NCBI RefSeq assembly: GCF_900106595.1 | Contig: NZ_FNNC01000002.1 | Span: 248,001 to 312,000 of the forward strand | DNA from: Marinococcus luteus | Lineage (GTDB): Bacteria > Bacillota > Bacilli > Bacillales > Marinococcaceae | Direction: 5' to 3' | Length of the DNA: 64,000 nucleotides | Shown here: one piece after another, positions 1 through 64,000 of the stretch | How the letters are laid out: the number at the start of each line of letters is the position of its first letter | Numbering within the stretch: the stretch's first letter is position 1 | Made by a program: the position numbers and the translations under genes | The notes under the pieces: generated by a model | What the model saw: only the letters and a program-made list of their open reading frames with translations | Database searches by the model: none | What the model was told of the DNA's origin: nothing

Positions 1-712
1 CGTCGAAATTTGTAGGTTTCTCTATAGAACTGGTAATTTCCTTGTATTCTGACCTTTTATAAGGAAGTTTTTCAAAATCAGGCGTAAAAAAACTGCATTC
101 GCCCTGACTATGGTCGTCCACATAATTAATCATAGTATATAAATACTTTACTTCACCATTAAAACAGAAAAATTTATAATCCGGTATATCATTATTTTCG
201 TCTCTTTCAAGTAGTTTCTCTATTATAATTCGTGAAGAAACATTATAATAGCACCACTCTCTTCCGTATTTTGGCGGTTTCGAATTCAACCAAGCATTTA
301 ATTTTTCTCTTACTTCGCTTATATTTAATTGGTCTTTATCTTCAACCAAAATATTTGCTCCAGATCCATTAGTATGTTTAATCACAAATGACTTAGGTAA
401 AGTATCAAAGTTAATATCTTCTGCTTTTTCGTAAACCCCATAAAGAGGATTTAAAATTTCTTTTAAACCTTTACTTTCTACATATTTCCTAACCTCATAT
501 TTGTCAGAACACATGGTCATTAATGGATCTCTGTAATTTAATTTGTATTGTTGTAATTTTTCTGTATATCTTTCAGGGTTATTTAAATTCAATTTTCTTC
601 CTGTTTTAATCCGGTATTGTAATTTTATCATTTGTTTATCTGGCAAGAAATCTAACATTTTTAGTATTTTCAACCTGAATTTTTGGTTTTTAAAAATTTT
701 TTTGTAGTTCAC
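1..712 (-). CDS. TupA-like ATP-grasp protein (3' end outside window)
   Basis: I translated this myself from the minus strand. A GTG start at 712 follows a GGAG box, and about 237 codons run open to the window edge, so the C-terminus is missing. The N-terminus is basic (KIFKNQKFRLKILKML), followed by FLPDKQMIKLQYRIKTGRKLN and a KHTNGSGANI segment, then WCYYNVSSRIIIEKLL and DIPDYKFFCFNGEVKY. These are the hallmarks of the TupA-like ATP-grasp family found in polysaccharide and teichuronopeptide loci. Members are thought to join an amino acid or acyl unit to a glycan, or are annotated loosely as glycosyltransferases; the reaction here is unproven. It is the most distal gene seen of the AT-rich cluster running leftward from 5177 and lies 10 bases after the preceding glycosyltransferase. 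Confidence 0.75.
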   Translation of the reverse strand, partial: MNYKKIFKNQKFRLKILKMLDFLPDKQMIKLQYRIKTGRKLNLNNPERYTEKLQQYKLNYRDPLMTMCSDKYEVRKYVESKGLKEILNPLYGVYEKAEDINFDTLPKSFVIKHTNGSGANILVEDKDQLNISEVREKLNAWLNSKPPKYGREWCYYNVSSRIIIEKLLERDENNDIPDYKFFCFNGEVKYLYTMINYVDDHSQGECSFFTPDFEKLPYKRSEYKEITSSIEKPTNFD

Positions 713-722
713 TATTTCTCTC

Positions 723-1817
723 CTATTCTTCGTTAATCACATTAAGATATTCATTTACCACAATTTCTCTATCAAATTCCTGTTCTACTTTTTTTCTTCC
801 AGCTAGCCCCATCTGTTGTTTAGAGGCATAGCTTAATTGTAAAAATAACTCGATTTTTTCAATAAGGTCTTTTACGTTTTGTTGTTCAACTATATAACCG
901 GTCACTCCGTCCTCGACTATCTCTCTGCACCCGCTTCTATCTGTGGTAATAATTGGTCTGGCACATGCTGAGCTTTCAAGTAATACATTAGACATGCCCT
1001 CAGGATAAAAGGTAGGATGTATCGTACAATGGCTTTCTTTCAAAATTTCTTCTACATTATGAACCATTCCATGATATCTTATTATTTCTTTATCCTGAAG
1101 AGCATTCAGAGTATCTTCATAATTTTCTTCGCAAAAACCACAAACATGAAAATTGGTTTGAGGATATTTATTTTTAATGAACTCTGCTGCTTTTAAATAT
1201 TCTTCTACTCCTTTTTCTTTCATAATTCTCGATATGAAAACAAATTGAATTTTTTCATCTTGAGGATACTTTAAAATAGAATAACGATTTAAATTTACTC
1301 CAGAGCCTGGGATTAATTTATGCCTGTCAACAGCAATATTATTTTTTATGAATAGTTGTTGGTTTTCAGTGTTTTGGAAAAAAACACGTTTAACCCTTTT
1401 AAAGGCTAATTTATACAAACTCATCGAAATTTTTTGTTTGAGTCCTTTTTTTTCTACCGCTGTTCCTAAGCCTGTAATATTAGCAATATAAGGTATCTTT
1501 AATATTCTACTTGCGATACCGCCATAAATGTTAGGCTTAATTGTAAAAGAAAGAACTGTATCTGGTTTTATTTCTTTTAATAATCTGAAGTAATACGTTA
1601 ACAATTTTATTTCACTTACTATGTTCATTCCATGGCGGTCAATTTCAACATCTATATATTTACATCCTAAATCAATTAATTTATCTATTTTACTTCCATA
1701 GGGACAAGAGACATAAACTTCATGCCCCTCTTCTAAAAGTCTCTCTACTATCTCTAAACGGAAATTATAAATAACCACATCGTGATTAACTAGTATAAGA
1801 ATTTTTTTCATTTTCAT
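723..1817 (-). CDS. Glycosyltransferase family 4
   Basis: A 364-residue GT-B enzyme, likely cytoplasmic or peripheral at the membrane, that adds a sugar to a lipid-linked repeat unit. The N-terminal Rossmann half opens with KKILILVNHDVVIYNFR and contains a GG-x-AS-R acceptor-side segment. The C-terminal half has FVFISRIMKEKGVEEYLKAA and the GT4 signature E-x7-E (EGMSNVLLE, about residue 278). Overall it resembles the CapM/PglA-type branch. Its start lies inside the upstream SDR gene (32-base overlap), which implies translational coupling. An alternative Met two codons later is possible. Acceptor and donor cannot be read from sequence. Confidence 0.85.
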   Translation of the reverse strand: MKMKKILILVNHDVVIYNFRLEIVERLLEEGHEVYVSCPYGSKIDKLIDLGCKYIDVEIDRHGMNIVSEIKLLTYYFRLLKEIKPDTVLSFTIKPNIYGGIASRILKIPYIANITGLGTAVEKKGLKQKISMSLYKLAFKRVKRVFFQNTENQQLFIKNNIAVDRHKLIPGSGVNLNRYSILKYPQDEKIQFVFISRIMKEKGVEEYLKAAEFIKNKYPQTNFHVCGFCEENYEDTLNALQDKEIIRYHGMVHNVEEILKESHCTIHPTFYPEGMSNVLLESSACARPIITTDRSGCREIVEDGVTGYIVEQQNVKDLIEKIELFLQLSYASKQQMGLAGRKKVEQEFDREIVVNEYLNVINEE

Positions 1818-2679
1818 TACTTTCCATCTCCGTAGCCATTATAGTTTCCTTGAAATTTTTAACTCTATACTCATATTTATATTCACTCATTCTTTTATCA
1901 TAAATTAAAGTACCAAAAACTTTATTAAAGATTTCTAACCTATGCACTAACATTTTAAATAAGGGATTAAAAAGCTTTGTGAATTTTATTTTCTTTTTAT
2001 GTACTTCAGAAATGTTCTTAACCATCTCACTTGTTTTAGTGTATTCTTTATTTTGAGGGAAAAAGAATCCATTTTCTTCATTTAAAATTATAAGTCTTAA
2101 AAACTCACAAAGATTATCTATATGTAACATACTGCGTTTATTTTCAATATCAGGAAATAACGGAAACAATTTAGCAATTTTAGAAAGCTTGGGATAGTTC
2201 CCTTTAGAGCCTTTTCCATAAATCATTGGCGGACGAATAACCGCAACTTTAAATCTATCGTTTCCTAAGGGAATAATGCCTTGTTCAGCCTGTAACTTAC
2301 TCTCTCCATAAAAATCTTTAGGCTGCGGAATAGTTTCACTATCAATTACTCCATCATTCAAAACACTGTTTCTATAAACAATAATACTACTCATAAATAT
2401 AAACTGCCTCACGCCTTCTCTTTTGGCCTTTTTAGCAGTCTCAATAGTTAAGTCGCGATTCACTTTATAATATAATTCTTCTTGCTTCGGATCTGAAGAT
2501 ACATGAGCAATACCTGCTAGGTGCAAAATTGCATCGTACTTAGAGAAATCTGCATTTTTCCAGGAATCATCCCGCAAACTAATTGTTTCTACTATATACT
2601 CACTAGAATATTGTTTTAACCATTCAATTAAGCTATTTCCTATATAGCTATTACTCCCCGTAATTAACAGCTTTTTCAT
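1786..2679 (-). CDS. Extended SDR, probable UDP-4-keto-6-deoxy-HexNAc reductase/epimerase
   Basis: A 297-residue NAD(P)-dependent sugar-nucleotide enzyme. It has an N-terminal nucleotide-binding motif GSNSYIG (residues 8-14), AGIAHVSSD, an FMSSIIVY serine segment and a catalytic YGESK (Tyr-x3-Lys, about residue 128). RPPMIYGKGSKGNYPKL is typical of the WbpV/WbuX group that acts after a 4,6-dehydratase. With the dehydratase at 3336 and the phosphoglycosyl transferase at 2695, the simplest reading is synthesis of UDP-QuiNAc or UDP-FucNAc as first sugar. That assignment is inference from context. The start has an AAAGGAG box at normal spacing. Confidence 0.75.
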   Translation of the reverse strand: MKKLLITGSNSYIGNSLIEWLKQYSSEYIVETISLRDDSWKNADFSKYDAILHLAGIAHVSSDPKQEELYYKVNRDLTIETAKKAKREGVRQFIFMSSIIVYRNSVLNDGVIDSETIPQPKDFYGESKLQAEQGIIPLGNDRFKVAVIRPPMIYGKGSKGNYPKLSKIAKLFPLFPDIENKRSMLHIDNLCEFLRLIILNEENGFFFPQNKEYTKTSEMVKNISEVHKKKIKFTKLFNPLFKMLVHRLEIFNKVFGTLIYDKRMSEYKYEYRVKNFKETIMATEMESNENEKNSYTS

Positions 2680-2694
2680 TTACACGTACTCCTT

Positions 2695-3291
2695 TTATGA
2701 ATCAGCTTTTCCTTCTTTAATACCATCACTTTTAAGAACTCCAAGAAATGTTTTAATTAGTATTTTAAGATCAAAGGTTAAACTTCGCTTACTTGCGTAT
2801 TCGCCGTCTAGTCGAGCCTTAACGCCTATGGGTAGTTCATCTCTTCCATTCACTTGGGCCCAGCCTGTAAGGCCGGGCTCTATAGCGTTTGCTTTATACT
2901 TGTCACGTTCTTCAATTAAATCGTATTGGTTCCAAAGAGCTGGCCTTGGACCAACCAGGCTCATATCACTCTTTAAAATATTAAACAACTGAGGAAGTTC
3001 ATCCAGGCTGGTTTTTCTTAAAAATACACCCATATTCGTAATATAGCTTTCTGGATTTTCCAGCATATGTGTTGGTGTATCTCTAGGAGTATCAATTTTC
3101 ATCGTTCTAAACTTTAAAATATAAAAAGGAACTTTGTCTTTACCAATACGCTTTTGCTTGAATAATATTGGTCCATTAGAATCCAATTTAATCAGTAAAG
3201 ACAGCACTACAATTAAAGGCATTAATGCAATTGTAGCTATTAAGGTTAGATCAAAGTCTATTATCTTTTTTAGTATCGAATATTTTTTCAT
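2695..3291 (-). CDS. Initiating sugar-1-phosphate transferase, PglC type
   Basis: A monotopic phosphoglycosyl transferase of 198 residues that moves a sugar-1-phosphate from UDP-sugar to undecaprenyl phosphate. One N-terminal membrane segment (about residues 12-35) is followed by FKQKRIGKD, FYILKFRTM, TSLDELPQLFNILKSDMS and LVGPRP, then PGLTGWAQVNGRD. The length equals the minimal PglC/EpsL class rather than the long WbaP class. I moved the start to the ATG at 3291 because AAAGGATG lies just before it; an upstream TTG at 3330 has no ribosome site. It sits directly downstream of the 4,6-dehydratase, so a 6-deoxy-HexNAc substrate is likely. A second initiating transferase lies at 15126. Confidence 0.9.
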   Translation of the reverse strand: MKKYSILKKIIDFDLTLIATIALMPLIVVLSLLIKLDSNGPILFKQKRIGKDKVPFYILKFRTMKIDTPRDTPTHMLENPESYITNMGVFLRKTSLDELPQLFNILKSDMSLVGPRPALWNQYDLIEERDKYKANAIEPGLTGWAQVNGRDELPIGVKARLDGEYASKRSLTFDLKILIKTFLGVLKSDGIKEGKADS

Positions 3292-3335
3292 AATAACATC
3301 CTTTACTTTTTCTTCATAAAGTATTTCCAATCATT

Positions 3336-5177
3336 TTAGTTGTTTGCGTTTATTTTTTTATTGACTGCTGAAAAGTGCTCTCGTTCTTCACTCTCTCCTC
3401 TTGCAATTTCAAGCACATGCTTCGTTATTTCACTCTTCTCGAGAATTTCACATTTTTTAGTGAAATTAACTACTTCATCAATATTTATTTCACTCGATTT
3501 GCCTACGTAAATTTTTGGGTATATTTGGTCTTCATGAACTTCATCCTTACTAAGAAGCTCTTCATACATTTTTTCACCTGGTCGTATACCGCTAAATTTA
3601 ATACCAATTTCGTCCACTGTATAACCAGAGAGTTTAATCAAATTTTTCGCAAGATCCACTATTTTCACTGGCTCTCCCATATCAAGCACAAAAATTTCTC
3701 CACCTTTTGCAAGTGCTCCAGCTTGGATAACCAATCTTGAAGCCTCAGGAATAGTCATGAAATAGCGAATCATCTCAGGGTCTGTAACTGTCACTGGCCC
3801 TCCATTTTGTATCTGTTTTTTAAATAAAGGAATAACACTTCCGCGACTACCAAGCACATTTCCAAAGCGTACGGCTACAAACTTTGTTCTGCTAACAGTA
3901 TCCATATGCTGTACAATCATTTCGGCCAAACGTTTTGTGGCTCCCATTACACTTGTTGGATTCACTGCCTTATCAGAGGAAACCATTACAAATGTGTTGA
4001 CACCAGCGCGATCAGAAGCTTCTGCTGTGTTTTTTGTTCCTATTGTATTATTTTTAACAGCTTCTTCAGGATTACGTTCCATAAGTGGCACGTGTTTATG
4101 AGCAGCTGCGTGAAAGACAACATGAGGTTTGCTGCTTTCAAAAATTTGTAACATTTTATTTTTATCTTGAATATCAGCGATTTCTGTTGAAATGCTCAAT
4201 TCGGGCAAACTGTTTCTAAGTTCTATTTCAATCGAATAAATACTATTCTCTCCGTGTCCAAGCAGTATGATCTCTTCCGGGGAAAAGCGAGCTATCTGTC
4301 GACAGATTTCCGAACCGATAGAACCCCCGGCTCCTGTAACCAAAACTCGTTTGTTAGAAATAGAATCGGCTATACCTTCTACATCCAACTTAACCGGTTC
4401 ACGCCCCAACAAATCCTCTACATCTACATCTTTAAACTGTGTAACCTCAACTTTACCTAGCATAATATCTTCCATACGAGGCAGCGTCTGAGTTCTTACT
4501 TTTGTTTCAGCACACACATTAACAATTTGGTTTAATTCTTCACTTTCTAGCGATGGAACAGCAATAATAATATGTTCGATTGAGAATTGCTCTACTGCTT
4601 TTTTTACATCTTTTATTCCTCCATAAACTGGGAGATCCATAATCTCCAATCCCTGTTTTGAAGGATTGTCATCTAAAAAAACGACTGGAAGAAGCCCTGA
4701 ACTAGTTTCCTGCTTTAACTGTCTGGCCACCATAACCCCTGCTGCTCCAGCACCTACAATCAATGTTTTATTTCCATCTTTATTATTTGAAATGTAAGTA
4801 TCCCGATATAAGCGCCAAGCCATTCTGGAACCGCCAATTAAAATTATATGTGCCATCCATGTCATAATTAATGTGCGTACATAAAACTCTTGAAAGACTA
4901 ATACTTGCATTAATCCCGTAGTTAATACGGATATGGTTACAGCGTATACTATCGATTTAATCTCGTTCGCACTTGCATATTCCCAAGCTTTTTTGTACAA
5001 CTTAAAGTAATAAGCGCAGATGTGATGCACTATTAATAAGAAGAGCGAACTTGTTACTAAGACATTATCCACCGGACGTATATCAGCCGCCAATATAAAA
5101 TTGCAGATGAATATAGAAAAAATAACAATAGCTGAATCTAAAAATATTAAAGCCAGCAGCCTTTGTTTTAACCCCAT
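3336..5177 (-). CDS. Membrane UDP-GlcNAc 4,6-dehydratase (FlaA1/CapD/PglF family)
   Basis: 613 residues, the usual size for long FlaA1-like proteins. Four hydrophobic segments lie in about the first 130 residues. A CoA-binding-like Rossmann fold (GAGAAGVMVARQLKQ) follows, then the catalytic SDR domain with VTGAGGSIGSEICRQIARF and HAAAHKHVPLMERNP. The catalytic stretch SSDKAVNPTSVMGATKR has Met where classical SDRs have Tyr, as is normal in the EpsC/PglF group. The reaction is UDP-GlcNAc to a UDP-4-keto-6-deoxy-HexNAc. It is first in the leftward AT-rich cluster, with an AAGGAG box before the ATG. Confidence 0.9.
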   Translation of the reverse strand: MGLKQRLLALIFLDSAIVIFSIFICNFILAADIRPVDNVLVTSSLFLLIVHHICAYYFKLYKKAWEYASANEIKSIVYAVTISVLTTGLMQVLVFQEFYVRTLIMTWMAHIILIGGSRMAWRLYRDTYISNNKDGNKTLIVGAGAAGVMVARQLKQETSSGLLPVVFLDDNPSKQGLEIMDLPVYGGIKDVKKAVEQFSIEHIIIAVPSLESEELNQIVNVCAETKVRTQTLPRMEDIMLGKVEVTQFKDVDVEDLLGREPVKLDVEGIADSISNKRVLVTGAGGSIGSEICRQIARFSPEEIILLGHGENSIYSIEIELRNSLPELSISTEIADIQDKNKMLQIFESSKPHVVFHAAAHKHVPLMERNPEEAVKNNTIGTKNTAEASDRAGVNTFVMVSSDKAVNPTSVMGATKRLAEMIVQHMDTVSRTKFVAVRFGNVLGSRGSVIPLFKKQIQNGGPVTVTDPEMIRYFMTIPEASRLVIQAGALAKGGEIFVLDMGEPVKIVDLAKNLIKLSGYTVDEIGIKFSGIRPGEKMYEELLSKDEVHEDQIYPKIYVGKSSEINIDEVVNFTKKCEILEKSEITKHVLEIARGESEEREHFSAVNKKINANN

Positions 5178-5407
5178 GCTCTTCTCTACTCCTTCGTGTA
5201 AATAATAAATAATTTTATATGTATTAAATGAATAGATTCATTACAAGCCTTAACCTTTTCGAATTAACCTGCTAAATTATTATACATTAATTATTCCATT
5301 ATGTAATTTAAGTACATAATTTATAAAAATCAAAAGTATATTTTAAACCTCAACACAAAGCTATTTTCCTCCTAACTGGCAGTGAATTCAACAGATAAAT
5401 TCAATTT

Positions 5408-5426
5408 TTTAGGAAAAAATCCTAAA
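5408..5426. promoter_or_regulatory. Perfect palindrome TTTAGGA-n5-TCCTAAA
   Basis: Two 7-base arms separated by five A residues form a dyad in the divergent intergenic region. It is too short and too AT-rich for a convincing terminator, and could be an operator for either flanking gene. No regulator is assigned. Confidence 0.35.
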
Positions 5427-5510
5427 CTATTGTTTTGTACTGCTTGTCTAAATTCGTGCTATCCTCATGGTTCGTAACATAATTTTCCTTTGTGCATTCC
5501 ACATGTGCAT

Positions 5511-5539
5511 TTCACAAACATATTCATTTGTTATATGAT
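5511..5539 (+). promoter_or_regulatory. Candidate sigma-A promoter for the UDP-GlcA epimerase gene
   Basis: TTCACA, a 17-base spacer and TATGAT, about 85 bases before the chosen start codon. Pattern match only. Confidence 0.45.
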
Positions 5540-5622
5540 AGATATGTTTTCTTGACCATTGAAACAATGAAGGGCTAAGTACACTAATTAAAAATCAACA
5601 AACAGTAATGGGGGTATATAAT

Positions 5623-6669
5623 ATGATATTAGTTACAGGAAGTAACGGCTTTGTAGGCATGCATACAGCAAAACGTCTCTTGGAAGAAGGGTATGAAGTT
5701 GTCGGGGTCGATAACAATAACGATTACTATGACGTGAATTTAAAGTATAGCAGACAGGAGCGGCTGGAAAAACACGACGAATTTCACTTTCATGAATTGG
5801 ACCTGGCCGATGCAACTGCTCTTCAGGAAATTTTTCATACATATACGATTACGGCCGTCATCAACCTGGCAGCGCAGGCAGGCGTCCGCTACAGCCTGGA
5901 ACGTCCGGATAAGTACATTCAATCCAATATTGTCGGCTTCTCGAACATTTTAGAGATGTGCCGTCACCACCAGGTAGAACATCTGATTTACGCTTCTTCC
6001 AGTTCGGTGTACGGGGCAAACAAAAAAATGCCTTTCTCGCCGGAGGACGGCGTGAATCATCCAGTCAGCCTGTACGCGGCGACGAAAAAGTCCAACGAGC
6101 TGCTTGCACACACATACAGTCATCTGTATGACCTGCCGACGACGGGCCTGCGTTTCTTCACCGTGTACGGAACGTTCGGACGCCCGGATATGGCGTATTT
6201 CAAATTTGCCAATAAAATCGTGAATGACGAGCCAATCCAGGTGTACAACAACGGCGATATGATGCGGGACTTTACCTATATCGATGATATCGTGGAGGGC
6301 ATTGTTCGCTTGATCCCGGCAGCACCGAAAGGCGATAGCGCATGGGACGCGGAGAATCCTGACCCGTCAACGAGCTATGCGCCTTACCAGGTATTTAATA
6401 TAGGCAACAACCAGCCGGTTGCTTTGATGGAATTTATCGAAACGCTGGAAAAACATCTCGGCATGGAAGCCCGGAAGGAATACCTGCCGATGCAGCCAGG
6501 AGACGTGCAGGCGACCTACGCGAATATTGACAGTCTGCAAAAGGCTGTCGGATTTAAGCCGGTTACTTCGCTTGATCAGGGCATTGGAAAATTCGTGGAA
6601 TGGTATAAGGAATATTATCCGGAATATTTCTCCGTCCAATCAACTTCTAAAAATAATTCCAAACATTAA
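5623..6669 (+). CDS. UDP-glucuronate 4-epimerase (extended SDR)
   Basis: 348 residues from the ATG at 5623, chosen because GGGGG precedes it by eight bases and the family begins directly with MILVTGSNG; an upstream ATG at 5608 lacks a ribosome site. The dinucleotide motif is G6-S-N-G-F-V-G12, followed by AAQAGVRYSLERP, ASSSSVYG and catalytic YAATKKSNE. RFFTVYGTFGRPDMAYFKF is the signature of the GalE-like UDP-GlcA 4-epimerases (CapI/LspL type), which make UDP-galacturonate. It is monocistronic, ending in a strong bidirectional terminator. An acidic sugar in the polymer would fit the sulfate and pyruvate genes further right. Confidence 0.88.
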   Translation: MILVTGSNGFVGMHTAKRLLEEGYEVVGVDNNNDYYDVNLKYSRQERLEKHDEFHFHELDLADATALQEIFHTYTITAVINLAAQAGVRYSLERPDKYIQSNIVGFSNILEMCRHHQVEHLIYASSSSVYGANKKMPFSPEDGVNHPVSLYAATKKSNELLAHTYSHLYDLPTTGLRFFTVYGTFGRPDMAYFKFANKIVNDEPIQVYNNGDMMRDFTYIDDIVEGIVRLIPAAPKGDSAWDAENPDPSTSYAPYQVFNIGNNQPVALMEFIETLEKHLGMEARKEYLPMQPGDVQATYANIDSLQKAVGFKPVTSLDQGIGKFVEWYKEYYPEYFSVQSTSKNNSKH

Positions 6670-6678
6670 ACCCAAAAA

Positions 6679-6715
6679 ACCAGCCTGCCGACGATTGTCA
6701 GCAGGCTGGTCTTTA
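6679..6715. terminator. Bidirectional rho-independent terminator
   Basis: A 10-base perfect stem (ACCAGCCTGC / GCAGGCTGGT) with CTTT after it on the plus strand and a run of T on the minus strand. It serves the epimerase gene and the convergent winged-helix remnant. Confidence 0.85.
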
Positions 6716-6746
6716 TATTCTATGTATTTCTTTAGGCGAAAAAAAC

Positions 6747-7267
6747 CTATGACACCTGCGGCTTGACGTTAGTAGTTCCGAGACCAAAACGGTGAACCAT
6801 AACCAGCGTCTGCTCCATCGTATGTTTAGTGTCCGGAGTCACGAAGGTGACTTTTATACTCTCGCCGAGCAGCACCTGCTTGCCCGCATCCTGGGAATCT
6901 TTTTTTACCTCGACAATATATTCCAGTCCATACGACGGCTGTTCTTCTGAAGCCATATACACGTTCTGCCATTCGATTTCTTCAAGCAACTCCTGCATTT
7001 GCTCCCACTGCACGTAATTGCGGATGAGCCGGTTCATGCCCTCGTACATATAATGGTCTTTATTCACATGGTAATAGCGGCGGTTCTGTACTGGGCGGCC
7101 GGTAATCAGATCCATCTCGCTCAGCCGTTTTAGTTCCACGCGTATGGCGTTGGCTGAATCGTTGAACTCGCGGACAATTCTTCGTAAATATGTTTCTTCC
7201 TCGTATAAAAAAACTTCACGAGTAACCGTAATCTTGTTTTCGATGTAACTAATTGATGCAGCAACAA
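6747..7267 (-). pseudogene. Frameshifted winged-helix regulator, paralogue of 21261-21761
   Basis: Two overlapping frames together match the intact winged-helix protein at 21261 along its whole length. The first frame gives LLHQLVTSKTRLRLLVKFF from a TTG near 7264-7267 behind GGAGGAGG, then leaves the homologous frame. The second gives YEEETYLRRIVREF, SANAIRVELKRLSEMDLITGR and NRRYYHVNKDHY to the stop at 6747. The shift falls at a run of seven A on the plus strand (7207-7213); eight would restore a full-length protein. The family, N-terminal winged helix plus a ligand-like C-terminal half, occurs in polysaccharide loci. It is either a pseudogene, a phase-variable or slippage-expressed gene, or a sequencing error. 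Confidence 0.85.
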
Positions 7268-7412
7268 TTTTCCTCCTCCGGCGGTGATAATTTCAACAGG
7301 CATCTTCAAATGAGCGGAAAAATATTTGAATCCGGTTTTTAGTTCCTGTTTATTGCATCGGCTGTTTTGACAGGTTTCTGAAGGTATTTTGAAAAGTAAT
7401 TTACCGGGAGCG

Positions 7413-7461
7413 CAAAAAACTGGCTGCTTTCCTTCTAAAGAACTTTTCATAAAAGCAGCCG
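7413..7461 (-). terminator. Rho-independent terminator after the flippase
   Basis: On the minus strand GGCTGCTTT pairs with AAAGCAGCC across a 21-base loop, followed by a T-run (plus-strand A-run at 7414-7419). It closes the main exopolysaccharide operon just after the flippase stop. Confidence 0.7.
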
Positions 7462-7470
7462 GCACCTAAT

Positions 7471-8766
7471 TTAGAAGTCGGCAGCCACGCTTTTCTGCTT
7501 CTGCCTGTATAACTGCATCAAAATAACTGTCATCGTGAGCGCCCGGGCCGCCATGCCCAGAATCAGCGCCCAGCCTGCTCCTTCTATGCCAAATCCCGGT
7601 ACAAGATATAAGGAAAACCCTGCCGTTACGGCAAAAGAGACGGCGTAGATAATCACCTGGTGCTTAAACATGCGGGTCGCAATGAGCGCAATGTTTAAAA
7701 AACCGCCCGAATACCAGAAGAACGCTGCAAAGGAAGTCAGGATGAAAATATGATGGTAGGCTGCAAAGCTTTCCCCGTAAATGATCGACAGCAGAACGTC
7801 TCCCCCGATCACTACTACCAGCACAAAAGCTGCGCCCAAAAGTGCCGAAACAATCAGCAGGAGGCGGAGAAGCTTTACGTACTGCCCCGTGTCTGCACTC
7901 CAGTAAGTACGAAGACGCGGCAGACAGGCCTGCGACAATGCACCGATAAACATCTGGCCGGCCATAATAATATAAACAATCGAAGCGTAGTAGCCAAGCT
8001 GCTCGAGCCCGTTCACCTGCTCGATGATGACCCGCTGAATATTAATGTTCAGTACATCCAGCGCCCCGGCGATCCCAAGCGGAAAGCCGAGTAAAAGAAA
8101 ATGACGGAACATGGACAGCTTTTCCCGGCTGATACGCAGAGCTGCCGGACGAAAGTGGTGGACTTTTTTTACATTTTTCATATCCACCAGCCATAGGGTT
8201 ACTATGTTTGCCGCAGCCATGGTACATAAGGCAAGCAGCAGATTTTCCGTGCTCATTAAAACAATGAAAAAGCTGAGCACGTTCACGGTACCTCTGGCAA
8301 TTTTAGAAAACGCGATATACTGCATGTTTTCTTTTTTCTGAAACAGCCCGTGGCAGATGTCACTCTGGGCTTCGAGGGCTTTCACTATACTCATGACGGC
8401 AATGATCCATACGAGACTGGCCTCGTAGTTCATCACCACCGCAGCTGCTGCCACAAACACAAATGCCGCTGTGGATGTGACCATGCGGAACAAATGATAA
8501 TCTTCAAACGTGTATTCGCTCTCCTGGTCCGTCACCTGCACGGACCGTAGATTTAAATTAAAAAACAAAAAGAAAGGCGCAGCCAGGCCGAGGGCAAGCG
8601 TGTAAAGGCCGGCGAGCTCGACGCTGCTGAAATGAATGATTAATGCGATTAAAGCCCACTGCGAGATGCCGTAAAAGGCGTCGGCAAACACCACCCACGT
8701 AAAGTTTACCTTCAGGGACTTCGGCGCGGCTGTTGCTTTACCGGCCCTGGAATGATCTGCCTGCAT
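7471..8766 (-). CDS. Polysaccharide flippase (Wzx-like, MOP superfamily)
   Basis: 431 residues with about twelve hydrophobic segments and almost no large soluble domain, typical of oligosaccharide flippases that carry undecaprenyl-linked repeat units to the outer face. Recognisable parts are FFLFFNLNLRSVQVTDQ near the N-terminus and GYYASIVYIIMAGQMFIGALSQACLPRL in the middle, a conserved MOP segment. A strong AAAGGAG box precedes the ATG. It is the last gene of the large leftward operon and is followed by a terminator. A second flippase lies at 30583, so the substrate of each is open. Confidence 0.85.
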   Translation of the reverse strand: MQADHSRAGKATAAPKSLKVNFTWVVFADAFYGISQWALIALIIHFSSVELAGLYTLALGLAAPFFLFFNLNLRSVQVTDQESEYTFEDYHLFRMVTSTAAFVFVAAAAVVMNYEASLVWIIAVMSIVKALEAQSDICHGLFQKKENMQYIAFSKIARGTVNVLSFFIVLMSTENLLLALCTMAAANIVTLWLVDMKNVKKVHHFRPAALRISREKLSMFRHFLLLGFPLGIAGALDVLNINIQRVIIEQVNGLEQLGYYASIVYIIMAGQMFIGALSQACLPRLRTYWSADTGQYVKLLRLLLIVSALLGAAFVLVVVIGGDVLLSIIYGESFAAYHHIFILTSFAAFFWYSGGFLNIALIATRMFKHQVIIYAVSFAVTAGFSLYLVPGFGIEGAGWALILGMAARALTMTVILMQLYRQKQKSVAADF

Positions 8767-8780
8767 CCTCTCTCTCCTTT

Positions 8781-9896
8781 CTACCCCGCGTCCGGATACT
8801 CGCCGCTCCGCGGGCTCATTTTCTCCTGGTCCGCCTGAATCGTCTGGATAAATTCCACGTAATCATTACCGGTTTCTTTGACTGCCGGCAGGGGACGACG
8901 GATGTCCGATTCCTGAATCTCCCGGAAGCTCTTCATCATGCTGCCGGTGCTCCGGGGGTCAAACAGTAACGTTTTCCCTTTATTGTGGTGTTCCCGGCCG
9001 TAAGGAAGATCGGCCAAAAGTACCGGCAGACCCGACTGCCTTGCTTCTACGATCGGCAGGCCGAACGTTTCCATTAGAGACGGAAACACCAGGGCGTCCA
9101 TGGAGGTGTAAAGTGTATGCATCGCTTCGTAATTAACTTTTCCGAGGTAATGAATACCCGGCTCATCGCTGCCTTCTACTGTTAAAAACAGATCCACCGG
9201 ATGCTCCGCCTGCTGGTTGTACTCCTGCACTGCTTCGATGAGCCGGGCGTTGTTTTTGTATTTTTCCTGATTGGTGACGTATACAAGCCTCGTCCCCCGG
9301 CTCTGGGCTATTGATTGGTCCTGGCGGGCACTCAGCGGTGCCTGATGCTTTGTCATATCGACTGGTTTAGGACGCATCACGTGAATCGGCGGATGCCCAT
9401 CGTACCGTTTTTGCACCGCTTCCTTCATCCAATCAGTCTGCACGAAAATCCCGTTCATTCGCGGCATTGCTCTTTTGACGACCTGAGGCATGAGCAGCTT
9501 GTATTTGAGCAGGTTTTTCCACTCAAGCTCTCCCGGGCGCACGTCGGAAAAAGGGATCGGCTGATGCATTAAGCAGTACTGCGGCTTGTCAATGCCGCCG
9601 AGCGGTGTATTCTGCAGCGATAAAAAGACGTCGTGGTCTTTCATTTCCCTGCGAAGCACCCGGCGTTCAAACCACCACTGATGAGCCGGACTCTTTTTGG
9701 GCGTCTGAGTGACACGAACATCAATCCAGCTGCGCTCATATTCGAGCAGCTCCACGCGGGAGACATACGCCGTAATACGGATATCGTTTTTACTGAAATA
9801 ATCCCCTGCGCCGGCCAAGTCCTCCAGACAGGCAGCAATGACGCTGAATCCCCCGCGGTCGCTTAACGCTGTGGCATTAATAAGAATTTTCATCAT
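8781..9896 (-). CDS. Glycosyltransferase family 4
   Basis: A 371-residue GT-B protein. It opens with KILINATALSDRGGFSVIAACLEDL, has LVYVTNQEKYKNNARLIEAVQEYN at the start of the C-terminal Rossmann domain and the GT4 motif E-x7-E as ETFGLPIVE. CLMHQPIPFSDVRPGELEWKNLLKYKLLMP in the acceptor half is seen in mannosyl- and rhamnosyl-transferases of exopolysaccharide loci, but donor specificity cannot be deduced. It sits 14 bases after the flippase start and 9 bases before the Wzy-Wzz gene, within one operon. Confidence 0.85.
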   Translation of the reverse strand: MMKILINATALSDRGGFSVIAACLEDLAGAGDYFSKNDIRITAYVSRVELLEYERSWIDVRVTQTPKKSPAHQWWFERRVLRREMKDHDVFLSLQNTPLGGIDKPQYCLMHQPIPFSDVRPGELEWKNLLKYKLLMPQVVKRAMPRMNGIFVQTDWMKEAVQKRYDGHPPIHVMRPKPVDMTKHQAPLSARQDQSIAQSRGTRLVYVTNQEKYKNNARLIEAVQEYNQQAEHPVDLFLTVEGSDEPGIHYLGKVNYEAMHTLYTSMDALVFPSLMETFGLPIVEARQSGLPVLLADLPYGREHHNKGKTLLFDPRSTGSMMKSFREIQESDIRRPLPAVKETGNDYVEFIQTIQADQEKMSPRSGEYPDAG

Positions 9897-9905
9897 TTCA
9901 GCCCC

Positions 9906-12008
9906 TTATACTTTTTGTTTAACCTTTTCACCGGCATCTGACTTAACTTCTCCGCGAAGAGGAATGACAGGCACCGGCTGCGGGGTCATTTCATTATCCG
10001 CTTTCTCCATAAATTCTTTGTCGGCCGGAATATTAACCGCGCCCAGTATTGGCAGGCCGAGCACCGCTTCAAGATCCTCTTCAGTTTTGATTTTGTTATT
10101 CATCACTTCAAGCAGCAGCACAATCCCGAGGCCTCCGAGCACACCGCTTAGCAACGCAGCGCCCATATAAAGAAACGGCTGCGGCGAGACCGCCTCCCCG
10201 ACGTCTTTCATTTCCGCTTCGGATAATACACTGACGTTATCCACGTTCATAATAGAAGGTACTTCCTGTTCAAACGTCTCTGTAACCGTATTTACAATTG
10301 CCACGGCAGCTTCAGGGTCCGCGTCCCGGACAGTCACTGTCGCAATCTGGGATTCATTTTCTGCAGCAACGGTCAGCTGGCTTTGAATGGCTTCTTCGGT
10401 ACGTTCGACGCTTAAATTCTGTACGGCCTGTTCAATAATCGCCGGGCTTGTGATCAGCGTATTGTAAGTGTTCACCAGCTCCCGGCTGGACTGCCAGTCC
10501 TCGGAGGCCGGCGCCTCGCTCCCGCCCATGTCCGGGGTGACCAGTATCTGGGTGGATGCTTCGTATTCGGGTTCAGCGATGAACCATGTGTACACCGCCC
10601 CGGCAGTTAAAGCAGCAAGCACCACTAGCCCAAGCAGCTTTATTCGCTTTTGTACAATTTGAATCAAATCCTGAATGCCGAATGAATCCTTCATAGTGCC
10701 CCCCTTTTTTGGAGCCCGCTGCATGGTGCCTGCAGCCCGGGCAGTGGTTTCTTCCTGCGTCTGTATCCATTCCATCCGGGTCACTCTCCATGCCAGCAGA
10801 AACCACAGCAGTGGCTCTACAAGCAGGTAGGACGAGGATGAGTAGCTGTAGACGATCAGCGACAGCGCCAGCAAGTTCGCGAAAATAAGTGAATGATCGG
10901 CATGCTTTACAGTAGTCGTAACCAGGCGCCAGATCAGTCCTGCCACAACCGCTGCCCCGAACAGCCCGTACCGGAACAGAACCGCCCCGTGCAGAAAATG
11001 CACGTTATGCACCTCGGTCATGCCAAGCAGGGCCGCACTGGTGACCGACGGATCCAGCGACCCCGACATATCGATCGTGCCGCCCGCCCCGTAGCCGAAC
11101 AGCCAGAACAGCGGATTGCTGCCGAGCGTTTCTACAATAACTTCCACTTCATACAGCCGCTGGCCGATGGTGACGTCTTCTCCGAGACTCATACCGGACG
11201 AGCCGCCCATCCCCAACATCACTTCAATCCGCCGGCCGAGAGCGGTAGCGTAAAAATCGATGCCGAGCATAGCCAGCACGCTTTCTCCGGCAAGCGCTGC
11301 CACCAGCCCAACCAGGCTGAACGCAAAGACGAAATGGAGTATCGGCTTCCAGCGGTTTTTGATCAAAAGCACCACTAAAAGCACCAGCACCATTACGATC
11401 ACCGTCAGGAGAAGAGAACGATTGGAGCTGATCAGTAAAAACACGAGCGGCCCGATCTGCAGCAGGAGCGCCCCTGTATGCACGGTGTACAGCGCGTACA
11501 AAAATAAACCGACAAACACGATCAGAAGGGTCACCGGCACCCAGCTGCTTAAAAAATACAGCCCGAGCAGAAGAACAGCCAGTCCCGCAGAGGCTGGAAC
11601 CAGGTACCGTTCATTCATGTGAAGATGAATACCGCCAAACCGCGTTAACAAATAGATGGCAAGACCCACCACTAAATATGCCGTATCAGACAGAATGTAC
11701 GTCCACGTATTGGCGTTGGCAATGCCGATAATGGCACTGTAGCCGATCAACATGCTCCCGAGAACCACGACGGCCATATCCCCCTGCCTGACTTCCGCCT
11801 GCTGGTTCATCATATACAATGGCAGCCAGATGAATGTGATACCGAGGACGAGAAGCAGAATGAACATGCCGCGAATATAGGGAGTATGTGAAAATCCACC
11901 CATGCCGAGGACTTGTTTAAAAATAACGGCACCTGCAATATTTGTGATAAAGTAAACGCCCCACAAATAGTACAGCCACATTTTTCCCGTGCGATTATGA
12001 ATGAACAA
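9906..12008 (-). CDS. Fused O-antigen polymerase (Wzy-like) and chain-length regulator (Wzz/YveK-like)
   Basis: One uninterrupted frame of 700 residues. Residues 1 to about 420 form a polytopic membrane domain with the O-antigen ligase/polymerase pattern: about ten or more hydrophobic helices and an external loop including GASGGTIDMSGS-like residues and HNVHFLHGAVLFRYGLFG. From about residue 439 (MKDSFGIQDLIQIVQKR) comes a complete Wzz/CapA domain: TM1, EPEYEASTQILVTP, a coiled periplasmic-type region and TM2 (FLYMGAALLSGVLGGLGIVLLLEVMNN). Wzz partners of BY-kinases are normally separate proteins. An internal ATG with a ribosome site allows separate production of Wzz. The N-terminal start is TTG at 12008 or ATG at 11981. 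The kinase lies far away at 24696. Confidence 0.8.
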   Translation of the reverse strand: MFIHNRTGKMWLYYLWGVYFITNIAGAVIFKQVLGMGGFSHTPYIRGMFILLLVLGITFIWLPLYMMNQQAEVRQGDMAVVVLGSMLIGYSAIIGIANANTWTYILSDTAYLVVGLAIYLLTRFGGIHLHMNERYLVPASAGLAVLLLGLYFLSSWVPVTLLIVFVGLFLYALYTVHTGALLLQIGPLVFLLISSNRSLLLTVIVMVLVLLVVLLIKNRWKPILHFVFAFSLVGLVAALAGESVLAMLGIDFYATALGRRIEVMLGMGGSSGMSLGEDVTIGQRLYEVEVIVETLGSNPLFWLFGYGAGGTIDMSGSLDPSVTSAALLGMTEVHNVHFLHGAVLFRYGLFGAAVVAGLIWRLVTTTVKHADHSLIFANLLALSLIVYSYSSSSYLLVEPLLWFLLAWRVTRMEWIQTQEETTARAAGTMQRAPKKGGTMKDSFGIQDLIQIVQKRIKLLGLVVLAALTAGAVYTWFIAEPEYEASTQILVTPDMGGSEAPASEDWQSSRELVNTYNTLITSPAIIEQAVQNLSVERTEEAIQSQLTVAAENESQIATVTVRDADPEAAVAIVNTVTETFEQEVPSIMNVDNVSVLSEAEMKDVGEAVSPQPFLYMGAALLSGVLGGLGIVLLLEVMNNKIKTEEDLEAVLGLPILGAVNIPADKEFMEKADNEMTPQPVPVIPLRGEVKSDAGEKVKQKV
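10692..10704 (-). promoter_or_regulatory. Internal ribosome site and ATG for a separate Wzz polypeptide
   Basis: AAGGGGGG is followed after CACT by an in-frame ATG at 10694, exactly where the Wzz-like domain begins. It would yield a free 262-residue Wzz protein in addition to the fusion. Confidence 0.45.
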
Positions 12009-12076
12009 AGACTCCCGCCCTCCCCTATCTCCGGCTTTTTTACTTATGACGCGCCGGAAGCAGCACCAGCTATTCG

Positions 12077-13303
12077 CTACACCTGCTGAAACACCGCTTT
12101 GTACTTATCAATCGACTGCCGGCGCGTCAGGTGCTGTTCCAGGTAAAGCCTTCCCTTCCGGCCGATCGTCTCTCTTTCTTCCTGCGACAAATCGTAATAG
12201 CTGTAGATGGCATCGATGATTTCCTCGTACTGCCCGGGCTCTATCACTACCCCAGCCCCGGAACGCTCGATGATGACTGCCGCTTCGCTCCCGTTTTCGA
12301 GCACGCCGAGTACAGGTTTACCGACGGCAAGCACCCCGTAGATTTTACTCGGGACCGACACCCCTTTAATGCCCTTTTGGTTTACAACCAGATGCACATC
12401 CGCCGCATTCAAGGAATATTTGATGCGCTCTTTCGGCTCGTAGGGAAAGAAATATACGTTTTTTACGTGACTCGCTGCCACGTAGTCCTGCATCTCTTTC
12501 TTTTTCGCTCCCTCGCCGACAAACGCAAACACAATGTCCGGATGGTCGCGGAACGCTTCTGTGATGCGGATAATGTTTTCCAGATCGTAAAACAATCCCA
12601 GATTCCCGGAATACATCACCACAAATTTGCCCTCCAGCCGCTTTTCCTGCAAAAAGGCAGCCACGCCCGCATCCGTACGCGGTTTTGGAACCAGATCCTC
12701 TTCATCCACCCAGTTGTGGATCACTTCGTAGTCCGGCGTGCCTGCAGTGAACCGTTTCTGCAGAGTCGCTGCCATATCGCTTCCAACCACAATATTCAAA
12801 TCGGCATAGCGGCAGTTTAATTTGTCCACGGCGGCAGCAATTTTCGTTACTACCGGACTCGGCGAATAGGAGACCGCCTCGGCCTGCTCCGGGTTAAAAT
12901 CCTGGATATTGTATATATGCCTGGACCGTTTCATCCTTTTTCCAATCGTTCCGATTAATCCTCCGAGAATTGGCGGCTGGGAGACAGTATAAATAACGTC
13001 TACATCAGATTCCTTTGTTAATACGCGCAGCGCTTTAAAAAAATAAGCCGCCATATACTTGACCCGGCTGACTTTGGATTGCTTATTCATTTTAGGCAGC
13101 TTCATTCGGATCACTTTGACGGCACCGTTCCATTCAAGACGGTCCGGCAGAGCTTCCTGCAGCTCGTCTGCGTAATGCGGATGCGAGGTGATGACGGTAA
13201 TATGGAAGTCCTTCTGCAGCTCAAAACAGAGGTCTCCCATCAGCTGGCCGAGTGATGCTACATCGGGCGAAAAGTAATTAACGACAAATACAATTTTTTT
13301 CAT
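12077..13303 (-). CDS. Glycosyltransferase, WbuB-like GT4
   Basis: 408 residues. The N-terminus KKIVFVVNYFSPDVASLGQLMGDL and the central HIYNIQDFNPEQAEAVSY are typical of the WbuB group, which transfers fucose or fucosamine residues in O-antigen clusters. The nucleotide side has FVVMYSGNLGLFYDLENIIRI and KGVSVPSKIYGVLAVGKPVLG in place of the usual E-x7-E. The start overlaps the end of the acyltransferase gene by four bases. Fucosyl transfer would agree with GDP-fucose synthesis in the same operon, but that is inference. Confidence 0.85.
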   Translation of the reverse strand: MKKIVFVVNYFSPDVASLGQLMGDLCFELQKDFHITVITSHPHYADELQEALPDRLEWNGAVKVIRMKLPKMNKQSKVSRVKYMAAYFFKALRVLTKESDVDVIYTVSQPPILGGLIGTIGKRMKRSRHIYNIQDFNPEQAEAVSYSPSPVVTKIAAAVDKLNCRYADLNIVVGSDMAATLQKRFTAGTPDYEVIHNWVDEEDLVPKPRTDAGVAAFLQEKRLEGKFVVMYSGNLGLFYDLENIIRITEAFRDHPDIVFAFVGEGAKKKEMQDYVAASHVKNVYFFPYEPKERIKYSLNAADVHLVVNQKGIKGVSVPSKIYGVLAVGKPVLGVLENGSEAAVIIERSGAGVVIEPGQYEEIIDAIYSYYDLSQEERETIGRKGRLYLEQHLTRRQSIDKYKAVFQQV

Positions 13304-13899
13304 ATACCTGCTCCCTGTGCCTGTTTTAGTGGTTTTTCTCCGGCGGTCCCAACGTCTGGAAAACGGCTTTTCAAAAATGCGGCCGGGTTCCCTCCGTGGA
13401 TTTCATTGGCCGGTATATTTTTGGTTACGTTGCTGCGGGCAGCAGCCACCGCGTACTCTCCCAGGGTGACCCCCGGATGAATAAATGCTCCAGCCGCCGC
13501 CCAGGAGCCCGTCTCAAGCGTGATCGGTGCTGTGATTAAATCAAAGGAAACTTTTTGTAAATGGTGGGACCCTGTGCATAAATAGGTTTTTTGCGACACG
13601 ACGCAGTGATCTCCGATCGTAATCTGATCGAGACTGTAAAACACTGCTTCGTCCCCCACCCAGGAATGCCCGCCAATCGTTACCTTCCACGGATACGTAA
13701 ACCTGGCGCTCGGGCGGATTTTTGCCCCTTTTCCCACCTGCATGCCAAAAGCACGAAGGAGCCGTCTGCGAAAGCCATACATCGGATGGAGCGAAAAACG
13801 GAACAGGGTGCCCTGCACCAGCCACCAGAGCAGGATGAACCACCCCGGACGCCCACGGTCGTAATCTGATTGGTCATAACGGTCAAGCTGAACCTTCAT
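13300..13899 (-). CDS. WcaF-type hexapeptide acyltransferase
   Basis: 199 residues with a left-handed beta-helix acyltransferase fold. The N-terminal segment GRPGWFILLWWLVQGTLFRFSLHPMYGFRRRLLRAFG is characteristic of the colanic-acid WcaF family. Hexapeptide repeats follow (VGKGAKIRPSARF, VTIGGHSWVGDEAVFY, ITIGDHCVVSQKTYLCTGSH with the catalytic-type His, GAFIHPGVTLGEYAVAAARS), ending in the PANEIHGGNPAAFLK cap. It probably O-acetylates a sugar of the repeat unit from acetyl-CoA. It overlaps both neighbours slightly, so it is translationally coupled inside the operon. Confidence 0.88.
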   Translation of the reverse strand: MKVQLDRYDQSDYDRGRPGWFILLWWLVQGTLFRFSLHPMYGFRRRLLRAFGMQVGKGAKIRPSARFTYPWKVTIGGHSWVGDEAVFYSLDQITIGDHCVVSQKTYLCTGSHHLQKVSFDLITAPITLETGSWAAAGAFIHPGVTLGEYAVAAARSNVTKNIPANEIHGGNPAAFLKSRFPDVGTAGEKPLKQAQGAGI

Positions 13900-15082
13900 G
13901 TGCTGCTCCCTCCTCTTTTAGCTCTCCGGGAAACACGTGCTTTAACTTTTGTTCCCAGCCCAGATGTTCTTCGGCATAGCTCCGGATGCGTGCCGGCGTG
14001 TTCCGGCTGCGGTACTGCCGGTATTCCAAAAACAGCTGCTCAATGTCCACCGGGCTGTCATCTGCCGGAGTTCGGAACACAAAAGGCAGATGCTCCGGAA
14101 AATCACTGTCCTCGGAGGAAATCATAAACGGAATTCCCCGGGCGCAGTATTCTCTGTTTTTCAAGGAAGAATCCCCGAAAAAATTACGCCGGTGGTTTCC
14201 GAGAATCCCTATTCCCACGTCCGTTTTTTCCATCATCTGATCGAGCCTGCTGCCGGTGAGCGTACCGTGAAAAATCACACGGTCTGCCACCCCCTGGTCG
14301 GCTGCCAGCCGTTCCAACTCTTCTTTCACCGGACCATCGCCAATAATATGAAATTCCGGGTTCACATACGCCGGGCACGCTTTCATTCCGCGGATGACCC
14401 GGTCATACGCATGCCACGGGGCTAAATTCGCGACACCGGCCAGTACGAAGGCGGACGAACGTCGGTTTTTATCTTTTTGCACAAGTGGAGAAGCGGCGAG
14501 ATCAATTCCGTTTTTGATGCCTGCAACTTTCGGGTCCGTCACCGGGGCAATAGAAACAGCGACAATTTTTTGCACGAAAGGATAGACCCCGAAACGAAAC
14601 GCCGCCTGATCCGCTATATACATACTATAGGCTTTCCAGTTCTGTTTGGATGGGATTTCCACCGGATAATCCGGAATTTCATAGTACGTCTTCCGGCTCC
14701 TGCGCCTGCATTTATACAGCCATATGGACAATTGCGGTGTCACTGGCTTCATTCTCCGGATATAGACCTCCTGCACATCGAGAGCCTCAGCCATCGATTC
14801 AGCAAACTGTAAATATTCCTTCATCCGAAAATAGCTGGAAGCTTTTCGTTTCCATGCCGGTGTTTCTACAAAAACAGCTTTTGGTGAATAACGTTTTTCC
14901 TGTACCAGCTCCTGCCCGTTCGCCGTATCATAGCAGACGACCCGGTCCTTCCGGGAAAGCAGCAGATATGCGTGCCGCCCCAGGTTGTTCATCGCCCTGC
15001 ACTGGGCCTGGACTTTTTTTATAAATCCTACAGCGTCTGAATCTTCACGAAGAAAAGCAACGTATAATAATTTTCTTTCCAC
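13883..15082 (-). CDS. Glycosyltransferase (GT-B, family 4-like)
   Basis: 399 residues from a GTG at 15082, chosen because GGAGGAGG lies seven bases before it; the frame stays open upstream but that part overlaps the preceding gene and has no ribosome site. It begins VERKLLYVAFLREDS. The C-terminal half contains SAFVLAGVANLAPWHAYDRVIRG, FHIIGDGPVKEELERL and VIFHGTLTGSRLDQMMEKTDVGIG, and ends with GDSSLKNREYCARGIPFM where other GT4 proteins have the E-x7-E loop. It is an operon member between the initiating transferase and WcaF. Donor and acceptor are unknown. Confidence 0.8.
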   Translation of the reverse strand: MERKLLYVAFLREDSDAVGFIKKVQAQCRAMNNLGRHAYLLLSRKDRVVCYDTANGQELVQEKRYSPKAVFVETPAWKRKASSYFRMKEYLQFAESMAEALDVQEVYIRRMKPVTPQLSIWLYKCRRRSRKTYYEIPDYPVEIPSKQNWKAYSMYIADQAAFRFGVYPFVQKIVAVSIAPVTDPKVAGIKNGIDLAASPLVQKDKNRRSSAFVLAGVANLAPWHAYDRVIRGMKACPAYVNPEFHIIGDGPVKEELERLAADQGVADRVIFHGTLTGSRLDQMMEKTDVGIGILGNHRRNFFGDSSLKNREYCARGIPFMISSEDSDFPEHLPFVFRTPADDSPVDIEQLFLEYRQYRSRNTPARIRSYAEEHLGWEQKLKHVFPGELKEEGAAHEGSA

Positions 15083-15125
15083 ACCAGCGCCTCCTCCGCT
15101 TATCATATTGCTCCGGAATGCCTTT

Positions 15126-15782
15126 TTAATACGCTCCCTGTTTTCGTAAAACTGCTCCTGCCGTTTTGAACAGAATGAAGATATCAGTGGAGAGACGCTG
15201 ACGGCGGATGTATTCAAGCTCCAGGTCCATTCGTTCCGGATACGTCAGGTCGCTTCTGCCGCTCACCTGCCACAGACCGGTCATGCCAGGTTTGACTGAT
15301 AAAAACAGCTGCTTGTTTTCAGCATATTCTTCCAGCTCCTCTGCAATAATCGGCCGGGGACCGACCAGACTCATGTCCCCTTTTAACACATTCAGAAGCT
15401 GCGGCAGTTCGTCCAGACTCGTTTCACGTAAAAACCGGCCGGTCTTTGTAATCCTAGGATCCTGCTCCGACGGCAGCTTGTAGCCATTTTGTACAAATTC
15501 GGCATACAGCTTTTGGTCGCGCCGAAGCACCTCTTCAGCGTTGACCACCATGGTCCGGAATTTATAAATATAGAACGGCTTTCCCCCCGCCCCGATTCGT
15601 TTTTGTTTATATAAAATACTTCCTTTTTGTTTCTCCTGCATATTCATGAAACCGATTATTAAAAATAGTGGAGATAACAGGACAAGCAGCATTAAGGATA
15701 GTACCGCATCCATCACGCGTTTGGCCTGTGCCTGATCCACCGCCTTCTTCTCATCTTTAATCGGCATCGTTGATCTCTGCAT
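15126..15782 (-). CDS. Initiating sugar-1-phosphate transferase (WcaJ/EpsL-like core)
   Basis: 218 residues from the ATG at 15782, which has GAGGAGGG six bases before it; a start 33 bases upstream lacks such a site. A single N-terminal membrane hairpin (VMDAVLSLMLLVLLSPLFLIIGF) is followed by LYKQKRIGAGGKPFYIYKFRTM, TSLDELPQLLNVLKGDMSLVGPRP and PGMTGLWQVSGRSDLTY. It transfers a sugar-1-phosphate to undecaprenyl phosphate, starting the repeat unit of the main polymer. Its LWQVSGRS motif differs from the AQVNGRD form of the transferase at 2695, consistent with a hexose rather than HexNAc donor; this is tentative. Confidence 0.9.
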   Translation of the reverse strand: MQRSTMPIKDEKKAVDQAQAKRVMDAVLSLMLLVLLSPLFLIIGFMNMQEKQKGSILYKQKRIGAGGKPFYIYKFRTMVVNAEEVLRRDQKLYAEFVQNGYKLPSEQDPRITKTGRFLRETSLDELPQLLNVLKGDMSLVGPRPIIAEELEEYAENKQLFLSVKPGMTGLWQVSGRSDLTYPERMDLELEYIRRQRLSTDIFILFKTAGAVLRKQGAY

Positions 15783-15856
15783 TTTTTTCCCTCCTCTTAT
15801 TTGTTTCAGAAGCACCCGAACCCGGCTGCTTCTGAACGAAAACTAAACAGTAGATC

Positions 15857-17808
<1,952 letters not shown>

Positions 17809-17946
17809 TCAGGATCCTCTTTTCCAATAAGATTTTGGCGTTTTGTAATACCTGCATCTATTCAAAACAGATGACTGAAGTCTGAATGCCAATGGTCTGT
17901 CTTTCCATCTGCAGCAGCGTTGTATGCGCAGCTGCCGCAGTTAAAC

Positions 17947-18035
17947 CGGAGGCATTGAACCTCTCCTCACGCAGCGCTGTTGACGATGAACGTCTAAGGC
18001 TTTAAAAAAGCCCTTAGCACTGCCGAGTGCCTCCG
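17947..18035 (-). ncRNA. Structured leader/intercistronic RNA between manC and fcl
   Basis: The 271-base gap between manC and fcl holds nested inverted repeats in the sense (minus) strand. Outer arms CGGAGGCA/TGCCTCCG lie at 18035-18028 and 17954-17947. Inside are a GCACT-n4-AGTGC hairpin (18030-18017) and a bulged CTAAG(G)GCTTT/AAAGCCTTAG hairpin (18017-17994). No T-run follows, so it is not a simple terminator. By position it recalls the EAR antitermination RNA inside Bacillus eps operons; I claim no sequence identity with EAR. Confidence 0.4.
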
Positions 18036-18080
18036 CGTGATACCGGTGCAGGAGACATGACCGAAAAATTTTAAAGAAAG

Positions 18081-19469
18081 CTATTTAATGAACTTGGCGG
18101 CGGAGCCGTTGTGGGCGCGGAGCACGTCCTCCCATGTGTCATGGACCCGGACGGTGTCTTCGTCGCTGATGTCCATGCCGGTCTGCACCTCCACAATTTC
18201 CAGGTCCACGGTGGCCCGGATCGCGTGCTTTGTTCCGGCCGGCAGGTGGACTACATCTCCCGCTTTGATGCGGTACATATGGTTATCGACCGCAATTTCG
18301 CCTTCCCCGCGTACGACTGTCCATACTTCATCGCGGTTATGGTGGTAGTGAAGCGTCGAGTTTTTACCGGACTCCAGCAGTATCCGCTTCGTAATCATCA
18401 TCTGGCCGTCCGGATATTTGGCGTAGTCAAGCACCCGCGACCATCCCCACAGCCGCTCCTCGTACATCTGCGGATAGCGGAAATCCTTAATGAGCTCTTT
18501 AATCTGTGAGCTCGACTCTTTGTTAGCGACGATAATTCCGTCAGGACTCGACACAATCACCATATTGCTGGCATCGATGACTGCAACCGGGATGTCGAGT
18601 TCGTTGACGAGGTGCGTATTGACCGAGCTTTCGGAAATGATGCCTTTCCCGGTCTGGCTGGAGGCAATTTCCTCGGTGAGCGTATTCCACGTGCCAAGAT
18701 CCTTCCAGTCGCCATCATATTTTAAAACGGTGATCTTTTCCGCCTTCTCCACGACCCGGTAGTCAAAGCTGATTTTGGGGATCGTATGGTACTGGCTTCT
18801 AAGCAGCTCGTACTCAAACGGCAGCTGCTCCTCCTTGAGAATCTGAAGCAGGTAACCCATCGTAAAGCTGAATACGCCGCAGTTCCACAGCGCCCGTCTG
18901 TCGATGAGCTGCTTTGCGGTTGCTTCGTCCGGCTTTTCCGTAAAGGCTTTGACGGTAAAGGCCTCGGTGCCCTTCTTCCGATCTTCTGGGACGATGTAGC
19001 CGTACTTGGTGGATGGATATACCGGCTGGACCCCCATCAGGGCCATGTCGCTCGTGCCCTCCTGGATCAGCCGCTCCAATAGTTCAAAATTTTCAAAAAA
19101 AGTTGTGTCTACGAAGGCGTCGACCGGCAGCATTACAATTACCTCCTCCGGAGACGCTTTTTCCACGGAAAACAGGTAGCTCGCCGCAAGTGCCACAGCG
19201 GCGAATGTATCCCGGCGCTCCGGCTCCATGACGAGCGGCACGTTTTCCCCGAGCTGGCGTTTAATCAGATCCTTCTGTGATTCCGAGGTGGCAATCACCG
19301 CCGAGGAGGCAAGACCGCATGCTTCAAGCTGCCTCCACACCCGCTGGACCATCGACTCCTTTTGGCCGTCCGGCCCGTCGAGCACCTTTAGAAACTGTTT
19401 GGATCTCGTATCGTTGGACAATGGCCACAGCCGTTTTCCCGAACCTCCGGATAACAGGACTAAGCGCAT
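18081..19469 (-). CDS. manC: Mannose-1-phosphate guanylyltransferase / mannose-6-phosphate isomerase
   Basis: 462 residues, the bifunctional type II length. The N-terminal nucleotidyltransferase domain has LLSGGSGKRLWPLS (residues 4-17), VMEPERRDTFAAVALAA and FTEKPDEATAKQLI. The C-terminal cupin isomerase domain has WGWSRVLDYAKYPDGQMMITKRI, TLHYHHNRDEVWTVVRGEG with metal-binding His, and HLPAGTKHAI. It supplies GDP-mannose for the gmd-fcl pair. I chose the ATG at 19469, which has AAGGAGG seven bases upstream; an ATG six bases earlier is too close to it. It may share a transcript with fcl through the structured spacer. Confidence 0.95.
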   Translation of the reverse strand: MRLVLLSGGSGKRLWPLSNDTRSKQFLKVLDGPDGQKESMVQRVWRQLEACGLASSAVIATSESQKDLIKRQLGENVPLVMEPERRDTFAAVALAASYLFSVEKASPEEVIVMLPVDAFVDTTFFENFELLERLIQEGTSDMALMGVQPVYPSTKYGYIVPEDRKKGTEAFTVKAFTEKPDEATAKQLIDRRALWNCGVFSFTMGYLLQILKEEQLPFEYELLRSQYHTIPKISFDYRVVEKAEKITVLKYDGDWKDLGTWNTLTEEIASSQTGKGIISESSVNTHLVNELDIPVAVIDASNMVIVSSPDGIIVANKESSSQIKELIKDFRYPQMYEERLWGWSRVLDYAKYPDGQMMITKRILLESGKNSTLHYHHNRDEVWTVVRGEGEIAVDNHMYRIKAGDVVHLPAGTKHAIRATVDLEIVEVQTGMDISDEDTVRVHDTWEDVLRAHNGSAAKFIK

Positions 19470-19511
19470 CTGCATTCCTCCTTGTTTCCTGAAATTTTGG
19501 ACAGAATTTCC

Positions 19512-20270
19512 TTACATTCGTTTAAAAAAAGTGCGTTTCTTGTGCAGGGGCTCGGGCGGGTCGACAAACGCCGGCGAACCGACCAGCAGACGCTTGGTAT
19601 TTTCCTGCAGCTCCCGGGCCTTTTTCAGGCCGAGGACTGCAGCGGTCTGCTCGTAGGCAGGCTTTAAACGGAAAGGCACGCTGTCTGCCTGCGAAGCGAT
19701 AAAATGAGCCAGGTTTTTCCGTAAGAGTTTCAGGGCGAACCGCTGCTTTTTGCGGCCGTGCTGCCCGGCAACTGCCTCCGCACTCACCTGCGAAAGTGCC
19801 CCGTGGGAAACAAAATAATACAACGGATCGTCTGTTTCGGCAGACCCGTAAAGCCGTTCCGGATGCGTCATGATTGGAATATAGCCTTCGAGCTGCATGG
19901 AGTAAAACAGCGTTTTAATCTGTGCGAAGGTATCACCGGTCTGCATTTCCACGAGTACGTAATTGGTGTCTTCAAGCGGCAGCAGCTGCCCGGATAAAAG
20001 GTCACCTGTCACCTCCTTATGCAGCGTAATTTCATGTCCGCTTTTTACATGCAGCGGAATGCTTTCGGCCCGGAGCTGCATATTAAAGTCAAGCACGGCT
20101 TGTTTGACGGTCAGGCCGTCGTTTTCATAGACGCCGGGCCGGTAATGCGGCGTGGCAAAAACCGTCTGGATATTGTTTGCGACTGCTTCTTTCGCGATGG
20201 CAATGCTTTCGTTTACCGCCTCCGGCCCGTGATCAAGCCCCGGCAGAATGTGTGTGTGTATGTCGATCAT
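19512..20270 (-). CDS. CpsB/YwqE-family PHP phosphatase with altered third metal site
   Basis: 252 residues, family length. The PHP tyrosine phosphatases dephosphorylate the BY-kinase of exopolysaccharide systems and use up to three metals. Present are His5 and His7 (MIDIHTHILPG), Asp13, His42 (ATPHYR), the GHEIT glutamate, VLVEMQ glutamate and THPERL with His and Arg. The last ligand pair, SDAH in the canonical protein, reads SQAD here, so Asp becomes Gln and His becomes Asp. Activity may be reduced or changed. The C-terminal KKRTFFKRM tail is as in relatives. It lies between manC and the pseudo-GDP-fucose-synthase gene. Confidence 0.85.
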   Translation of the reverse strand: MIDIHTHILPGLDHGPEAVNESIAIAKEAVANNIQTVFATPHYRPGVYENDGLTVKQAVLDFNMQLRAESIPLHVKSGHEITLHKEVTGDLLSGQLLPLEDTNYVLVEMQTGDTFAQIKTLFYSMQLEGYIPIMTHPERLYGSAETDDPLYYFVSHGALSQVSAEAVAGQHGRKKQRFALKLLRKNLAHFIASQADSVPFRLKPAYEQTAAVLGLKKARELQENTKRLLVGSPAFVDPPEPLHKKRTFFKRM

Positions 20271-20321
20271 CCGGCGTTCCCCCAGGTTGTTGTTTCGAGT
20301 CGTTCCTTGCGGGGATCGCCT

Positions 20322-21245
20322 TTACGCCCGGCCGGCGCGGTCCCTCTCGGTTCCCCATTGGTACAGGGCCTGCAGCCCTTTGGCAATTGACACTTCCGGG
20401 TACCAGCCGTACCGGTTGATTTTCGACGTATCGAGCGTTTTTCTCCGCAGGCCTCCGGAGCCGGAACCTGTGAAAAATACGGCGCCTCTGTAGCCGGTAA
20501 TCCGCTTGATCAGCATGACGAGCTCCTTCGCGCTGACCTCCCGCTCGGTACCGATATTGACCGGCCCCTTTTCGTTGTAGTGATTCATCACAAACACGCA
20601 TCCGGACGCCAGATCTTCGCCGTAGATGAGCTCCTGGAAGGCGGGTTCTTTTTCCGGAATCTCCACCTTCGCCTGCCACTGGTCGCGGGCCTGAATGCAC
20701 CTCTGCATCGCATCGGCCACCATCCCGCTCCGTCTGTTCATATCCTCCACTGCGTACATCCGCGGCGCCACCGAGATGTGAAAATTCGTATTGGACGCCC
20801 GGTTGTAGGCCCGGCAGAGAGCGATGCCCTCCCGGGTCACCTGCGTCTGTTCCGCGTATACCTCGTCGATGATGCCCCGCTGCAGAAATGTCTCCTTCAG
20901 CGGCTGCGGGGTGTATTTGGGATACACATGAATATCGCCGAGATACAGCAGCTTTTTCACGTTGTAGCGGGCGGAGGCTTCGAGCACATTTGCCTGCTGC
21001 CAGCGCCTCGCCTGCAGCCCCACTGTTGTATTTGATTCCGCGTATTCATAGCCGTCGGTCATGAAAACATATTCAATATTTTCCTCCGCAAAAAATGTAT
21101 TCACTGCCTGAATGCTTTCCATTCCCGTGTCGACGCCGGTGCGCACGACCACGTTTTCGTATCCCTGCTTTAATAGGTAGTGATAAATGGCGCTGCCTGC
21201 CCGCTCCTGATGATTAGTTACGTAAATCTTCGCCTGTTTATCCAA
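20322..21245 (-). CDS. Catalytically degenerate GDP-L-fucose synthase paralogue
   Basis: 307 residues that align end to end with the active GDP-fucose synthase at 16852 (IYVT/IYVAGHR, YNVKKLLYLGDIHVYPKYTPQPLKE, YNRASNTNFHIS, PVNIGTEREVSAKEL). The enzyme's key residues are gone: the dinucleotide motif GHRGLAG reads NHQERAG, the Ser of GSTC is Asp104 (GDIH), the Cys is His106, Tyr130 remains but the Lys of Tyr-x3-Lys is Thr134, and the active-site His aligns with Gly. The frame is intact, with AAAGGAGG before a TTG start, so the protein is probably made and kept for a non-enzymatic role such as ligand sensing or scaffolding. It is immediately downstream of the winged-helix regulator gene. Confidence 0.85.
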   Translation of the reverse strand: MDKQAKIYVTNHQERAGSAIYHYLLKQGYENVVVRTGVDTGMESIQAVNTFFAEENIEYVFMTDGYEYAESNTTVGLQARRWQQANVLEASARYNVKKLLYLGDIHVYPKYTPQPLKETFLQRGIIDEVYAEQTQVTREGIALCRAYNRASNTNFHISVAPRMYAVEDMNRRSGMVADAMQRCIQARDQWQAKVEIPEKEPAFQELIYGEDLASGCVFVMNHYNEKGPVNIGTEREVSAKELVMLIKRITGYRGAVFFTGSGSGGLRRKTLDTSKINRYGWYPEVSIAKGLQALYQWGTERDRAGRA

Positions 21246-21260
21246 CCTGGCGGCCTCCTT

Positions 21261-21761
21261 TTATGATACTTTTTCTTTTTGTCTGCCTACGCTGATCAGC
21301 ACCTGCTCAATATGGTTCAGCATCGAAGTCGTCGCGAATGTCACCGTCGTTCCCTCTCCGAGATAAAACTGCTTGCCCCAGTGCGGAGAGTTTTCCTCCA
21401 CTTCAATCACATATTCCACCGGCGAGCTTCGTTTTGGATCAGGCGTAATATAGATGGTCTTCCACTCGATGCCCTTCAGCTTCTCGTGCAGCTCGTCCCA
21501 GTATAAGTACTGTTTAATGAGCGACTCCATCTGTCTGTGCAGGTAGTAATTTTTATTGATTTTGTAGTAGCGGCGGTTTTTCACCCAGCGGTCGGTAATT
21601 AAATTCATGTCATACAGCCGGCGCAGCTCGAGGCGGATCGCATTTGTTGACTCCTTGCATTCGCGCACGAGTTCACGCAGGTACGTTTCTTCCTCTGTCA
21701 GATAAAACTTCATTACGAGCCGCAGCCTTGTTTTGGATGTTACTAATTGATGCAAAACCAT
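21261..21761 (-). CDS. Winged-helix regulator of polysaccharide loci
   Basis: 166 residues from the ATG at 21761; TTG starts at 21785 or at the third codon are alternatives because the GGGGG box is very close to this ATG. Residues about 3-60 (LHQLVTSKTRLRLVMKFYL, YLRELVREC, STNAIRLELRRLYDMNLITDR, NRRYYKINKNYY) form a winged helix of the type found next to capsular gene clusters in many phyla. The C-terminal hundred residues (EWKTIYITPDP, VEYVIEVEENSPHWGKQFYLGEGTTVTFATTSMLNHIEQVLISVG) are a small conserved domain of unknown role. A frameshifted copy sits at the other end of the cluster (6747-7267). It probably controls the exopolysaccharide operon. Confidence 0.75.
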   Translation of the reverse strand: MVLHQLVTSKTRLRLVMKFYLTEEETYLRELVRECKESTNAIRLELRRLYDMNLITDRWVKNRRYYKINKNYYLHRQMESLIKQYLYWDELHEKLKGIEWKTIYITPDPKRSSPVEYVIEVEENSPHWGKQFYLGEGTTVTFATTSMLNHIEQVLISVGRQKEKVS

Positions 21762-21812
21762 CTCCCCCTTCAGTCCCCTCGTCAATACAGATTGTGTGTT
21801 TCGCCGGTACTG

Positions 21813-22547
21813 TTACAGCGTTAGTGCCGGCGGTGTAACCCTTCCCCCTTCCAGCAGCAGATGCGTATTTTTCTGCATCCGCTCCCATTCATCCAGCCGG
21901 TTCATCCTGATAAATTGCTGGGGCATTTGATCCAGGCAGAACGGCTGGTCATGTGCACTGCAGGCGTTCGATGCCACAAAATGCACGAGCCGCTTTTTCA
22001 GAAAATACTTGGCCCAGCGCCTGTCGCTTCTTCCGTCGCGGCCAAGAAGCGCTCCGGCACTGATCTGCACGGCTGCTCCTTCATTCACGAGCGTCTCGAT
22101 CCCCCCATGCCTTTTCTGAAACATCTGCAGCCGCTCCGGCGATGAAAGAATGGGAATGAAACCGTGATTGTACAGTTTTTTGAGCATCTGCCGGACGTAT
22201 AAAAAGCTGTGGGTCTCATTCATATGAACGAGTACATAATTGGTATGCTCCAGCGGAAGTACCCGCTTTTTTACCAAATCGGTTTCCATTCCGTCGTACA
22301 GGGTGATTTCCTGTCCAGAGCGGACGCGGACCGGAATCCGGACTTTCAGGAGCTGAAAATTCAGAAATTTCACCGCCTCTGTCACGAAAACGGCCCCAAA
22401 ATCATACGACGGATACCGGTATCCCGGCGTTGCGTAAATAATGCTGACACCGGCCGCCGCTGCCTGCTTCGCCATCTCCAGGCTTTCTTTCATCGTTTTT
22501 GGTCCGTGATCAAAGCCGGGGAGGATATGGGCATGCATCTCAATCAT
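21813..22547 (-). CDS. Degenerate CpsB/YwqE-like PHP protein (pseudophosphatase)
   Basis: 244 residues, collinear with the phosphatases at 19512 and 47005. His5, His7 and Asp13 remain (MIEMHAHILPGFDHG), but the other ligands have been replaced: position 42 of ATPHH is Gly (ATPGYR), the catalytic-site Glu of VEF is His (VLVHMN), the His of HPER is Ser (SSPERL), and SDAH reads SNAC. The fold and hydrophobic pattern are kept. It is first in the leftward operon, with an AAGAGGTG box before the ATG, divergent from the two-component genes. Likely a binding or regulatory protein rather than a phosphatase; this is inference from residue loss. Confidence 0.8.
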   Translation of the reverse strand: MIEMHAHILPGFDHGPKTMKESLEMAKQAAAAGVSIIYATPGYRYPSYDFGAVFVTEAVKFLNFQLLKVRIPVRVRSGQEITLYDGMETDLVKKRVLPLEHTNYVLVHMNETHSFLYVRQMLKKLYNHGFIPILSSPERLQMFQKRHGGIETLVNEGAAVQISAGALLGRDGRSDRRWAKYFLKKRLVHFVASNACSAHDQPFCLDQMPQQFIRMNRLDEWERMQKNTHLLLEGGRVTPPALTL

Positions 22548-22630
22548 GTACTCACCTCTTTCATTTCGAGTAAGTCAAATGGCCTACGTGATATTTTTTA
22601 GAATATTTTGCCTGTTGCCGTTTCTTTTAT

Positions 22631-22698
22631 ATTAATAGTCCAGTATAATTATTAATAGTAATTACCTAGTCATTAATAATCACACAAATGTTAATAGT
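22631..22698. repeat. Four spaced ATTAATAGT-like repeats in the divergent promoter region
   Basis: ATTAATAGT occurs at 22631 and 22651, ATTAATAAT at 22672 and GTTAATAGT at 22690, in direct orientation and 18-21 bases apart, about two helical turns. They lie between the exopolysaccharide operon and the histidine-kinase gene, and overlap possible -10 sequences (TATACT on the minus strand). Candidate operator array for the response regulator or the winged-helix protein. Confidence 0.5.
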
Positions 22699-22765
22699 CA
22701 TATGACCTTTTCTAGGAAGATGGGACCCCGCACGGGATTGCCCCGGCGAAAGGGAGTGGACCTGA

Positions 22766-23938
22766 ATGAACCGCCGCCAGCGAATCTTCATGTATACAAT
22801 CCAATTCATAGCCATCATCGCAGCCGGACTGTTCGTGTACATGGAGTCGCCGGACGAGCGGTGGCTTGCCGCAGGCCTCTGCTGGGTATTTGGTATTATC
22901 CAGGTGACCCGGCTCGTGCTTCTATCCATACCGCTTGCCCGTTTTTCCTCTGTAATGGTCATCAGCCTTCAGTTCATCATTGCCTGGGTGGTCCAGGCAA
23001 TTGCCGGAGGATTTGTGCCCCAGACGCTCTTTTTCGTCTTAATTGCCGAGCTCGGGTACAGGGCGCCTAGGCGCTTCAGCTTTCCGTTTATGCTTCTTTG
23101 TTTCGGAGGATTTGCAAGTGCCACGGCATTTCACGAAGGATTTCCGGCTCCTGCCGCTCTCACCTTTGTCCTGCCCCGCTTTATCGAATATGTGCTGTTC
23201 TGGGGATTCAGCTATCTGGCCCAACGCTCCACCCTGCAGCGCAATGAACTGCAGCGGGCCTACGACCGGCTCCGGCTGTACCACCGGGAAATGGAGGATA
23301 AATCCATCATGCAGGAGCGGCTGAAGCTCTCCCGCGACATTCATGACAGCGCCGGCCATTATTTAACCACCTCCATGATGGCGCTCGAAACAGCCAAACG
23401 GCTGCTTGAAAAAGGAGAAGTCGAAAAAGCCCGCGCCCAGCTTCAGACGTCCAAGCACCAGGTGCAGGAAACCATGAAAGAAATACGGAAAACGGCGCAC
23501 TCCATGGCACATACCGACGGCTTCATCGACCTGTCGGCCGCGCTTGAGACACTTCTCGTCTCCACCCGCGACACCTCGGATGTGCGGATCGAGTGGCAGT
23601 TTGACGAGCCGCTGCCCCCGCTCCGGGCGGAGCAGGAAATGCTGTTGTACCGGATGCTCCAGGAGGGGCTTACCAACGGCCTCCGTCACGGTGGGTGCAC
23701 GTTTTTTTCCTATACACTGTCCACCCAGGTACCAGGCCAGCTGATTGCCCGGCTCGAGGATAACGGCCGGACCGTCACGAAGAACGTCAGCTACGGATTC
23801 GGCCTGCGCGGGCTCTCCGCCCGGGCCGAGGAGCTTGGCGGCCTGCTCCGTTTCGAAGCACTTGCGGAAGACCGAAACGGCATGGCGCTCGAGCTGCGCC
23901 TGCCGGTGAAGGACCGGAGCCCTTACACCCCGTCATAA
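22766..23938 (+). CDS. Sensor histidine kinase, NarL/DesK group (HisKA_3)
   Basis: 390 residues. The N-terminus holds about five or six hydrophobic segments (to about residue 155) with little extracellular sequence, so it may sense a membrane or intramembrane cue. A coiled segment then leads to the phosphoacceptor motif LSRDIHDSAGHYLTTSMM, the dimerisation helices (VEKARAQLQTSKHQVQETMKEIRKTAHSM) and the ATPase domain with N-box EGLTNGLRHG and G-box YGFGLRGLSARAEELGG. The partner regulator follows 61 bases downstream. It is divergent from the exopolysaccharide operon and probably regulates it. Confidence 0.92.
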   Translation: MNRRQRIFMYTIQFIAIIAAGLFVYMESPDERWLAAGLCWVFGIIQVTRLVLLSIPLARFSSVMVISLQFIIAWVVQAIAGGFVPQTLFFVLIAELGYRAPRRFSFPFMLLCFGGFASATAFHEGFPAPAALTFVLPRFIEYVLFWGFSYLAQRSTLQRNELQRAYDRLRLYHREMEDKSIMQERLKLSRDIHDSAGHYLTTSMMALETAKRLLEKGEVEKARAQLQTSKHQVQETMKEIRKTAHSMAHTDGFIDLSAALETLLVSTRDTSDVRIEWQFDEPLPPLRAEQEMLLYRMLQEGLTNGLRHGGCTFFSYTLSTQVPGQLIARLEDNGRTVTKNVSYGFGLRGLSARAEELGGLLRFEALAEDRNGMALELRLPVKDRSPYTPS

Positions 23939-23999
23939 TAAGGAACTGACTATTTATACGTGTAAATCTCAGCATAAGTATAAGAAGGAGGATCTGCAG

Positions 24000-24671
24000 A
24001 TGGATACCGTTCGGATAGGGATTGTCGATGATCATGCCATTGTCCGGGACGGACTGGCGATGATCATGGAGCTTGAGGAGGATTTGGAAGTGGTCGGCAT
24101 TGCGAGAAACGGGGCGGAAGCAGAAATGATGCTTACGAACGAGCTTCCGGACGTGGTGATGCTTGATGTGTACTTAGAAGGCAATAACGGCATTGAGTGG
24201 CTGCCGGACTTTCAGCTGACATCGCCGCAGACGAAGTTTATTATGCTCAGCTCCTATGTGGACGCTGAAAACGTCATCCAGGCGCTTGCGAACGGCGCGA
24301 AGGGGTTTCTCCTGAAGGACTGGGAAAGCGATGAGCTCGTCCGCTGCGTGCGCCAGGTGGCTCACGGCCAGATGGTGCTTCCGACATCGGTATCGGAGAC
24401 GCTGAGCGACCAGCTCGCCGCCCGCAACCGCACGGACGGTGCCCCGCATTTTCAGGAAACCGAGGACACGACCGGGCTTTCCCTGCAGGACCGGCGGATT
24501 ATGGACCTGCTGCTCGCCGGCTACTCCAACCAGGAAATCGCAGATACGCTGTTTTTAACGCTCGGCACCGTCAAAAATTACCTGACCGCCATCTACCGGA
24601 AAATCGGCGTCCGCAACCGCCGCGAAGCAATTGCCTATTTCCAGCGGCGGCACAAAGAAACCGGCTCCTGA
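24000..24671 (+). CDS. Response regulator, NarL/FixJ family
   Basis: 223 residues. The receiver domain has acidic residues DDH near position 11, the phosphoacceptor Asp in VVMLDVYLEG (about 55), MLSSY and KGFLLKDWESDEL. The C-terminal LuxR-type helix-turn-helix reads RIMDLLLAGYSNQEIADTL, then LGTVKNYLTAIYRKIGVRNRREAI. AAGGAGG precedes the ATG. It forms a pair with the histidine kinase directly upstream and ends in a shared terminator with the convergent kinase gene. Confidence 0.95.
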   Translation: MDTVRIGIVDDHAIVRDGLAMIMELEEDLEVVGIARNGAEAEMMLTNELPDVVMLDVYLEGNNGIEWLPDFQLTSPQTKFIMLSSYVDAENVIQALANGAKGFLLKDWESDELVRCVRQVAHGQMVLPTSVSETLSDQLAARNRTDGAPHFQETEDTTGLSLQDRRIMDLLLAGYSNQEIADTLFLTLGTVKNYLTAIYRKIGVRNRREAIAYFQRRHKETGS

Positions 24672-24687
24672 ATTGCAGGAGCCGGTT
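24659..24687. terminator. Bidirectional terminator
   Basis: A 12-base perfect stem AACCGGCTCCTG / CAGGAGCCGGTT with a 5-base loop overlaps the last codons of the response regulator. T-rich sequence follows on the plus strand. It separates the regulator from the convergent BY-kinase gene. Confidence 0.85.
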
Positions 24688-24695
24688 CGTTTTGT

Positions 24696-25388
24696 TTATC
24701 CATAATAGTAGTAATAGCTTTGATCCATGCCTTTTTTCTGGTTCAGAATACAGCCGAGGATCGGCACACCGCTCACTTCCAACAGTTCCTTGGCCTTTCG
24801 GGCGGCATCGTTTTCAGTGGATCCGGCTTTAACGACGAGAATGCTTCCGTCACAGTGGCGGGAAATAACCTGAACATCTGTCACCGCCAAAACCGGAGGC
24901 GCGTCAAACAAAATCACGTCGTATTGCTCGCGGGCGAGCTCCACCAGGTGCGCCATCGAACGGCTCCCGAGTATTTCAGACGGGTTCGGCGGAATCGGGC
25001 CGCTCGGCAGAATATCGAGATTCGGCACTTCCGTTTCCTGGACGTACGACGCGTATTCTCCATGATTTGTTAAAGCATTAATCATTCCGTGGGTGTTCAT
25101 GCGGCGGAATGTGTAGTGCACGGTCGGCTTACGCAGGTCGGCATCGATAAGAAGCACTTTCTTTTCCTGCTGGGCCATCGTTACCGCCAGATTCGCCACC
25201 GTAGTGGATTTCCCCTCTCCCGGGCCTGCCGAGGTAACAACTATTGCCTGCATTTCTTTATCCACCGAGGAATATTGAATATTAGTACGAATCGTGCGGT
25301 ATTGCTCGGAAACCGGTGATTTACTGTTCAGCCAGGTAATGAGTTTCCGCTGATTCGTGTTCGTCTCTTGCTTCTTTTTTCGTGCCAA
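24696..25388 (-). CDS. BY-kinase, cytoplasmic ATPase part (CpsD/YwqD/EpsB family)
   Basis: 230 residues from a TTG at 25388, chosen because AAAAGGAG lies eight bases before it; an ATG ten codons upstream has no ribosome site. Walker A SAGPGEGKSTT (53-63), Walker A' VLLIDADLRKP (78-88) and Walker B VILFDAPP identify a bacterial tyrosine autokinase. The tail QSYYYYYG is the tyrosine cluster that is autophosphorylated. It controls chain length and export together with a Wzz adaptor, which here is fused to Wzy at 9906, and is reset by CpsB phosphatases, of which this window has several. It is monocistronic. Confidence 0.95.
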   Translation of the reverse strand: MARKKKQETNTNQRKLITWLNSKSPVSEQYRTIRTNIQYSSVDKEMQAIVVTSAGPGEGKSTTVANLAVTMAQQEKKVLLIDADLRKPTVHYTFRRMNTHGMINALTNHGEYASYVQETEVPNLDILPSGPIPPNPSEILGSRSMAHLVELAREQYDVILFDAPPVLAVTDVQVISRHCDGSILVVKAGSTENDAARKAKELLEVSGVPILGCILNQKKGMDQSYYYYYG

Positions 25389-25513
25389 ACGCACACACTC
25401 CTTTTGATTTCTGTCCATTGCTCATTATATCGGCCGGGTGCTTCATTCATTATAGGCGTAGTATAGCATATTCAAACAGGCTCCGGCCCTTTTTCCCAAA
25501 AAGTAGGACCTTT

Positions 25514-26308
25514 TTATGACCCGTTTTCCGTCCAATGCTGCCAGATGCCGTCCGTCCAGGCGGTATGCCCCTGTTCGGTCGGCACCGGCGTATCTTCGCC
25601 GACGTAGTCAGTCAGTTCTTCATCATCCACTGCCGGCCAGGCACTCCAGTGGTTCAGGTAGGTGACCCCGGCCTCATCGGCATAGCCCTCCACGGCGTCG
25701 AGCTGTTCTAAGTAATACTGCGCTTCGTACCACGGCTGCGGCGCACTAATATAATACGCACTGTCGTTTTCCTGCACCGCTTCCGTAATTTCACGGGTGG
25801 CATAGATGGTATCGTCGCTGCTGACCGTTCCGTTATCACTCACCGCAAACGGCACAAAGATAAACAAATCGGCCCCGGCTCCGGCCATTTCCTCCGGCCC
25901 GCCATCGTTCAGCACTTCAAGTGACGTGCTGTCATCATATGTAATCGTTTCTACTTCCGTGCTAATTCCGTCCCAGTTCTCCTCTATCCGATCGGCCAGC
26001 TGCTGGGGAAAGCTGTTGTCGCCTTCTGAGGTCACCGCATCGGATCCGGCCACAACAAGCCGCAGTGGTTCCCCGGATTGCTCAGCTTCTTCAAGCTGAT
26101 TCTGCAGGCCGGCATTGAGCCCTTCAGCATTGATGCCGCTCTCCGATCCACCGCCCCTGGAAGAATCATCACTGCCGCCGTTCTGCTGCCCGCTGCCACT
26201 GGCTGCTCCCCCGGCATTGTCGATGCGGTCCTGATAGTACAGCCATCCTACAATCAGTACCACAGCCGTGATCAGGACGAGAATAAATAACCCAATTGAT
26301 CGTTTCAT
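25514..26308 (-). CDS. Exported SGNH-like protein
   Basis: 264 residues: an N-terminal membrane anchor (IGLFILVLITAVVLIVGWLYY), a Gly/Ser/Asp-rich linker (about 33-60) and an extracytoplasmic domain. The domain follows the SGNH/GDSL-hydrolase layout: a strand and turn LRLVVAGSDAVTSEG where block I sits, ADLFIFVPFAVSDNG, SAYYISAPQPWYE and a C-terminal PTEQGHTAWTDGIWQHW resembling the block V Asp/His region. Block I reads GSDA rather than GDS, so the usual serine nucleophile is shifted or absent. Such proteins occur in exopolysaccharide loci as acyl-esterases or acyltransferase partners. The function is uncertain. Confidence 0.55.
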   Translation of the reverse strand: MKRSIGLFILVLITAVVLIVGWLYYQDRIDNAGGAASGSGQQNGGSDDSSRGGGSESGINAEGLNAGLQNQLEEAEQSGEPLRLVVAGSDAVTSEGDNSFPQQLADRIEENWDGISTEVETITYDDSTSLEVLNDGGPEEMAGAGADLFIFVPFAVSDNGTVSSDDTIYATREITEAVQENDSAYYISAPQPWYEAQYYLEQLDAVEGYADEAGVTYLNHWSAWPAVDDEELTDYVGEDTPVPTEQGHTAWTDGIWQHWTENGS

Positions 26309-26392
26309 GAGATCTCCCCCTGCTCATTATTCCATTCTTAAGTATCACGAAAATCTTTCAGATTGTAAAGACGAAATCCGAAAATTCCCATT

Positions 26393-26430
26393 AAAAAGAA
26401 CTGGTTCCGACCCGTTTTCCAGTTCTTTTT
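26393..26430 (-). terminator. Rho-independent terminator after the sulfotransferase gene
   Basis: AGAACTGG / CCAGTTCT stem with T-runs on both sides; it serves the minus-strand sulfotransferase gene. Confidence 0.75.
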
Positions 26431-26441
26431 TGCTCCTCTGT

Positions 26442-27275
26442 TCAGCTCCATTTGTTTGTGTCTACGCCGTATTGCCGCTTCAGCTGTTCGTTCATCGGAC
26501 GGAAATGCTCCTGCAGATAAATCCGGTCTTCCTCGCTCATTTTCTCTACCGGCTCTTTGCTTACAATGAACGTTTTCTTCAGCCGCTCCCGCAGTCTCTG
26601 CGGTATCCATTTGACATTGATGAAGCGGTATTTACGGAGAAGTCCATTCAATTTGGCTCCGAACCCGGTCGTATTGTAGCTTTTATTCATGTATACGTCC
26701 GTACTCATCTCAACATCGCTATCGAGTCCCAGAAACTCGAGGCACTCCCGGGCAGCCGCTTCCGGTTCTTCTTTCAGGTCTTCAAACAACAAGAGAAGCA
26801 GCGATTCCCTTGGAAACACCTCCAGCCAGCGGCTGATCTGTTTGTAGTAATCACTCGTAAAAATATGATGAAACTCCTTGTTGCGAATCAGGGCGCTGAA
26901 GCTCTGGGTTGTTCTGCCGTAACGTTTGCTGTGCAGGTACCCGGAATACGTCCGCTCCACCGGATCCCGCATAATATAGATCAGCTTTGCGTCCGGATTC
27001 AGCTCATACAGCCGCTCCGGTATGCTTTTATCCTCATATTCATACTTGGGGCTTGCAAGCGTATACGACGTCGAAGCGTCGAGCAGCACCTCTGCCTCCG
27101 GATCGATAAACCGCTCCTTATACCACTCCAGCCCCCGGCTGTATTGATTGGACAAATAATCCGGCTCTTTCGGTTCTGCAAGACTGAGGTCCGGATGCTG
27201 GCCGAGCAGATTCGCGAGTGTCGTCGTTCCTGCCTTCTGCGCACCAATTAAAAATGCGGATGGAGGAAATCCCAT
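26442..27275 (-). CDS. PAPS-dependent sulfotransferase
   Basis: 277 residues from the ATG at 27275, preceded by GGGAGG at eight bases; an upstream TTG-type extension lacks one. The 5'-phosphosulfate loop FLIGAQKAGTTTLANLL lies at the N-terminus and the 3'-phosphate motif LIYIMRDPVERTYSGYLHS about a hundred residues on, as in the heparan N-sulfotransferase-like group. LLFEDLKEEPEAAARECLEFLGL is the usual family helix. It would transfer sulfate from PAPS to a sugar, giving PAP, which the CysQ enzyme at 31939 can remove. Sulfated exopolysaccharide is the likely product, an uncommon trait in Bacillaceae. Confidence 0.9.
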   Translation of the reverse strand: MGFPPSAFLIGAQKAGTTTLANLLGQHPDLSLAEPKEPDYLSNQYSRGLEWYKERFIDPEAEVLLDASTSYTLASPKYEYEDKSIPERLYELNPDAKLIYIMRDPVERTYSGYLHSKRYGRTTQSFSALIRNKEFHHIFTSDYYKQISRWLEVFPRESLLLLLFEDLKEEPEAAARECLEFLGLDSDVEMSTDVYMNKSYNTTGFGAKLNGLLRKYRFINVKWIPQRLRERLKKTFIVSKEPVEKMSEEDRIYLQEHFRPMNEQLKRQYGVDTNKWS

Positions 27276-27447
27276 AATGTAAGCCTCCCTGGATGTGTTA
27301 CATAAAGTGAGCATTTCACTTATGCACGCAAATAAATTGTTAGCATTTTCCCCTCATATTATTATACATGCCTTGTTCACCTAACTACAATCGATTACAG
27401 GAAATTCACCTTCAGTCTGGAATCGCAAAACAGCAAGGGAAGGCGGA

Positions 27448-27477
27448 TTGATTTCTCCTTTCCTTTTAGTCTATACT
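27448..27477 (+). promoter_or_regulatory. Candidate sigma-A promoter of the pyruvyl transferase gene
   Basis: TTGATT, an 18-base spacer and TATACT, about 50 bases before the start codon. Confidence 0.55.
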
Positions 27478-27527
27478 TTTAATTTAAGCGGTTAAATCAC
27501 TATTCATCACAGGAGATGAACTTACTT

Positions 27528-28676
27528 ATGCCAAATATTATTATTACCGGGGCCCAGCTGTATAACAAAGGCTCGGAAGCGATGATCTATACGGTCACAA
27601 GCGAACTGAAAAACAAGTATCCCGACCACCATATTCTTCTTTTGACCAACATTGAACACGACGAAAAGGACGTCCGCGAATTTCCCTATGAGTTAATTAC
27701 ACTCTCGTTCTACGACCGCCTCGTGCTTTATTTTCACTTAACGCCGCTGTACGAGCTCATGTACCGTGTAACGAAAAAACGCTCGATCCGAAAGCGGATG
27801 GACAAGCTGCGCAGGGCTTTTCTTGAAGCCGATCAGCTGTATGACATCAGCGGCTTCGGGCTTTCCAATCAGTTTACATTGCGCCATCAGGGGAGCTACC
27901 TGCTGAACCTGCTGCTTGCCAAAAAGTATAATGTGCGCGCGGCACTTCTGCCGCAGTCATTCGGTCCGTTCACCTATTCAAAAACGCTGAAGCCCTTCAT
28001 GCATTATCTGCTCCGAAAAGCACTCTCCTATCCGGAAAAAGTGTTTGCAAGAGAAAGCGAAAGCCTTCAGCATATTTCCGCCTTCCGTCCGGACGGTGTC
28101 ACGCCGGCCATGGACCTGGTGCTCACCAATAAAGCGCCGGAAGCCAAACATGAGGTGAACCGGGAAGCGGTCGCCCTTGTTCCAAACAAGAAGCTGCTCA
28201 ATTACCAGCCGAAAGAGGACGTCATTGCTTACTTTTCCAACATTATCGGCTTTCTCGAAAGCAAGCAGGAAAATATTTCTCTTTTGTACCATTCCCGGGA
28301 GGACAAAGAGCTGTGCGAGGAAATTCTCGAGTCTCTTTCCGACCAGAGCAGGGCCGAACAAATTCCGGTCGTGGAGGTCACGTCCGAAAACGCCGAGGAA
28401 GAGCTGCACAATAAGAAATTTATTGTCGCCTCCCGCTACCACTCCATTATTCACGCCTACCGCTCATCCACCCCGGCGCTTGTGATTGGCTGGGCAGCCA
28501 AATATAAGGCGCTGCTGGAATACTTTAATCAGGAACGCTACCACGTAGACATCTCCAGTCTGCAGGCTGAAAAGGTCATGCAGCAGCTGGACGTTTTATA
28601 CAATCAGTGGGAACAGGAATCAGCCGCGATTGAGAAAAAACTAAAAACCCTCGACCAGCAGGACTACCTGCTCTAG
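27528..28676 (+). CDS. Polysaccharide pyruvyl transferase family protein
   Basis: 382 residues from the second ATG at 27528; the first ATG at 27516 abuts the AGGAG box. The family start PNIIITGAQLYNKGSEAMIY matches the WcaK/CsaB-type PF04230 proteins, and ALLPQSFGPFTYSKTL, KVFARESESLQHIS, VTPAMDLVL and FIVASRYHSIIHAYRSSTPALVIGWAAKYKALLEYF complete the pattern. These enzymes move pyruvate from PEP onto a sugar as a ketal, adding negative charge. It is divergent from the sulfotransferase gene and monocistronic. Confidence 0.9.
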   Translation: MPNIIITGAQLYNKGSEAMIYTVTSELKNKYPDHHILLLTNIEHDEKDVREFPYELITLSFYDRLVLYFHLTPLYELMYRVTKKRSIRKRMDKLRRAFLEADQLYDISGFGLSNQFTLRHQGSYLLNLLLAKKYNVRAALLPQSFGPFTYSKTLKPFMHYLLRKALSYPEKVFARESESLQHISAFRPDGVTPAMDLVLTNKAPEAKHEVNREAVALVPNKKLLNYQPKEDVIAYFSNIIGFLESKQENISLLYHSREDKELCEEILESLSDQSRAEQIPVVEVTSENAEEELHNKKFIVASRYHSIIHAYRSSTPALVIGWAAKYKALLEYFNQERYHVDISSLQAEKVMQQLDVLYNQWEQESAAIEKKLKTLDQQDYLL

Positions 28677-28685
28677 AACGCAACA

Positions 28686-28718
28686 GGCTCCGGGGCCATG
28701 AGCTCCGGAGCCATTTCT
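28686..28718. terminator. Terminator between convergent genes
   Basis: An 8-base perfect stem GGCTCCGG / CCGGAGCC with T-rich flank after the pyruvyl transferase stop; it also lies after the stop of the convergent permease gene. Confidence 0.75.
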
Positions 28719-28722
28719 CTGT

Positions 28723-30501
28723 TTAAAAATAAACCGTATGCACGATGCCGACAGTCATCACCATCGCAATGACCGTGAGCGGCAGGCCGACTTTAATATA
28801 GTCGGAGAATTTGTAGCCGCCGGGCCCGTACACAATCAGATTCGTCTGGTACCCGATTGGGGTGACAAAGCTTGCCGAAGCGGCGATCGCAATAGTGACG
28901 GCAAATCCCATCGGATCGGCATTCAGGCTTTCGGCAATGCTCAGGCCGATCGGAATCATCAGCACCGCCGCCGCGCTGTTTGTAATCAGCTCAGTAAACA
29001 GGTTGGTCAGGGCATAAATGAAAAACAGAATAACGATGATGCCAAGCGGCTCCCCGAAAGCAAGTAGCCCCTTCGCTATCCAGGCGGCAAGCCCTGTTTC
29101 GTTCATGGCCGATCCTACCCCGAAGGCACTCGCAATCAGCAGCAGCACCTGAAACTGCACGTAGCGTTTCGCTTCTTCGGGTGTAATAATACGTGCCACT
29201 AAAAAAATGAGTACCGCAAGCGCCATTGCCTGAAACATGCTGAGCCACCCGATCGTGACGATCGCAATCATTGCAAGCAGCACCCCGAGCGAGAACCAGC
29301 CCTTCGCGGGGCGCTCCCTGATGGACCCCGGGGTCTCTAGGGCCGAGACGACGTAAAAATCATTGGAGCGCTTGTATTTCTGCAGAAAATCCGAACCGGC
29401 GAGCAGCAGAAGCGAATCCCCGGGACGCAGGCGGATGTCCCCGATTTTGCTCTGGATCCGTTCGTTGTTACGGTGCACCGCGACTACGCCTGCATCGTAG
29501 GACGAACGAAACTGCGCCTGTTTAATTGTCTTGGCCTGAAGCGAGGACTGGTGGGAGACGACCGCCTCTACCAACTGGTTCGAACCATTCTGCAGGTCAT
29601 CAAGCGTCAGCTCGGTACCGGTTTTCAGCGTAAGCCCCGCTGTCCGCTGCAGATCGGCCATTTTTTCCAGCACCCCGGTGAAAATCAGACGGTCACCCGC
29701 CTGTACAATGGTATTGGAGCTTACCGGTGATATCCGCTCATCCCGACGGATAATTTCGATCAAAAACATCCCCTGCAGATCCCGAAGCCCTGCCTCCTGA
29801 ACGGTCTTCCGCACGTATGGAAACGCCGGCTCGACCTTCATTTCACACAAGTACTCCTTGGCCTCCTCCTCCATCCGTTTCTGCGTTCCTTCATAGGCAG
29901 GCAATATCCGGTAGCCGACTGTAAACAGATAAATCAGACCGACGATCGTCAGCGGCAGGCCGACAATCGCCAGCTGAAACATGCCAAACCCCGCCATATC
30001 GTAATCCAGAAGCATCCCGTGCACCACCAGGTTAGTCGATGTACCGATCAGCGTAATCGTTCCGCCCATAATCGTCGCATACGACAGGGGGATTAAAAAT
30101 TTGGAGGGTGCGTAGCCCCGGTCTTCGCACCATTTTTTGATAATTGGGGTAAACGCTACTACAATCGGGGTGTTATTTAAAAACGCCGACATGCCGGATA
30201 TTGGCACAAAGGTGCGTACCATTGATGATACCGGTCCGCGGCTCTTTTGCAGCCAGCCGGTCATAAACCTCTCCACCATCCCGCTCTTCTGCACTGCTCC
30301 GGCGACGATGAACAAAAGCGCAACCGTAAGCATCCCTTCGTTGGAAAACCCGACCAGGGCCTGTTCTGTCGTCAGGATACCACTGATCAGCAGAATAACC
30401 AGCACGGTAAACACGATCATATCCGGCCGCGCGACTTCAAAAAACAGCGCCAGAAGCATCCCTGCGATTAATATTAATACAACACCCATTTCGATGGTCA
30501 T
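28723..30501 (-). CDS. SLC13/DASS-like anion permease with two TrkA-C domains
   Basis: 592 residues. Hydrophobic segments in residues 1-190 carry the family motif FLNNTPIVVAFTPIIKKW and SYATIMGGTITLIGTSTNLVVHG. A soluble insert (about 205-375) contains two RCK/TrkA-C domains (FLIEIIRRDERISPVSSNTIVQAGDRLIFTG and DAGVVAVHRNNERIQSKIGDIRLRPGDSLLLLAG). A second membrane half ends with FVTPIGYQTNLIVYGPGGYKFSDY. This is the long SLC13 architecture whose members move sulfate or other divalent anions with sodium. Sulfate uptake would suit the nearby sulfotransferase and CysQ, but the substrate is not proven by sequence. Confidence 0.85.
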   Translation of the reverse strand: MTIEMGVVLILIAGMLLALFFEVARPDMIVFTVLVILLISGILTTEQALVGFSNEGMLTVALLFIVAGAVQKSGMVERFMTGWLQKSRGPVSSMVRTFVPISGMSAFLNNTPIVVAFTPIIKKWCEDRGYAPSKFLIPLSYATIMGGTITLIGTSTNLVVHGMLLDYDMAGFGMFQLAIVGLPLTIVGLIYLFTVGYRILPAYEGTQKRMEEEAKEYLCEMKVEPAFPYVRKTVQEAGLRDLQGMFLIEIIRRDERISPVSSNTIVQAGDRLIFTGVLEKMADLQRTAGLTLKTGTELTLDDLQNGSNQLVEAVVSHQSSLQAKTIKQAQFRSSYDAGVVAVHRNNERIQSKIGDIRLRPGDSLLLLAGSDFLQKYKRSNDFYVVSALETPGSIRERPAKGWFSLGVLLAMIAIVTIGWLSMFQAMALAVLIFLVARIITPEEAKRYVQFQVLLLIASAFGVGSAMNETGLAAWIAKGLLAFGEPLGIIVILFFIYALTNLFTELITNSAAAVLMIPIGLSIAESLNADPMGFAVTIAIAASASFVTPIGYQTNLIVYGPGGYKFSDYIKVGLPLTVIAMVMTVGIVHTVYF

Positions 30502-30547
30502 ATGTACCCCTCTATTTCCCCCTATTCTTATAGGGGTGATTATACAG

Positions 30548-30577
30548 CAAAAGAGACCCGCTGCGGGCGTCTCTTTG
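30548..30577 (-). terminator. Terminator after the second flippase
   Basis: Stem AAAGAGAC / GTCTCTTTT around a GC-rich 11-base loop, just after the flippase stop on the minus strand. Confidence 0.75.
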
Positions 30578-30582
30578 TAGTT

Positions 30583-31902
30583 CTAGCTTTTTAAATTTCT
30601 GATAATGGATCTTACCCGGAACGGTGCTGTAAATGATTTGGTCATCATAAACGCAATCGGCCGGGTTTTTTTTGTGAAAAAACAGACCAGGTATGCAGAA
30701 ATAAAGAAGGCACTAATGGTGGCGATAGCAGCACCAATTCCGGCATACAAAGGGATAAGAACAAAATTCAGGGCAATATTAATAATGGCTCCGCCGCCCT
30801 GACTGTATAATGAGAACTTCAAATAGTTTTCATTGATCAACCATTTACTCAATCCCTGTCTCATAAACGCAAAAATACCGGCCCATATATGAATAGATAG
30901 TATTGTTGCCGAAGCACTGTATTCGTCTCCAAAAGCAATGTTGATAAATGGCTCACTGATAAAGGTAACCACTAGAGCAAGCGAAAAAGCGAGCAGAAAC
31001 AAAATATCAAAAACTGCCTGCAAACGACGGTAATACCTGACTGAATCTTTTTCACGCAGTTTAATTAAGGCTGGAAAAACCGATGTCACAACCGCTATCG
31101 GAATAAAATACCATATTTCAGACATGCGGGCTGCTACCGCATAGACCCCTACTGCCGCTTCATCGATGATAAAACGAAGCATCACCTGGTCCACTTTCAT
31201 ATATATTGCCGCAGCCATACTCGAAAAAATAAGCGGCAAAGAACGCGCAAGAAGAGGCCTAACCAATGAAGGCTTGAACCGCCAACTTAATAAAGACATA
31301 TCATTTTTTCTCAGAAAAATAATTTTAGCAAAGCTCATCATAGCTACTTCGCCGGCATACACAAGAACAAAATAAAGCAGCTCTGCCTGCATTAACACTA
31401 ATACAACCTTCAGTGTAGCAAATACAATAATGACCATGCTTTCCGAGAGTGCTACGTATTTAGACTTAACAATTGATTCATAATAAAGCTTGACGTTTTC
31501 AAAAGGCTTAAACAAAAGTGAAAGTGAAAATACTACTGTAAACCAAATTAAAAGCGGATCTGTTTCATAAAAAATAGAAAAAACGACTAAAGCAAGGCTG
31601 CAGATAAGTGCAGCAACGAATTTTAAAACAAAGCTGGTGCCCAGCATCTCATTTTGCTGTTCAGGATTTTTCACCAAATCTCTTACTAAAACCCCAACCA
31701 TTCCAAGAGCGGTGATAGGTCCCAAAATGTTCACAACAGCTAAGAGATAGTTAATTACACCAAATTGATCTGGTCCTAAAAAGCGGGCAACCATGATAAC
31801 TACGAAAAAATTAGCTGCCATACGGAAAAATCTTTCAAACATTATCCAACTGGCATTAAAAAACATATTTTTAAAACGTGATAAACTACCACCCAATGTC
31901 AT
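30583..31902 (-). CDS. Second polysaccharide flippase (Wzx-like)
   Basis: 439 residues with about twelve to fourteen transmembrane segments. The N-terminus NASWIMFERFFRMAANFFVVIMVARFLGPDQFGVINYLLAVVNI is classical for the oligosaccharide flippase/MOP family, as is GVYAVAARMSEIWYFIPIAVVTSVFPALIKLRE. It is more AT-rich than the first flippase (7471) and not closely similar to it, so a different substrate is likely. It heads toward a terminator and lies 36 bases after cysQ; with cysQ and the glycosyltransferase at 32802 it forms a leftward group. Confidence 0.9.
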   Translation of the reverse strand: MTLGGSLSRFKNMFFNASWIMFERFFRMAANFFVVIMVARFLGPDQFGVINYLLAVVNILGPITALGMVGVLVRDLVKNPEQQNEMLGTSFVLKFVAALICSLALVVFSIFYETDPLLIWFTVVFSLSLLFKPFENVKLYYESIVKSKYVALSESMVIIVFATLKVVLVLMQAELLYFVLVYAGEVAMMSFAKIIFLRKNDMSLLSWRFKPSLVRPLLARSLPLIFSSMAAAIYMKVDQVMLRFIIDEAAVGVYAVAARMSEIWYFIPIAVVTSVFPALIKLREKDSVRYYRRLQAVFDILFLLAFSLALVVTFISEPFINIAFGDEYSASATILSIHIWAGIFAFMRQGLSKWLINENYLKFSLYSQGGGAIINIALNFVLIPLYAGIGAAIATISAFFISAYLVCFFTKKTRPIAFMMTKSFTAPFRVRSIIRNLKS

Positions 31903-31938
31903 ACACTCATTTCCGCTTTTATGTTAAAAAAGAAAACC

Positions 31939-32745
31939 TTAAAATGATTTCACCACAAACCAGCCGTTGGTCTGGTCTTTTCTATTATAATAGAACCTCT
32001 TATTGTCTTCGTATCTGACGACAGTGCCCCCTGCTGCTTCTACAATTGCCTGGCCGGCGCCGGTGTCCCACTCCATCGTCGGCGCGTAGCGCGGATAAAA
32101 ATCAGCTTTTCCTTCTGCGATCAGACAGAACTTCAGCGAGCTTCCGGCAGACACTACGTCTACCCCGCTGTAGGTCTCTTTCAGTTCGTTAATAAACGCT
32201 TCGGTCTCTGCTGACATGTGTGAGCGGCTGGCGACGACGTGCACTTCTCCTTCAGGCTCGGAAGCCGCCAACTTTTCGCCATACTGCTCGAGCAGCTCTT
32301 CACTGAGCGGCAGCCTGGAGCTGACATCGGTGACCTTATAGGCTCCGAAGGATTTCCCGCCAATGTACAGCACGTCCTGAGCCGGCACGTAAATGACACC
32401 CATAACCGGATATTGGCCTTCAATTTTTGCGATATTAACCGTGAATTCGTCGTTTTTCTTCACAAATTCCTTGGTGCCGTCCAGCGGATCCACTAGCCAA
32501 AACGATTCCCAGTCTTTACGCTGCTCGTAATCCACCGTATTTCCTTCTTCACTGATGACCGGCGTCTCCGGGTCTGCTTCGTGGAGGCCTTTGGCTATTA
32601 CATTGTGGGCGCGCTTGTCCGCTTCTGTGAGCGGGGAGTCGTCCTCTTTGTGCTCGACCGTAAAATCACGCTTGTACACTTCCATGATTTCCTGTCCTGC
32701 TTCTACTGCAATCGAAATGACTGCGCTCGTAATAATCGCCTGCAT
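31939..32745 (-). CDS. cysQ: 3'(2'),5'-bisphosphate nucleotidase
   Basis: 268 residues of the inositol-monophosphatase fold. The metal motifs are all present: PVISEEGNTV (Glu), WLVDPLDGTKEFVKKNDEFTVNIA (Asp-Pro-Leu-Asp-Gly-Thr, typical of CysQ) and MEWDTGAGQAIVEAAGG (WDxA-like). The enzyme removes the 3'-phosphate of PAP, the by-product of PAPS-using sulfotransferases. An AAAAGGAG box precedes the ATG. In this setting it most likely supports the sulfotransferase at 26442. Confidence 0.93.
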   Translation of the reverse strand: MQAIITSAVISIAVEAGQEIMEVYKRDFTVEHKEDDSPLTEADKRAHNVIAKGLHEADPETPVISEEGNTVDYEQRKDWESFWLVDPLDGTKEFVKKNDEFTVNIAKIEGQYPVMGVIYVPAQDVLYIGGKSFGAYKVTDVSSRLPLSEELLEQYGEKLAASEPEGEVHVVASRSHMSAETEAFINELKETYSGVDVVSAGSSLKFCLIAEGKADFYPRYAPTMEWDTGAGQAIVEAAGGTVVRYEDNKRFYYNRKDQTNGWFVVKSF

Positions 32746-32801
32746 AAGTATGCTCCTTTTTTCGCTTTATTATTCGTATTTCAAATTGGCGCTGCAGTTA
32801 T

Positions 32802-33965
32802 TTAGTTTCTGTGCACAGCGCTGATGATGTAATCAATTTTCTCCGCCCAGCCGTGCTGTTCGGCGAGCTGCTTCCGCTGCTGAATGAGTTCAGGACTCTT
32901 AGCCTGGGCGAGCATTGCTTCTATCTGTTCAAAAAACATTTCATACGACTCGCAGTGAACGTACACACCAGGATGCTGATGCCCTTCCGTAGTAGGTACG
33001 CCGTGACCAACCGTGCCAACCCCGGCTGCCAGGTATTCAAAAAGCTTTAACGGGCTCACTGCTTTGTTATAATCAATATCTTTGTATGGCATTAAACCGA
33101 CATCCATATACTGCAGATAATCCGGAATCGACGCCGACGATTTTTCCCCTAGAAAGTGTACATTGTTCATCGCACGCAGCGCCGCAACGTCGCTGTCCCG
33201 CTCATCTGCAACCGGACCGATCATTACAACGCTTGCAGTTGGAAAACGTTCTGCCGTCCCCCGTACCAGCTTCAGATCAATCTTCTTTTTAATGCCCCCG
33301 GAAAATACAAGCCGCGGCTCCGGGATGTCCGCTGCTTCTCTGACAGACTGCCCCGGGGCGTTGTAACCTTCGAGGTCCACCCCGTTTTCAATCACTTCTG
33401 CCGGCCTTCCAGCAAGCGCTGCAAGATGACTGCCAAGCGTTTCCGAGGTCGCAAATAAGTGATCGCTGCGCTGGGCAATTTTTTGCTCAGCAAACCGGAT
33501 CAGCTTCAAGTACGCATTCTTTTTCCAGAGTGGCTCTTCTCCTTCCGCCGACCAGTTGGAGCTGCCCCACAGATCACTGCAGTCGTACACTACTTCATCC
33601 TGCGACGGAGCTGCCAGCTTCCAAAACGCCGGGTACGTATACCATATGCAGTTGTTGGTTTCTGCCGTAAAAAAACGCTGCATCAGCTTCCGGATAGGCA
33701 GAATCCCGGCCTGTCCGATCATTCCTTTATATTCCGGCAGTTCTAATTGAATAATGCCGTTATCAAGCTTCCGGACAATGATATGACGGTGAAAATTCAA
33801 CGCTTTTTTCCAGGTTGTCTGATACGGCGCGATCCAGTACACCTGATTTGTTTCCGGAAGGTCCGCCAGACGTTCAGCAATGCGGTGCCTGCGGTATTTG
33901 ATTGCCGCGTAGTCCCAACGCTCCTGGCCGATAATAAAATAATTATTTTTTTTGCCTTTCAGCAT
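32802..33965 (-). CDS. Glycosyltransferase (GT-B)
   Basis: 387 residues from the ATG at 33965, which has AGCAGGTG six bases before it; the open frame extends 31 codons upstream from a TTG without a ribosome site. NNYFIIGQERWDYAAIKYRRHRIAERLA opens the acceptor domain, VVYDCSDLWGSSNWS is the DCSD segment common in bacterial Fuc4NAc/teichuronic-type transferases, and the nucleotide half has RLVFSGGIKKKIDLKLV and KAVSPLKLFEYLAAGVGTVG. It is first in a leftward group with cysQ and a flippase. Donor unknown. Confidence 0.8.
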   Translation of the reverse strand: MLKGKKNNYFIIGQERWDYAAIKYRRHRIAERLADLPETNQVYWIAPYQTTWKKALNFHRHIIVRKLDNGIIQLELPEYKGMIGQAGILPIRKLMQRFFTAETNNCIWYTYPAFWKLAAPSQDEVVYDCSDLWGSSNWSAEGEEPLWKKNAYLKLIRFAEQKIAQRSDHLFATSETLGSHLAALAGRPAEVIENGVDLEGYNAPGQSVREAADIPEPRLVFSGGIKKKIDLKLVRGTAERFPTASVVMIGPVADERDSDVAALRAMNNVHFLGEKSSASIPDYLQYMDVGLMPYKDIDYNKAVSPLKLFEYLAAGVGTVGHGVPTTEGHQHPGVYVHCESYEMFFEQIEAMLAQAKSPELIQQRKQLAEQHGWAEKIDYIISAVHRN

Positions 33966-34116
33966 TTTCAGCACCTGCTTTAATAGTTTTTTAAATTCTT
34001 CTCTTTGTCTTTCGTCCGTTATGTATGAATCACTCGCTCTATTGTACACTTCTTCCAATTAAGTGAAAAGATGCTTTCCTCTTCTATAAGACGGGCAGCA
34101 GTTTTTCCTTCCTATA

Positions 34117-34149
34117 AAGAAAAAGAGCCGCCCAGACGGGCAACTCTTC
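34117..34149 (-). terminator. Terminator after amidase gene 1
   Basis: On the minus strand AGAGTTGCCC pairs with GGGCGGCTCT (two G-T pairs) and TTTTTCTTT follows. Confidence 0.8.
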
Positions 34150-34153
34150 ACTC

Positions 34154-36634
34154 TTAATTTTTGCTGAAGTACGAATTCGTACCTTGATAAATTCCTTCAG
34201 CAAGCTTTTCTCTGTAGGAGCTTTGCTTCAGGTAGGAAGCTTCGGTGGAATTATCGATGAAACCAAGCTCTACCAATACAGATGGTACTTGTGTTTCACG
34301 GATCACGTGGAAATTTCCTTGCTTTTCTCCACGATCCCGTCCGGAGGTTGCCCGGAGCATTCCTGCCTGAATTTCTTCGGCCAGCTCTTTGCTTTCCTCG
34401 CGTTCGTACTTGCTGTACCAGTAAGTTTCGAGACCATTACCGCCACCCGCGTTTGTGTGAATACTGATAAAGGCATCCGCATCAGCGTTATTGCCAATAG
34501 AAGAACGCTGGGAGAGTGTTAGGTACTTATCAGTTTCCCGTGTCATTACAACATTTGCACCGGCTGCACGCAATTTGCTTGCCGCGTATTTTGCCGTTTC
34601 AAGGTTAATGTCTTTTTCTCTTAATCCATTCGCAACCGCTCCTGGATCACTTCCGCCATGCCCGGCGTCCAAAACAATTGTTTTACCGTCTACAGCGGAC
34701 TCAGATGGATACGTTTCATCTACGTTTAATGCTGCACGCAGAGCTTTCATCGTGTTCGGACCGGCTACACCGTCGACTGCTAGATTTTCAGAACGCTGAA
34801 AATCTTTTACTGCCTGATCGGTGGCGGAATCGAATTCATTGGATGGATTGCTTACACTCATGAAACCGAGCGCTTCAAGGTCGAGCTTCAGTTGGGCAAC
34901 AGCCTCATGAGTTGTGCCTACCTTCATGATCGAGATCGATCCGTAGTTGCCTGGATCACCGACGTCGCTTGCACTATCGTCATTCGATTCATCGTCGCTC
35001 TCTTTAGTGCTGAGAACTTCGCTGATCTTCGCTAGTGTCTTCGGACCGGCTACACCGTCTACGTACAAATCATGATCGCGCTGAAATTCTTTAACAGCTG
35101 CTTCGGTCTGCGGACCGAATTTGCCATTTGGATTTGAGATATCCAGGTACCCGAGCGTATACAGATCTTTTTTCATCGCCTGTGCTGCCGGGCTGTCCAC
35201 GCCGTCCTTCAGAAGGCCGCTATCATTCGAACTGCTGTCATCACTGCTATCGTCATTGGAGCTGTCATCATTGGAGCTGTCATCATTGGAGCTGTCATCA
35301 TTGGAGCTGTCGCTCAGCACCTCAGCCAGCTTTGCGAGCGTCTTTGGACCAGCTACACCGTCAATAGTGAGAGTGTACTGCTCCTGAAAGTCCCGCACAG
35401 CTTGCTCTGTTTTCGGACCGAAGTAGGTGGTCGGGTTATCGGTAACGTGGAAGCCTGCTTCGTTCAAATCCTTCTGAAGCTGCTGCACGTTCGATCCGCT
35501 CACGCCTTCCTTCATGACGTCACTGCTCGGACTGCTGTCATTCGAGCTGCTGTCGTCGCTGCTGTCGTCATTGGAGCTCTCGTTCAGCACCTCAGCCAGC
35601 TTCGCGAGCGTGTTCGGACCAGCGACGCCGTCAACGTAAAGGCCGTTCGCCTTTTGGAAGTCACGTACCGCCTGATCCGTTTTCGGACCGAAGTAGGTGG
35701 TCGGGTTATCGGTAACGTGGAAGCCTGCTTCGTTCAAATCCTTCTGAAGCTGCTGCACGTTCGACCCGCTCACGCCTTCCTTCATGACGTCACTGCTCGG
35801 ACTGCTGTCATTCGAGCTGCTGTCGTCTGAATCAGCATTCAGGGCTTCTTTCATTTTCGCAAGTGTCTTGTCATCTGCGATCCCGTTTGCCGTCAAGCCG
35901 TGATCCTTCTGGAAGGCAATAACCGCCGCTTCGGTCTGCGGCCCGAATTTGCCATTCGGACTTGAGATGTCCAGGTACCCGAGCGTATACAGGTCTTCTT
36001 TCATTGCCTGTGCCGCCGGGCTGTCCACACCGTCCTGCAGAAGGCCGCTGTCGCTCGAGCTGCTGTCGTCATTGGAGCTCTCGTTCAGCACCTCAGCAAG
36101 CTTCGCGAGCGTGTTCGGACCGGCGACGCCGTCAACGTAAAGGCCGTTCGCCTTTTGGAAGTCACGTACCGCCTGATCCGTTTTCGGTCCAAAGTGAACG
36201 GTTGGCGCGTTCACAACGTGAAAACCCGCTTCGTTCAAGTCCTTCTGAAGCTGCTGAACGTTCGACCCGCTCACACCCTCCTTCATCACGCCGCTGCTCG
36301 GACTGCTGTCATTCGAGCTGCTGTTTTTAGCATTCAGCACCTTTTCAAGCTCTGATAGGGTGTTAGGGCCGGCAATGCCGTCAACAACCAGGTTCTGATC
36401 CTTTTGGAAAGCCTTTACTGCGCTGTCCGTTTGTGGACCGAAGTAGGTCGTCGGATTGTCGGTAACGTGGAAGCCCGCTTCATTCAAGTCTTTTTGGAGT
36501 TCTTGAACCGCACTTCCACTATCCCCCTCTCTTAGCGATGAAGCAGCATCTGCCTGCTGGGTTTGAAATATTAAGGACGTTATAAGTACGAAGGCAGCTG
36601 CGAGTAGTATGTAGTTTTTGAGGTGAAAAATGAT
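34154..36634 (-). CDS. N-acetylmuramoyl-L-alanine amidase with seven peptidoglycan-binding repeats; ATC/ATT start
   Basis: 826 residues if read from ATC at 36634 (825 from ATT at 36631). The N-terminus is a good signal peptide (FHLKNYILLAAAFVLITSLIF, then QTQQADA). Seven PG_binding_1 repeats of about 65 residues follow, marked by LNEAGFHVTDNPTTYFGPKT and VDGVAGPNTLAKL, joined by Ser/Asn/Asp-rich linkers. The C-terminal Amidase_3 domain (from about residue 645) has the zinc ligands in VLDAGHGGSDPG, NGLREKDINLE and SIHTNAGG, and the catalytic-type Glu in SVLVELGFIDN. There is no ATG, GTG, TTG or CTG until codon 50. It is divergent from the SpoIID-like gene at 37019. Confidence 0.9.
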   Translation of the reverse strand: MIFHLKNYILLAAAFVLITSLIFQTQQADAASSLREGDSGSAVQELQKDLNEAGFHVTDNPTTYFGPQTDSAVKAFQKDQNLVVDGIAGPNTLSELEKVLNAKNSSSNDSSPSSGVMKEGVSGSNVQQLQKDLNEAGFHVVNAPTVHFGPKTDQAVRDFQKANGLYVDGVAGPNTLAKLAEVLNESSNDDSSSSDSGLLQDGVDSPAAQAMKEDLYTLGYLDISSPNGKFGPQTEAAVIAFQKDHGLTANGIADDKTLAKMKEALNADSDDSSSNDSSPSSDVMKEGVSGSNVQQLQKDLNEAGFHVTDNPTTYFGPKTDQAVRDFQKANGLYVDGVAGPNTLAKLAEVLNESSNDDSSDDSSSNDSSPSSDVMKEGVSGSNVQQLQKDLNEAGFHVTDNPTTYFGPKTEQAVRDFQEQYTLTIDGVAGPKTLAKLAEVLSDSSNDDSSNDDSSNDDSSNDDSSDDSSSNDSGLLKDGVDSPAAQAMKKDLYTLGYLDISNPNGKFGPQTEAAVKEFQRDHDLYVDGVAGPKTLAKISEVLSTKESDDESNDDSASDVGDPGNYGSISIMKVGTTHEAVAQLKLDLEALGFMSVSNPSNEFDSATDQAVKDFQRSENLAVDGVAGPNTMKALRAALNVDETYPSESAVDGKTIVLDAGHGGSDPGAVANGLREKDINLETAKYAASKLRAAGANVVMTRETDKYLTLSQRSSIGNNADADAFISIHTNAGGGNGLETYWYSKYEREESKELAEEIQAGMLRATSGRDRGEKQGNFHVIRETQVPSVLVELGFIDNSTEASYLKQSSYREKLAEGIYQGTNSYFSKN
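35251..35310. repeat. 15-base tandem repeat, four units
   Basis: Four near-perfect copies of a 15-base unit (CATTGGAGCTGTCAT on the plus strand) encode repeated Ser-Ser-Asn-Asp-Asp in the linker between the fifth and sixth peptidoglycan-binding repeats of amidase 1. Copy number can change by slippage without breaking the frame. Confidence 0.85.
35409..35827. repeat. 148-base direct repeat inside amidase 1, copies 270 bases apart
   Basis: 35409-35557 and 35679-35827 are identical except for about one base, covering parts of adjacent peptidoglycan-binding repeats and linkers. Recent internal duplication or gene conversion; a likely site of size variation. Confidence 0.85.
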
Positions 36635-36648
36635 TTATTCTCTCCTTT
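36629..36648 (-). promoter_or_regulatory. Shine-Dalgarno with ATC/ATT start of amidase 1
   Basis: AAAGGAGA (36648-36641) is followed six bases later by ATC (36634-36632) and then ATT (36631-36629). An in-frame TAA lies directly before the ATC, so the signal-peptide frame can only open here. Confidence 0.65.
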
Positions 36649-36792
36649 CGTTATAATTACTGATAAATTTGGGGTACATGTATATTTTATATGCCAATAC
36701 TTACGTCCTACAATGGGACTAACTTATATATTGCATATTATTACAATTTTTCATTTAAATAAACCCTCGTTAAACAACATTCTTTCTAAAAA

Positions 36793-36818
36793 ATTACGTT
36801 TTAATTACAAATATTACA
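36793..36818 (-). promoter_or_regulatory. WalR-like TGTAAT repeats upstream of amidase 1
   Basis: Read on the minus strand: TGTAAT, ATT, TGTAAT, TAAAA, CGTAAT. The second and third hexamers have the 11-base period of the WalR box TGTWAH-N5-TGTWAH with one mismatch. The 15-base part ATTACAAATATTACA (36804-36818, plus strand) is identical to one upstream of amidase 2. Confidence 0.5.
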
Positions 36819-36934
36819 GTATAAAAACCCCTTAAAATCAGTATTTAATAACCATTAAAGTTTTATATTGTGCTTTTTAACGGTAGTTATTTGTTACTTT
36901 TTTATGCATAATTATTTTCTTTATTAAAATTAGC

Positions 36935-36963
36935 TTGTAATTTCACTAGCCATTTCATACACT
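36935..36963 (+). promoter_or_regulatory. Candidate sigma-A promoter of SpoIID-like gene 1
   Basis: TTGTAA, a 17-base spacer and TACACT, 56 bases before the ATG. Confidence 0.5.
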
Positions 36964-37018
36964 TTCATTGTAGATAAAAAGTACTACTTCTTTATAAAAT
37001 CGAAAGGGCGTCTGATGA

Positions 37019-40000
37019 ATGAATAAATCGACAATGTTTCTCATTTTCGGGACTTTAGTTGGAACTACTTCCCTCAGCTTTACATTAGCTCCGCCAATTG
37101 TCGCTGAAGCGAATTCCGATGAAGAAACACAGAAGGAAGAAGAAACGTCCTTTATCCCCCTTGAAGAAGGAGCAGAAAATGACACTGTTTTAGAGGTCGA
37201 AGAATACCTCGAAACATTGGATTACATAGCAGTCGCTCCGGACTATATTTATGATGAAGAAACAACTGAGGCGGTGGAAACATTTCAGGCGGAAAACAGC
37301 CTCGGGATTACCGGTGTGGTTGATGAAGAAACCTTCGATACATTGAAACTGCTGGCTGAAGATACGGTGCCTGTCGAAGAGGAACCGGAAGCTGATTCAG
37401 CAGAAGAAGCTGCAGACGATGAGCAGGATACTGAAGCAGTTACTGAAGAAAAATCAGATGATTCGGCATCCAGGGAGCAGTCCGAAGATACCGAAGCAGA
37501 AGCCGAAGCTGCAGAAACAGAAGAAGCTGACCAGTCAGATGAAAAGCAGAACATCGAAGTTCTCGATTCCTCCGGGGAGACAGAACCTGCTAAAGAAGCT
37601 GAATCTGAAAATAATGAAGAAAACATTGCCACAGAAGAGCCTGAAAAGGAGATCCAAAAAGAGACAGAACCGCCATCGGAAGAAGATACGGAGGAAGAAA
37701 GCTCTAAAGATGAAGAGCCGGCAGACGAAGAAATTACTGACGATGAACAGCAGTCAGCTGTGGCTTCCTTCAGCACCTTTTCCATGCAGCCGGCATCAAT
37801 CAGCACCAGTCTGTTGAAAATCGGGGTATCAGGCAGTGAAGTCCAACAGCTGCAGGAAAACCTAAACGCGGCGGGCTTTCATGTGACGGACAATCCGACC
37901 ACCTACTTCGGCCCGAAAACCGAAGCGGCCGTTAAAGACTTCCAGCGCGCCAATAAACTGGTCGTTGACGGCGTTGCAGGATCAAATACACTTTCTGTAT
38001 TAGAAGAAGTACTGAGCAGTAGTTCTACTAATGAAAAAAATACTGAAAATAACAAAAGCGACAACGTCAGCAGCCCTAGCTTTATGAAAGAGGGTGTAAG
38101 CGGATCGAACGTGCAGCAGCTTCAGAAGGACTTGAACGAAGCGGGTTTTCACGTTGTGAACGCGCCAACCGTTCACTTTGGACCGAAAACGGACCAGGCG
38201 GTGCGGGATTTCCAAAAGGCGAACCGCCTGGTTGTTGACGGCGTCGCCGGCCCGAACACGCTCACGAAACTGCAAGAGGTGCTGAATGGCAGTGCAAACG
38301 ACTACAAGTCACTTAAACAAGGAGCGAGTGGTGCTGCTGTAAAACAATTGCAAACTGATTTGAATAAAGCCGGTTTTTTTGTGACAGAAAATCCGATCAC
38401 CTATTTCGGACCAAAAACAGAAAGAGCTGTTAAAGACCTACAGCGTACATACCATCTTCCAGTGACCGGTGTGGCAAATACCGCTACTTTAGAAACTTTA
38501 ACCAAAACCTTAAACACCTACTCTAAAGGGGATCGCAACGAAAAAATTCGTAAATATCAACAGTTACTTAATGAAGCCGGATTTTTTGTAACAGAAAACC
38601 CGATCACCTACTTCGGGCCGAAAACAGAAAGTACTGTGAGAGGATTTCAACGGGCTTACAACCTCCCGGTCACCGGCATGCTCGACAGCCAATCCATTCA
38701 AAAACTCGAAGATGTCACTCAGTCGATTAACCGTCTCGAACGAGGAGTTCGTCATGCCAGTGTTATAAATTTGCAACAGCTGTTGAATAAAGCAGGTTTC
38801 CATGTCACGGCTACCCCCATCAATTACTTTGGCCCAAAGACAGAAGACGCTTTGATAGACTTTCAGCAGACGTACAAACTGAAAGCAGACGGCGTTGCCA
38901 CAGACGAGGTTTTGGATGCTTTAAATAAAGCTGTTTCTGAGCGGAACAATGCACTGAAACGCTATGATTCCAACTCCGAGGTCAAAAAACTGCAGCAGAC
39001 CCTGAACGCTCTCGGGTACACGGTGACAAGCAATCCGACCAACTACTTCGGACCAAAAACGGAGTCCGCTTTAAAGGTTTTCCAGCGTGCGGAAGGGCTG
39101 CCGGTGACCGGAATGCTCGACAGCAGAACGGCAGAAGCTCTGGAGGCTGAAATGAACGAATCTATTCCATCTCCATTCACCTCCGTACTGAGCCAGGGCG
39201 ACAGCGGAGACAGTGTTATCATGCTGAAGCAGTACCTTGAAGCTGCCGGCTACAGCACTAACACATCAAGCACGTATGACCAGCTGACCGCTGATCAGGT
39301 GAAAGCCTATCAGTCCGCCAACGGGCTTTCTGCAAGCGGCTCGGCGAACGGCCAGACCTTGAGTTCCCTCGTTGAAAAGCGGGGCACCACGTACGTCTTC
39401 TCCGGCAAACAGCGCTTCGGCCACGGTGTCGGCATGACTCAGTGGGGTGCTTACGGCATGGCCCAGCAGGGATACAGCTACGATCAAATCTTAAAGCATT
39501 ACTATACCGGCATCGACGTAGTGAGCAGCGACAGCTATAAAAATAAAACGATGCGTGTACTTCTTGGAGACACCAAGAAAAATTCTGCTGACATTGAAAG
39601 TTCCTCCGCTTACAGTATCGTGACAACGGATGGAGATACGCTATTCGAAAACGTCTCCGGCTCCACCACCGTCACATACGGTTCAGGCGGAAACGGAACG
39701 TATACCGTAACAAATAACGGGACTGAAAAAACCACCACTGATCCGATTTATGCCGTAAATGCAAACAACGGCACCATCGAATACGACAACGTTACCTACA
39801 AGGGTGAAATTCATTTTTCCAAAAGCATCGTGGACGGCAAGTACACAAGCAGCTGGGTGATGGACGTCGTTAACCACGTGAGTATCGATACGTACCTTGA
39901 AGGCGTCGTTCCATATGAAATGTACACCAGCTGGAATGAACCGGATGCATACAAAGCCCAGGCGGTTGCCGCCCGCTCGTATGCGATGACAAAAATCAAA

Positions 40001-40498
40001 ACCTCCGGCACCTTCGATGTATATAACGATACTCGTTCACAGGTGTATCACGGTGTTCCTACCGGCTCTCATAACAGCCCGACCATTCTAAACGCCATTC
40101 AGTCCACGAGCGGACAGGCCATTCACTATAACGGCCGGCTGGTGGAAGGTGTCTACTCCGCCTCTGCAAGTGGCCACACCGTGGATGCTGCGGACGTGTG
40201 GGGAAATAATGTCGGCTACCTGATCGGTGTCCCGGATCCTTACGATCCATCCCAGTACAACCAGGTGAGCTGGACCGAATCCTTTTCGTTAAAAGACCTC
40301 TCAGCTGTTGATTATTTTAAAAATGAAAACAAAGGCGAGGTGCTCGCCCTGCAGCCAACGATGAAAAACGAACGTCTTCAAAGCATCGAGGTGATCATGG
40401 AAAAAGGAACAATCACTCTCACCGGTGACCAGTTCCGGAGCGCTGTCGACTCAAACGCCATGAAATCGAACATTTTAAGCATCGAGGAAATTAACTAA
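37019..40498 (+). CDS. SpoIID/LytB-like cell-wall protein with eight peptidoglycan-binding repeats, permuted SpoIID domain
   Basis: 1159 residues. A signal peptide (to about residue 30) is followed by a diverged peptidoglycan-binding unit, a Glu-rich acidic linker of about 140 residues (110-250), then seven more repeats (LNAAGFHVTDNPTTYFGPKT, LPVTGMLDSQ and so on) to about residue 790. The last part is SpoIID-like: GHGVGMTQWGAYGMAQQGYSYDQILKHYYTG first, then MRVLLGD, VVNHVSIDTYLEGVVPYEMYTSW, AYKAQAVAARSYAM, TRSQVYHG, GVYSASASGHT and YLIGVPDPYD. SpoIID proteins cut glycan strands or stimulate amidases; Glu in VPYEM matches the catalytic region. The family's C-terminal block comes first here. 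Divergent from amidase 1. Confidence 0.88.
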   Translation: MNKSTMFLIFGTLVGTTSLSFTLAPPIVAEANSDEETQKEEETSFIPLEEGAENDTVLEVEEYLETLDYIAVAPDYIYDEETTEAVETFQAENSLGITGVVDEETFDTLKLLAEDTVPVEEEPEADSAEEAADDEQDTEAVTEEKSDDSASREQSEDTEAEAEAAETEEADQSDEKQNIEVLDSSGETEPAKEAESENNEENIATEEPEKEIQKETEPPSEEDTEEESSKDEEPADEEITDDEQQSAVASFSTFSMQPASISTSLLKIGVSGSEVQQLQENLNAAGFHVTDNPTTYFGPKTEAAVKDFQRANKLVVDGVAGSNTLSVLEEVLSSSSTNEKNTENNKSDNVSSPSFMKEGVSGSNVQQLQKDLNEAGFHVVNAPTVHFGPKTDQAVRDFQKANRLVVDGVAGPNTLTKLQEVLNGSANDYKSLKQGASGAAVKQLQTDLNKAGFFVTENPITYFGPKTERAVKDLQRTYHLPVTGVANTATLETLTKTLNTYSKGDRNEKIRKYQQLLNEAGFFVTENPITYFGPKTESTVRGFQRAYNLPVTGMLDSQSIQKLEDVTQSINRLERGVRHASVINLQQLLNKAGFHVTATPINYFGPKTEDALIDFQQTYKLKADGVATDEVLDALNKAVSERNNALKRYDSNSEVKKLQQTLNALGYTVTSNPTNYFGPKTESALKVFQRAEGLPVTGMLDSRTAEALEAEMNESIPSPFTSVLSQGDSGDSVIMLKQYLEAAGYSTNTSSTYDQLTADQVKAYQSANGLSASGSANGQTLSSLVEKRGTTYVFSGKQRFGHGVGMTQWGAYGMAQQGYSYDQILKHYYTGIDVVSSDSYKNKTMRVLLGDTKKNSADIESSSAYSIVTTDGDTLFENVSGSTTVTYGSGGNGTYTVTNNGTEKTTTDPIYAVNANNGTIEYDNVTYKGEIHFSKSIVDGKYTSSWVMDVVNHVSIDTYLEGVVPYEMYTSWNEPDAYKAQAVAARSYAMTKIKTSGTFDVYNDTRSQVYHGVPTGSHNSPTILNAIQSTSGQAIHYNGRLVEGVYSASASGHTVDAADVWGNNVGYLIGVPDPYDPSQYNQVSWTESFSLKDLSAVDYFKNENKGEVLALQPTMKNERLQSIEVIMEKGTITLTGDQFRSAVDSNAMKSNILSIEEIN

Positions 40499-40506
40499 AG
40501 ACGGCA

Positions 40507-40545
40507 AAAAGGGAGCTTCTCTTCATAGAGATGCTCCCTTTTATT
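40507..40545. terminator. Bidirectional terminator between SpoIID-like 1 and amidase 2
   Basis: AAAAGGGAGC / GCTCCCTTTT stem with an inner TCTCT/AGAGA stem; T-runs on both strands serve the convergent genes. Confidence 0.85.
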
Positions 40546-42625
40546 ACTTTTCTTCAAAAAATTGGTCCACGCCGCCGGTGAGTCCTTCAGATGTATCATC
40601 CAGGTAGTCCTCTTCTCTTAAATTGGCTGCGTCTGTCGAGCTGTCAATAAACCCGATTTCCGCCAAAATAGCTGGAATATTCGTATCCCGGATCACCTGA
40701 AAGTTGCCTTCCTTCACTCCACGGTCCGTGGCGCCTGTCGCCTCAATCAACTGCTCCTGCACATCTTCAGCCAGTCGTTCGCTTCTTTCAGCCTCGTGCT
40801 CTCCGTACCAGTAGCTTTCGTCGCCGACACCGCCGCCGGCGTTTACATGGACACTCACGAACGCATCGGCGTTTGCATTATTCGCCACTTCTGTTCGTTC
40901 ATTCAGCGATAAATACCGGTCCGTCTCCCGGGTCATCACCACGGTGGCCCCCATTGCCTCCAGGTCGCTCTTCAGCTTCAGTCCGGTGTCGAGCACGATA
41001 TCTTTTTCCTCCAGCCCGTTCGCTGCCGCTCCACCATCATAGCCGCCGTGGCCCGGGTCAACAACTACCGTTTTGCCCCGAAGCGTGCCAGGGGCGCTTT
41101 GGTTCAATTCCCCGTCGATCGCATCGAGCGTATTGGGACCGGCAATGCCATCAATTGCAAGGCCATGCTCCCGTTGAAAGGCTGCTACAGCGTCCGATGT
41201 TTCGCTATTGTATTCCTCGGTATATGTTCCCTGGAAATATTCCAGCTGATGCAAATCCTCCTGAAGATCAACCACTGCCTGACCGGTGCTTTCTGCTTTC
41301 AGCACCCCGGGATCCGTATTTTCCTCTTCTTCCTGCACTTCATCCAGCTTAGCCAGCGTTTCTGGACCAGCCACCCCATCGATGGCCAATTCATATTCCT
41401 GCTGGAACTCTTCAACCGCCGTTTCAGTGTCTTCATCAAAATAAGCATTAGGATCGTCCATGACATGGAAGCCAGCCTCGTTCAGTTTTTCCTGAAGCTC
41501 CTGGACCTCCTCTCCCTCATCGTTAATACTGAGAAGATCATTTGAAGTGCTTGCTTCTTCGGATTCTTCCTCAGACTCTTTTTTCTCTGCTTCCTGTTTA
41601 GTTTTCAGAACTCCTTCTAAAGCAGATAATGTTTTCGTGCCAGCAGCGCCATCGGCAGTCAGGTCGTTATCCTCCTGAAACTCTTTTACCGCTTCTTTTG
41701 TTTTTGGCCCAAAATAGGTCGTTGGCTCATCTGTCACATGAAAACCAGCTTCGTTTAAATCCTCCTGCAGAGCCTGAATACGGTCACTGCTCATTCCTTC
41801 GGAAAGAGAATCAGTATCCTCGCTTTCATTTGTTTCTTCCGGTTCACTTTCCGGCTCTGCCTCGTTTACTTCTTCGAGCGCTTCGAGCGTATTGGCGCCC
41901 GCAACGCCGTCCACCGAAAGCCCCTCTGCTTTCTGGAAGTTTTCTACCGAGGTTTCGGTGCGGGGTCCGAAATAAGTCGTCGGCTCATCGGTCACATGGA
42001 AGCCGGCTTCATTTAAATCCCGCTGCAGCTCTTTTATGTATTCACTATCGTCTCCTGCTTTATACACGCCCGAAGCAGAAGCACTGCCGGTATTATTAAG
42101 GACCATATCGAGCTCGGAGATAGTGTTCTCATCCGCTATGCCATTATCCTCGAGCTGATAGGAACGCTGAAATTCCCGGACGGCTTCTCTTGTTTTTGGC
42201 CCGAAGTAGGTGGTCGGATTATCCGTCACTGGAAAACCAGCTTCATTTAAATCCCGCTGCAGTTCGATAACACGATCGCCGCTGTCACCTTCCTCCAGTC
42301 CTGATAAAGCATCCGGGGCGCTTGCTGTTGATGTGTCCAGCGCCTCCCACGTATTGGGTCCTGCAATGCCGTCGACAATCAAACCATTAGCCTGTTGAAA
42401 TTCTTCTACTGCTCCGCTTGTTTTTGGGCCGAAATATATAGTGGGTGTTTCTGTGACCTCAAAACCAGCATCGTTAAGTGTTTTCTGCAGCTCCTTTACG
42501 TCTCCTCCAGAATCTCCCTCCTCCAACGTTTCCCCTGCTCCTTCTGCTGTCTGGGCATACAGCGGGAAAGTCGATGCGAGAGCCAAAGCTGTGCCTATTG
42601 GCAGCAAATGCCTGCGTGTTGAAAT
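40544..42625 (-). CDS. N-acetylmuramoyl-L-alanine amidase with six peptidoglycan-binding repeats; ATT start
   Basis: 693 residues when read from ATT at 42625, seven bases after a perfect AGGAGGT. That start gives a complete signal peptide, MSTRRHLLPIGTALALAS then TFPLYAQTA, with the needed basic residues; the next possible start (TTG at 42607) loses them. Six PG_binding_1 repeats (LNEAGFHVTDEPTTYFGPKT type) with Glu-rich linkers lead to an Amidase_3 domain with zinc ligands in VVDPGHGGYDGG, NGLEEKDIVLD and SVHVNAGGG and Glu in AILAEIGFIDS. The protein is very acidic. It is a paralogue of amidase 1 and divergent from the SpoIID-like gene at 42887. Confidence 0.9.
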   Translation of the reverse strand: MSTRRHLLPIGTALALASTFPLYAQTAEGAGETLEEGDSGGDVKELQKTLNDAGFEVTETPTIYFGPKTSGAVEEFQQANGLIVDGIAGPNTWEALDTSTASAPDALSGLEEGDSGDRVIELQRDLNEAGFPVTDNPTTYFGPKTREAVREFQRSYQLEDNGIADENTISELDMVLNNTGSASASGVYKAGDDSEYIKELQRDLNEAGFHVTDEPTTYFGPRTETSVENFQKAEGLSVDGVAGANTLEALEEVNEAEPESEPEETNESEDTDSLSEGMSSDRIQALQEDLNEAGFHVTDEPTTYFGPKTKEAVKEFQEDNDLTADGAAGTKTLSALEGVLKTKQEAEKKESEEESEEASTSNDLLSINDEGEEVQELQEKLNEAGFHVMDDPNAYFDEDTETAVEEFQQEYELAIDGVAGPETLAKLDEVQEEEENTDPGVLKAESTGQAVVDLQEDLHQLEYFQGTYTEEYNSETSDAVAAFQREHGLAIDGIAGPNTLDAIDGELNQSAPGTLRGKTVVVDPGHGGYDGGAAANGLEEKDIVLDTGLKLKSDLEAMGATVVMTRETDRYLSLNERTEVANNANADAFVSVHVNAGGGVGDESYWYGEHEAERSERLAEDVQEQLIEATGATDRGVKEGNFQVIRDTNIPAILAEIGFIDSSTDAANLREEDYLDDTSEGLTGGVDQFFEEK

Positions 42626-42639
42626 ATCTCATACCTCCT
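42623..42639 (-). promoter_or_regulatory. Shine-Dalgarno with ATT start of amidase 2
   Basis: AGGAGGT (42639-42633), seven bases, then ATT (42625-42623). An in-frame TGA lies at 42631-42629. An out-of-frame ATG abuts the Shine-Dalgarno with no spacing. Confidence 0.7.
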
Positions 42640-42741
42640 GATTAGTGTAATAAACTGCACTTCCTGTCCATTCTATCGACACTGTACAGGGGGTCACAAT
42701 AGTTCCAAATTGTATTCTTTAATGATGATATACCCAGCAAT

Positions 42742-42756
42742 ATTACAAATATTACA
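42742..42756 (-). promoter_or_regulatory. WalR-like TGTAAT repeat upstream of amidase 2
   Basis: TGTAAT-ATT-TGTAAT on the minus strand, identical over 15 bases to the element upstream of amidase 1 and in the same orientation to the amidase gene, about 115 bases before its start. Confidence 0.5.
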
Positions 42757-42807
42757 CCAACTTTTTCATCTTTTTATCCCTGAATGAATGGAAATTCATA
42801 GGATTCC

Positions 42808-42836
42808 TTGAAAATTATACTTTGTTTGCATAGACT
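42808..42836 (+). promoter_or_regulatory. Candidate sigma-A promoter of SpoIID-like gene 2
   Basis: TTGAAA, a 17-base spacer and TAGACT, about 50 bases before the TTG start. Confidence 0.55.
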
Positions 42837-42886
42837 CTCTGGTATACATAAGGATCTAATTATATATACCTAAAAGGGGTTTTTAT

Positions 42887-45604
42887 TTGTTTAAACCAGG
42901 TAAATTTTTGTTATACAGCACGGTAGCCGGGTCTGCTTCTCTTTACCTTTGGTCCGCTGCACCGTCGGAGGTTCAGGCTTATGCCTACGACAACCTGCCG
43001 TTAAGCGAAACCTCCTCCGGCGAAGACGTGCTTCAGCTGCAGCAAGACTTAAATGAAGCAGGATTTCATGTGACGGATAATCCCACCGACTATTTCGGGC
43101 CGCTTACAGAAAGTGCAGTGGAGGACTTCCAGCGCTCCAACGGGCTAACTGTAACCGGCGAAGCAGGAAGGCAGACCATTGATGCCTTGAGCAACGAATT
43201 AACAGATGGATTTCGGCGGGGCGACAGTGATCCAGCCATTCAGGACTACCAGGAAGATCTAAATACGGCCGGCTTTCACGTAACAAACAATCCAATCGCT
43301 TACTTCGGTCCAAAGACACAAAGAGCCGTAGAAAATTTCCAGCGGGCATATAACCTTCCAAGCACTGGCATACTCAACGAAGAAACGGTTGATGCTCTGC
43401 AATATGCGATCTCATCCCCTAATAGCTTTCAAAGAGGGGATCGCCATAAAGAAGTCCAACGCATTCAAGAGCTATTAAATAAAGTAGGCTTCTATGTAAC
43501 AGATAATCCAATTACATATTTTGGGCCAAAAACAGAGGGCGCTTTAAAAGATTTTCAGGAATCATTCGGGCTTCCTGCAGATGGCGTTGCCGAAGAAAGC
43601 ACATTGCAGTTGTTGGAACAGGAGGAACCAGGCTACGTCAAAGGCATGAAGCACGAAAATATTCAAACGTACCAGCAGATGCTGAACGATGCTGGATTTC
43701 ATGTAACTGACGAGCCCTCCGCCTACTTCGGACCGCTGACCGAACAGGCTGTGGAGGACTTTCAACGCTCGTACAGTCTTCCGGTCACTGGCATTCTTGA
43801 TGATGAAACAATAGAGGTTTTGGAAACAGCCAGCGAACCCCCGGAGGTTCTTAAAAACGGTGTGCGCCACGCTTCGGTCCAGGAGCTACAGCGGCTGTTA
43901 AATGACGCTGGCTTCCACGTAACGGATAATCCGATTAATTATTTTGGTCCAAAAACCGAAGAAGCGCTCCGGGAATTTCAGCAATTTTATGGCCTCGAAG
44001 AAACCGGGACAGCTGACAGCGAAACAAAAGAAACACTGGAAACTTACATTGAACAATCAGAAGAAGCGTTGCAGCGCGGAGACACAAATGACAGCGTGGA
44101 GGAGCTGCAGACCAGCCTGAACGCTCTTGGCTTCTACGTAACAGATGCACCGGACACTTATTTTGATGCTTCCACGGAGGAAGCACTGCAGGAATTCCAG
44201 GAAGATCAGGGGCTCCCTGCCACCGGCATGTATGATGTTGTGACAAAAGAAACGCTGGAGGAACTGGCAGCGGAATCGTTTCCTTCTCCTTTCGAGCATG
44301 AATTACAGGAAGGATACGCAGGAGAAAACGTCCAGCTTTTAAAACAGCACTTAACAGCGGCAGGATTTGAAACGAGCGCAGGGGACAGCTTCGATCCCGA
44401 CACCACAGCCCGGGTGGAGGAATACCAGCAGGAGCGGGGTCTTTCCGTCACTGGGAGAGCTGATGCTGCCACGTTAACCTCTCTGCTTGAAATGGATAGC
44501 AAAACCTATGATTTCTACGGCAAAGACCAGAACGGCCACGGCGTCGGCATGACCCAGTGGGGTGCTTACGGTATGGCCCAGGAAGGTAATAGCTATGAAG
44601 AGATTCTCGAGTATTATTATACTGACATTGACGTTACGACGAGCAGCGACTACCAGGACCGCGATATCCGTGTGCTGCTCGGCGAAACCGAGCAACATTC
44701 CGCCACGATCGAAAGCAGTGACAGCTACGACATTGTAGACGCTGACGGCGAGCCTGTCCTTGAAGACCTGGAAGGCACTACAGGGATTTCCTACGGAGAC
44801 GATGGCAGCGGGGAGTTCGTTATTACTAATGGAGATACCAGTGCAACGACTGAAAGCAGTATATCAACTGAAAGTGATGGGACAGTCCAGCACGAAGACA
44901 CCGAATATCGAGGAAGCCTTCAATTTAAGAAATCAGACATCGACGGTACCCAGAGCAACTGGGTAATGGATGTGGTCAACCATGTCGACATCGATGATTA
45001 TCTTGAAGGTGTGGTTCCTTACGAAATGTACAGCAGCTGGGACGAGCCGGAGGCGTTTAAAGTTCAGGCCGTTGCTGCCAGGGCATATGCCCTCACCCAG
45101 GCTTCACCGGAAAGTAATTTCGATGTGTATGACGACACTCGTTCCCAGGTATACCACGGCATACCTACAGGTCCACAGGATAAACCGATGATTCTGGATG
45201 CCATCCATGATACAAGCGGGACTGTACTCACTTATGACGGACAGCTCGTGGAAGGAATTTATTCCGCATCCGCAAGCGGCCATACAGAGGATGCCGAAAA
45301 CGTATGGGGCAGTGAGTTTGATTACCTGACTGGCGTGGAGGATCCGTATGACGGTTCTTCTTATGCGCAGGTCAGCTGGGAAGAATCCTTCTCCACCGGA
45401 GACATTTCCAGCATGGAATATTTCCAGGAGGAGGATAAAGGGGATGTCCTCGCTCTCCGGCCGGTAATGGAAAATGAACGACTGCAGGAAATGGAAGTTG
45501 TTATGGAAGAAGAAACTATTACTTTATCCGGAGACCAGTTCCGGAGCGCCGTGGACTCCAATGAAATGGAATCCAACATTATGCGTATTGAAGAAAAAGA
45601 ATAG
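42887..45604 (+). CDS. SpoIID/LytB-like cell-wall protein with seven peptidoglycan-binding repeats, permuted SpoIID domain
   Basis: 905 residues from a TTG eight bases after AAAAGGGG. The signal peptide is KFLLYSTVAGSASLYLW to about residue 33 (VQA). Seven peptidoglycan-binding repeats fill residues about 38-535. The SpoIID-like part begins with GHGVGMTQWGAYGMAQEGNSYEEILEYYYTD, then IRVLLGETEQHSATI, VVNHVDIDDYLEGVVPYEMYSSW, AFKVQAVAARAYALTQ, TRSQVYHG, GIYSASASGHT and YLTGVEDPYD. It is a clear paralogue of the 37019 protein without the long acidic linker but with a strongly acidic composition overall. It pairs divergently with amidase 2, repeating the arrangement seen at 34154-40498. Confidence 0.88.
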   Translation: MFKPGKFLLYSTVAGSASLYLWSAAPSEVQAYAYDNLPLSETSSGEDVLQLQQDLNEAGFHVTDNPTDYFGPLTESAVEDFQRSNGLTVTGEAGRQTIDALSNELTDGFRRGDSDPAIQDYQEDLNTAGFHVTNNPIAYFGPKTQRAVENFQRAYNLPSTGILNEETVDALQYAISSPNSFQRGDRHKEVQRIQELLNKVGFYVTDNPITYFGPKTEGALKDFQESFGLPADGVAEESTLQLLEQEEPGYVKGMKHENIQTYQQMLNDAGFHVTDEPSAYFGPLTEQAVEDFQRSYSLPVTGILDDETIEVLETASEPPEVLKNGVRHASVQELQRLLNDAGFHVTDNPINYFGPKTEEALREFQQFYGLEETGTADSETKETLETYIEQSEEALQRGDTNDSVEELQTSLNALGFYVTDAPDTYFDASTEEALQEFQEDQGLPATGMYDVVTKETLEELAAESFPSPFEHELQEGYAGENVQLLKQHLTAAGFETSAGDSFDPDTTARVEEYQQERGLSVTGRADAATLTSLLEMDSKTYDFYGKDQNGHGVGMTQWGAYGMAQEGNSYEEILEYYYTDIDVTTSSDYQDRDIRVLLGETEQHSATIESSDSYDIVDADGEPVLEDLEGTTGISYGDDGSGEFVITNGDTSATTESSISTESDGTVQHEDTEYRGSLQFKKSDIDGTQSNWVMDVVNHVDIDDYLEGVVPYEMYSSWDEPEAFKVQAVAARAYALTQASPESNFDVYDDTRSQVYHGIPTGPQDKPMILDAIHDTSGTVLTYDGQLVEGIYSASASGHTEDAENVWGSEFDYLTGVEDPYDGSSYAQVSWEESFSTGDISSMEYFQEEDKGDVLALRPVMENERLQEMEVVMEEETITLSGDQFRSAVDSNEMESNIMRIEEKE

Positions 45605-45915
45605 CTAAATCTCTTTTGAAATTCAATTTGCTTCCTTCTAAGCAGACAGACGAAATACAAAATCTGTTTACTTAAAGGAAGTATTTTTATATTTTGTGGA
45701 GAGAATATTATTGAGATTGCAACAACTAGTCCTGGTCATCTATTCATAAAATATTCGCCCAGCACTGCAAAGTAACCGGAGAATACTAATTTTCCAAAGA
45801 ATCTAACCTAAAGAAAGCTAAAGTACCCACAAACTAAAGCCAGAGAAATTTCTCCGACTTCAGTTGAATAATATTTATGAAGTTTCAGGGCCATCTTTCT
45901 CAAAACCAATGCATC
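45605..45915. other. AT-rich region between two converging genes
   Basis: About 311 bases. No convincing gene, and no clean GC-rich terminator was seen after the SpoIID-like gene or the glycosyltransferase; only weak AT-rich inverted repeats near 45640-45690. Confidence 0.5.
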
Positions 45916-46974
45916 CTAGCTTTTTAATATTTTCTGGTATACTTTATCAATTTTTGCTGCTTGGACTTCGACATCAAACTGTTCACGTACTTTCCGCATA
46001 TTATTTTTCCCCATAAGTTCCCGAAGCTCCGGACGTTCAAGCAGCAACTGCATGCGTGTTGTCAGAGCCTCCACGTCGCCGGGATCGATAATAAAACCGT
46101 TAGTGTTTTCTGAAATCATCTCCGGAATACCTCCAACCCGTGTCGAAATAACTGCTGCCCCGTAGTTCATCGCTTCTAAAATCGCCATCGGAAAACCTTC
46201 ATTATAGGAAGGAAGCACCATTATGTTTGCTTTTTTTAAATACTCACTCCGTTCTTTTTCTTCAATCCAACCAGTGACATTTACATGGTTTTCTAATTTT
46301 TTTTGCCTCACTCGCTCTTTCACTTTTTCCACTTCGCCATCTCCGGCAATGTGGATAAGAAAGTCAGAGTTTTTTGTTACCAATTGTTCACATGATTCTA
46401 ATAAATCATACACACCTTTTCTGTCTCCAAGTCGTCCCATGAATAAAATTTCTGCAAAAGCTTCATCTTTGTCGTAATTGTAATTTTCGAGCTCTATTCC
46501 ATTTTCTACTACTGTTATTTTTTCCGCAGGAATAATTTCTTGAAAAAACTCTTTCCAGTAATCCGATAAAACTATCACCCGTTTATTTAATCCAAGGACG
46601 TAACGGACGAACTTCTTTTTCAAGGGACCCATATTATTATAAAAGCTTTCAAACCTCGAACCATGAATATGAAGAACGGTCGGGATGCCTTTCTTCTTCA
46701 AGTATAAAATGAACAGAGCTTTGCGGTAAAAACTTCCTGCCACCGACGCGTGCAGGTGAACAATATCCGGCCGGTTATGCTTTACTTCTTTGACCAAAAG
46801 AGAAAAAGCACTGATAAACATTTTCACCCGGACAGCTTTGGATTTATTGATATAAGAAGGAATCAGTTTAAAATCATATTTTTCCACCAGCGAAGAGGAA
46901 AGGACATTTTTCAGCACGGACACGATGCCGCCTTTGTCCTGTAAGTGTGAGCTAATGATAACTACTTTAGGCAA
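45916..46974 (-). CDS. Glycosyltransferase family 4
   Basis: 352 residues from a TTG with GGGG ten bases before it. KVVIISSHLQDKGGIVSVLKNVL shows the GG-x-x-V donor loop. IVHLHASVAGSFYRK, VLHIHGSRF, ILFMGRLGDRKGVYDLLE and the E-x7-E motif EGFPMAILE complete a typical EpsD/EpsF-like GT4 enzyme. It is more AT-rich than its neighbours. The canonical CpsB phosphatase gene is directly upstream on the same strand, so both belong to surface-glycan production although they lie apart from the main operon. Confidence 0.88.
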   Translation of the reverse strand: MPKVVIISSHLQDKGGIVSVLKNVLSSSLVEKYDFKLIPSYINKSKAVRVKMFISAFSLLVKEVKHNRPDIVHLHASVAGSFYRKALFILYLKKKGIPTVLHIHGSRFESFYNNMGPLKKKFVRYVLGLNKRVIVLSDYWKEFFQEIIPAEKITVVENGIELENYNYDKDEAFAEILFMGRLGDRKGVYDLLESCEQLVTKNSDFLIHIAGDGEVEKVKERVRQKKLENHVNVTGWIEEKERSEYLKKANIMVLPSYNEGFPMAILEAMNYGAAVISTRVGGIPEMISENTNGFIIDPGDVEALTTRMQLLLERPELRELMGKNNMRKVREQFDVEVQAAKIDKVYQKILKS

Positions 46975-47004
46975 TCAAAAACCCCGTTTCTTTTCATATT
47001 TAAA

Positions 47005-47772
47005 TTAAAAGAGGCCAAGAAATTTTTTCTTATTTTTAATCTTTAACGGTTCGTCGAGCAGCGGATCTCTATTTTCAATAATGCGCTCGGCGTTTTCCAA
47101 AAAGGTATCCACGCATTCCGAGCCCAGTTGATGATCAATGTAATCATAGGATTCCCGCAGGTCAAACGGGCGCATGTCAATGTTGTGGGCATCCGTTGAC
47201 ACGACATGCGTCAGATTATGGATCACCATGTCTTCAGCAAACTGCTTGATGCTTTTATGGACTTTACCGGTAAAGCAGTGGGCGGTAACCTGCGTAAGTG
47301 CCCCGTTTTTCACGAACTCATGCAAGAGATCCGGCTCCTCGCGGAACGCCTTCGTCCGCTCAGGGTGCACGATGACCGGCACATAGCCCTCCACCTGCAG
47401 CTCAAACAGCAGCTGCTTGGCGTACCGCGGCACCTGCGCGCTCGAAAATTCGACAAACACGTAGCGGCTGTGATTGAGGCCGATCGAGATGCCTTTTTTT
47501 AAATCATTGACCAGCTCCCCGTTGATCCGGTTCTCCTGGCCCGGGAGCACCTTCACGTCAATACGGGCGCTTTTCAGTGACTCGTTCACGTAATCCACCA
47601 GGTGCGGGATGTCCTGGCCGCTGTTGTCCCAGGCACCGTTTTTATGGTGCGGTGTAGCCACTACGGTATGTATGCCGTTCACCTGCGCGGCTCTTGCCAT
47701 TTCGATGCTGTCCTGAATGGTTCCGGCCCCGTCATCAATGCCGGGGAGTATATGTGAATGCAAATCAATCAT
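47005..47772 (-). CDS. Tyrosine-protein phosphatase, CpsB/YwqE family (complete active site)
   Basis: 255 residues. All PHP metal ligands are present: His5, His7, Asp13 (MIDLHSHILPGIDDG), His42-His43 (ATPHHK), the GQE glutamate, VFVEFS, VHPERT and STDAHNIDMRPFDL. It should dephosphorylate the BY-kinase encoded at 24696 and so control polymer length. The C-terminal tail KIKNKKKFLGLF resembles B. subtilis YwqE. It is the only one of four paralogues in the window with a full ligand set. An AAAGGAG box precedes the ATG. Confidence 0.93.
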   Translation of the reverse strand: MIDLHSHILPGIDDGAGTIQDSIEMARAAQVNGIHTVVATPHHKNGAWDNSGQDIPHLVDYVNESLKSARIDVKVLPGQENRINGELVNDLKKGISIGLNHSRYVFVEFSSAQVPRYAKQLLFELQVEGYVPVIVHPERTKAFREEPDLLHEFVKNGALTQVTAHCFTGKVHKSIKQFAEDMVIHNLTHVVSTDAHNIDMRPFDLRESYDYIDHQLGSECVDTFLENAERIIENRDPLLDEPLKIKNKKKFLGLF

Positions 47773-47879
47773 AATTATTTGCTCCTTTACATTTTTTCCA
47801 TATCAACAGCTTATCATATTTTCATTTTTTTCTGCATGATTATTCTCTATACTAAGGCTTATATGATTGGAGTGATTAC

Positions 47880-48776
47880 ATGGACTACCGTCAGCTCGTA
47901 TATTTTATGGAAGCTGCCCGGCTCGAAAGCATCACACGCGCCGCTGAACATTTGTACGTTACCCAGCCGACGATCAGCAAGATGCTGAGGCAGCTCGAAG
48001 AGGAATGGGGCGTAACGCTGTTTGACCGGTCGCGTAAAAAACTGACCCTTACCGATGCCGGCGCAGTCATGCTCGAGCAGGCAAAAAAAATACGTCACTC
48101 CTACCACGGGCTTGAGCACGAGCTCGATGCCCTCCGCGGCTTAAAGCGCGGGCAGCTCCGCATCGGACTACCGCCGATCTTAAGCTCTTCCTTTTTCACG
48201 CAGGTAATCGCTCCTTTTCACGAAAAGTATCCGGAGATCACCCTGCATCTTGAAGAAAATGGCTCGAAAAAAATTGAAGAGGCTCTTTTGCACGGCGACC
48301 TCGATGTCGGCGCTGTGGTACTCCCGACCGAGGAATCACTTTTTCATACGCACCCGTTTGTCGACGAACCGCTCCAGGTTGTGCTTCCTGCCCGTCATGA
48401 GCTCGCGGGCCAGCCGTCTGTCAGCCTTGCCGAACTTAGCAGGGAGCGTTTTCTGCTGTTTAACCAGGATTTCTCTTTGCGCCAACAGATTATTACCGCC
48501 TGCCGAGACATTGGATTTATGCCCAATATTCTCTCGGAAAGCTCGCAGTGGGATTTTATTGAGAAAATGGTTGCGAGCGGCCTTGGCATTACCCTTCTTC
48601 CCGAAAGTATCTGCCGCGAGCTTGGCGGCGAGGTCGTTATCCGACCGCTTGCCGGAGAGGCACTCCGTTGGAAGCTCGGTCTCATCTGGCACCGCGAGCA
48701 TTACCTTTCGTTTATCGCTAAAGAGTGGCTCGATTTTTCCATCCCGGTGCTTTCCCAAATGAAGCAGGATAATTAA
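47880..48776 (+). CDS. LysR-family transcriptional regulator
   Basis: 298 residues, normal length. The N-terminal helix-turn-helix reads QLVYFMEAARLESITRAAEHLYVTQPTISKMLRQLEEEWGVTLFDRSRKKLTLTDAG. The C-terminal periplasmic-binding-like effector domain starts at about residue 90 (KRGQLRIGLPPILSSSFFTQVIAPFHEKYPEI). It resembles the CidR/YwbI-CynR branch. The target is unknown. The divergent neighbour is the CpsB phosphatase gene, so autoregulation or control of that gene is possible. GGAG precedes the ATG by seven bases. Confidence 0.92.
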   Translation: MDYRQLVYFMEAARLESITRAAEHLYVTQPTISKMLRQLEEEWGVTLFDRSRKKLTLTDAGAVMLEQAKKIRHSYHGLEHELDALRGLKRGQLRIGLPPILSSSFFTQVIAPFHEKYPEITLHLEENGSKKIEEALLHGDLDVGAVVLPTEESLFHTHPFVDEPLQVVLPARHELAGQPSVSLAELSRERFLLFNQDFSLRQQIITACRDIGFMPNILSESSQWDFIEKMVASGLGITLLPESICRELGGEVVIRPLAGEALRWKLGLIWHREHYLSFIAKEWLDFSIPVLSQMKQDN

Positions 48777-48875
48777 TGCATTTAACATAGACACAAGTTA
48801 TGATAATTATATTAACCATTCATTTTTATTATGAGTTTATGTGAAGTATCCTTATAAATGAAAGGAGACTTCACT

Positions 48876-49427
48876 ATGCAGGCACGGAAAATGCGTGAAA
48901 GCCGTATCGTCAACACTGACCAGGTACTGCTGAACGATTTAAATAACTACAACTCCCTTTTTGGCGGCGTTCTAATGAAAAAACTCGACAGCTGCGCCAC
49001 GCTGTCGGCCCGCCGGCATTCCCGCGCAAAGGAATGCGTCACCGCTTCGACCGATTCCATCGATTTTCTCTGTTCGATTTTCCAGACGGATTCGGTCTGC
49101 ATTGAATCATTTGTATCCTATACCGGCACAAGCTCGATGGAAATCTTCTGCAAGGTGATCGCTGAAGACATGATGAGCGGAGAACGCCGGATTGCAGCTA
49201 CTGCATTTTTAACCTTTGTCGCTCTCGGCGACCACGGCAAACCAGTACCGGTGCCGGGCATCATACCAGAAACCGATGAAGAAAAAACGCTGTTTGAGAC
49301 CGGCCAGGACCGTGAAATTGACCGTAAGCACCACCGGCAGAAAAGCAAGGAGCTCGCTAAATTCATTACCCTGGAAAAACCTTGGGACGAACACGAGGAG
49401 GGCATGCATTATGATCACATTAACTAG
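48876..49427 (+). CDS. Acyl-CoA thioesterase, hotdog fold (YkhA-like)
   Basis: 183 residues from the ATG at 48876, eight bases after AAAGGAG; an ATG at 48858 precedes that box. ESRIVNTDQVLLNDLNNYNSLFGGVLMKKLDSCATLSARRHS is the family motif with the catalytic Asn/Gly loop and Asp. The domain continues through CVTASTDSIDFLCSIFQTDSVCIESFVSYTGTSSMEIF. It hydrolyses medium- or long-chain acyl-CoA. The charged tail of about 40 residues is normal for the group. The stop overlaps the next small gene. Confidence 0.9.
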   Translation: MQARKMRESRIVNTDQVLLNDLNNYNSLFGGVLMKKLDSCATLSARRHSRAKECVTASTDSIDFLCSIFQTDSVCIESFVSYTGTSSMEIFCKVIAEDMMSGERRIAATAFLTFVALGDHGKPVPVPGIIPETDEEKTLFETGQDREIDRKHHRQKSKELAKFITLEKPWDEHEEGMHYDHIN

Positions 49428-49776
49428 TATTCAGACGCTCCGGAGCATTGATGAAGAACGCAGCGCATTAAGGCACAATAACGAAGAGCTGTATACGCTG
49501 TGGACCCATGCGGTTCAGCTGACCCGGAAGCTTCAGCTCCGCTACCAAAGCCTATGCGCGCTGCTTCAGCCTGCAGGAGAACTGCCGGCTGACGTCCAGG
49601 CGCTGCCGGATTCTGTACGCCGCCTTTATATCGAGGAGGTGCAGAAGCTGCGCAGGCAGGCGGATGAAGAGCAGCTGCAGCAGTTTATCCCGGCGCTTTC
49701 CTCTGAAGAGCAGGAAGCCTTCTGCGCGATGACCGCCGGTGCCACGCCGGAATCCATTAAAGGGCTGAATAACTAA
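49411..49776 (+). CDS. Small helical protein of unknown function
   Basis: 121 residues starting at an ATG inside the thioesterase gene (17-base overlap), with GAGGAGGG eight bases before it, so the two are translationally coupled. The sequence ITLTSIQTLRSIDEERSALRHNNEELYTLWTHAVQLTRKLQLRYQSL is strongly helical, probably a coiled coil, rich in Glu, Gln and Leu. No signal peptide, membrane segment or known motif. I do not recognise it. The frame stays open upstream inside the thioesterase gene, but the ribosome site defines the start. Confidence 0.7.
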   Translation: MITLTSIQTLRSIDEERSALRHNNEELYTLWTHAVQLTRKLQLRYQSLCALLQPAGELPADVQALPDSVRRLYIEEVQKLRRQADEEQLQQFIPALSSEEQEAFCAMTAGATPESIKGLNN

Positions 49777-49783
49777 CAAAACG

Positions 49784-49815
49784 AATCCAGGCAAAGTGAT
49801 TGTCTGGATTTTTTT
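49784..49815 (+). terminator. Rho-independent terminator
   Basis: AATCCAGGCA / TGTCTGGATT stem (one G-T pair), then seven T. Confidence 0.85.
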
Positions 49816-49876
49816 GTAACTTTTTTGTTTTTTAGGCGACTACTATTTGTAGCAGAGATCAAATAATTAGAGCCTA

Positions 49877-49905
49877 TTGAACTATTGCTGAATTAACTAT
49901 AAAAT
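49877..49905 (+). promoter_or_regulatory. Candidate sigma-A promoter of the LCP gene
   Basis: TTGAAC, a 17-base spacer and TAAAAT, about 45 bases before the start codon. Confidence 0.5.
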
Positions 49906-49949
49906 AAAGCAATACTACACAACCAGGCAGACAGGAGAAATGAACACAT

Positions 49950-50879
49950 ATGAAAAAAGCATTACTTATTATTGGCGGGCTGTTTCTGGCGCTCCTTATA
50001 GCAGTCGGCATTTACGCCTGGTATCTCTATGACTCAGTGGCAGATACCGCAGAAAATATCAATGAAGGCGAAGACCGCCAGAGCAACCTCCGCGAAGCGG
50101 ACGTGGACCTCGATACGAGCGAGCCGATTTCCATTCTGCTTATGGGCGTTGACTCTGAAGAAAGCACTTCGGGCCGAACCGACACGATGATCGTCGCTAC
50201 CGTCAACCCGGAAACAGAGTCGACCAAAATGGTCAGCATCCCGCGTGACACGTACACGGAAATTATCGGACGGGGCGAGCAGGATAAAATTACGCACGCT
50301 TACGCGTTTGGCGGGCCCGATATGGCTATGGATACGGCGGAAAATTTTTTAAATGTGCCGATTGACTACTATGCCACTATTAACTTTAAAGGATTTGAAG
50401 ACATAGTTAACGCTGTCGGCGGCGTCACAGTGGAAAACGATTTCGCTTTCAGCGTCCACGAGCATGACTTCCCAGAAGGTGAAATCGAACTGAACGGTGA
50501 AGAAGCACTTACCTACGTTCGTATGAGAAAAGAAGATCCGAGCGGGGATCTCGGACGCAACGAACGTCAGCGCCAGGTTCTTGAAGCTGTCGCGAACAAG
50601 GGACAGAGCGTGACGTCCATTACGCGTATCGGTGACTATCTCGACGTCGTGGAAGAAAACGTGCGCACAAATATGACCTTCGATGACATGAAGGATCTGC
50701 GTTCGAATTACTACGGTGCCCGGGATGATATTGAAAATATCAACTTTGAAAACGGGCAGGACCGGACCATTGACGGTGTTTACTACATGGAACAGGATCC
50801 GGCGGAGGTAGATGAGATCTCCAATGAACTCCGAGACCACTTGGAGCTCGAAGACGGAGAAGAAGCGCCCGCAGAATAA
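49950..50879 (+). CDS. LytR-CpsA-Psr family phosphotransferase
   Basis: 309 residues. A single N-terminal membrane anchor (LLIIGGLFLALLIAVGIYAWYLY) is followed by the extracytoplasmic LCP domain: ISILLMGVDSEESTSGRTDTMIVATVNPETESTKMVSIPRDTYTEI with the lipid-phosphate-binding Arg and Asp residues, DYYATINFKGFEDIVNAVGGVTV, LNGEEALTYVRMRKEDPSGDLGRNERQRQVL. LCP enzymes attach undecaprenyl-linked teichoic acids or capsular polymers to peptidoglycan. Here it could anchor one of the polymers made in this window. The C-terminus is acidic (ELEDGEEAPAE). Confidence 0.95.
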   Translation: MKKALLIIGGLFLALLIAVGIYAWYLYDSVADTAENINEGEDRQSNLREADVDLDTSEPISILLMGVDSEESTSGRTDTMIVATVNPETESTKMVSIPRDTYTEIIGRGEQDKITHAYAFGGPDMAMDTAENFLNVPIDYYATINFKGFEDIVNAVGGVTVENDFAFSVHEHDFPEGEIELNGEEALTYVRMRKEDPSGDLGRNERQRQVLEAVANKGQSVTSITRIGDYLDVVEENVRTNMTFDDMKDLRSNYYGARDDIENINFENGQDRTIDGVYYMEQDPAEVDEISNELRDHLELEDGEEAPAE

Positions 50880-50881
50880 CA

Positions 50882-50915
50882 AAAAACGGTACCCTCGACA
50901 GAGGGCACCGTTTTT
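50882..50915. terminator. Bidirectional terminator
   Basis: A stem of about 15 bases (AAAAACGGTACCCTC / GAGGGCACCGTTTTT, one mismatch) between the LCP gene and the convergent CpsB-like gene, with T-runs on both strands. Confidence 0.9.
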
Positions 50916-51696
50916 ATTTGGCTTTGAAAAGGTTCGGCATAAACCATCTCCGCTTTTCTTTTAAGGAAAACGGTTCTTCGGTACTGACGTAACGGTTACC
51001 CAGCACGCACGCCGCATTATCTTTCAGCATTTGGGCATAATCTCTGCCGGCTAGCTTTTCAATACTGGTGAAAGCCGTTTCCATGGAAAGATCTTCTTCA
51101 AAGGAATCAATGGTGAAGTTGGCTGCAATATTTGCCCACCGGTACTGAACCATTTTTTCAGCCAGATGTCTCTGCGGCTTCGGCGCGGATTTGCTGAAGC
51201 TCCCCGCATTCACCTGCGCAAGCGATCCATCTTTAATCAACCGGTACAGCTCTTCGGGATGCTGCTGGAAGCCAGGTTCTTTCTCCGGTTCTGCCAGAAT
51301 CGGCATGTATCCTTCCATACGCAGCTCATGTAAATACGCATGCATCTGGTGATAGGAAAGTTCTTCGCTCCAGTCTACAAGCACGTACCGGCTGCCGTTC
51401 AGCGTTAATGCTTCTTCCGTTTTTAATTCATTTACCAGTGTATCCGTCAGCCGCACACACTGTCCTGGGTGAATATGGACAGCGCCTAATTCACCGCTCC
51501 ACTGCTTTTGAAACTGTTCAATTAAAAATGGAATCGTGTCTCCCGGATGTTTGTCGTTACCTTGCCATTGCTTTGGAGCAGCAATAATATCTGTCATCCC
51601 TGCCTCCTGGTACTGCGCAAGTAATTGCCTGACATTGTTCTCTTTCTCCGCTGTTCCATCTTCATCATTTAAGATGTAGCTGTTAATGTCAATCAA
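50914..51696 (-). CDS. Fully degenerate CpsB/YwqE-like protein
   Basis: 260 residues from a TTG at 51696, eight bases after AAAGGAG; the frame stays open 63 codons upstream but this start lines up exactly with the MIDxH start of the phosphatase paralogues. The fold pattern is kept (SRYVLVDWSEELSYHQMHAYLHELRMEGYMPIL, ELYRLIKDGSLAQVNAGSFS, C-terminal EPFSLKEKRRWFMPNLF), but nearly every metal ligand has changed: His5 to Asn, His7 to Tyr, His42 to Lys (AAPKQ), the GQE Glu to Cys, HPER to EPEK, and no SDAH remains (IAANFTID). It is probably a pseudophosphatase that binds a partner of the BY-kinase pathway. It has its own transcript, opposite the LCP gene. Confidence 0.8.
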   Translation of the reverse strand: MIDINSYILNDEDGTAEKENNVRQLLAQYQEAGMTDIIAAPKQWQGNDKHPGDTIPFLIEQFQKQWSGELGAVHIHPGQCVRLTDTLVNELKTEEALTLNGSRYVLVDWSEELSYHQMHAYLHELRMEGYMPILAEPEKEPGFQQHPEELYRLIKDGSLAQVNAGSFSKSAPKPQRHLAEKMVQYRWANIAANFTIDSFEEDLSMETAFTSIEKLAGRDYAQMLKDNAACVLGNRYVSTEEPFSLKEKRRWFMPNLFKAK

Positions 51697-51843
51697 TTCT
51701 TCCACTCCTTTGGTTTGGCCCATTGCCCGTATTATTCCTTCGGCATGGAAAACGACTAAGTCACCTAAGTATAGCACACAGCCTCTCAAACGAAGTGAAA
51801 ATATCTTAGTTGCATCTCCTCTGCCAACTACGACTTTCATCAC

Positions 51844-51883
51844 AAAAAAGAGGCTGAAAGCAACTACTCTGCTTTTCAGCCTC
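51844..51883 (-). terminator. Terminator after the NlpC/P60 gene
   Basis: On the minus strand GAGGCTGAAA pairs with TTTCAGCCTC around a loop, then six T. Confidence 0.85.
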
Positions 51884-51891
51884 ACGTTTAT

Positions 51892-52860
51892 TTAGAAGCG
51901 GCCTGCGCCAATATAACGGGATTTCCAATAGGAGCTGTTCATGTCGGAAATAGTGACGCCAGTCGAGGCACCGGCATGGAGAAATTTGCCGTTTCCAACG
52001 TAGAAGCCCATATGGGAAGGGCCGGTTCTTGTTTCATAAAACACTACATCGCCTACGCTCGGACTCGATACCTTCGATACCTGGGTCCACATCTGCGCTA
52101 CTGTCCGTTTCGTTGTTACGCCGTGCTGCTTCATGACATACTGGATAAAACCGCTGCAGTCAAAGCCGCTCGTAGAGGTGCCGCCCCACACGTATGGAGT
52201 GCCGATGTACTGTTTGCCTGTTTCCACTACTGCTGAGGAAGAACCTGTTGATACTCCGGCTACCTTACTGTCCGAAGTTGAGGAAGAGTTGGAGCTTCCC
52301 GATGAAGCTGTTACATTGCTGTTCAATGCCTTCTGTGTAACCGGTCCGACAACTCCGTCCACGCCGATACCGGCTGCACGCTGGAAGTCTTTAACGGCAG
52401 CTGCCGTCACCGGACCGAATACCCCGTCCACAGAGCTGTTATAAAATCCTTTGCTTTTCAGCGTACTCTGCAGGCTGCTTACTTCACTGCCGCGGTCGCC
52501 CTGGCGGAGTCTTGAAGAAACGCTGGAGCTGGAAGAGCCTGAGGAATTTGAAGAAACGGTCGAAGAGGAGCTGCCGCCGCCGAGGTTCATTTTACTGAAC
52601 GTGATTGGTCCGGCCACGCCGTCCATTCCGATGCTCTTGGCACGCTGGAATGATTTCAGGGATCCTGCTGTTACCGGCCCGAACACTCCGTCAATTGACC
52701 CGGTGTGAAAGCCTTCGCTTTTCAGATACTCCTGCAGTTCTTTTACATCTGAATTCCGGTGGCCCTGTTTTAGCGTCTGGTCTCCAAGCGCTGCATCTGC
52801 AACAGTCGGTGTGGCGAGAAGTCCTGCTGCAAGCGCAGCGCTGAATAAGAATTTTTTCAT
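51892..52860 (-). CDS. NlpC/P60 D,L-endopeptidase with two peptidoglycan-binding repeats
   Basis: 322 residues: signal peptide (KKFLFSAALAAGLLATPTVADA), two PG_binding_1 repeats (LKQGHRNSDVKELQEYLKSEGF to about 92 and LRQGDRGSEVSSLQSTLKSKGF to about 180) with Ser-rich linkers, then an NlpC/P60 domain. The catalytic Cys is in GTSTSGFDCSGFIQYV, the His in GPSHMGFYVG and the third polar residue in FLHAGAS. It cuts gamma-D-Glu-diamino acid bonds in stem peptides. Its repeats are of the classic GVFGPVT type, unlike the NPTTYFGPKT repeats of the large amidases. No clear Shine-Dalgarno is visible before the ATG. Confidence 0.95.
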   Translation of the reverse strand: MKKFLFSAALAAGLLATPTVADAALGDQTLKQGHRNSDVKELQEYLKSEGFHTGSIDGVFGPVTAGSLKSFQRAKSIGMDGVAGPITFSKMNLGGGSSSSTVSSNSSGSSSSSVSSRLRQGDRGSEVSSLQSTLKSKGFYNSSVDGVFGPVTAAAVKDFQRAAGIGVDGVVGPVTQKALNSNVTASSGSSNSSSTSDSKVAGVSTGSSSAVVETGKQYIGTPYVWGGTSTSGFDCSGFIQYVMKQHGVTTKRTVAQMWTQVSKVSSPSVGDVVFYETRTGPSHMGFYVGNGKFLHAGASTGVTISDMNSSYWKSRYIGAGRF

Positions 52861-53102
52861 TATGTTTTCGTCTGTAAGGTCTCTTAATATCCGGAGTGTG
52901 TATGTTATGATTTTAAAGTTTCAGCATTAAGCTTTTATAGAAATATATGTAATAAAAGGGATATTTTTTATTATTAAGAGTTTAAGACGATTACACCTCC
53001 TATTATTTTGTTTTTAAAATACTTAATATGTTTTTTTCCGTTTTTATAAGCTATTCGTATTATATGTTGGCGATTTAACTAATTCAATAGAACGAGCACT
53101 TT

Positions 53103-53119
53103 TGTTACACAACTGTAAT
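53103..53119 (+). promoter_or_regulatory. Consensus WalR-type box
   Basis: TGTTAC-ACAAC-TGTAAT fits TGTWAH-N5-TGTWAH with no mismatch. It lies about 245 bases upstream of the NlpC/P60 start, on the opposite strand to the gene. A match to a short degenerate motif in AT-rich DNA, so moderate weight only. Confidence 0.4.
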
Positions 53120-53202
53120 TTTGCACACAAATCCGTAACTTTATTGATGATTTTAGACCCACTAAAAACTTTATGCCCATTATAATAGACTCAGTAAAAT
53201 AT

Positions 53203-53240
53203 AAAAAGCTTCTTCCGCCTGCAGTCCGGCGGAAGAAGCT
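53203..53240 (-). terminator. Terminator after the unknown gene
   Basis: A 13-base perfect stem AGCTTCTTCCGCC / GGCGGAAGAAGCT with an 8-base loop, then TTTTTATATTTT on the minus strand. Confidence 0.9.
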
Positions 53241-53256
53241 CTGCTTTATCTTTATA

Positions 53257-53898
53257 TTACATTTGCAGTATTCTATGTTCTTTAATATAGTCGATGATCT
53301 CTTCAACGCTGATATTGTCTGCCAGAATATACCTGCTGCGCTGATGCACTTCCGGCTTTTCAAGAATATCAAGCTTTACACAATAGCGGAACAGAAGTGT
53401 TATAAACTGGCGCAGCGTTGAGGCCTGGTAAGTGGACTTCTCTTTCAGTGAATCCCCGAAGGCTTCAAAGTAATCCTTGGAGGAAAATGGAGATTTATTT
53501 TCCCAGGAGACCAGGTTCTGCAGGAACGTTCTGAAAAAATCAACACTTACGGCATACGTCTGCGGTGCTTTTTTAAATTTCAGCAGCCCTTCTTCTTCTA
53601 TATAGTATAAAAGAAGCGTCTCCCGGCCCCGGCCCGCAGGAATGTTATTTCCATTTACCCGGGGCTGCTCCCTGAAGGAGACCGTCGGCGCGGACAAGTC
53701 GACCAATCCGTTTTCTCCAGGAACTACAGCCTCTGCGCCGTTTCGCTCCGGATAGCTGATATCCTCCCCGGCAATAAAAGCTTCCATCCGCTCAAGGTTA
53801 CGCATATGGTGAACGGCCTGTTCGGCGCGGTCGTAGTTATGCTCCTGGATCGCCTCGTGCAGAATTTCCTGTAACTGTTCTTCATACTTTGCTGGCAT
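53257..53898 (-). CDS. Conserved-looking protein of unknown function
   Basis: 213 residues from the ATG at 53898, which has AAAGGAG eleven bases upstream; the frame is open 29 codons further without a ribosome site. It is soluble, with a helical N-terminus (YEEQLQEILHEAIQEHNYDRAEQAVHHMRNLERMEAFI), a middle part with TLLLYYIEEEGLLKFKKAP and a C-terminal helical block ending ILADNISVEEIIDYIKEHRIL. The middle and C-terminal parts have the feel of a winged-helix or restriction-system-like helper, but I cannot place it in a family. Monocistronic, with its own strong terminator. Confidence 0.65.
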   Translation of the reverse strand: MPAKYEEQLQEILHEAIQEHNYDRAEQAVHHMRNLERMEAFIAGEDISYPERNGAEAVVPGENGLVDLSAPTVSFREQPRVNGNNIPAGRGRETLLLYYIEEEGLLKFKKAPQTYAVSVDFFRTFLQNLVSWENKSPFSSKDYFEAFGDSLKEKSTYQASTLRQFITLLFRYCVKLDILEKPEVHQRSRYILADNISVEEIIDYIKEHRILQM

Positions 53899-54235
53899 TA
53901 AAGGTAAATCTCCTTTCTTCAGTGACGGGCTCCGTAATATTAATCGTTTTTGCACCTGTATAGAAATTGAGTCATTCAGCTGCACACAAACAAAAATAAT
54001 GAAACATTTGAATTATACTTAATACATTTTTTCATATTGGCGCCACGGCGTCTATACTTTCCTATTGTATAATTATAACTTTCACACAGATCCTCTTATA
54101 TCGTACGTTATTCTTCTACTATTTTCATCGGTCTTCATTCTCGATATTTACAGCTGCCGTTATTAATTATTTTTATACGAACGCAAAAAAGCCGGAAAAA
54201 AGCGTAAATCCGCTCTTTTCCGGCTCACTGTTTCT
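53899..54235. other. Intergenic region
   Basis: About 337 bases with no gene seen. Its left part should hold the promoter of the unknown gene at 53257; its right end is the terminator of the alpha-galactosidase gene. Confidence 0.5.
54185..54224 (-). terminator. Terminator after the alpha-galactosidase operon
   Basis: GCCGGAAAAGAGCG pairs with CGCTTTTTTCCGGC (minus strand, a mismatch in the middle), then six T. Confidence 0.85.
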
Positions 54236-56440
54236 CTATACCGCCTGCAGTACTACCACGGTAGAGGCATAATCTCCTAAAGGTTTTTCCACCCCTGCTA
54301 TATTCACCGGAATCCCTGCATGCATTAATTCAGCACCATACAGCTGCCAGTCTGTTCCTTCCACTGCATACAACTGCTCTTCAGCGAGCCCGCGCCCGTA
54401 AATCCGGCTGAATCCGTCATTTGGTTCTTCGAGCACCTGGTACCTGCCGATGGCTGCCGTTTGCTTATCCTTCGAAACTACACTCCAGGAAGTCACGTTT
54501 CCATCACCCTCAAACGGGCTCGTAATCCGGTAAAAATCACCTTCCTGGAGAAGCTCCCGATGGTTTTTGTAAAACTCCACCTGCTTTTGCAACAGCGACA
54601 GATCCGGCTCCTTCGTAATATCAAGCTCGTAGCCAAAATTCCCAAAATAGGAAACGTCTGCCCGTGTCTGAAGACTCGTAGTCCGGTGCACCTGATGGTT
54701 TGGCACATCAGATACGTGGGCACCCATTGTTTTCAGCGGATACACCATCGACGTACCGTACTGAATACGGAGCCTTTCCACGGCGTCGGTGTTGTCGCTT
54801 GTCCACGTCTGCGGCGCATAGTACAGCATGCCGGGATCAAACCGGCACCCTCCGCTTGCACAGGACTCAAACAATACGTGCGGAAATTCTGTGGTCAGCC
54901 GTTCATACAAATCGTAGACACCCAGCACATAACGGTGCATAATTTCCTGCTGCCGGTCCGGCGGATATACCTTAGAGTAAACTTCTGTGAGCGGCCTGTT
55001 CATGTCCCACTTCACATATGTGATGGCAGCATCCTCCAGCAGCCGGGCCATCTGCCGGTGGAGCTCATCCACTACCTCCGGTCTTGAAAAGTCGAGTACA
55101 AACTGATTTCTGCCCTGAGACGGCTTTCTTCCCGGCGTTTCAAGCATCCAATCCGGGTGCTTTTGAAACAGTTCACTTTGTTTTGATACCATTTCCGGCT
55201 CAAACCATAGGCCGAAACGCATATCCATGCCTGTGATTTTTTCCGCCAGCCCCCGGATGCCGTTCGGAAGCTTGCTTTCATCTACAAACCAATCCCCGAG
55301 CGATGTCGTGTCATCGTTCCTGCGACCGAACCATCCGTCATCCAGAACGAACAATTCTATACCGCACTGGCTGGCCGTCTCCGCCATAGAAACAATTTTT
55401 TCTTCATTAAAATCAAAATAAGTGCCTTCCCAGTTGTTCAAAAGCACCGGCCGTGCTTCATCCCTCCAGGGGCCGCGTACAAGGCGGCTGCGATACAGAT
55501 CGTGAAACTTGTGACTCATGCCGTTTAAACCTTCTGTAGAATGCACCATCACGACTTCAGGTGCCTGGAATGTTTCCCCGGGCTCTGTTTTCCAGGAGAA
55601 ATCAAAATCCGGCAGCCCCATCGACACTCTCGAGACCCCGAAATGATCCACCTCTACCCGGCCCTCGAAATTCCCGCTGTAAACAAAGCTGAAGCCAAAT
55701 ACTTCGCCTCGGCTTTCATCTGTTTCCGGCCGCTTCAGCGCCAGAAACGGATTGTGCTGGGCACTGCTGATGCCGCGGGTGCTTGCAATCCGCTGCACTC
55801 CTTCTTCAAGCTTTCGTGTTTTCACGTGGCGCTCTCTCGCCCAGGCGCCGGATAAATGCAGCATCTCAAACTCCGCATCCGAAAAATCAACATTCATGCT
55901 TTTAATGCCTAGCAGACGAAACGGTTCGGCCCCGCCATTATAAACAGCCGCACTCCGTGCAATGACCCCGGGGGCTTCGAAAAGCGTATAAAGCAGCGTT
56001 AATTCCGCATTCAGATGGTAGTCTTTCAAGGTCAGGGCGAGCGTCGTGGCTTCACCCCCGTGCTCTGTGTATGTGGCCGGCAGCCCCGGAAGCTCCGGTT
56101 TGTTGTCAAGAAAGGCATGGCTTTCGTATTGGAAATTAGTAATACGGCTGCCATCCTGCTGCTGAATATGCAGTGCCGGCTCACGGAAATCAGTTGTTCC
56201 ATAGACCGGATATTCCTGTTGCACGCTCTCAAGCGAAAGTGAAGGGTTTTCTTCACTTACAGATGTCGTATTCGCCCGTTCTTCAAACCGGCGCAGATGA
56301 GAAAAATCCTCGCGGTGCGGCAGGCGTTTTCCGTAATAAATATGCCCCAGTTGATTGTTTGGAAGCACATCGAACACATAGCTCGTGTCCGCTGCCTGCA
56401 GATGAAATGTTTTAGTGGAACTGCTGTAATGAATAGGCAT
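54236..56440 (-). CDS. Alpha-galactosidase, GH36
   Basis: 734 residues, the usual length of bacterial GH36 enzymes (RafA/AgaN type). The N-terminal beta-sandwich contains HIYYGKRLPHREDFSHL. The catalytic barrel has PVLLNNWEGTYFDFNEEKI, FVLDDGWFGRRNDD, the nucleophile Asp in TYVKWDMNRPL (about residue 476) and the acid/base Asp in YAPQTWTSDNTDAVERLRIQYGTS after FESCASGGCRFDPGML. It removes alpha-1,6-galactose from raffinose, melibiose or galactomannan fragments in the cytoplasm. It is last in an operon with an ABC importer that brings in the substrate. Confidence 0.97.
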   Translation of the reverse strand: MPIHYSSSTKTFHLQAADTSYVFDVLPNNQLGHIYYGKRLPHREDFSHLRRFEERANTTSVSEENPSLSLESVQQEYPVYGTTDFREPALHIQQQDGSRITNFQYESHAFLDNKPELPGLPATYTEHGGEATTLALTLKDYHLNAELTLLYTLFEAPGVIARSAAVYNGGAEPFRLLGIKSMNVDFSDAEFEMLHLSGAWARERHVKTRKLEEGVQRIASTRGISSAQHNPFLALKRPETDESRGEVFGFSFVYSGNFEGRVEVDHFGVSRVSMGLPDFDFSWKTEPGETFQAPEVVMVHSTEGLNGMSHKFHDLYRSRLVRGPWRDEARPVLLNNWEGTYFDFNEEKIVSMAETASQCGIELFVLDDGWFGRRNDDTTSLGDWFVDESKLPNGIRGLAEKITGMDMRFGLWFEPEMVSKQSELFQKHPDWMLETPGRKPSQGRNQFVLDFSRPEVVDELHRQMARLLEDAAITYVKWDMNRPLTEVYSKVYPPDRQQEIMHRYVLGVYDLYERLTTEFPHVLFESCASGGCRFDPGMLYYAPQTWTSDNTDAVERLRIQYGTSMVYPLKTMGAHVSDVPNHQVHRTTSLQTRADVSYFGNFGYELDITKEPDLSLLQKQVEFYKNHRELLQEGDFYRITSPFEGDGNVTSWSVVSKDKQTAAIGRYQVLEEPNDGFSRIYGRGLAEEQLYAVEGTDWQLYGAELMHAGIPVNIAGVEKPLGDYASTVVVLQAV

Positions 56441-56466
56441 TCCGGTTTCTCCCCACTTTTTTTATT

Positions 56467-57294
56467 TTATTTGATTGATCCCTGTGCAAGACCTTCAATA
56501 AAGAAACGCTGCAGGAATAGAAACAACAGGGTCATCGGCAGCAGCGCCACAAGAGAGGCGGCAGCCACCAGGTTCAGATTGGCGGAGTTTTCCCCGAAGA
56601 AGCTGTTTACTGCTACCGGCAGTGTCTGCACGCTCGCTTCCTGCAGGAAGAAAATCGCGAACTGGAAGTCATTCCAAATGTAGACGCAGGCAATGATTAA
56701 TACCGTAGCTGTAATAGGCTTGAGCAGTGGAAACACGATACGGAAAAAGATGGTCAGTGTATTTGCCCCGTCAATTTTCGCCGCTTCTTCAAGTTCTTTT
56801 GGTACGGTGGAGCGAATAAACCCGGCATACAGAAAGATCGTCATCGAAAGAAAGGCCGCAACGTTGTTGAATATGGCCACAGCCCGTGTGTTTAAAAGTC
56901 CCCAGTCCACGACCATCTGGTAGAGTGGCACGAGGACCGTGAGCGGCGGCACAATCATAATACCGATAAAAAACAAGTATACAAATTTGTTCAGCTTCGT
57001 CTGCCTTCTTGCGAGCGGATAAGCAGCCAGCGAACCGGCAATGATCAAGAACGCTGCGGAAAAGAACGTAATGAAGCCGGAGTTAAACATAGCTGTTCCA
57101 AGCTGCGCCTGTTCCCAGGCAACTATAAAGTTTTCAAAGCTCCATTCCTGCGGCAGCACCCACATCGAGCTAAAGTCGCCCAATGCTTTCAGCGAGGTAG
57201 TAATCAGAATATAAAAGGGGACAATATGCAAAAGGCATATGAGCAGACACAATAGGTTAAGTCCTAAGCGCTGTTTTCCTGTAAAGCGATTCAT
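56467..57294 (-). CDS. msmG: Sugar ABC transporter permease (MsmG/CUT1 type)
   Basis: 275 residues with six transmembrane segments. The EAA loop is EEAAKIDGANTLTIFFRIVFPLLKP. HIVPFYILITTSLKALGDF near the N-terminus and the C-terminal RFFIEGLAQGSIK (GLTAGAVKG-like) are typical of CUT1 inner permeases. It pairs with the permease at 57294, whose stop overlaps this start by one base. The substrate is probably an alpha-galactoside, judging from the operon. The symbol is by analogy to the streptococcal msm operon. Confidence 0.9.
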   Translation of the reverse strand: MNRFTGKQRLGLNLLCLLICLLHIVPFYILITTSLKALGDFSSMWVLPQEWSFENFIVAWEQAQLGTAMFNSGFITFFSAAFLIIAGSLAAYPLARRQTKLNKFVYLFFIGIMIVPPLTVLVPLYQMVVDWGLLNTRAVAIFNNVAAFLSMTIFLYAGFIRSTVPKELEEAAKIDGANTLTIFFRIVFPLLKPITATVLIIACVYIWNDFQFAIFFLQEASVQTLPVAVNSFFGENSANLNLVAAASLVALLPMTLLFLFLQRFFIEGLAQGSIK

Positions 57295-58220
57295 TATGCT
57301 TCTACCTCCTTGCGGCGCAGGTAAATGACCGAGGCCAGCGTAATAACGAGAATAATGATAACCATCAGCACGCCCTGAGTAGCTGCATAGCCGGCGTCCT
57401 GGCGGTCAAAGTACAGTGAATACATGAATGTCGACATGGACTGCGAGGCATCTCCCGGCCCACCGCCGGTTAAGGAAACAATCACGTCAAACAGCTTTAA
57501 TCCCCCAATAATATTAAGCACAACGTTAATGGTAATTGCCGGCATTAAGAGCGGAATGGTGATATTTTTAAACTGCTGGAACAGTGAAGCCCCGTCGATG
57601 CGTGCTGCTTCGTAATATTCTTTGGATACGCTTTGCAGTCCGGCAATAAACACAATCATGGAAATCCCGACAAACTGATACGTGTTTACAAGAACGATTA
57701 AAAACGGGTTCAGGCCGGGGTTGTTCAGCCAGTTAATACGGTCGAGCCCGAAAAGCATGACGATATCGTTCAATGCCCCGTTGCTGTAAGCAAACATAAA
57801 GTACCAGATATACCCCATAATAAGCGGGCTGATAATAACCGGCATATACACGATTGTTCTGGTAACGGCCCGCATCTTCAGGCTCTGCATGAGCAGCAGC
57901 GCATACAGCAGGCCCACCGTCATCTGCAGAAATGTACTCCCGATACCGTAAAGGAGCGTATTACGCACTACCAGCCAGGTAGTGGGATCAGTGAGCATCC
58001 GGGTATACTGTTCGAAGCCTACAAAATTTCTTGTCTGCGAGAAACCGTCCCAGTCTGTAAATGAAATGCGCACACCATTAATAAACGGATAAACGATGAA
58101 AATAATAACAAAGGCAAGCGCCGGAACGTACATAATCCAGAGCGAGGACGTTTTCGATCTTTTAATTTTGTTTTTCTTGGCATTTGAGTCTGCTGATTCA
58201 TATTTTTCGGTATTTTCCAT
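57294..58220 (-). CDS. msmF: Sugar ABC transporter permease (MsmF/CUT1 type)
   Basis: 308 residues. A charged N-terminal tail is followed by six transmembrane segments, with [33 protein letters not shown] after TM1 and the EAA loop [25 protein letters not shown]. It forms the channel with the MsmG-type subunit. No ATPase gene is in the operon, so a shared MsmX-type ATPase encoded elsewhere is expected, as is common in Bacillaceae. Confidence 0.9.
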
Positions 58221-58286
58221 TTTTTCACTCCTATAAAAGGAAAAGGACCTGCCCGTAAGTAAGCCCTTTCCATTCTATCCTCCTGG

Positions 58287-59618
58287 TTACTCTTCCGCTT
58301 CCTCTTCATCTACTTCCGGTTCTTCCGCTTCTTCAATATCTTCGCCTTCTTCGACCCCAACTTCCTCACGGAGACGCTCGAATTCTGTAGCCATTTCATT
58401 CGAGACCTGCTCCGGCGTCATTGACCCGGCCAAGAGCTCTTCCCCGGTACTTCCAATCACGTCCCACATGCCACTCGGCAGATATTCCCGGTCAAAGTAC
58501 GGCTCAATTTCGATATCTTCATACTTGGCGTAGGAATCTTCATAATAGTTCTCCGAGTCTACGTTTTCGAGCGGTGATGGCAGAGAGGTTGCTTCAGCCA
58601 TTGTTTTCGCATTTTCTTCTTCGGCCATAAAGGAGATAAATTCTTTAGCTTCTTCTTTCATGTCAGATTCATTCCAGACGGCCAGCGTATGGCGTTCTCC
58701 GCCGATCCAGCTAGGATCGTCTCCTTCGTGAATCGAAGGCACCGGCACCATTCCCACTTCCACGTCCGGGTTCAATTCTGTTACGTCAGCTCCGAATGAA
58801 CCGCCGGCAAAAATGAAAGCAATCTGGTTTTGGGCCATGAGGTTTACTGCCTGGGCGCCGTTTGCGTTAACTGCATCTTCATTTACTAAACCTTCATCCT
58901 GCATCGTCTGCAGCTGTTCTGGCAGGAAAGTATAATTACTCCAGTCAAACGTCCCTTCTTTCAATTCTTCTTCGTAGTTGTTTTCCCCTTCAGCAGAGGT
59001 CAGAAGCGGTGTCGCCATCTGATCGAAATACTGCGCGATCGCTCCCGCGCCTTCCTGTGCCATAAACATCGGCGTTACTTCATCTCCTGCTTCTTCTTCG
59101 AGCTGCCTCATGGCTGCCAGCAGTTCATCGTATGTTTCTGGTGCTTCAATGCCGTGCTCATCAAGAAGCGTTTTGTTGTAGCTGATCCCATCCAGCGCTT
59201 CGTTGATTGGGTATGCATATAGCTTTTCTTCTTCATCCGATAACAGCGAGCTCATGTTGTCGTTTAAGTCGCCGGCCCAGTCTTCCCCGGAAAGGTCTTC
59301 AGTGTAATCACCGTACCGATTCTGTGACCATCCGTGGGTATCGAAAACGTCCGGCATTTCATTGGACGCCATCTGCACGCGAAGCTGGCTTTCATAATCC
59401 GCTCCCGGGAGGTTCACGTTCACCTGAATGCCGCTCTCTTCTTCAAAGTCGGCAACGAGCTCTTCGAACGTTTCTTTTTCCGATTCATTCGTTACCGAAG
59501 AATATAATGTTAACGTTTCGCCGGAACCTTCACCTGAAGAGTCTCCCCCTCCGCCCCCGCATCCGCTTAATACCACCGCTGTAACGACAGGCATCGAAAG
59601 CAACAATCTTTTTTTCAT
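58287..59618 (-). CDS. msmE: Sugar-binding lipoprotein of an ABC importer (MsmE type)
   Basis: 443 residues. The lipoprotein signal has the lipobox LSGC and a Gly-rich spacer (KRLLLSMPVVTAVVLSGCGGG). The mature part is a family 1 solute-binding protein: TLYSSVTNESEKETFEELVADFEEESGIQVNV, DVFDTHGWSQNRYGDY, NEALDGISYNKTLLDEHGI, PETYDELLAAMRQL and FIFAGGSFGADVTELN. The C-terminal 30 residues are extremely acidic. It is first in the operon and is preceded by a cre site, so carbon catabolite repression is likely. Confidence 0.93.
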   Translation of the reverse strand: MKKRLLLSMPVVTAVVLSGCGGGGGDSSGEGSGETLTLYSSVTNESEKETFEELVADFEEESGIQVNVNLPGADYESQLRVQMASNEMPDVFDTHGWSQNRYGDYTEDLSGEDWAGDLNDNMSSLLSDEEEKLYAYPINEALDGISYNKTLLDEHGIEAPETYDELLAAMRQLEEEAGDEVTPMFMAQEGAGAIAQYFDQMATPLLTSAEGENNYEEELKEGTFDWSNYTFLPEQLQTMQDEGLVNEDAVNANGAQAVNLMAQNQIAFIFAGGSFGADVTELNPDVEVGMVPVPSIHEGDDPSWIGGERHTLAVWNESDMKEEAKEFISFMAEEENAKTMAEATSLPSPLENVDSENYYEDSYAKYEDIEIEPYFDREYLPSGMWDVIGSTGEELLAGSMTPEQVSNEMATEFERLREEVGVEEGEDIEEAEEPEVDEEEAEE

Positions 59619-59684
59619 GAAATAACATCCTTCCCCAAAGGTTTATTTAGTAAATTTTTATCTGTTTTTATTAAGTTAACACAT

Positions 59685-59702
59685 TAAGCAAGCGCTTTCA
59701 AT
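59685..59702 (-). promoter_or_regulatory. cre site (CcpA) of the alpha-galactoside operon
   Basis: Minus strand TTGAAAGCGCTTGCTTAA, with the near-palindromic core TGAAAGCGCTTGCT, sits about 70-85 bases upstream of the binding-protein start, where CcpA would repress. Confidence 0.8.
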
Positions 59703-59917
59703 AAAAAGTTTGAAAATTATCTTAATTATGTACCAGCTAGTCTGTTTTATTCAAAAACAGCTTTGTTTACTGGAATAACAAAGTTATATCAATCTTTTCC
59801 TCCCTTTTTATCTGTTGGCAATGTAATTATTTTTCACTTACTCCTCAGTTATATTTTAGTAAATTTATTGATAAAAAACTGCATTACTCTTTTATAGGAG
59901 CAATACAGCTTGTACAC

Positions 59918-60724
59918 TTATAAATACACATCCACCGGACGGCGTTTCCGGAAAAACCTCCAGGACCGGTAGCCGATCTGCTTCAGACGCTGCCGTACTT
60001 CTTCCAGATCCTCCCCGATTCTCTCGGGTACGTGCGCATCGGAACCAAACGTCACCGGAACGTTGTAGTACAGGGCGCGTTCGAGCATTTCATCCGAGGG
60101 GTACCAGCCTCCGCAGTATTTGGTTTTACCGGAGGTGTTAATTTCAATGGCTGTGCCTTCTTCCCCGATTACCCGCAGCGTTTTCTCCACTTCCGGGGTA
60201 TCAATTTCTGCTGCATAGGGAAAATATCCCTTCAGGGCATCTATATGGCCTAAAATATCAAACATGCCGCTTTTGGCGGACAGTGCAATCTGGCGGTAAT
60301 ATTCTTCCTTTACCTGGCGGATATCCGCATCATCCATACCTTCCCATCTTGACGTATCGAAAATATTGACCTCATTTACAAAATGAACTGAACCGATCAC
60401 ATAGTCCATTGGATATTTATCGTACTGCTTCCGGTAGGGTGCTTCCTGGTCCGGAAAATAGTCGGATTCCACGCCGATCAGCACTTCAATGTCGTTTATG
60501 TATTTTTGTTTCAGCTGCCGAATTTCTTCAATATAAAACTGAAATTCTCCTTTAGCCATTGTAATGCGGGGGTACGGCCGCTCTTCCGCGCTTGCAAAAA
60601 ACGGGGAATGATCAGCAATACCAATCACGTCGAGATTTTTCCGGATTGCTGCCTGAATGTAATCCTCGATTGTTCCTTCTGCATGTCCGCAGCGGTCGTG
60701 ATGGTTATGAAGGTCAAATTTCAC
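59918..60724 (-). CDS. hisJ: Histidinol-phosphatase, PHP family
   Basis: 268 residues from the GTG at 60724, six bases after AAAAGGTG; a GTG nine bases upstream is less well placed. The PHP metal motifs are KFDLHNHHDRCGHAEGT, GIADHSPF (Asp-His), LIGVESDYFPDQE, YVIGSVHFVNEVNIFD, ILGHIDALKGY, AIEINTSG and VTFGSDAHVPERIG. SVHFVN and the HNHHDRCGH start separate it from PolX-type PHP proteins. The enzyme makes histidinol in histidine synthesis. No other his genes are nearby. Confidence 0.9.
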   Translation of the reverse strand: MKFDLHNHHDRCGHAEGTIEDYIQAAIRKNLDVIGIADHSPFFASAEERPYPRITMAKGEFQFYIEEIRQLKQKYINDIEVLIGVESDYFPDQEAPYRKQYDKYPMDYVIGSVHFVNEVNIFDTSRWEGMDDADIRQVKEEYYRQIALSAKSGMFDILGHIDALKGYFPYAAEIDTPEVEKTLRVIGEEGTAIEINTSGKTKYCGGWYPSDEMLERALYYNVPVTFGSDAHVPERIGEDLEEVRQRLKQIGYRSWRFFRKRRPVDVYL

Positions 60725-60787
60725 TTTTATCACCTTTTCTTTTTCTTTTTATCGTATCATGCCTGCGTTAAAAATCTATTGAAAAAA

Positions 60788-60804
60788 TGGTATAGACATC
60801 TATA
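60788..60804 (+). promoter_or_regulatory. NagR (YvoA)-type operator, distal copy
   Basis: TGGTATAGACATCTATA, close to the GntR-family dre element that controls GlcNAc genes. Exactly 100 bases from the second copy and about 64 bases from the divergent hisJ start. Confidence 0.75.
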
Positions 60805-60823
60805 TATAATGTGTTACTATATT

Positions 60824-60837
60824 TGTAAGCGTTACCT
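60824..60837 (+). promoter_or_regulatory. Possible cre site between the NagR operators
   Basis: TGTAAGCGTTACCT agrees with TGWAANCGNTNWCA at all but two positions. Confidence 0.4.
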
Positions 60838-60887
60838 TATGGATGTCGTCAGATTCTTTGACAGAGTTTTTAAATTTTTAATAAAAT

Positions 60888-60904
60888 TGGTATAGACATC
60901 TATA
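60888..60904 (+). promoter_or_regulatory. NagR (YvoA)-type operator, proximal copy
   Basis: Identical 17-base copy of the 60788 element, 53 bases before the PTS start codon. Confidence 0.8.
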
Positions 60905-60956
60905 ACTAAAATGAGGTACATTTTCTTCATACATTTTATTAAAGGGGGATCTACTT

Positions 60957-62357
60957 ATGCTTGGAAACATTCAAATAATGGGCAAGTTCCAAAAGCTCGG
61001 GCGTTCGCTGATGCTTCCGATCGCAGCCCTCCCGGCAGCCGCTCTTATTCTTCGTTTTGGGCAGGAGGATATGCTCGATATCGCCTTTATCGCAAGCGCC
61101 GGGCAGTTTATTTTCGACAACCTGGCACTGCTGTTTGCAGTTGGTCTGGCGATTGGTTTTTCGAGAGACGGCAGCGGCGCCGCTGCACTTGCAGGCGTTG
61201 TCGGCTATCTGATTCTGGACGGAGGACTTACAGGCATTGACGAAGATATCGAAATGGGGGTGCTCGGCGGCATTATCACAGGTATTACGGCCGGACTTTT
61301 ATATAACCGCTTTTATAACATTCAGCTGCCGCAGTTCCTCGGCTTCTTCGGAGGCAGGCGGTTCGTACCTATTATCACCGCCGTTACAATGCTTATATTT
61401 GCCTTTTTATTCGGCTATGTGTGGCCGCCGGTACAGGCTGGTATTGACCAGGTCACCAGCGTAATTACAGGAACTGGGGCCGCCGGAGCCGGACTGTATG
61501 GATTTTTGAACCGACTTTTGATTCCAACCGGTCTCCATCATATTATCAACGTGTATATATGGTTTGATTTTGGTTCTTTCCAGGGCTATAACGGCGAATT
61601 GACCCGTTTCTTTAATGGGGATCCGGACGCCGGTGCATATACAGCCGGGTTCTTCCCGATTATGATGTTTGGCCTTCCGGGCGCCTGTCTGGCAATGATC
61701 CTGGCAGCAAAGCCGGAGCGCCGCAAAGAAGTAGCTGGTATGCTCGGCAGCCTGGCACTCACTTCTTTCCTGACCGGTATTACCGAACCCATTGAATTTA
61801 CATTCATGTTTCTTTCCCCGCTGCTTTATGTAGTGCATGCACTGATGACGGGGCTTGCGATGATGATTACATTCGAGCTGGGTATATTAAACGGCTTCGG
61901 ATTCTCTGCCGGTTTTATTGACTACCTGATCAACTTCGGTATTGCGACCCAGCCTGTGCTGCTGCTTGGGATAGGGCTGATATTCGGTGTTCTTTACTTC
62001 ATTGTTTTCTCAGCGCTTATCCGTCTCCTGAATATTAAAACGCCGGGCCGCGAGGAAGAAGAAACGATCGCAGCAGTGAGCGCAAACAGCGGCGATGACA
62101 AATATGAATCGCTCGCCAAAAATTACGTAGCTGCCCTCGGAGGGTATACCAATATTCAATCGATCGATAACTGCGTGACAAGGCTTCGGCTTCAGATGAA
62201 TGACATGGACGAGGTCGATGAAAACAAGCTGAAGCAAAACGGGGCGCGCGGCGTCGTAAAAGTAGATAAAACCAACTTACAGGTCATTATTGGCACTGAG
62301 GTGGAGTTTGTCGCAGACGCTATGCGTACCCAGCATCCAGATTCCAAGGCAGAGTAA
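60957..62357 (+). CDS. PTS enzyme IICB, N-acetylglucosamine/glucose family
   Basis: 466 residues: EIIC (residues 1-365, about ten transmembrane segments) starting FQKLGRSLMLPIAALPAAALILRFG, with LLPTGLHHI-like NRLLIPTGLHHIINVYIW and the active-site-type ITEPIEFTFMFLSPLLYVVHALMTG; then EIIB (about 385-466) with phosphorylation Cys in IQSIDNCVTRLRLQMND. There is no EIIA domain, as in B. subtilis NagP. Two NagR-type operators upstream indicate GlcNAc as substrate. It is followed by a terminator and then a SIS-domain gene. Confidence 0.93.
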   Translation: MLGNIQIMGKFQKLGRSLMLPIAALPAAALILRFGQEDMLDIAFIASAGQFIFDNLALLFAVGLAIGFSRDGSGAAALAGVVGYLILDGGLTGIDEDIEMGVLGGIITGITAGLLYNRFYNIQLPQFLGFFGGRRFVPIITAVTMLIFAFLFGYVWPPVQAGIDQVTSVITGTGAAGAGLYGFLNRLLIPTGLHHIINVYIWFDFGSFQGYNGELTRFFNGDPDAGAYTAGFFPIMMFGLPGACLAMILAAKPERRKEVAGMLGSLALTSFLTGITEPIEFTFMFLSPLLYVVHALMTGLAMMITFELGILNGFGFSAGFIDYLINFGIATQPVLLLGIGLIFGVLYFIVFSALIRLLNIKTPGREEEETIAAVSANSGDDKYESLAKNYVAALGGYTNIQSIDNCVTRLRLQMNDMDEVDENKLKQNGARGVVKVDKTNLQVIIGTEVEFVADAMRTQHPDSKAE

Positions 62358-62362
62358 CTATT

Positions 62363-62391
62363 GTCCCCGTTTCAAAGACGGGGGCTTTTTC
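62363..62391 (+). terminator. Terminator after the PTS gene
   Basis: GTCCCCGT / ACGGGGGC stem with a short AT-rich loop, then TTTTT. Partial read-through would feed the SIS-domain gene. Confidence 0.8.
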
Positions 62392-62442
62392 TCTGCCAAA
62401 AAACAGGTATACTTTTACCGTGAAGAAAGGATGGTATGTATT

Positions 62443-63171
62443 ATGATAGAAAACTATTTTTCCAAACTCCGCCAGCAGCTGAGCATTGTGGAAGAACAGG
62501 AACACAGTCAGATGGAGGCATGTGCCGGAGCGATCGCGAATACGATCGGACAGGACGGGGTCATTCATTTATTCGGATGCGGACATTCGCATCTTCTTTC
62601 GCTTGAAGTCTACTACCGGGCCGGCGGCCTCGTACCGATCCACCCCATTCTTCATGAACCGGTGATGCTTCACGAAGGAGCTCTGCGCTCTTCCGAGCTT
62701 GAGCGGACAAACGATTACGCCGCCACGTTTTTAGCAGACGAACAGATTCAGCCGGAGGACACTGTGATCGTTATTTCCACCTCCGGAAGAAATCCTGTAC
62801 CGATCGATGTTGCCCTCCACGCCAAAAAAACCGGCGCTGCAGTCGCCGGCCTGACATCAGTTGCTTATTCTTCAGGTCAGCCCTCCCGTCATAAAGACGG
62901 CTTCAGGCTGATGGATGTAGTCGATATCGTCCTCGATAATCATGCGCCGCCCGGCGATGCCCTGCTGGGGCATCCGGATCTAACGACTCCTTTTGCCTCA
63001 AGCTCTACAGCAGTAGGAACCGCTATGCTTCAGGCTGCTATTGCCCGGGCGATTGAAATAACGGCGGACCGCGGAAAAACCCCGCCTATTTTTGCGAGCG
63101 GCAATGCTGACGGCGGGGATGCCCAAAACGAAGAATGGCTGCAGAAATACCGGGACCGGCTTGGGTTTTAA
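62443..63171 (+). CDS. SIS-domain sugar-phosphate binding protein (UPF0309-like)
   Basis: 242 residues from the ATG at 62443, with GAAAGGATGG eight bases upstream; the frame is open far upstream over the previous terminator, which is not credible coding. The SIS fold is shown by GVIHLFGCGHSHLLSLEVYYRAGGLVP, DTVIVISTSGRNPVPIDVALHAKK and LGHPDLTTPFASSSTAVGTAMLQ. Relatives are uncharacterised sugar isomerase/phosphate-sugar-binding proteins near amino-sugar PTS genes. A role with GlcNAc-6-phosphate or MurNAc-6-phosphate is plausible but unproven. Confidence 0.85.
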   Translation: MIENYFSKLRQQLSIVEEQEHSQMEACAGAIANTIGQDGVIHLFGCGHSHLLSLEVYYRAGGLVPIHPILHEPVMLHEGALRSSELERTNDYAATFLADEQIQPEDTVIVISTSGRNPVPIDVALHAKKTGAAVAGLTSVAYSSGQPSRHKDGFRLMDVVDIVLDNHAPPGDALLGHPDLTTPFASSSTAVGTAMLQAAIARAIEITADRGKTPPIFASGNADGGDAQNEEWLQKYRDRLGF

Positions 63172-63183
63172 CAGCGTGGCAGA

Positions 63184-63957
63184 TCAAACAGAGCAGGAAG
63201 GTGCAGCTGTAAATTCTTCTGTGAGTTCTTCCCTCAGCTTTTGTACTGTGTCTGTATTGTTGGACGTGCTTTCTATACGGTACGTTTTGACCCCGGCTGC
63301 TTCCAGATGTGTCCGTAAATATTCACTTGACCTCCGCGAGCGTTCGAGCTGAGCGAGAGCTTCTTCTTTCGTTTTTGATTCATAGGATAAGGGCAGCCCC
63401 TGTTTCCTTTTCTCCATTCGTTCATATGCTTCCTGCGCGGAGATATCAAGGTGTATGACTGTATCCGGCCAGCCAAGTAAATCAAAATAACGCTTAAGAT
63501 CATTTTCATAGTCTTTTTCATCGCTGTATTTAAAAATGCGCCCTATCCTGTGGGTAAAATGTTCATCACAGATAACCGCCGCTCTCTCCTGCATGCCGAA
63601 ACGCGAGACAATGTACCACTTGAACATATCTTCATTTAAAACCTTTACGGTATAATAGCGGTCGTTTTTATCCATCTTCGTTAAAAATCCAATCATTTCT
63701 TCCATGCTTCTCCCGTAATCCGTAAAGCAGGTGGTCATAAATTCCTGATACTCTTTGGCAATAAAATGGTGGTGATACCTTCGCACGAATTTTTTCGGCA
63801 TTGTTTTGAAAAGCCTTTTTCCCCGGATTAATTCCTTGATATACAGTTCATTCAGCGAAACGATATTGTTATTATCTTTGTCTGTTATGCCCGCAATATT
63901 TTTTACCAGCGTTGTTTTTCCGCTCCCCGGCGGGCCGATGAGTTCAATTTTTTTCAA
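63184..63957 (-). CDS. P-loop nucleotide kinase-like protein
   Basis: 257 residues from a TTG after GGGGG. The Walker A motif is at the extreme N-terminus (IELIGPPGSGKTTLVKNIA), with a lid-type region and VIHLDISAQEAYERMEKRKQGLP (the DxSxxxAxxR element of the thymidylate/deoxynucleoside-kinase fold) at about 180-200. Basic helices in the middle (KKFVRRYHHHFIAKEYQEF) are unusual. Such AAA/kinase proteins are found beside glycan gene sets, but the substrate is unknown. It converges with the SIS-domain gene and may continue a gene group beyond the window. Confidence 0.7.
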   Translation of the reverse strand: MKKIELIGPPGSGKTTLVKNIAGITDKDNNNIVSLNELYIKELIRGKRLFKTMPKKFVRRYHHHFIAKEYQEFMTTCFTDYGRSMEEMIGFLTKMDKNDRYYTVKVLNEDMFKWYIVSRFGMQERAAVICDEHFTHRIGRIFKYSDEKDYENDLKRYFDLLGWPDTVIHLDISAQEAYERMEKRKQGLPLSYESKTKEEALAQLERSRRSSEYLRTHLEAAGVKTYRIESTSNNTDTVQKLREELTEEFTAAPSCSV

Positions 63958-64000
63958 TTTATGTTTCCCCCTGGTACTGCATTAAAATAAGTGAACGAAG

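Follow-up and report, generated by a model that had tools for sequence, protein, structure and literature searches.

A probable AUU start codon behind a perfect Shine-Dalgarno sequence in an amidase gene of Marinococcus luteus

Where does translation begin in a gene whose reading frame offers no usable canonical start codon? This question is raised by a cell-wall amidase gene of the halophilic Marinococcus luteus (here called amidase 1), located on the minus strand of the window, i.e. the whole stretch of 64,000 nucleotides of DNA that was analyzed (Table 1). Upstream its frame is closed by a TGA, and downstream the first canonical codon is a TTG at 42607 that lacks a Shine-Dalgarno (SD) sequence.

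The start site and the amidase 1 protein

A sequence-only reading had proposed that amidase 1 starts at an ATT (42625-42623) seven bases behind AGGAGGT, and the observations on which this proposal was built all hold. The SD sequence is followed by a 7-nt spacer (ATGAGAT) and then by ATT (8 nt from AGGAGG to ATT), the in-frame TGA lies two codons ahead of the ATT at 42631-42629, and the first codons read ATT TCA ACA CGC AGG CAT TTG, with ATG, GTG and CTG all absent from the frame upstream of the TTG. The 3' end of the host 16S rRNA reads ...GGATCACCTCCTTTCT, which makes AGGAGGT a perfect seven-base match to the anti-SD sequence; an SD that pairs with the host 16S rRNA thus precedes the AUU of amidase 1 at a distance within the 5-10 nt range. 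The arrangement AGGAGGT-N7-ATT occurs once in the window, compared to 0.06 occurrences expected from shuffled sequences. For an SD followed by ATT with N6 spacing there are 8 matches in the genome, which is not above the reversed control, and the N7 site of amidase 1 is outside this pattern. Translation of amidase 1 from AUU 42625 is a prediction that we consider strongly supported. Further upstream, a candidate promoter was found whose counterpart in Marinococcus halotolerans reads TTGTGA-N17-TAGAAT, and predicted folding of the leader RNA showed nothing above chance (z 0.13).

The frame opened by the ATT comprises 693 codons. The name "Amidase 2", under which the protein had been described at first, needs to be corrected, as its catalytic domain is Pfam Amidase_3 (PF01520; 165 bits versus a cut-off of 27, profile positions 1-173 of 174) and the Amidase_2 profile is not among the Pfam matches of the protein. 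A signal peptide with basic residues, which had also been predicted, is indeed encoded if translation is read from the ATT (its limits were judged by eye): the AUU start supplies an RRH n-region, and the TTG start does not. The product would begin Met-Ser-Thr-Arg-Arg and have a normal signal peptide.

Table 1. Features of the amidase 1 locus, the neighbouring genes and other genes with proposed near-cognate starts (positions in the window unless a contig is given)
Feature	Position	Strand	Remarks
Amidase 1: signal peptide (STRRHLLPIGTALALASTFPLYA), PG_binding_1 repeats (6 stretches), Amidase_3	40544..42625	-	start inferred
Proposed AUU start codon of amidase 1 (ATT)	42623..42625	-	sequence; M. 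halotolerans alignment
Shine-Dalgarno sequence AGGAGGT of amidase 1	42633..42639	-	matches host 16S 3' end; same in M. halotolerans
In-frame TGA, two codons 5' of ATT	42629..42631	-	kept in M. halotolerans
TTG, first canonical in-frame start of amidase 1, rejected	42605..42607	-	no SD; basic n-region lost
Candidate promoter of amidase 1, TTGTGA-N18-TAGAAT	42670..42699	-	consensus match only
Amidase 2: PG_binding_1 repeats behind a signal peptide, and a C-terminal amidase part that shares homology with amidase 1	34154..36634	-	
Proposed ATC-ATT start region of amidase 2	36629..36634	-	right after in-frame TAA, behind AAAGGAG
Divergent SpoIID-domain (LytB-like) partner with PG_binding_1 repeats, TTG start	42887..45604	+	
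Second SpoIID-like protein with PG_binding repeats, ATG start	37019..40498	+	domain by similarity to 42887-45604
PRD/HTH_11/EIIA regulator	G000:C8 289806-291911	+	GGGAGG-TGA-ATC-ATC-ATC, 4/4 genus members having the start region
EgtB-like protein	G000:C6 122247-123563	+	AGGAGG-N8-ATC, AUC in 5/5 genus members
SDR (short-chain dehydrogenase)	G000:C8 727022-727810	-	AAAGGAGG-N7-ATC, AUC in 5/5 genus members
PD-(D/E)XK protein (FEIKTYPEFSW)	G000:C13 199311-200255	-	AAGGAG-TGATTTCTC-CTG, CTG in 5/5 genus members

Conservation of the start region and alternative starts

The nearest genome carrying the locus is that of M. halotolerans DSM 16375, whose amidase 1 protein is 86% identical and in which SD, TGA and ATT of the gene are identical letter for letter. 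From CAGTTTATTACACTAATCAGGAGGTATGAGATATT in the leader to the fifth codon more than 40 consecutive bases are unchanged, and outside this segment the identity of the gene is 80.9%; 9% of same-sized coding-region segments compared between the two genomes equal or exceed this conservation. Because the two species are close and M. halotolerans is the single genome outside the host in which an orthologue was found, the identity of the start region is suggestive rather than overwhelming.

Draft genomes often contain errors of single bases, and a T-to-G change at this position would yield an ATG; a canonical start in this frame might thus be concealed by an error of sequencing or assembly. However, the independently sequenced genome of M. 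halotolerans shows no difference at SD, TGA and ATT, and with two independent genomes in agreement a shared assembly error is very unlikely. The comparison of the start region with a relative, which the sequence-only reading had suggested as a check, therefore argues against a sequencing error, and the probability that we assign to this explanation is negligible. A 1-nt indel between the two species upstream of the promoter-like TAGAAT, together with the TGA closing the amidase 1 frame in both, also indicates that the protein has no additional N-terminal part hidden upstream.

The TTG at 42607 is the first canonical codon of the frame, it is likewise kept in M. halotolerans, and a weak n-region occasionally suffices for export. 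If it were the real start, the product would be MLPIGTALALAS and the upstream SD and ATT would be incidental. However, as had been recognized before, the TTG has no ribosome binding site of its own (it lies 26 nt from AGGAGG) and initiation there would remove the basic residues, i.e. both arginines, from the signal peptide, leaving it without RRH; moreover, a perfect SD would be conserved for nothing. We consider a start at the TTG unlikely. An ATG at 42632, which overlaps the TGA (ATGA) just behind the SD and opens a frame of 52 codons, could serve amidase 1 if the ribosome subsequently shifted into the amidase frame, but its spacer from the SD is 1 nt and thus too short, its frame encodes no signal peptide, and no shift site was seen. 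As the ATT frame is already open, such a shift is unneeded, and we regard it as highly improbable. Neither the TTG nor the ATG accounts for the conserved SD of amidase 1.

Near-cognate starts in the paralogue and elsewhere in the genus

The AUU start of amidase 1 had been presented implicitly as unique, and AUU starts in general as very rare (infC, pcnB). The latter view is out of date, and the former has to be given up since there are further near-cognate starts in the genus, including a second and clearer case in the window at 36634. This is the proposed start of the paralogue amidase 2, where ATC-ATT opens a signal peptide ((I)IFHLKNYILLAAAFVLITSLIFQTQQADA) and the first ATG, GTG or TTG is codon 49, within the first PG_binding domain. 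A rescue by a downstream codon of the kind conceivable for the TTG of amidase 1 is thus not available, because the first canonical codon sits inside a folded domain. The start region is identical in M. halotolerans, and amidase 2 must, by our prediction, start at ATC-ATT behind AAAGGAG. Amidase homologues in two genomes (G001 and G004) show ATC-ARG-ATG; their start is ambiguous and they were left out of the count. The region 34154-45604 encodes two PG_binding/amidase and two PG_binding/SpoIID proteins, arranged as divergent pairs. At E 1e-60, a search of 24 other genomes of the family gave no amidase match, and this wall cluster is therefore apparently genus-specific.

In a start-codon survey of ORFs of at least 100 codons, covering 2.49 of 2.91 Mb (86% of the genome), four more genes were found without a canonical start at the conserved beginning of the protein; all have AUC or CUG behind an SD (the regulator, EgtB, SDR and PD-(D/E)XK genes in Table 1), and these start codons are kept even where the upstream sequence differs. 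The infC gene starts with ATT-ATT behind TGGAGGT in five of five genus members. Outside the genus, 12 genomes have ATG or TTG exactly at the position of the PD-(D/E)XK CTG. In distantly related EgtB and SDR genes, one of the codons ATG, GTG and TTG lies near the position of the AUC, while in one other genus (G027) each of the two genes has AUC and a nearby in-frame stop. The frame of the PRD/HTH_11/EIIA regulator is cut after about 125 codons in G004 and G003. At least seven genes of the genome, including infC and both amidases, have predicted AUU, AUC or CUG starts conserved within the genus, a number that stems from a survey of the host genome alone and does not imply that it is unusual for the lineage. 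As such starts are real and recurrent here, most of the doubt over the start of amidase 1 is removed.

The weight placed on conservation is deliberate. When codons following SDs in 5' zones were counted, ATC ranked first with 37 per 1000, and ATT reached 11.5 per 1000, with AGT and TCC close. This control for codon enrichment is too noisy to stand alone, which is why conservation was taken as the criterion; SD-like sequences precede many other codons in these zones, so that an SD together with ATT by itself proves little. Rejected candidates were prfB (C9 22356-23405), which is the known RF2 frameshift gene, and fabH-like and nusG-like hits, which have ordinary ATGs downstream.

In-frame stops at most three codons upstream of the proposed start are present in amidase 1, amidase 2, the PRD regulator, the PD-(D/E)XK gene and the EgtB gene of G001. 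This would fit termination-reinitiation, in which a ribosome that has translated a short upstream frame as far as the TGA begins anew at the AUU and thereby bypasses codon selection. However, in the case of amidase 1 the GTGs in the upstream frame fall within the predicted promoter, the 1-nt indel between the two species breaks this frame, and several of the stops are merely part of an extended SD (GGAGGTGA). Reinitiation is in our opinion quite improbable.

Expected effect on translation and comparison with known systems

Amidase 1 very probably has a genuine weak AUU start that is rescued by a strong SD, resulting in low and probably IF3-sensitive translation. The seven-base SD at optimal distance would set the ribosome on the near-cognate AUU, which fMet-tRNA would read poorly; the amidase would thus be made at a low level, which should rise when IF3 activity falls. 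In Staphylococcus aureus grown in poor medium, reporters with the starts of cvfC1 (AUU), ccpN and citZ (AUA) reached approximately 10% of the level obtained with AUG, and those near-cognate starts that are conserved have strong, extended SDs (PMC13009471). Near-cognate starts are repressed by IF3, and the level of Streptomyces SigR, translated from a GUC start, is lowered by IF3 overproduction and raised by IF3 fidelity mutations (PMC5472188). For E. coli pcnB, the AUU start is described as limiting translation (Binns and Masters 2002, as cited in PMC13009471 and PMC9410913). As near-cognate initiation in the tested Firmicute cases proceeds at about one tenth of the AUG level and is opposed by IF3, amidase 1 can be expected to be expressed at a low level and to respond to IF3; by analogy, we infer both that the AUU lowers its translation and that IF3 exerts control over it. 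An autolysin would be a plausible client of such a translational throttle because its excess is harmful, although this is our own argument.

The start of amidase 1 is of an already known type, a predicted near-cognate codon with a strong SD as in infC, pcnB and the staphylococcal cvfC1 and ccpN. The infC genes of E. coli, Bacillus and this genus have an AUU start behind an SD, as does amidase 1. The product of infC, IF3, regulates the expression of its own gene. Since amidase 1 is not part of the translation machinery, any effect of IF3 would, unlike in infC, extend its control to a gene outside this machinery. E. coli pcnB shares the AUU start and differs in function and lineage. The cvfC1 (AUU) and ccpN, infC and citZ (AUA) genes of S. 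aureus resemble amidase 1 in being Firmicute genes with near-cognate starts and strong SDs, but they are other genes, and the near-cognate starts predicted here from the sequence are AUU, AUC and CUG rather than AUA. Streptomyces sigR is, like amidase 1, a non-infC gene with a non-canonical start; in contrast to amidase 1, whose start was read from the sequence, it encodes a sigma factor, starts with GTC, and is a case in which the effect of IF3 was tested. With respect to the proteins themselves, amidases of the LytC/CwlB type combine Amidase_3 with a neighbouring LytB/SpoIID partner. Amidase 1 resembles these in having Amidase_3 adjoining a SpoIID-domain protein, and differs from them in that the wall-binding part consists of PG_binding_1 repeats and that the amidases have AUU/AUC starts.

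Relaxed decoding machinery was considered as a genome-wide cause and rejected: the host IF3 is present, close to solved bacterial IF3s and looks ordinary, the initiator tRNA is equally ordinary (CAU anticodon, C1:A72 mismatch, GGG/CCC anticodon stem), and no altered factor is evident. A general loosening of start selection is thus not apparent, though normal-looking components are no proof. A broader reading, that Marinococcus and at least one sister genus possess an unusually large conserved set of AUU/AUC/CUG genes forming an IF3-responsive group, through which the state of initiation factors or ribosomes would be linked to wall hydrolysis (by way of the two paralogous amidases), to a PTS-type regulator and to enzymes of metabolism, seems rather doubtful to us. 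With seven or more conserved near-cognate starts, of which two belong to adjacent autolysins, the genus offers a natural test set for the rescue of weak codons by strong SDs. The same genes bear on the control of non-translation genes by IF3 levels, a question that so far rests on a handful of cases.

Because gene finders allow only ATG, GTG and TTG, genes of this kind are annotated with wrong starts, lose their signal peptides or appear as fragments. A 181-codon frame in the window (6750-7292, minus strand), for which a Pfam search gave no match, has its first canonical start at codon 51 and an ATT-GTT behind GGAGGAGG; this is possibly a further AUU start or a decayed gene. Similarly, a sensor-kinase-like gene (G000:C6 132903-134522, plus strand) shows AAGGAGG-N6-ATT, with an SD-less ATG five codons later, and possibly has an AUU start.
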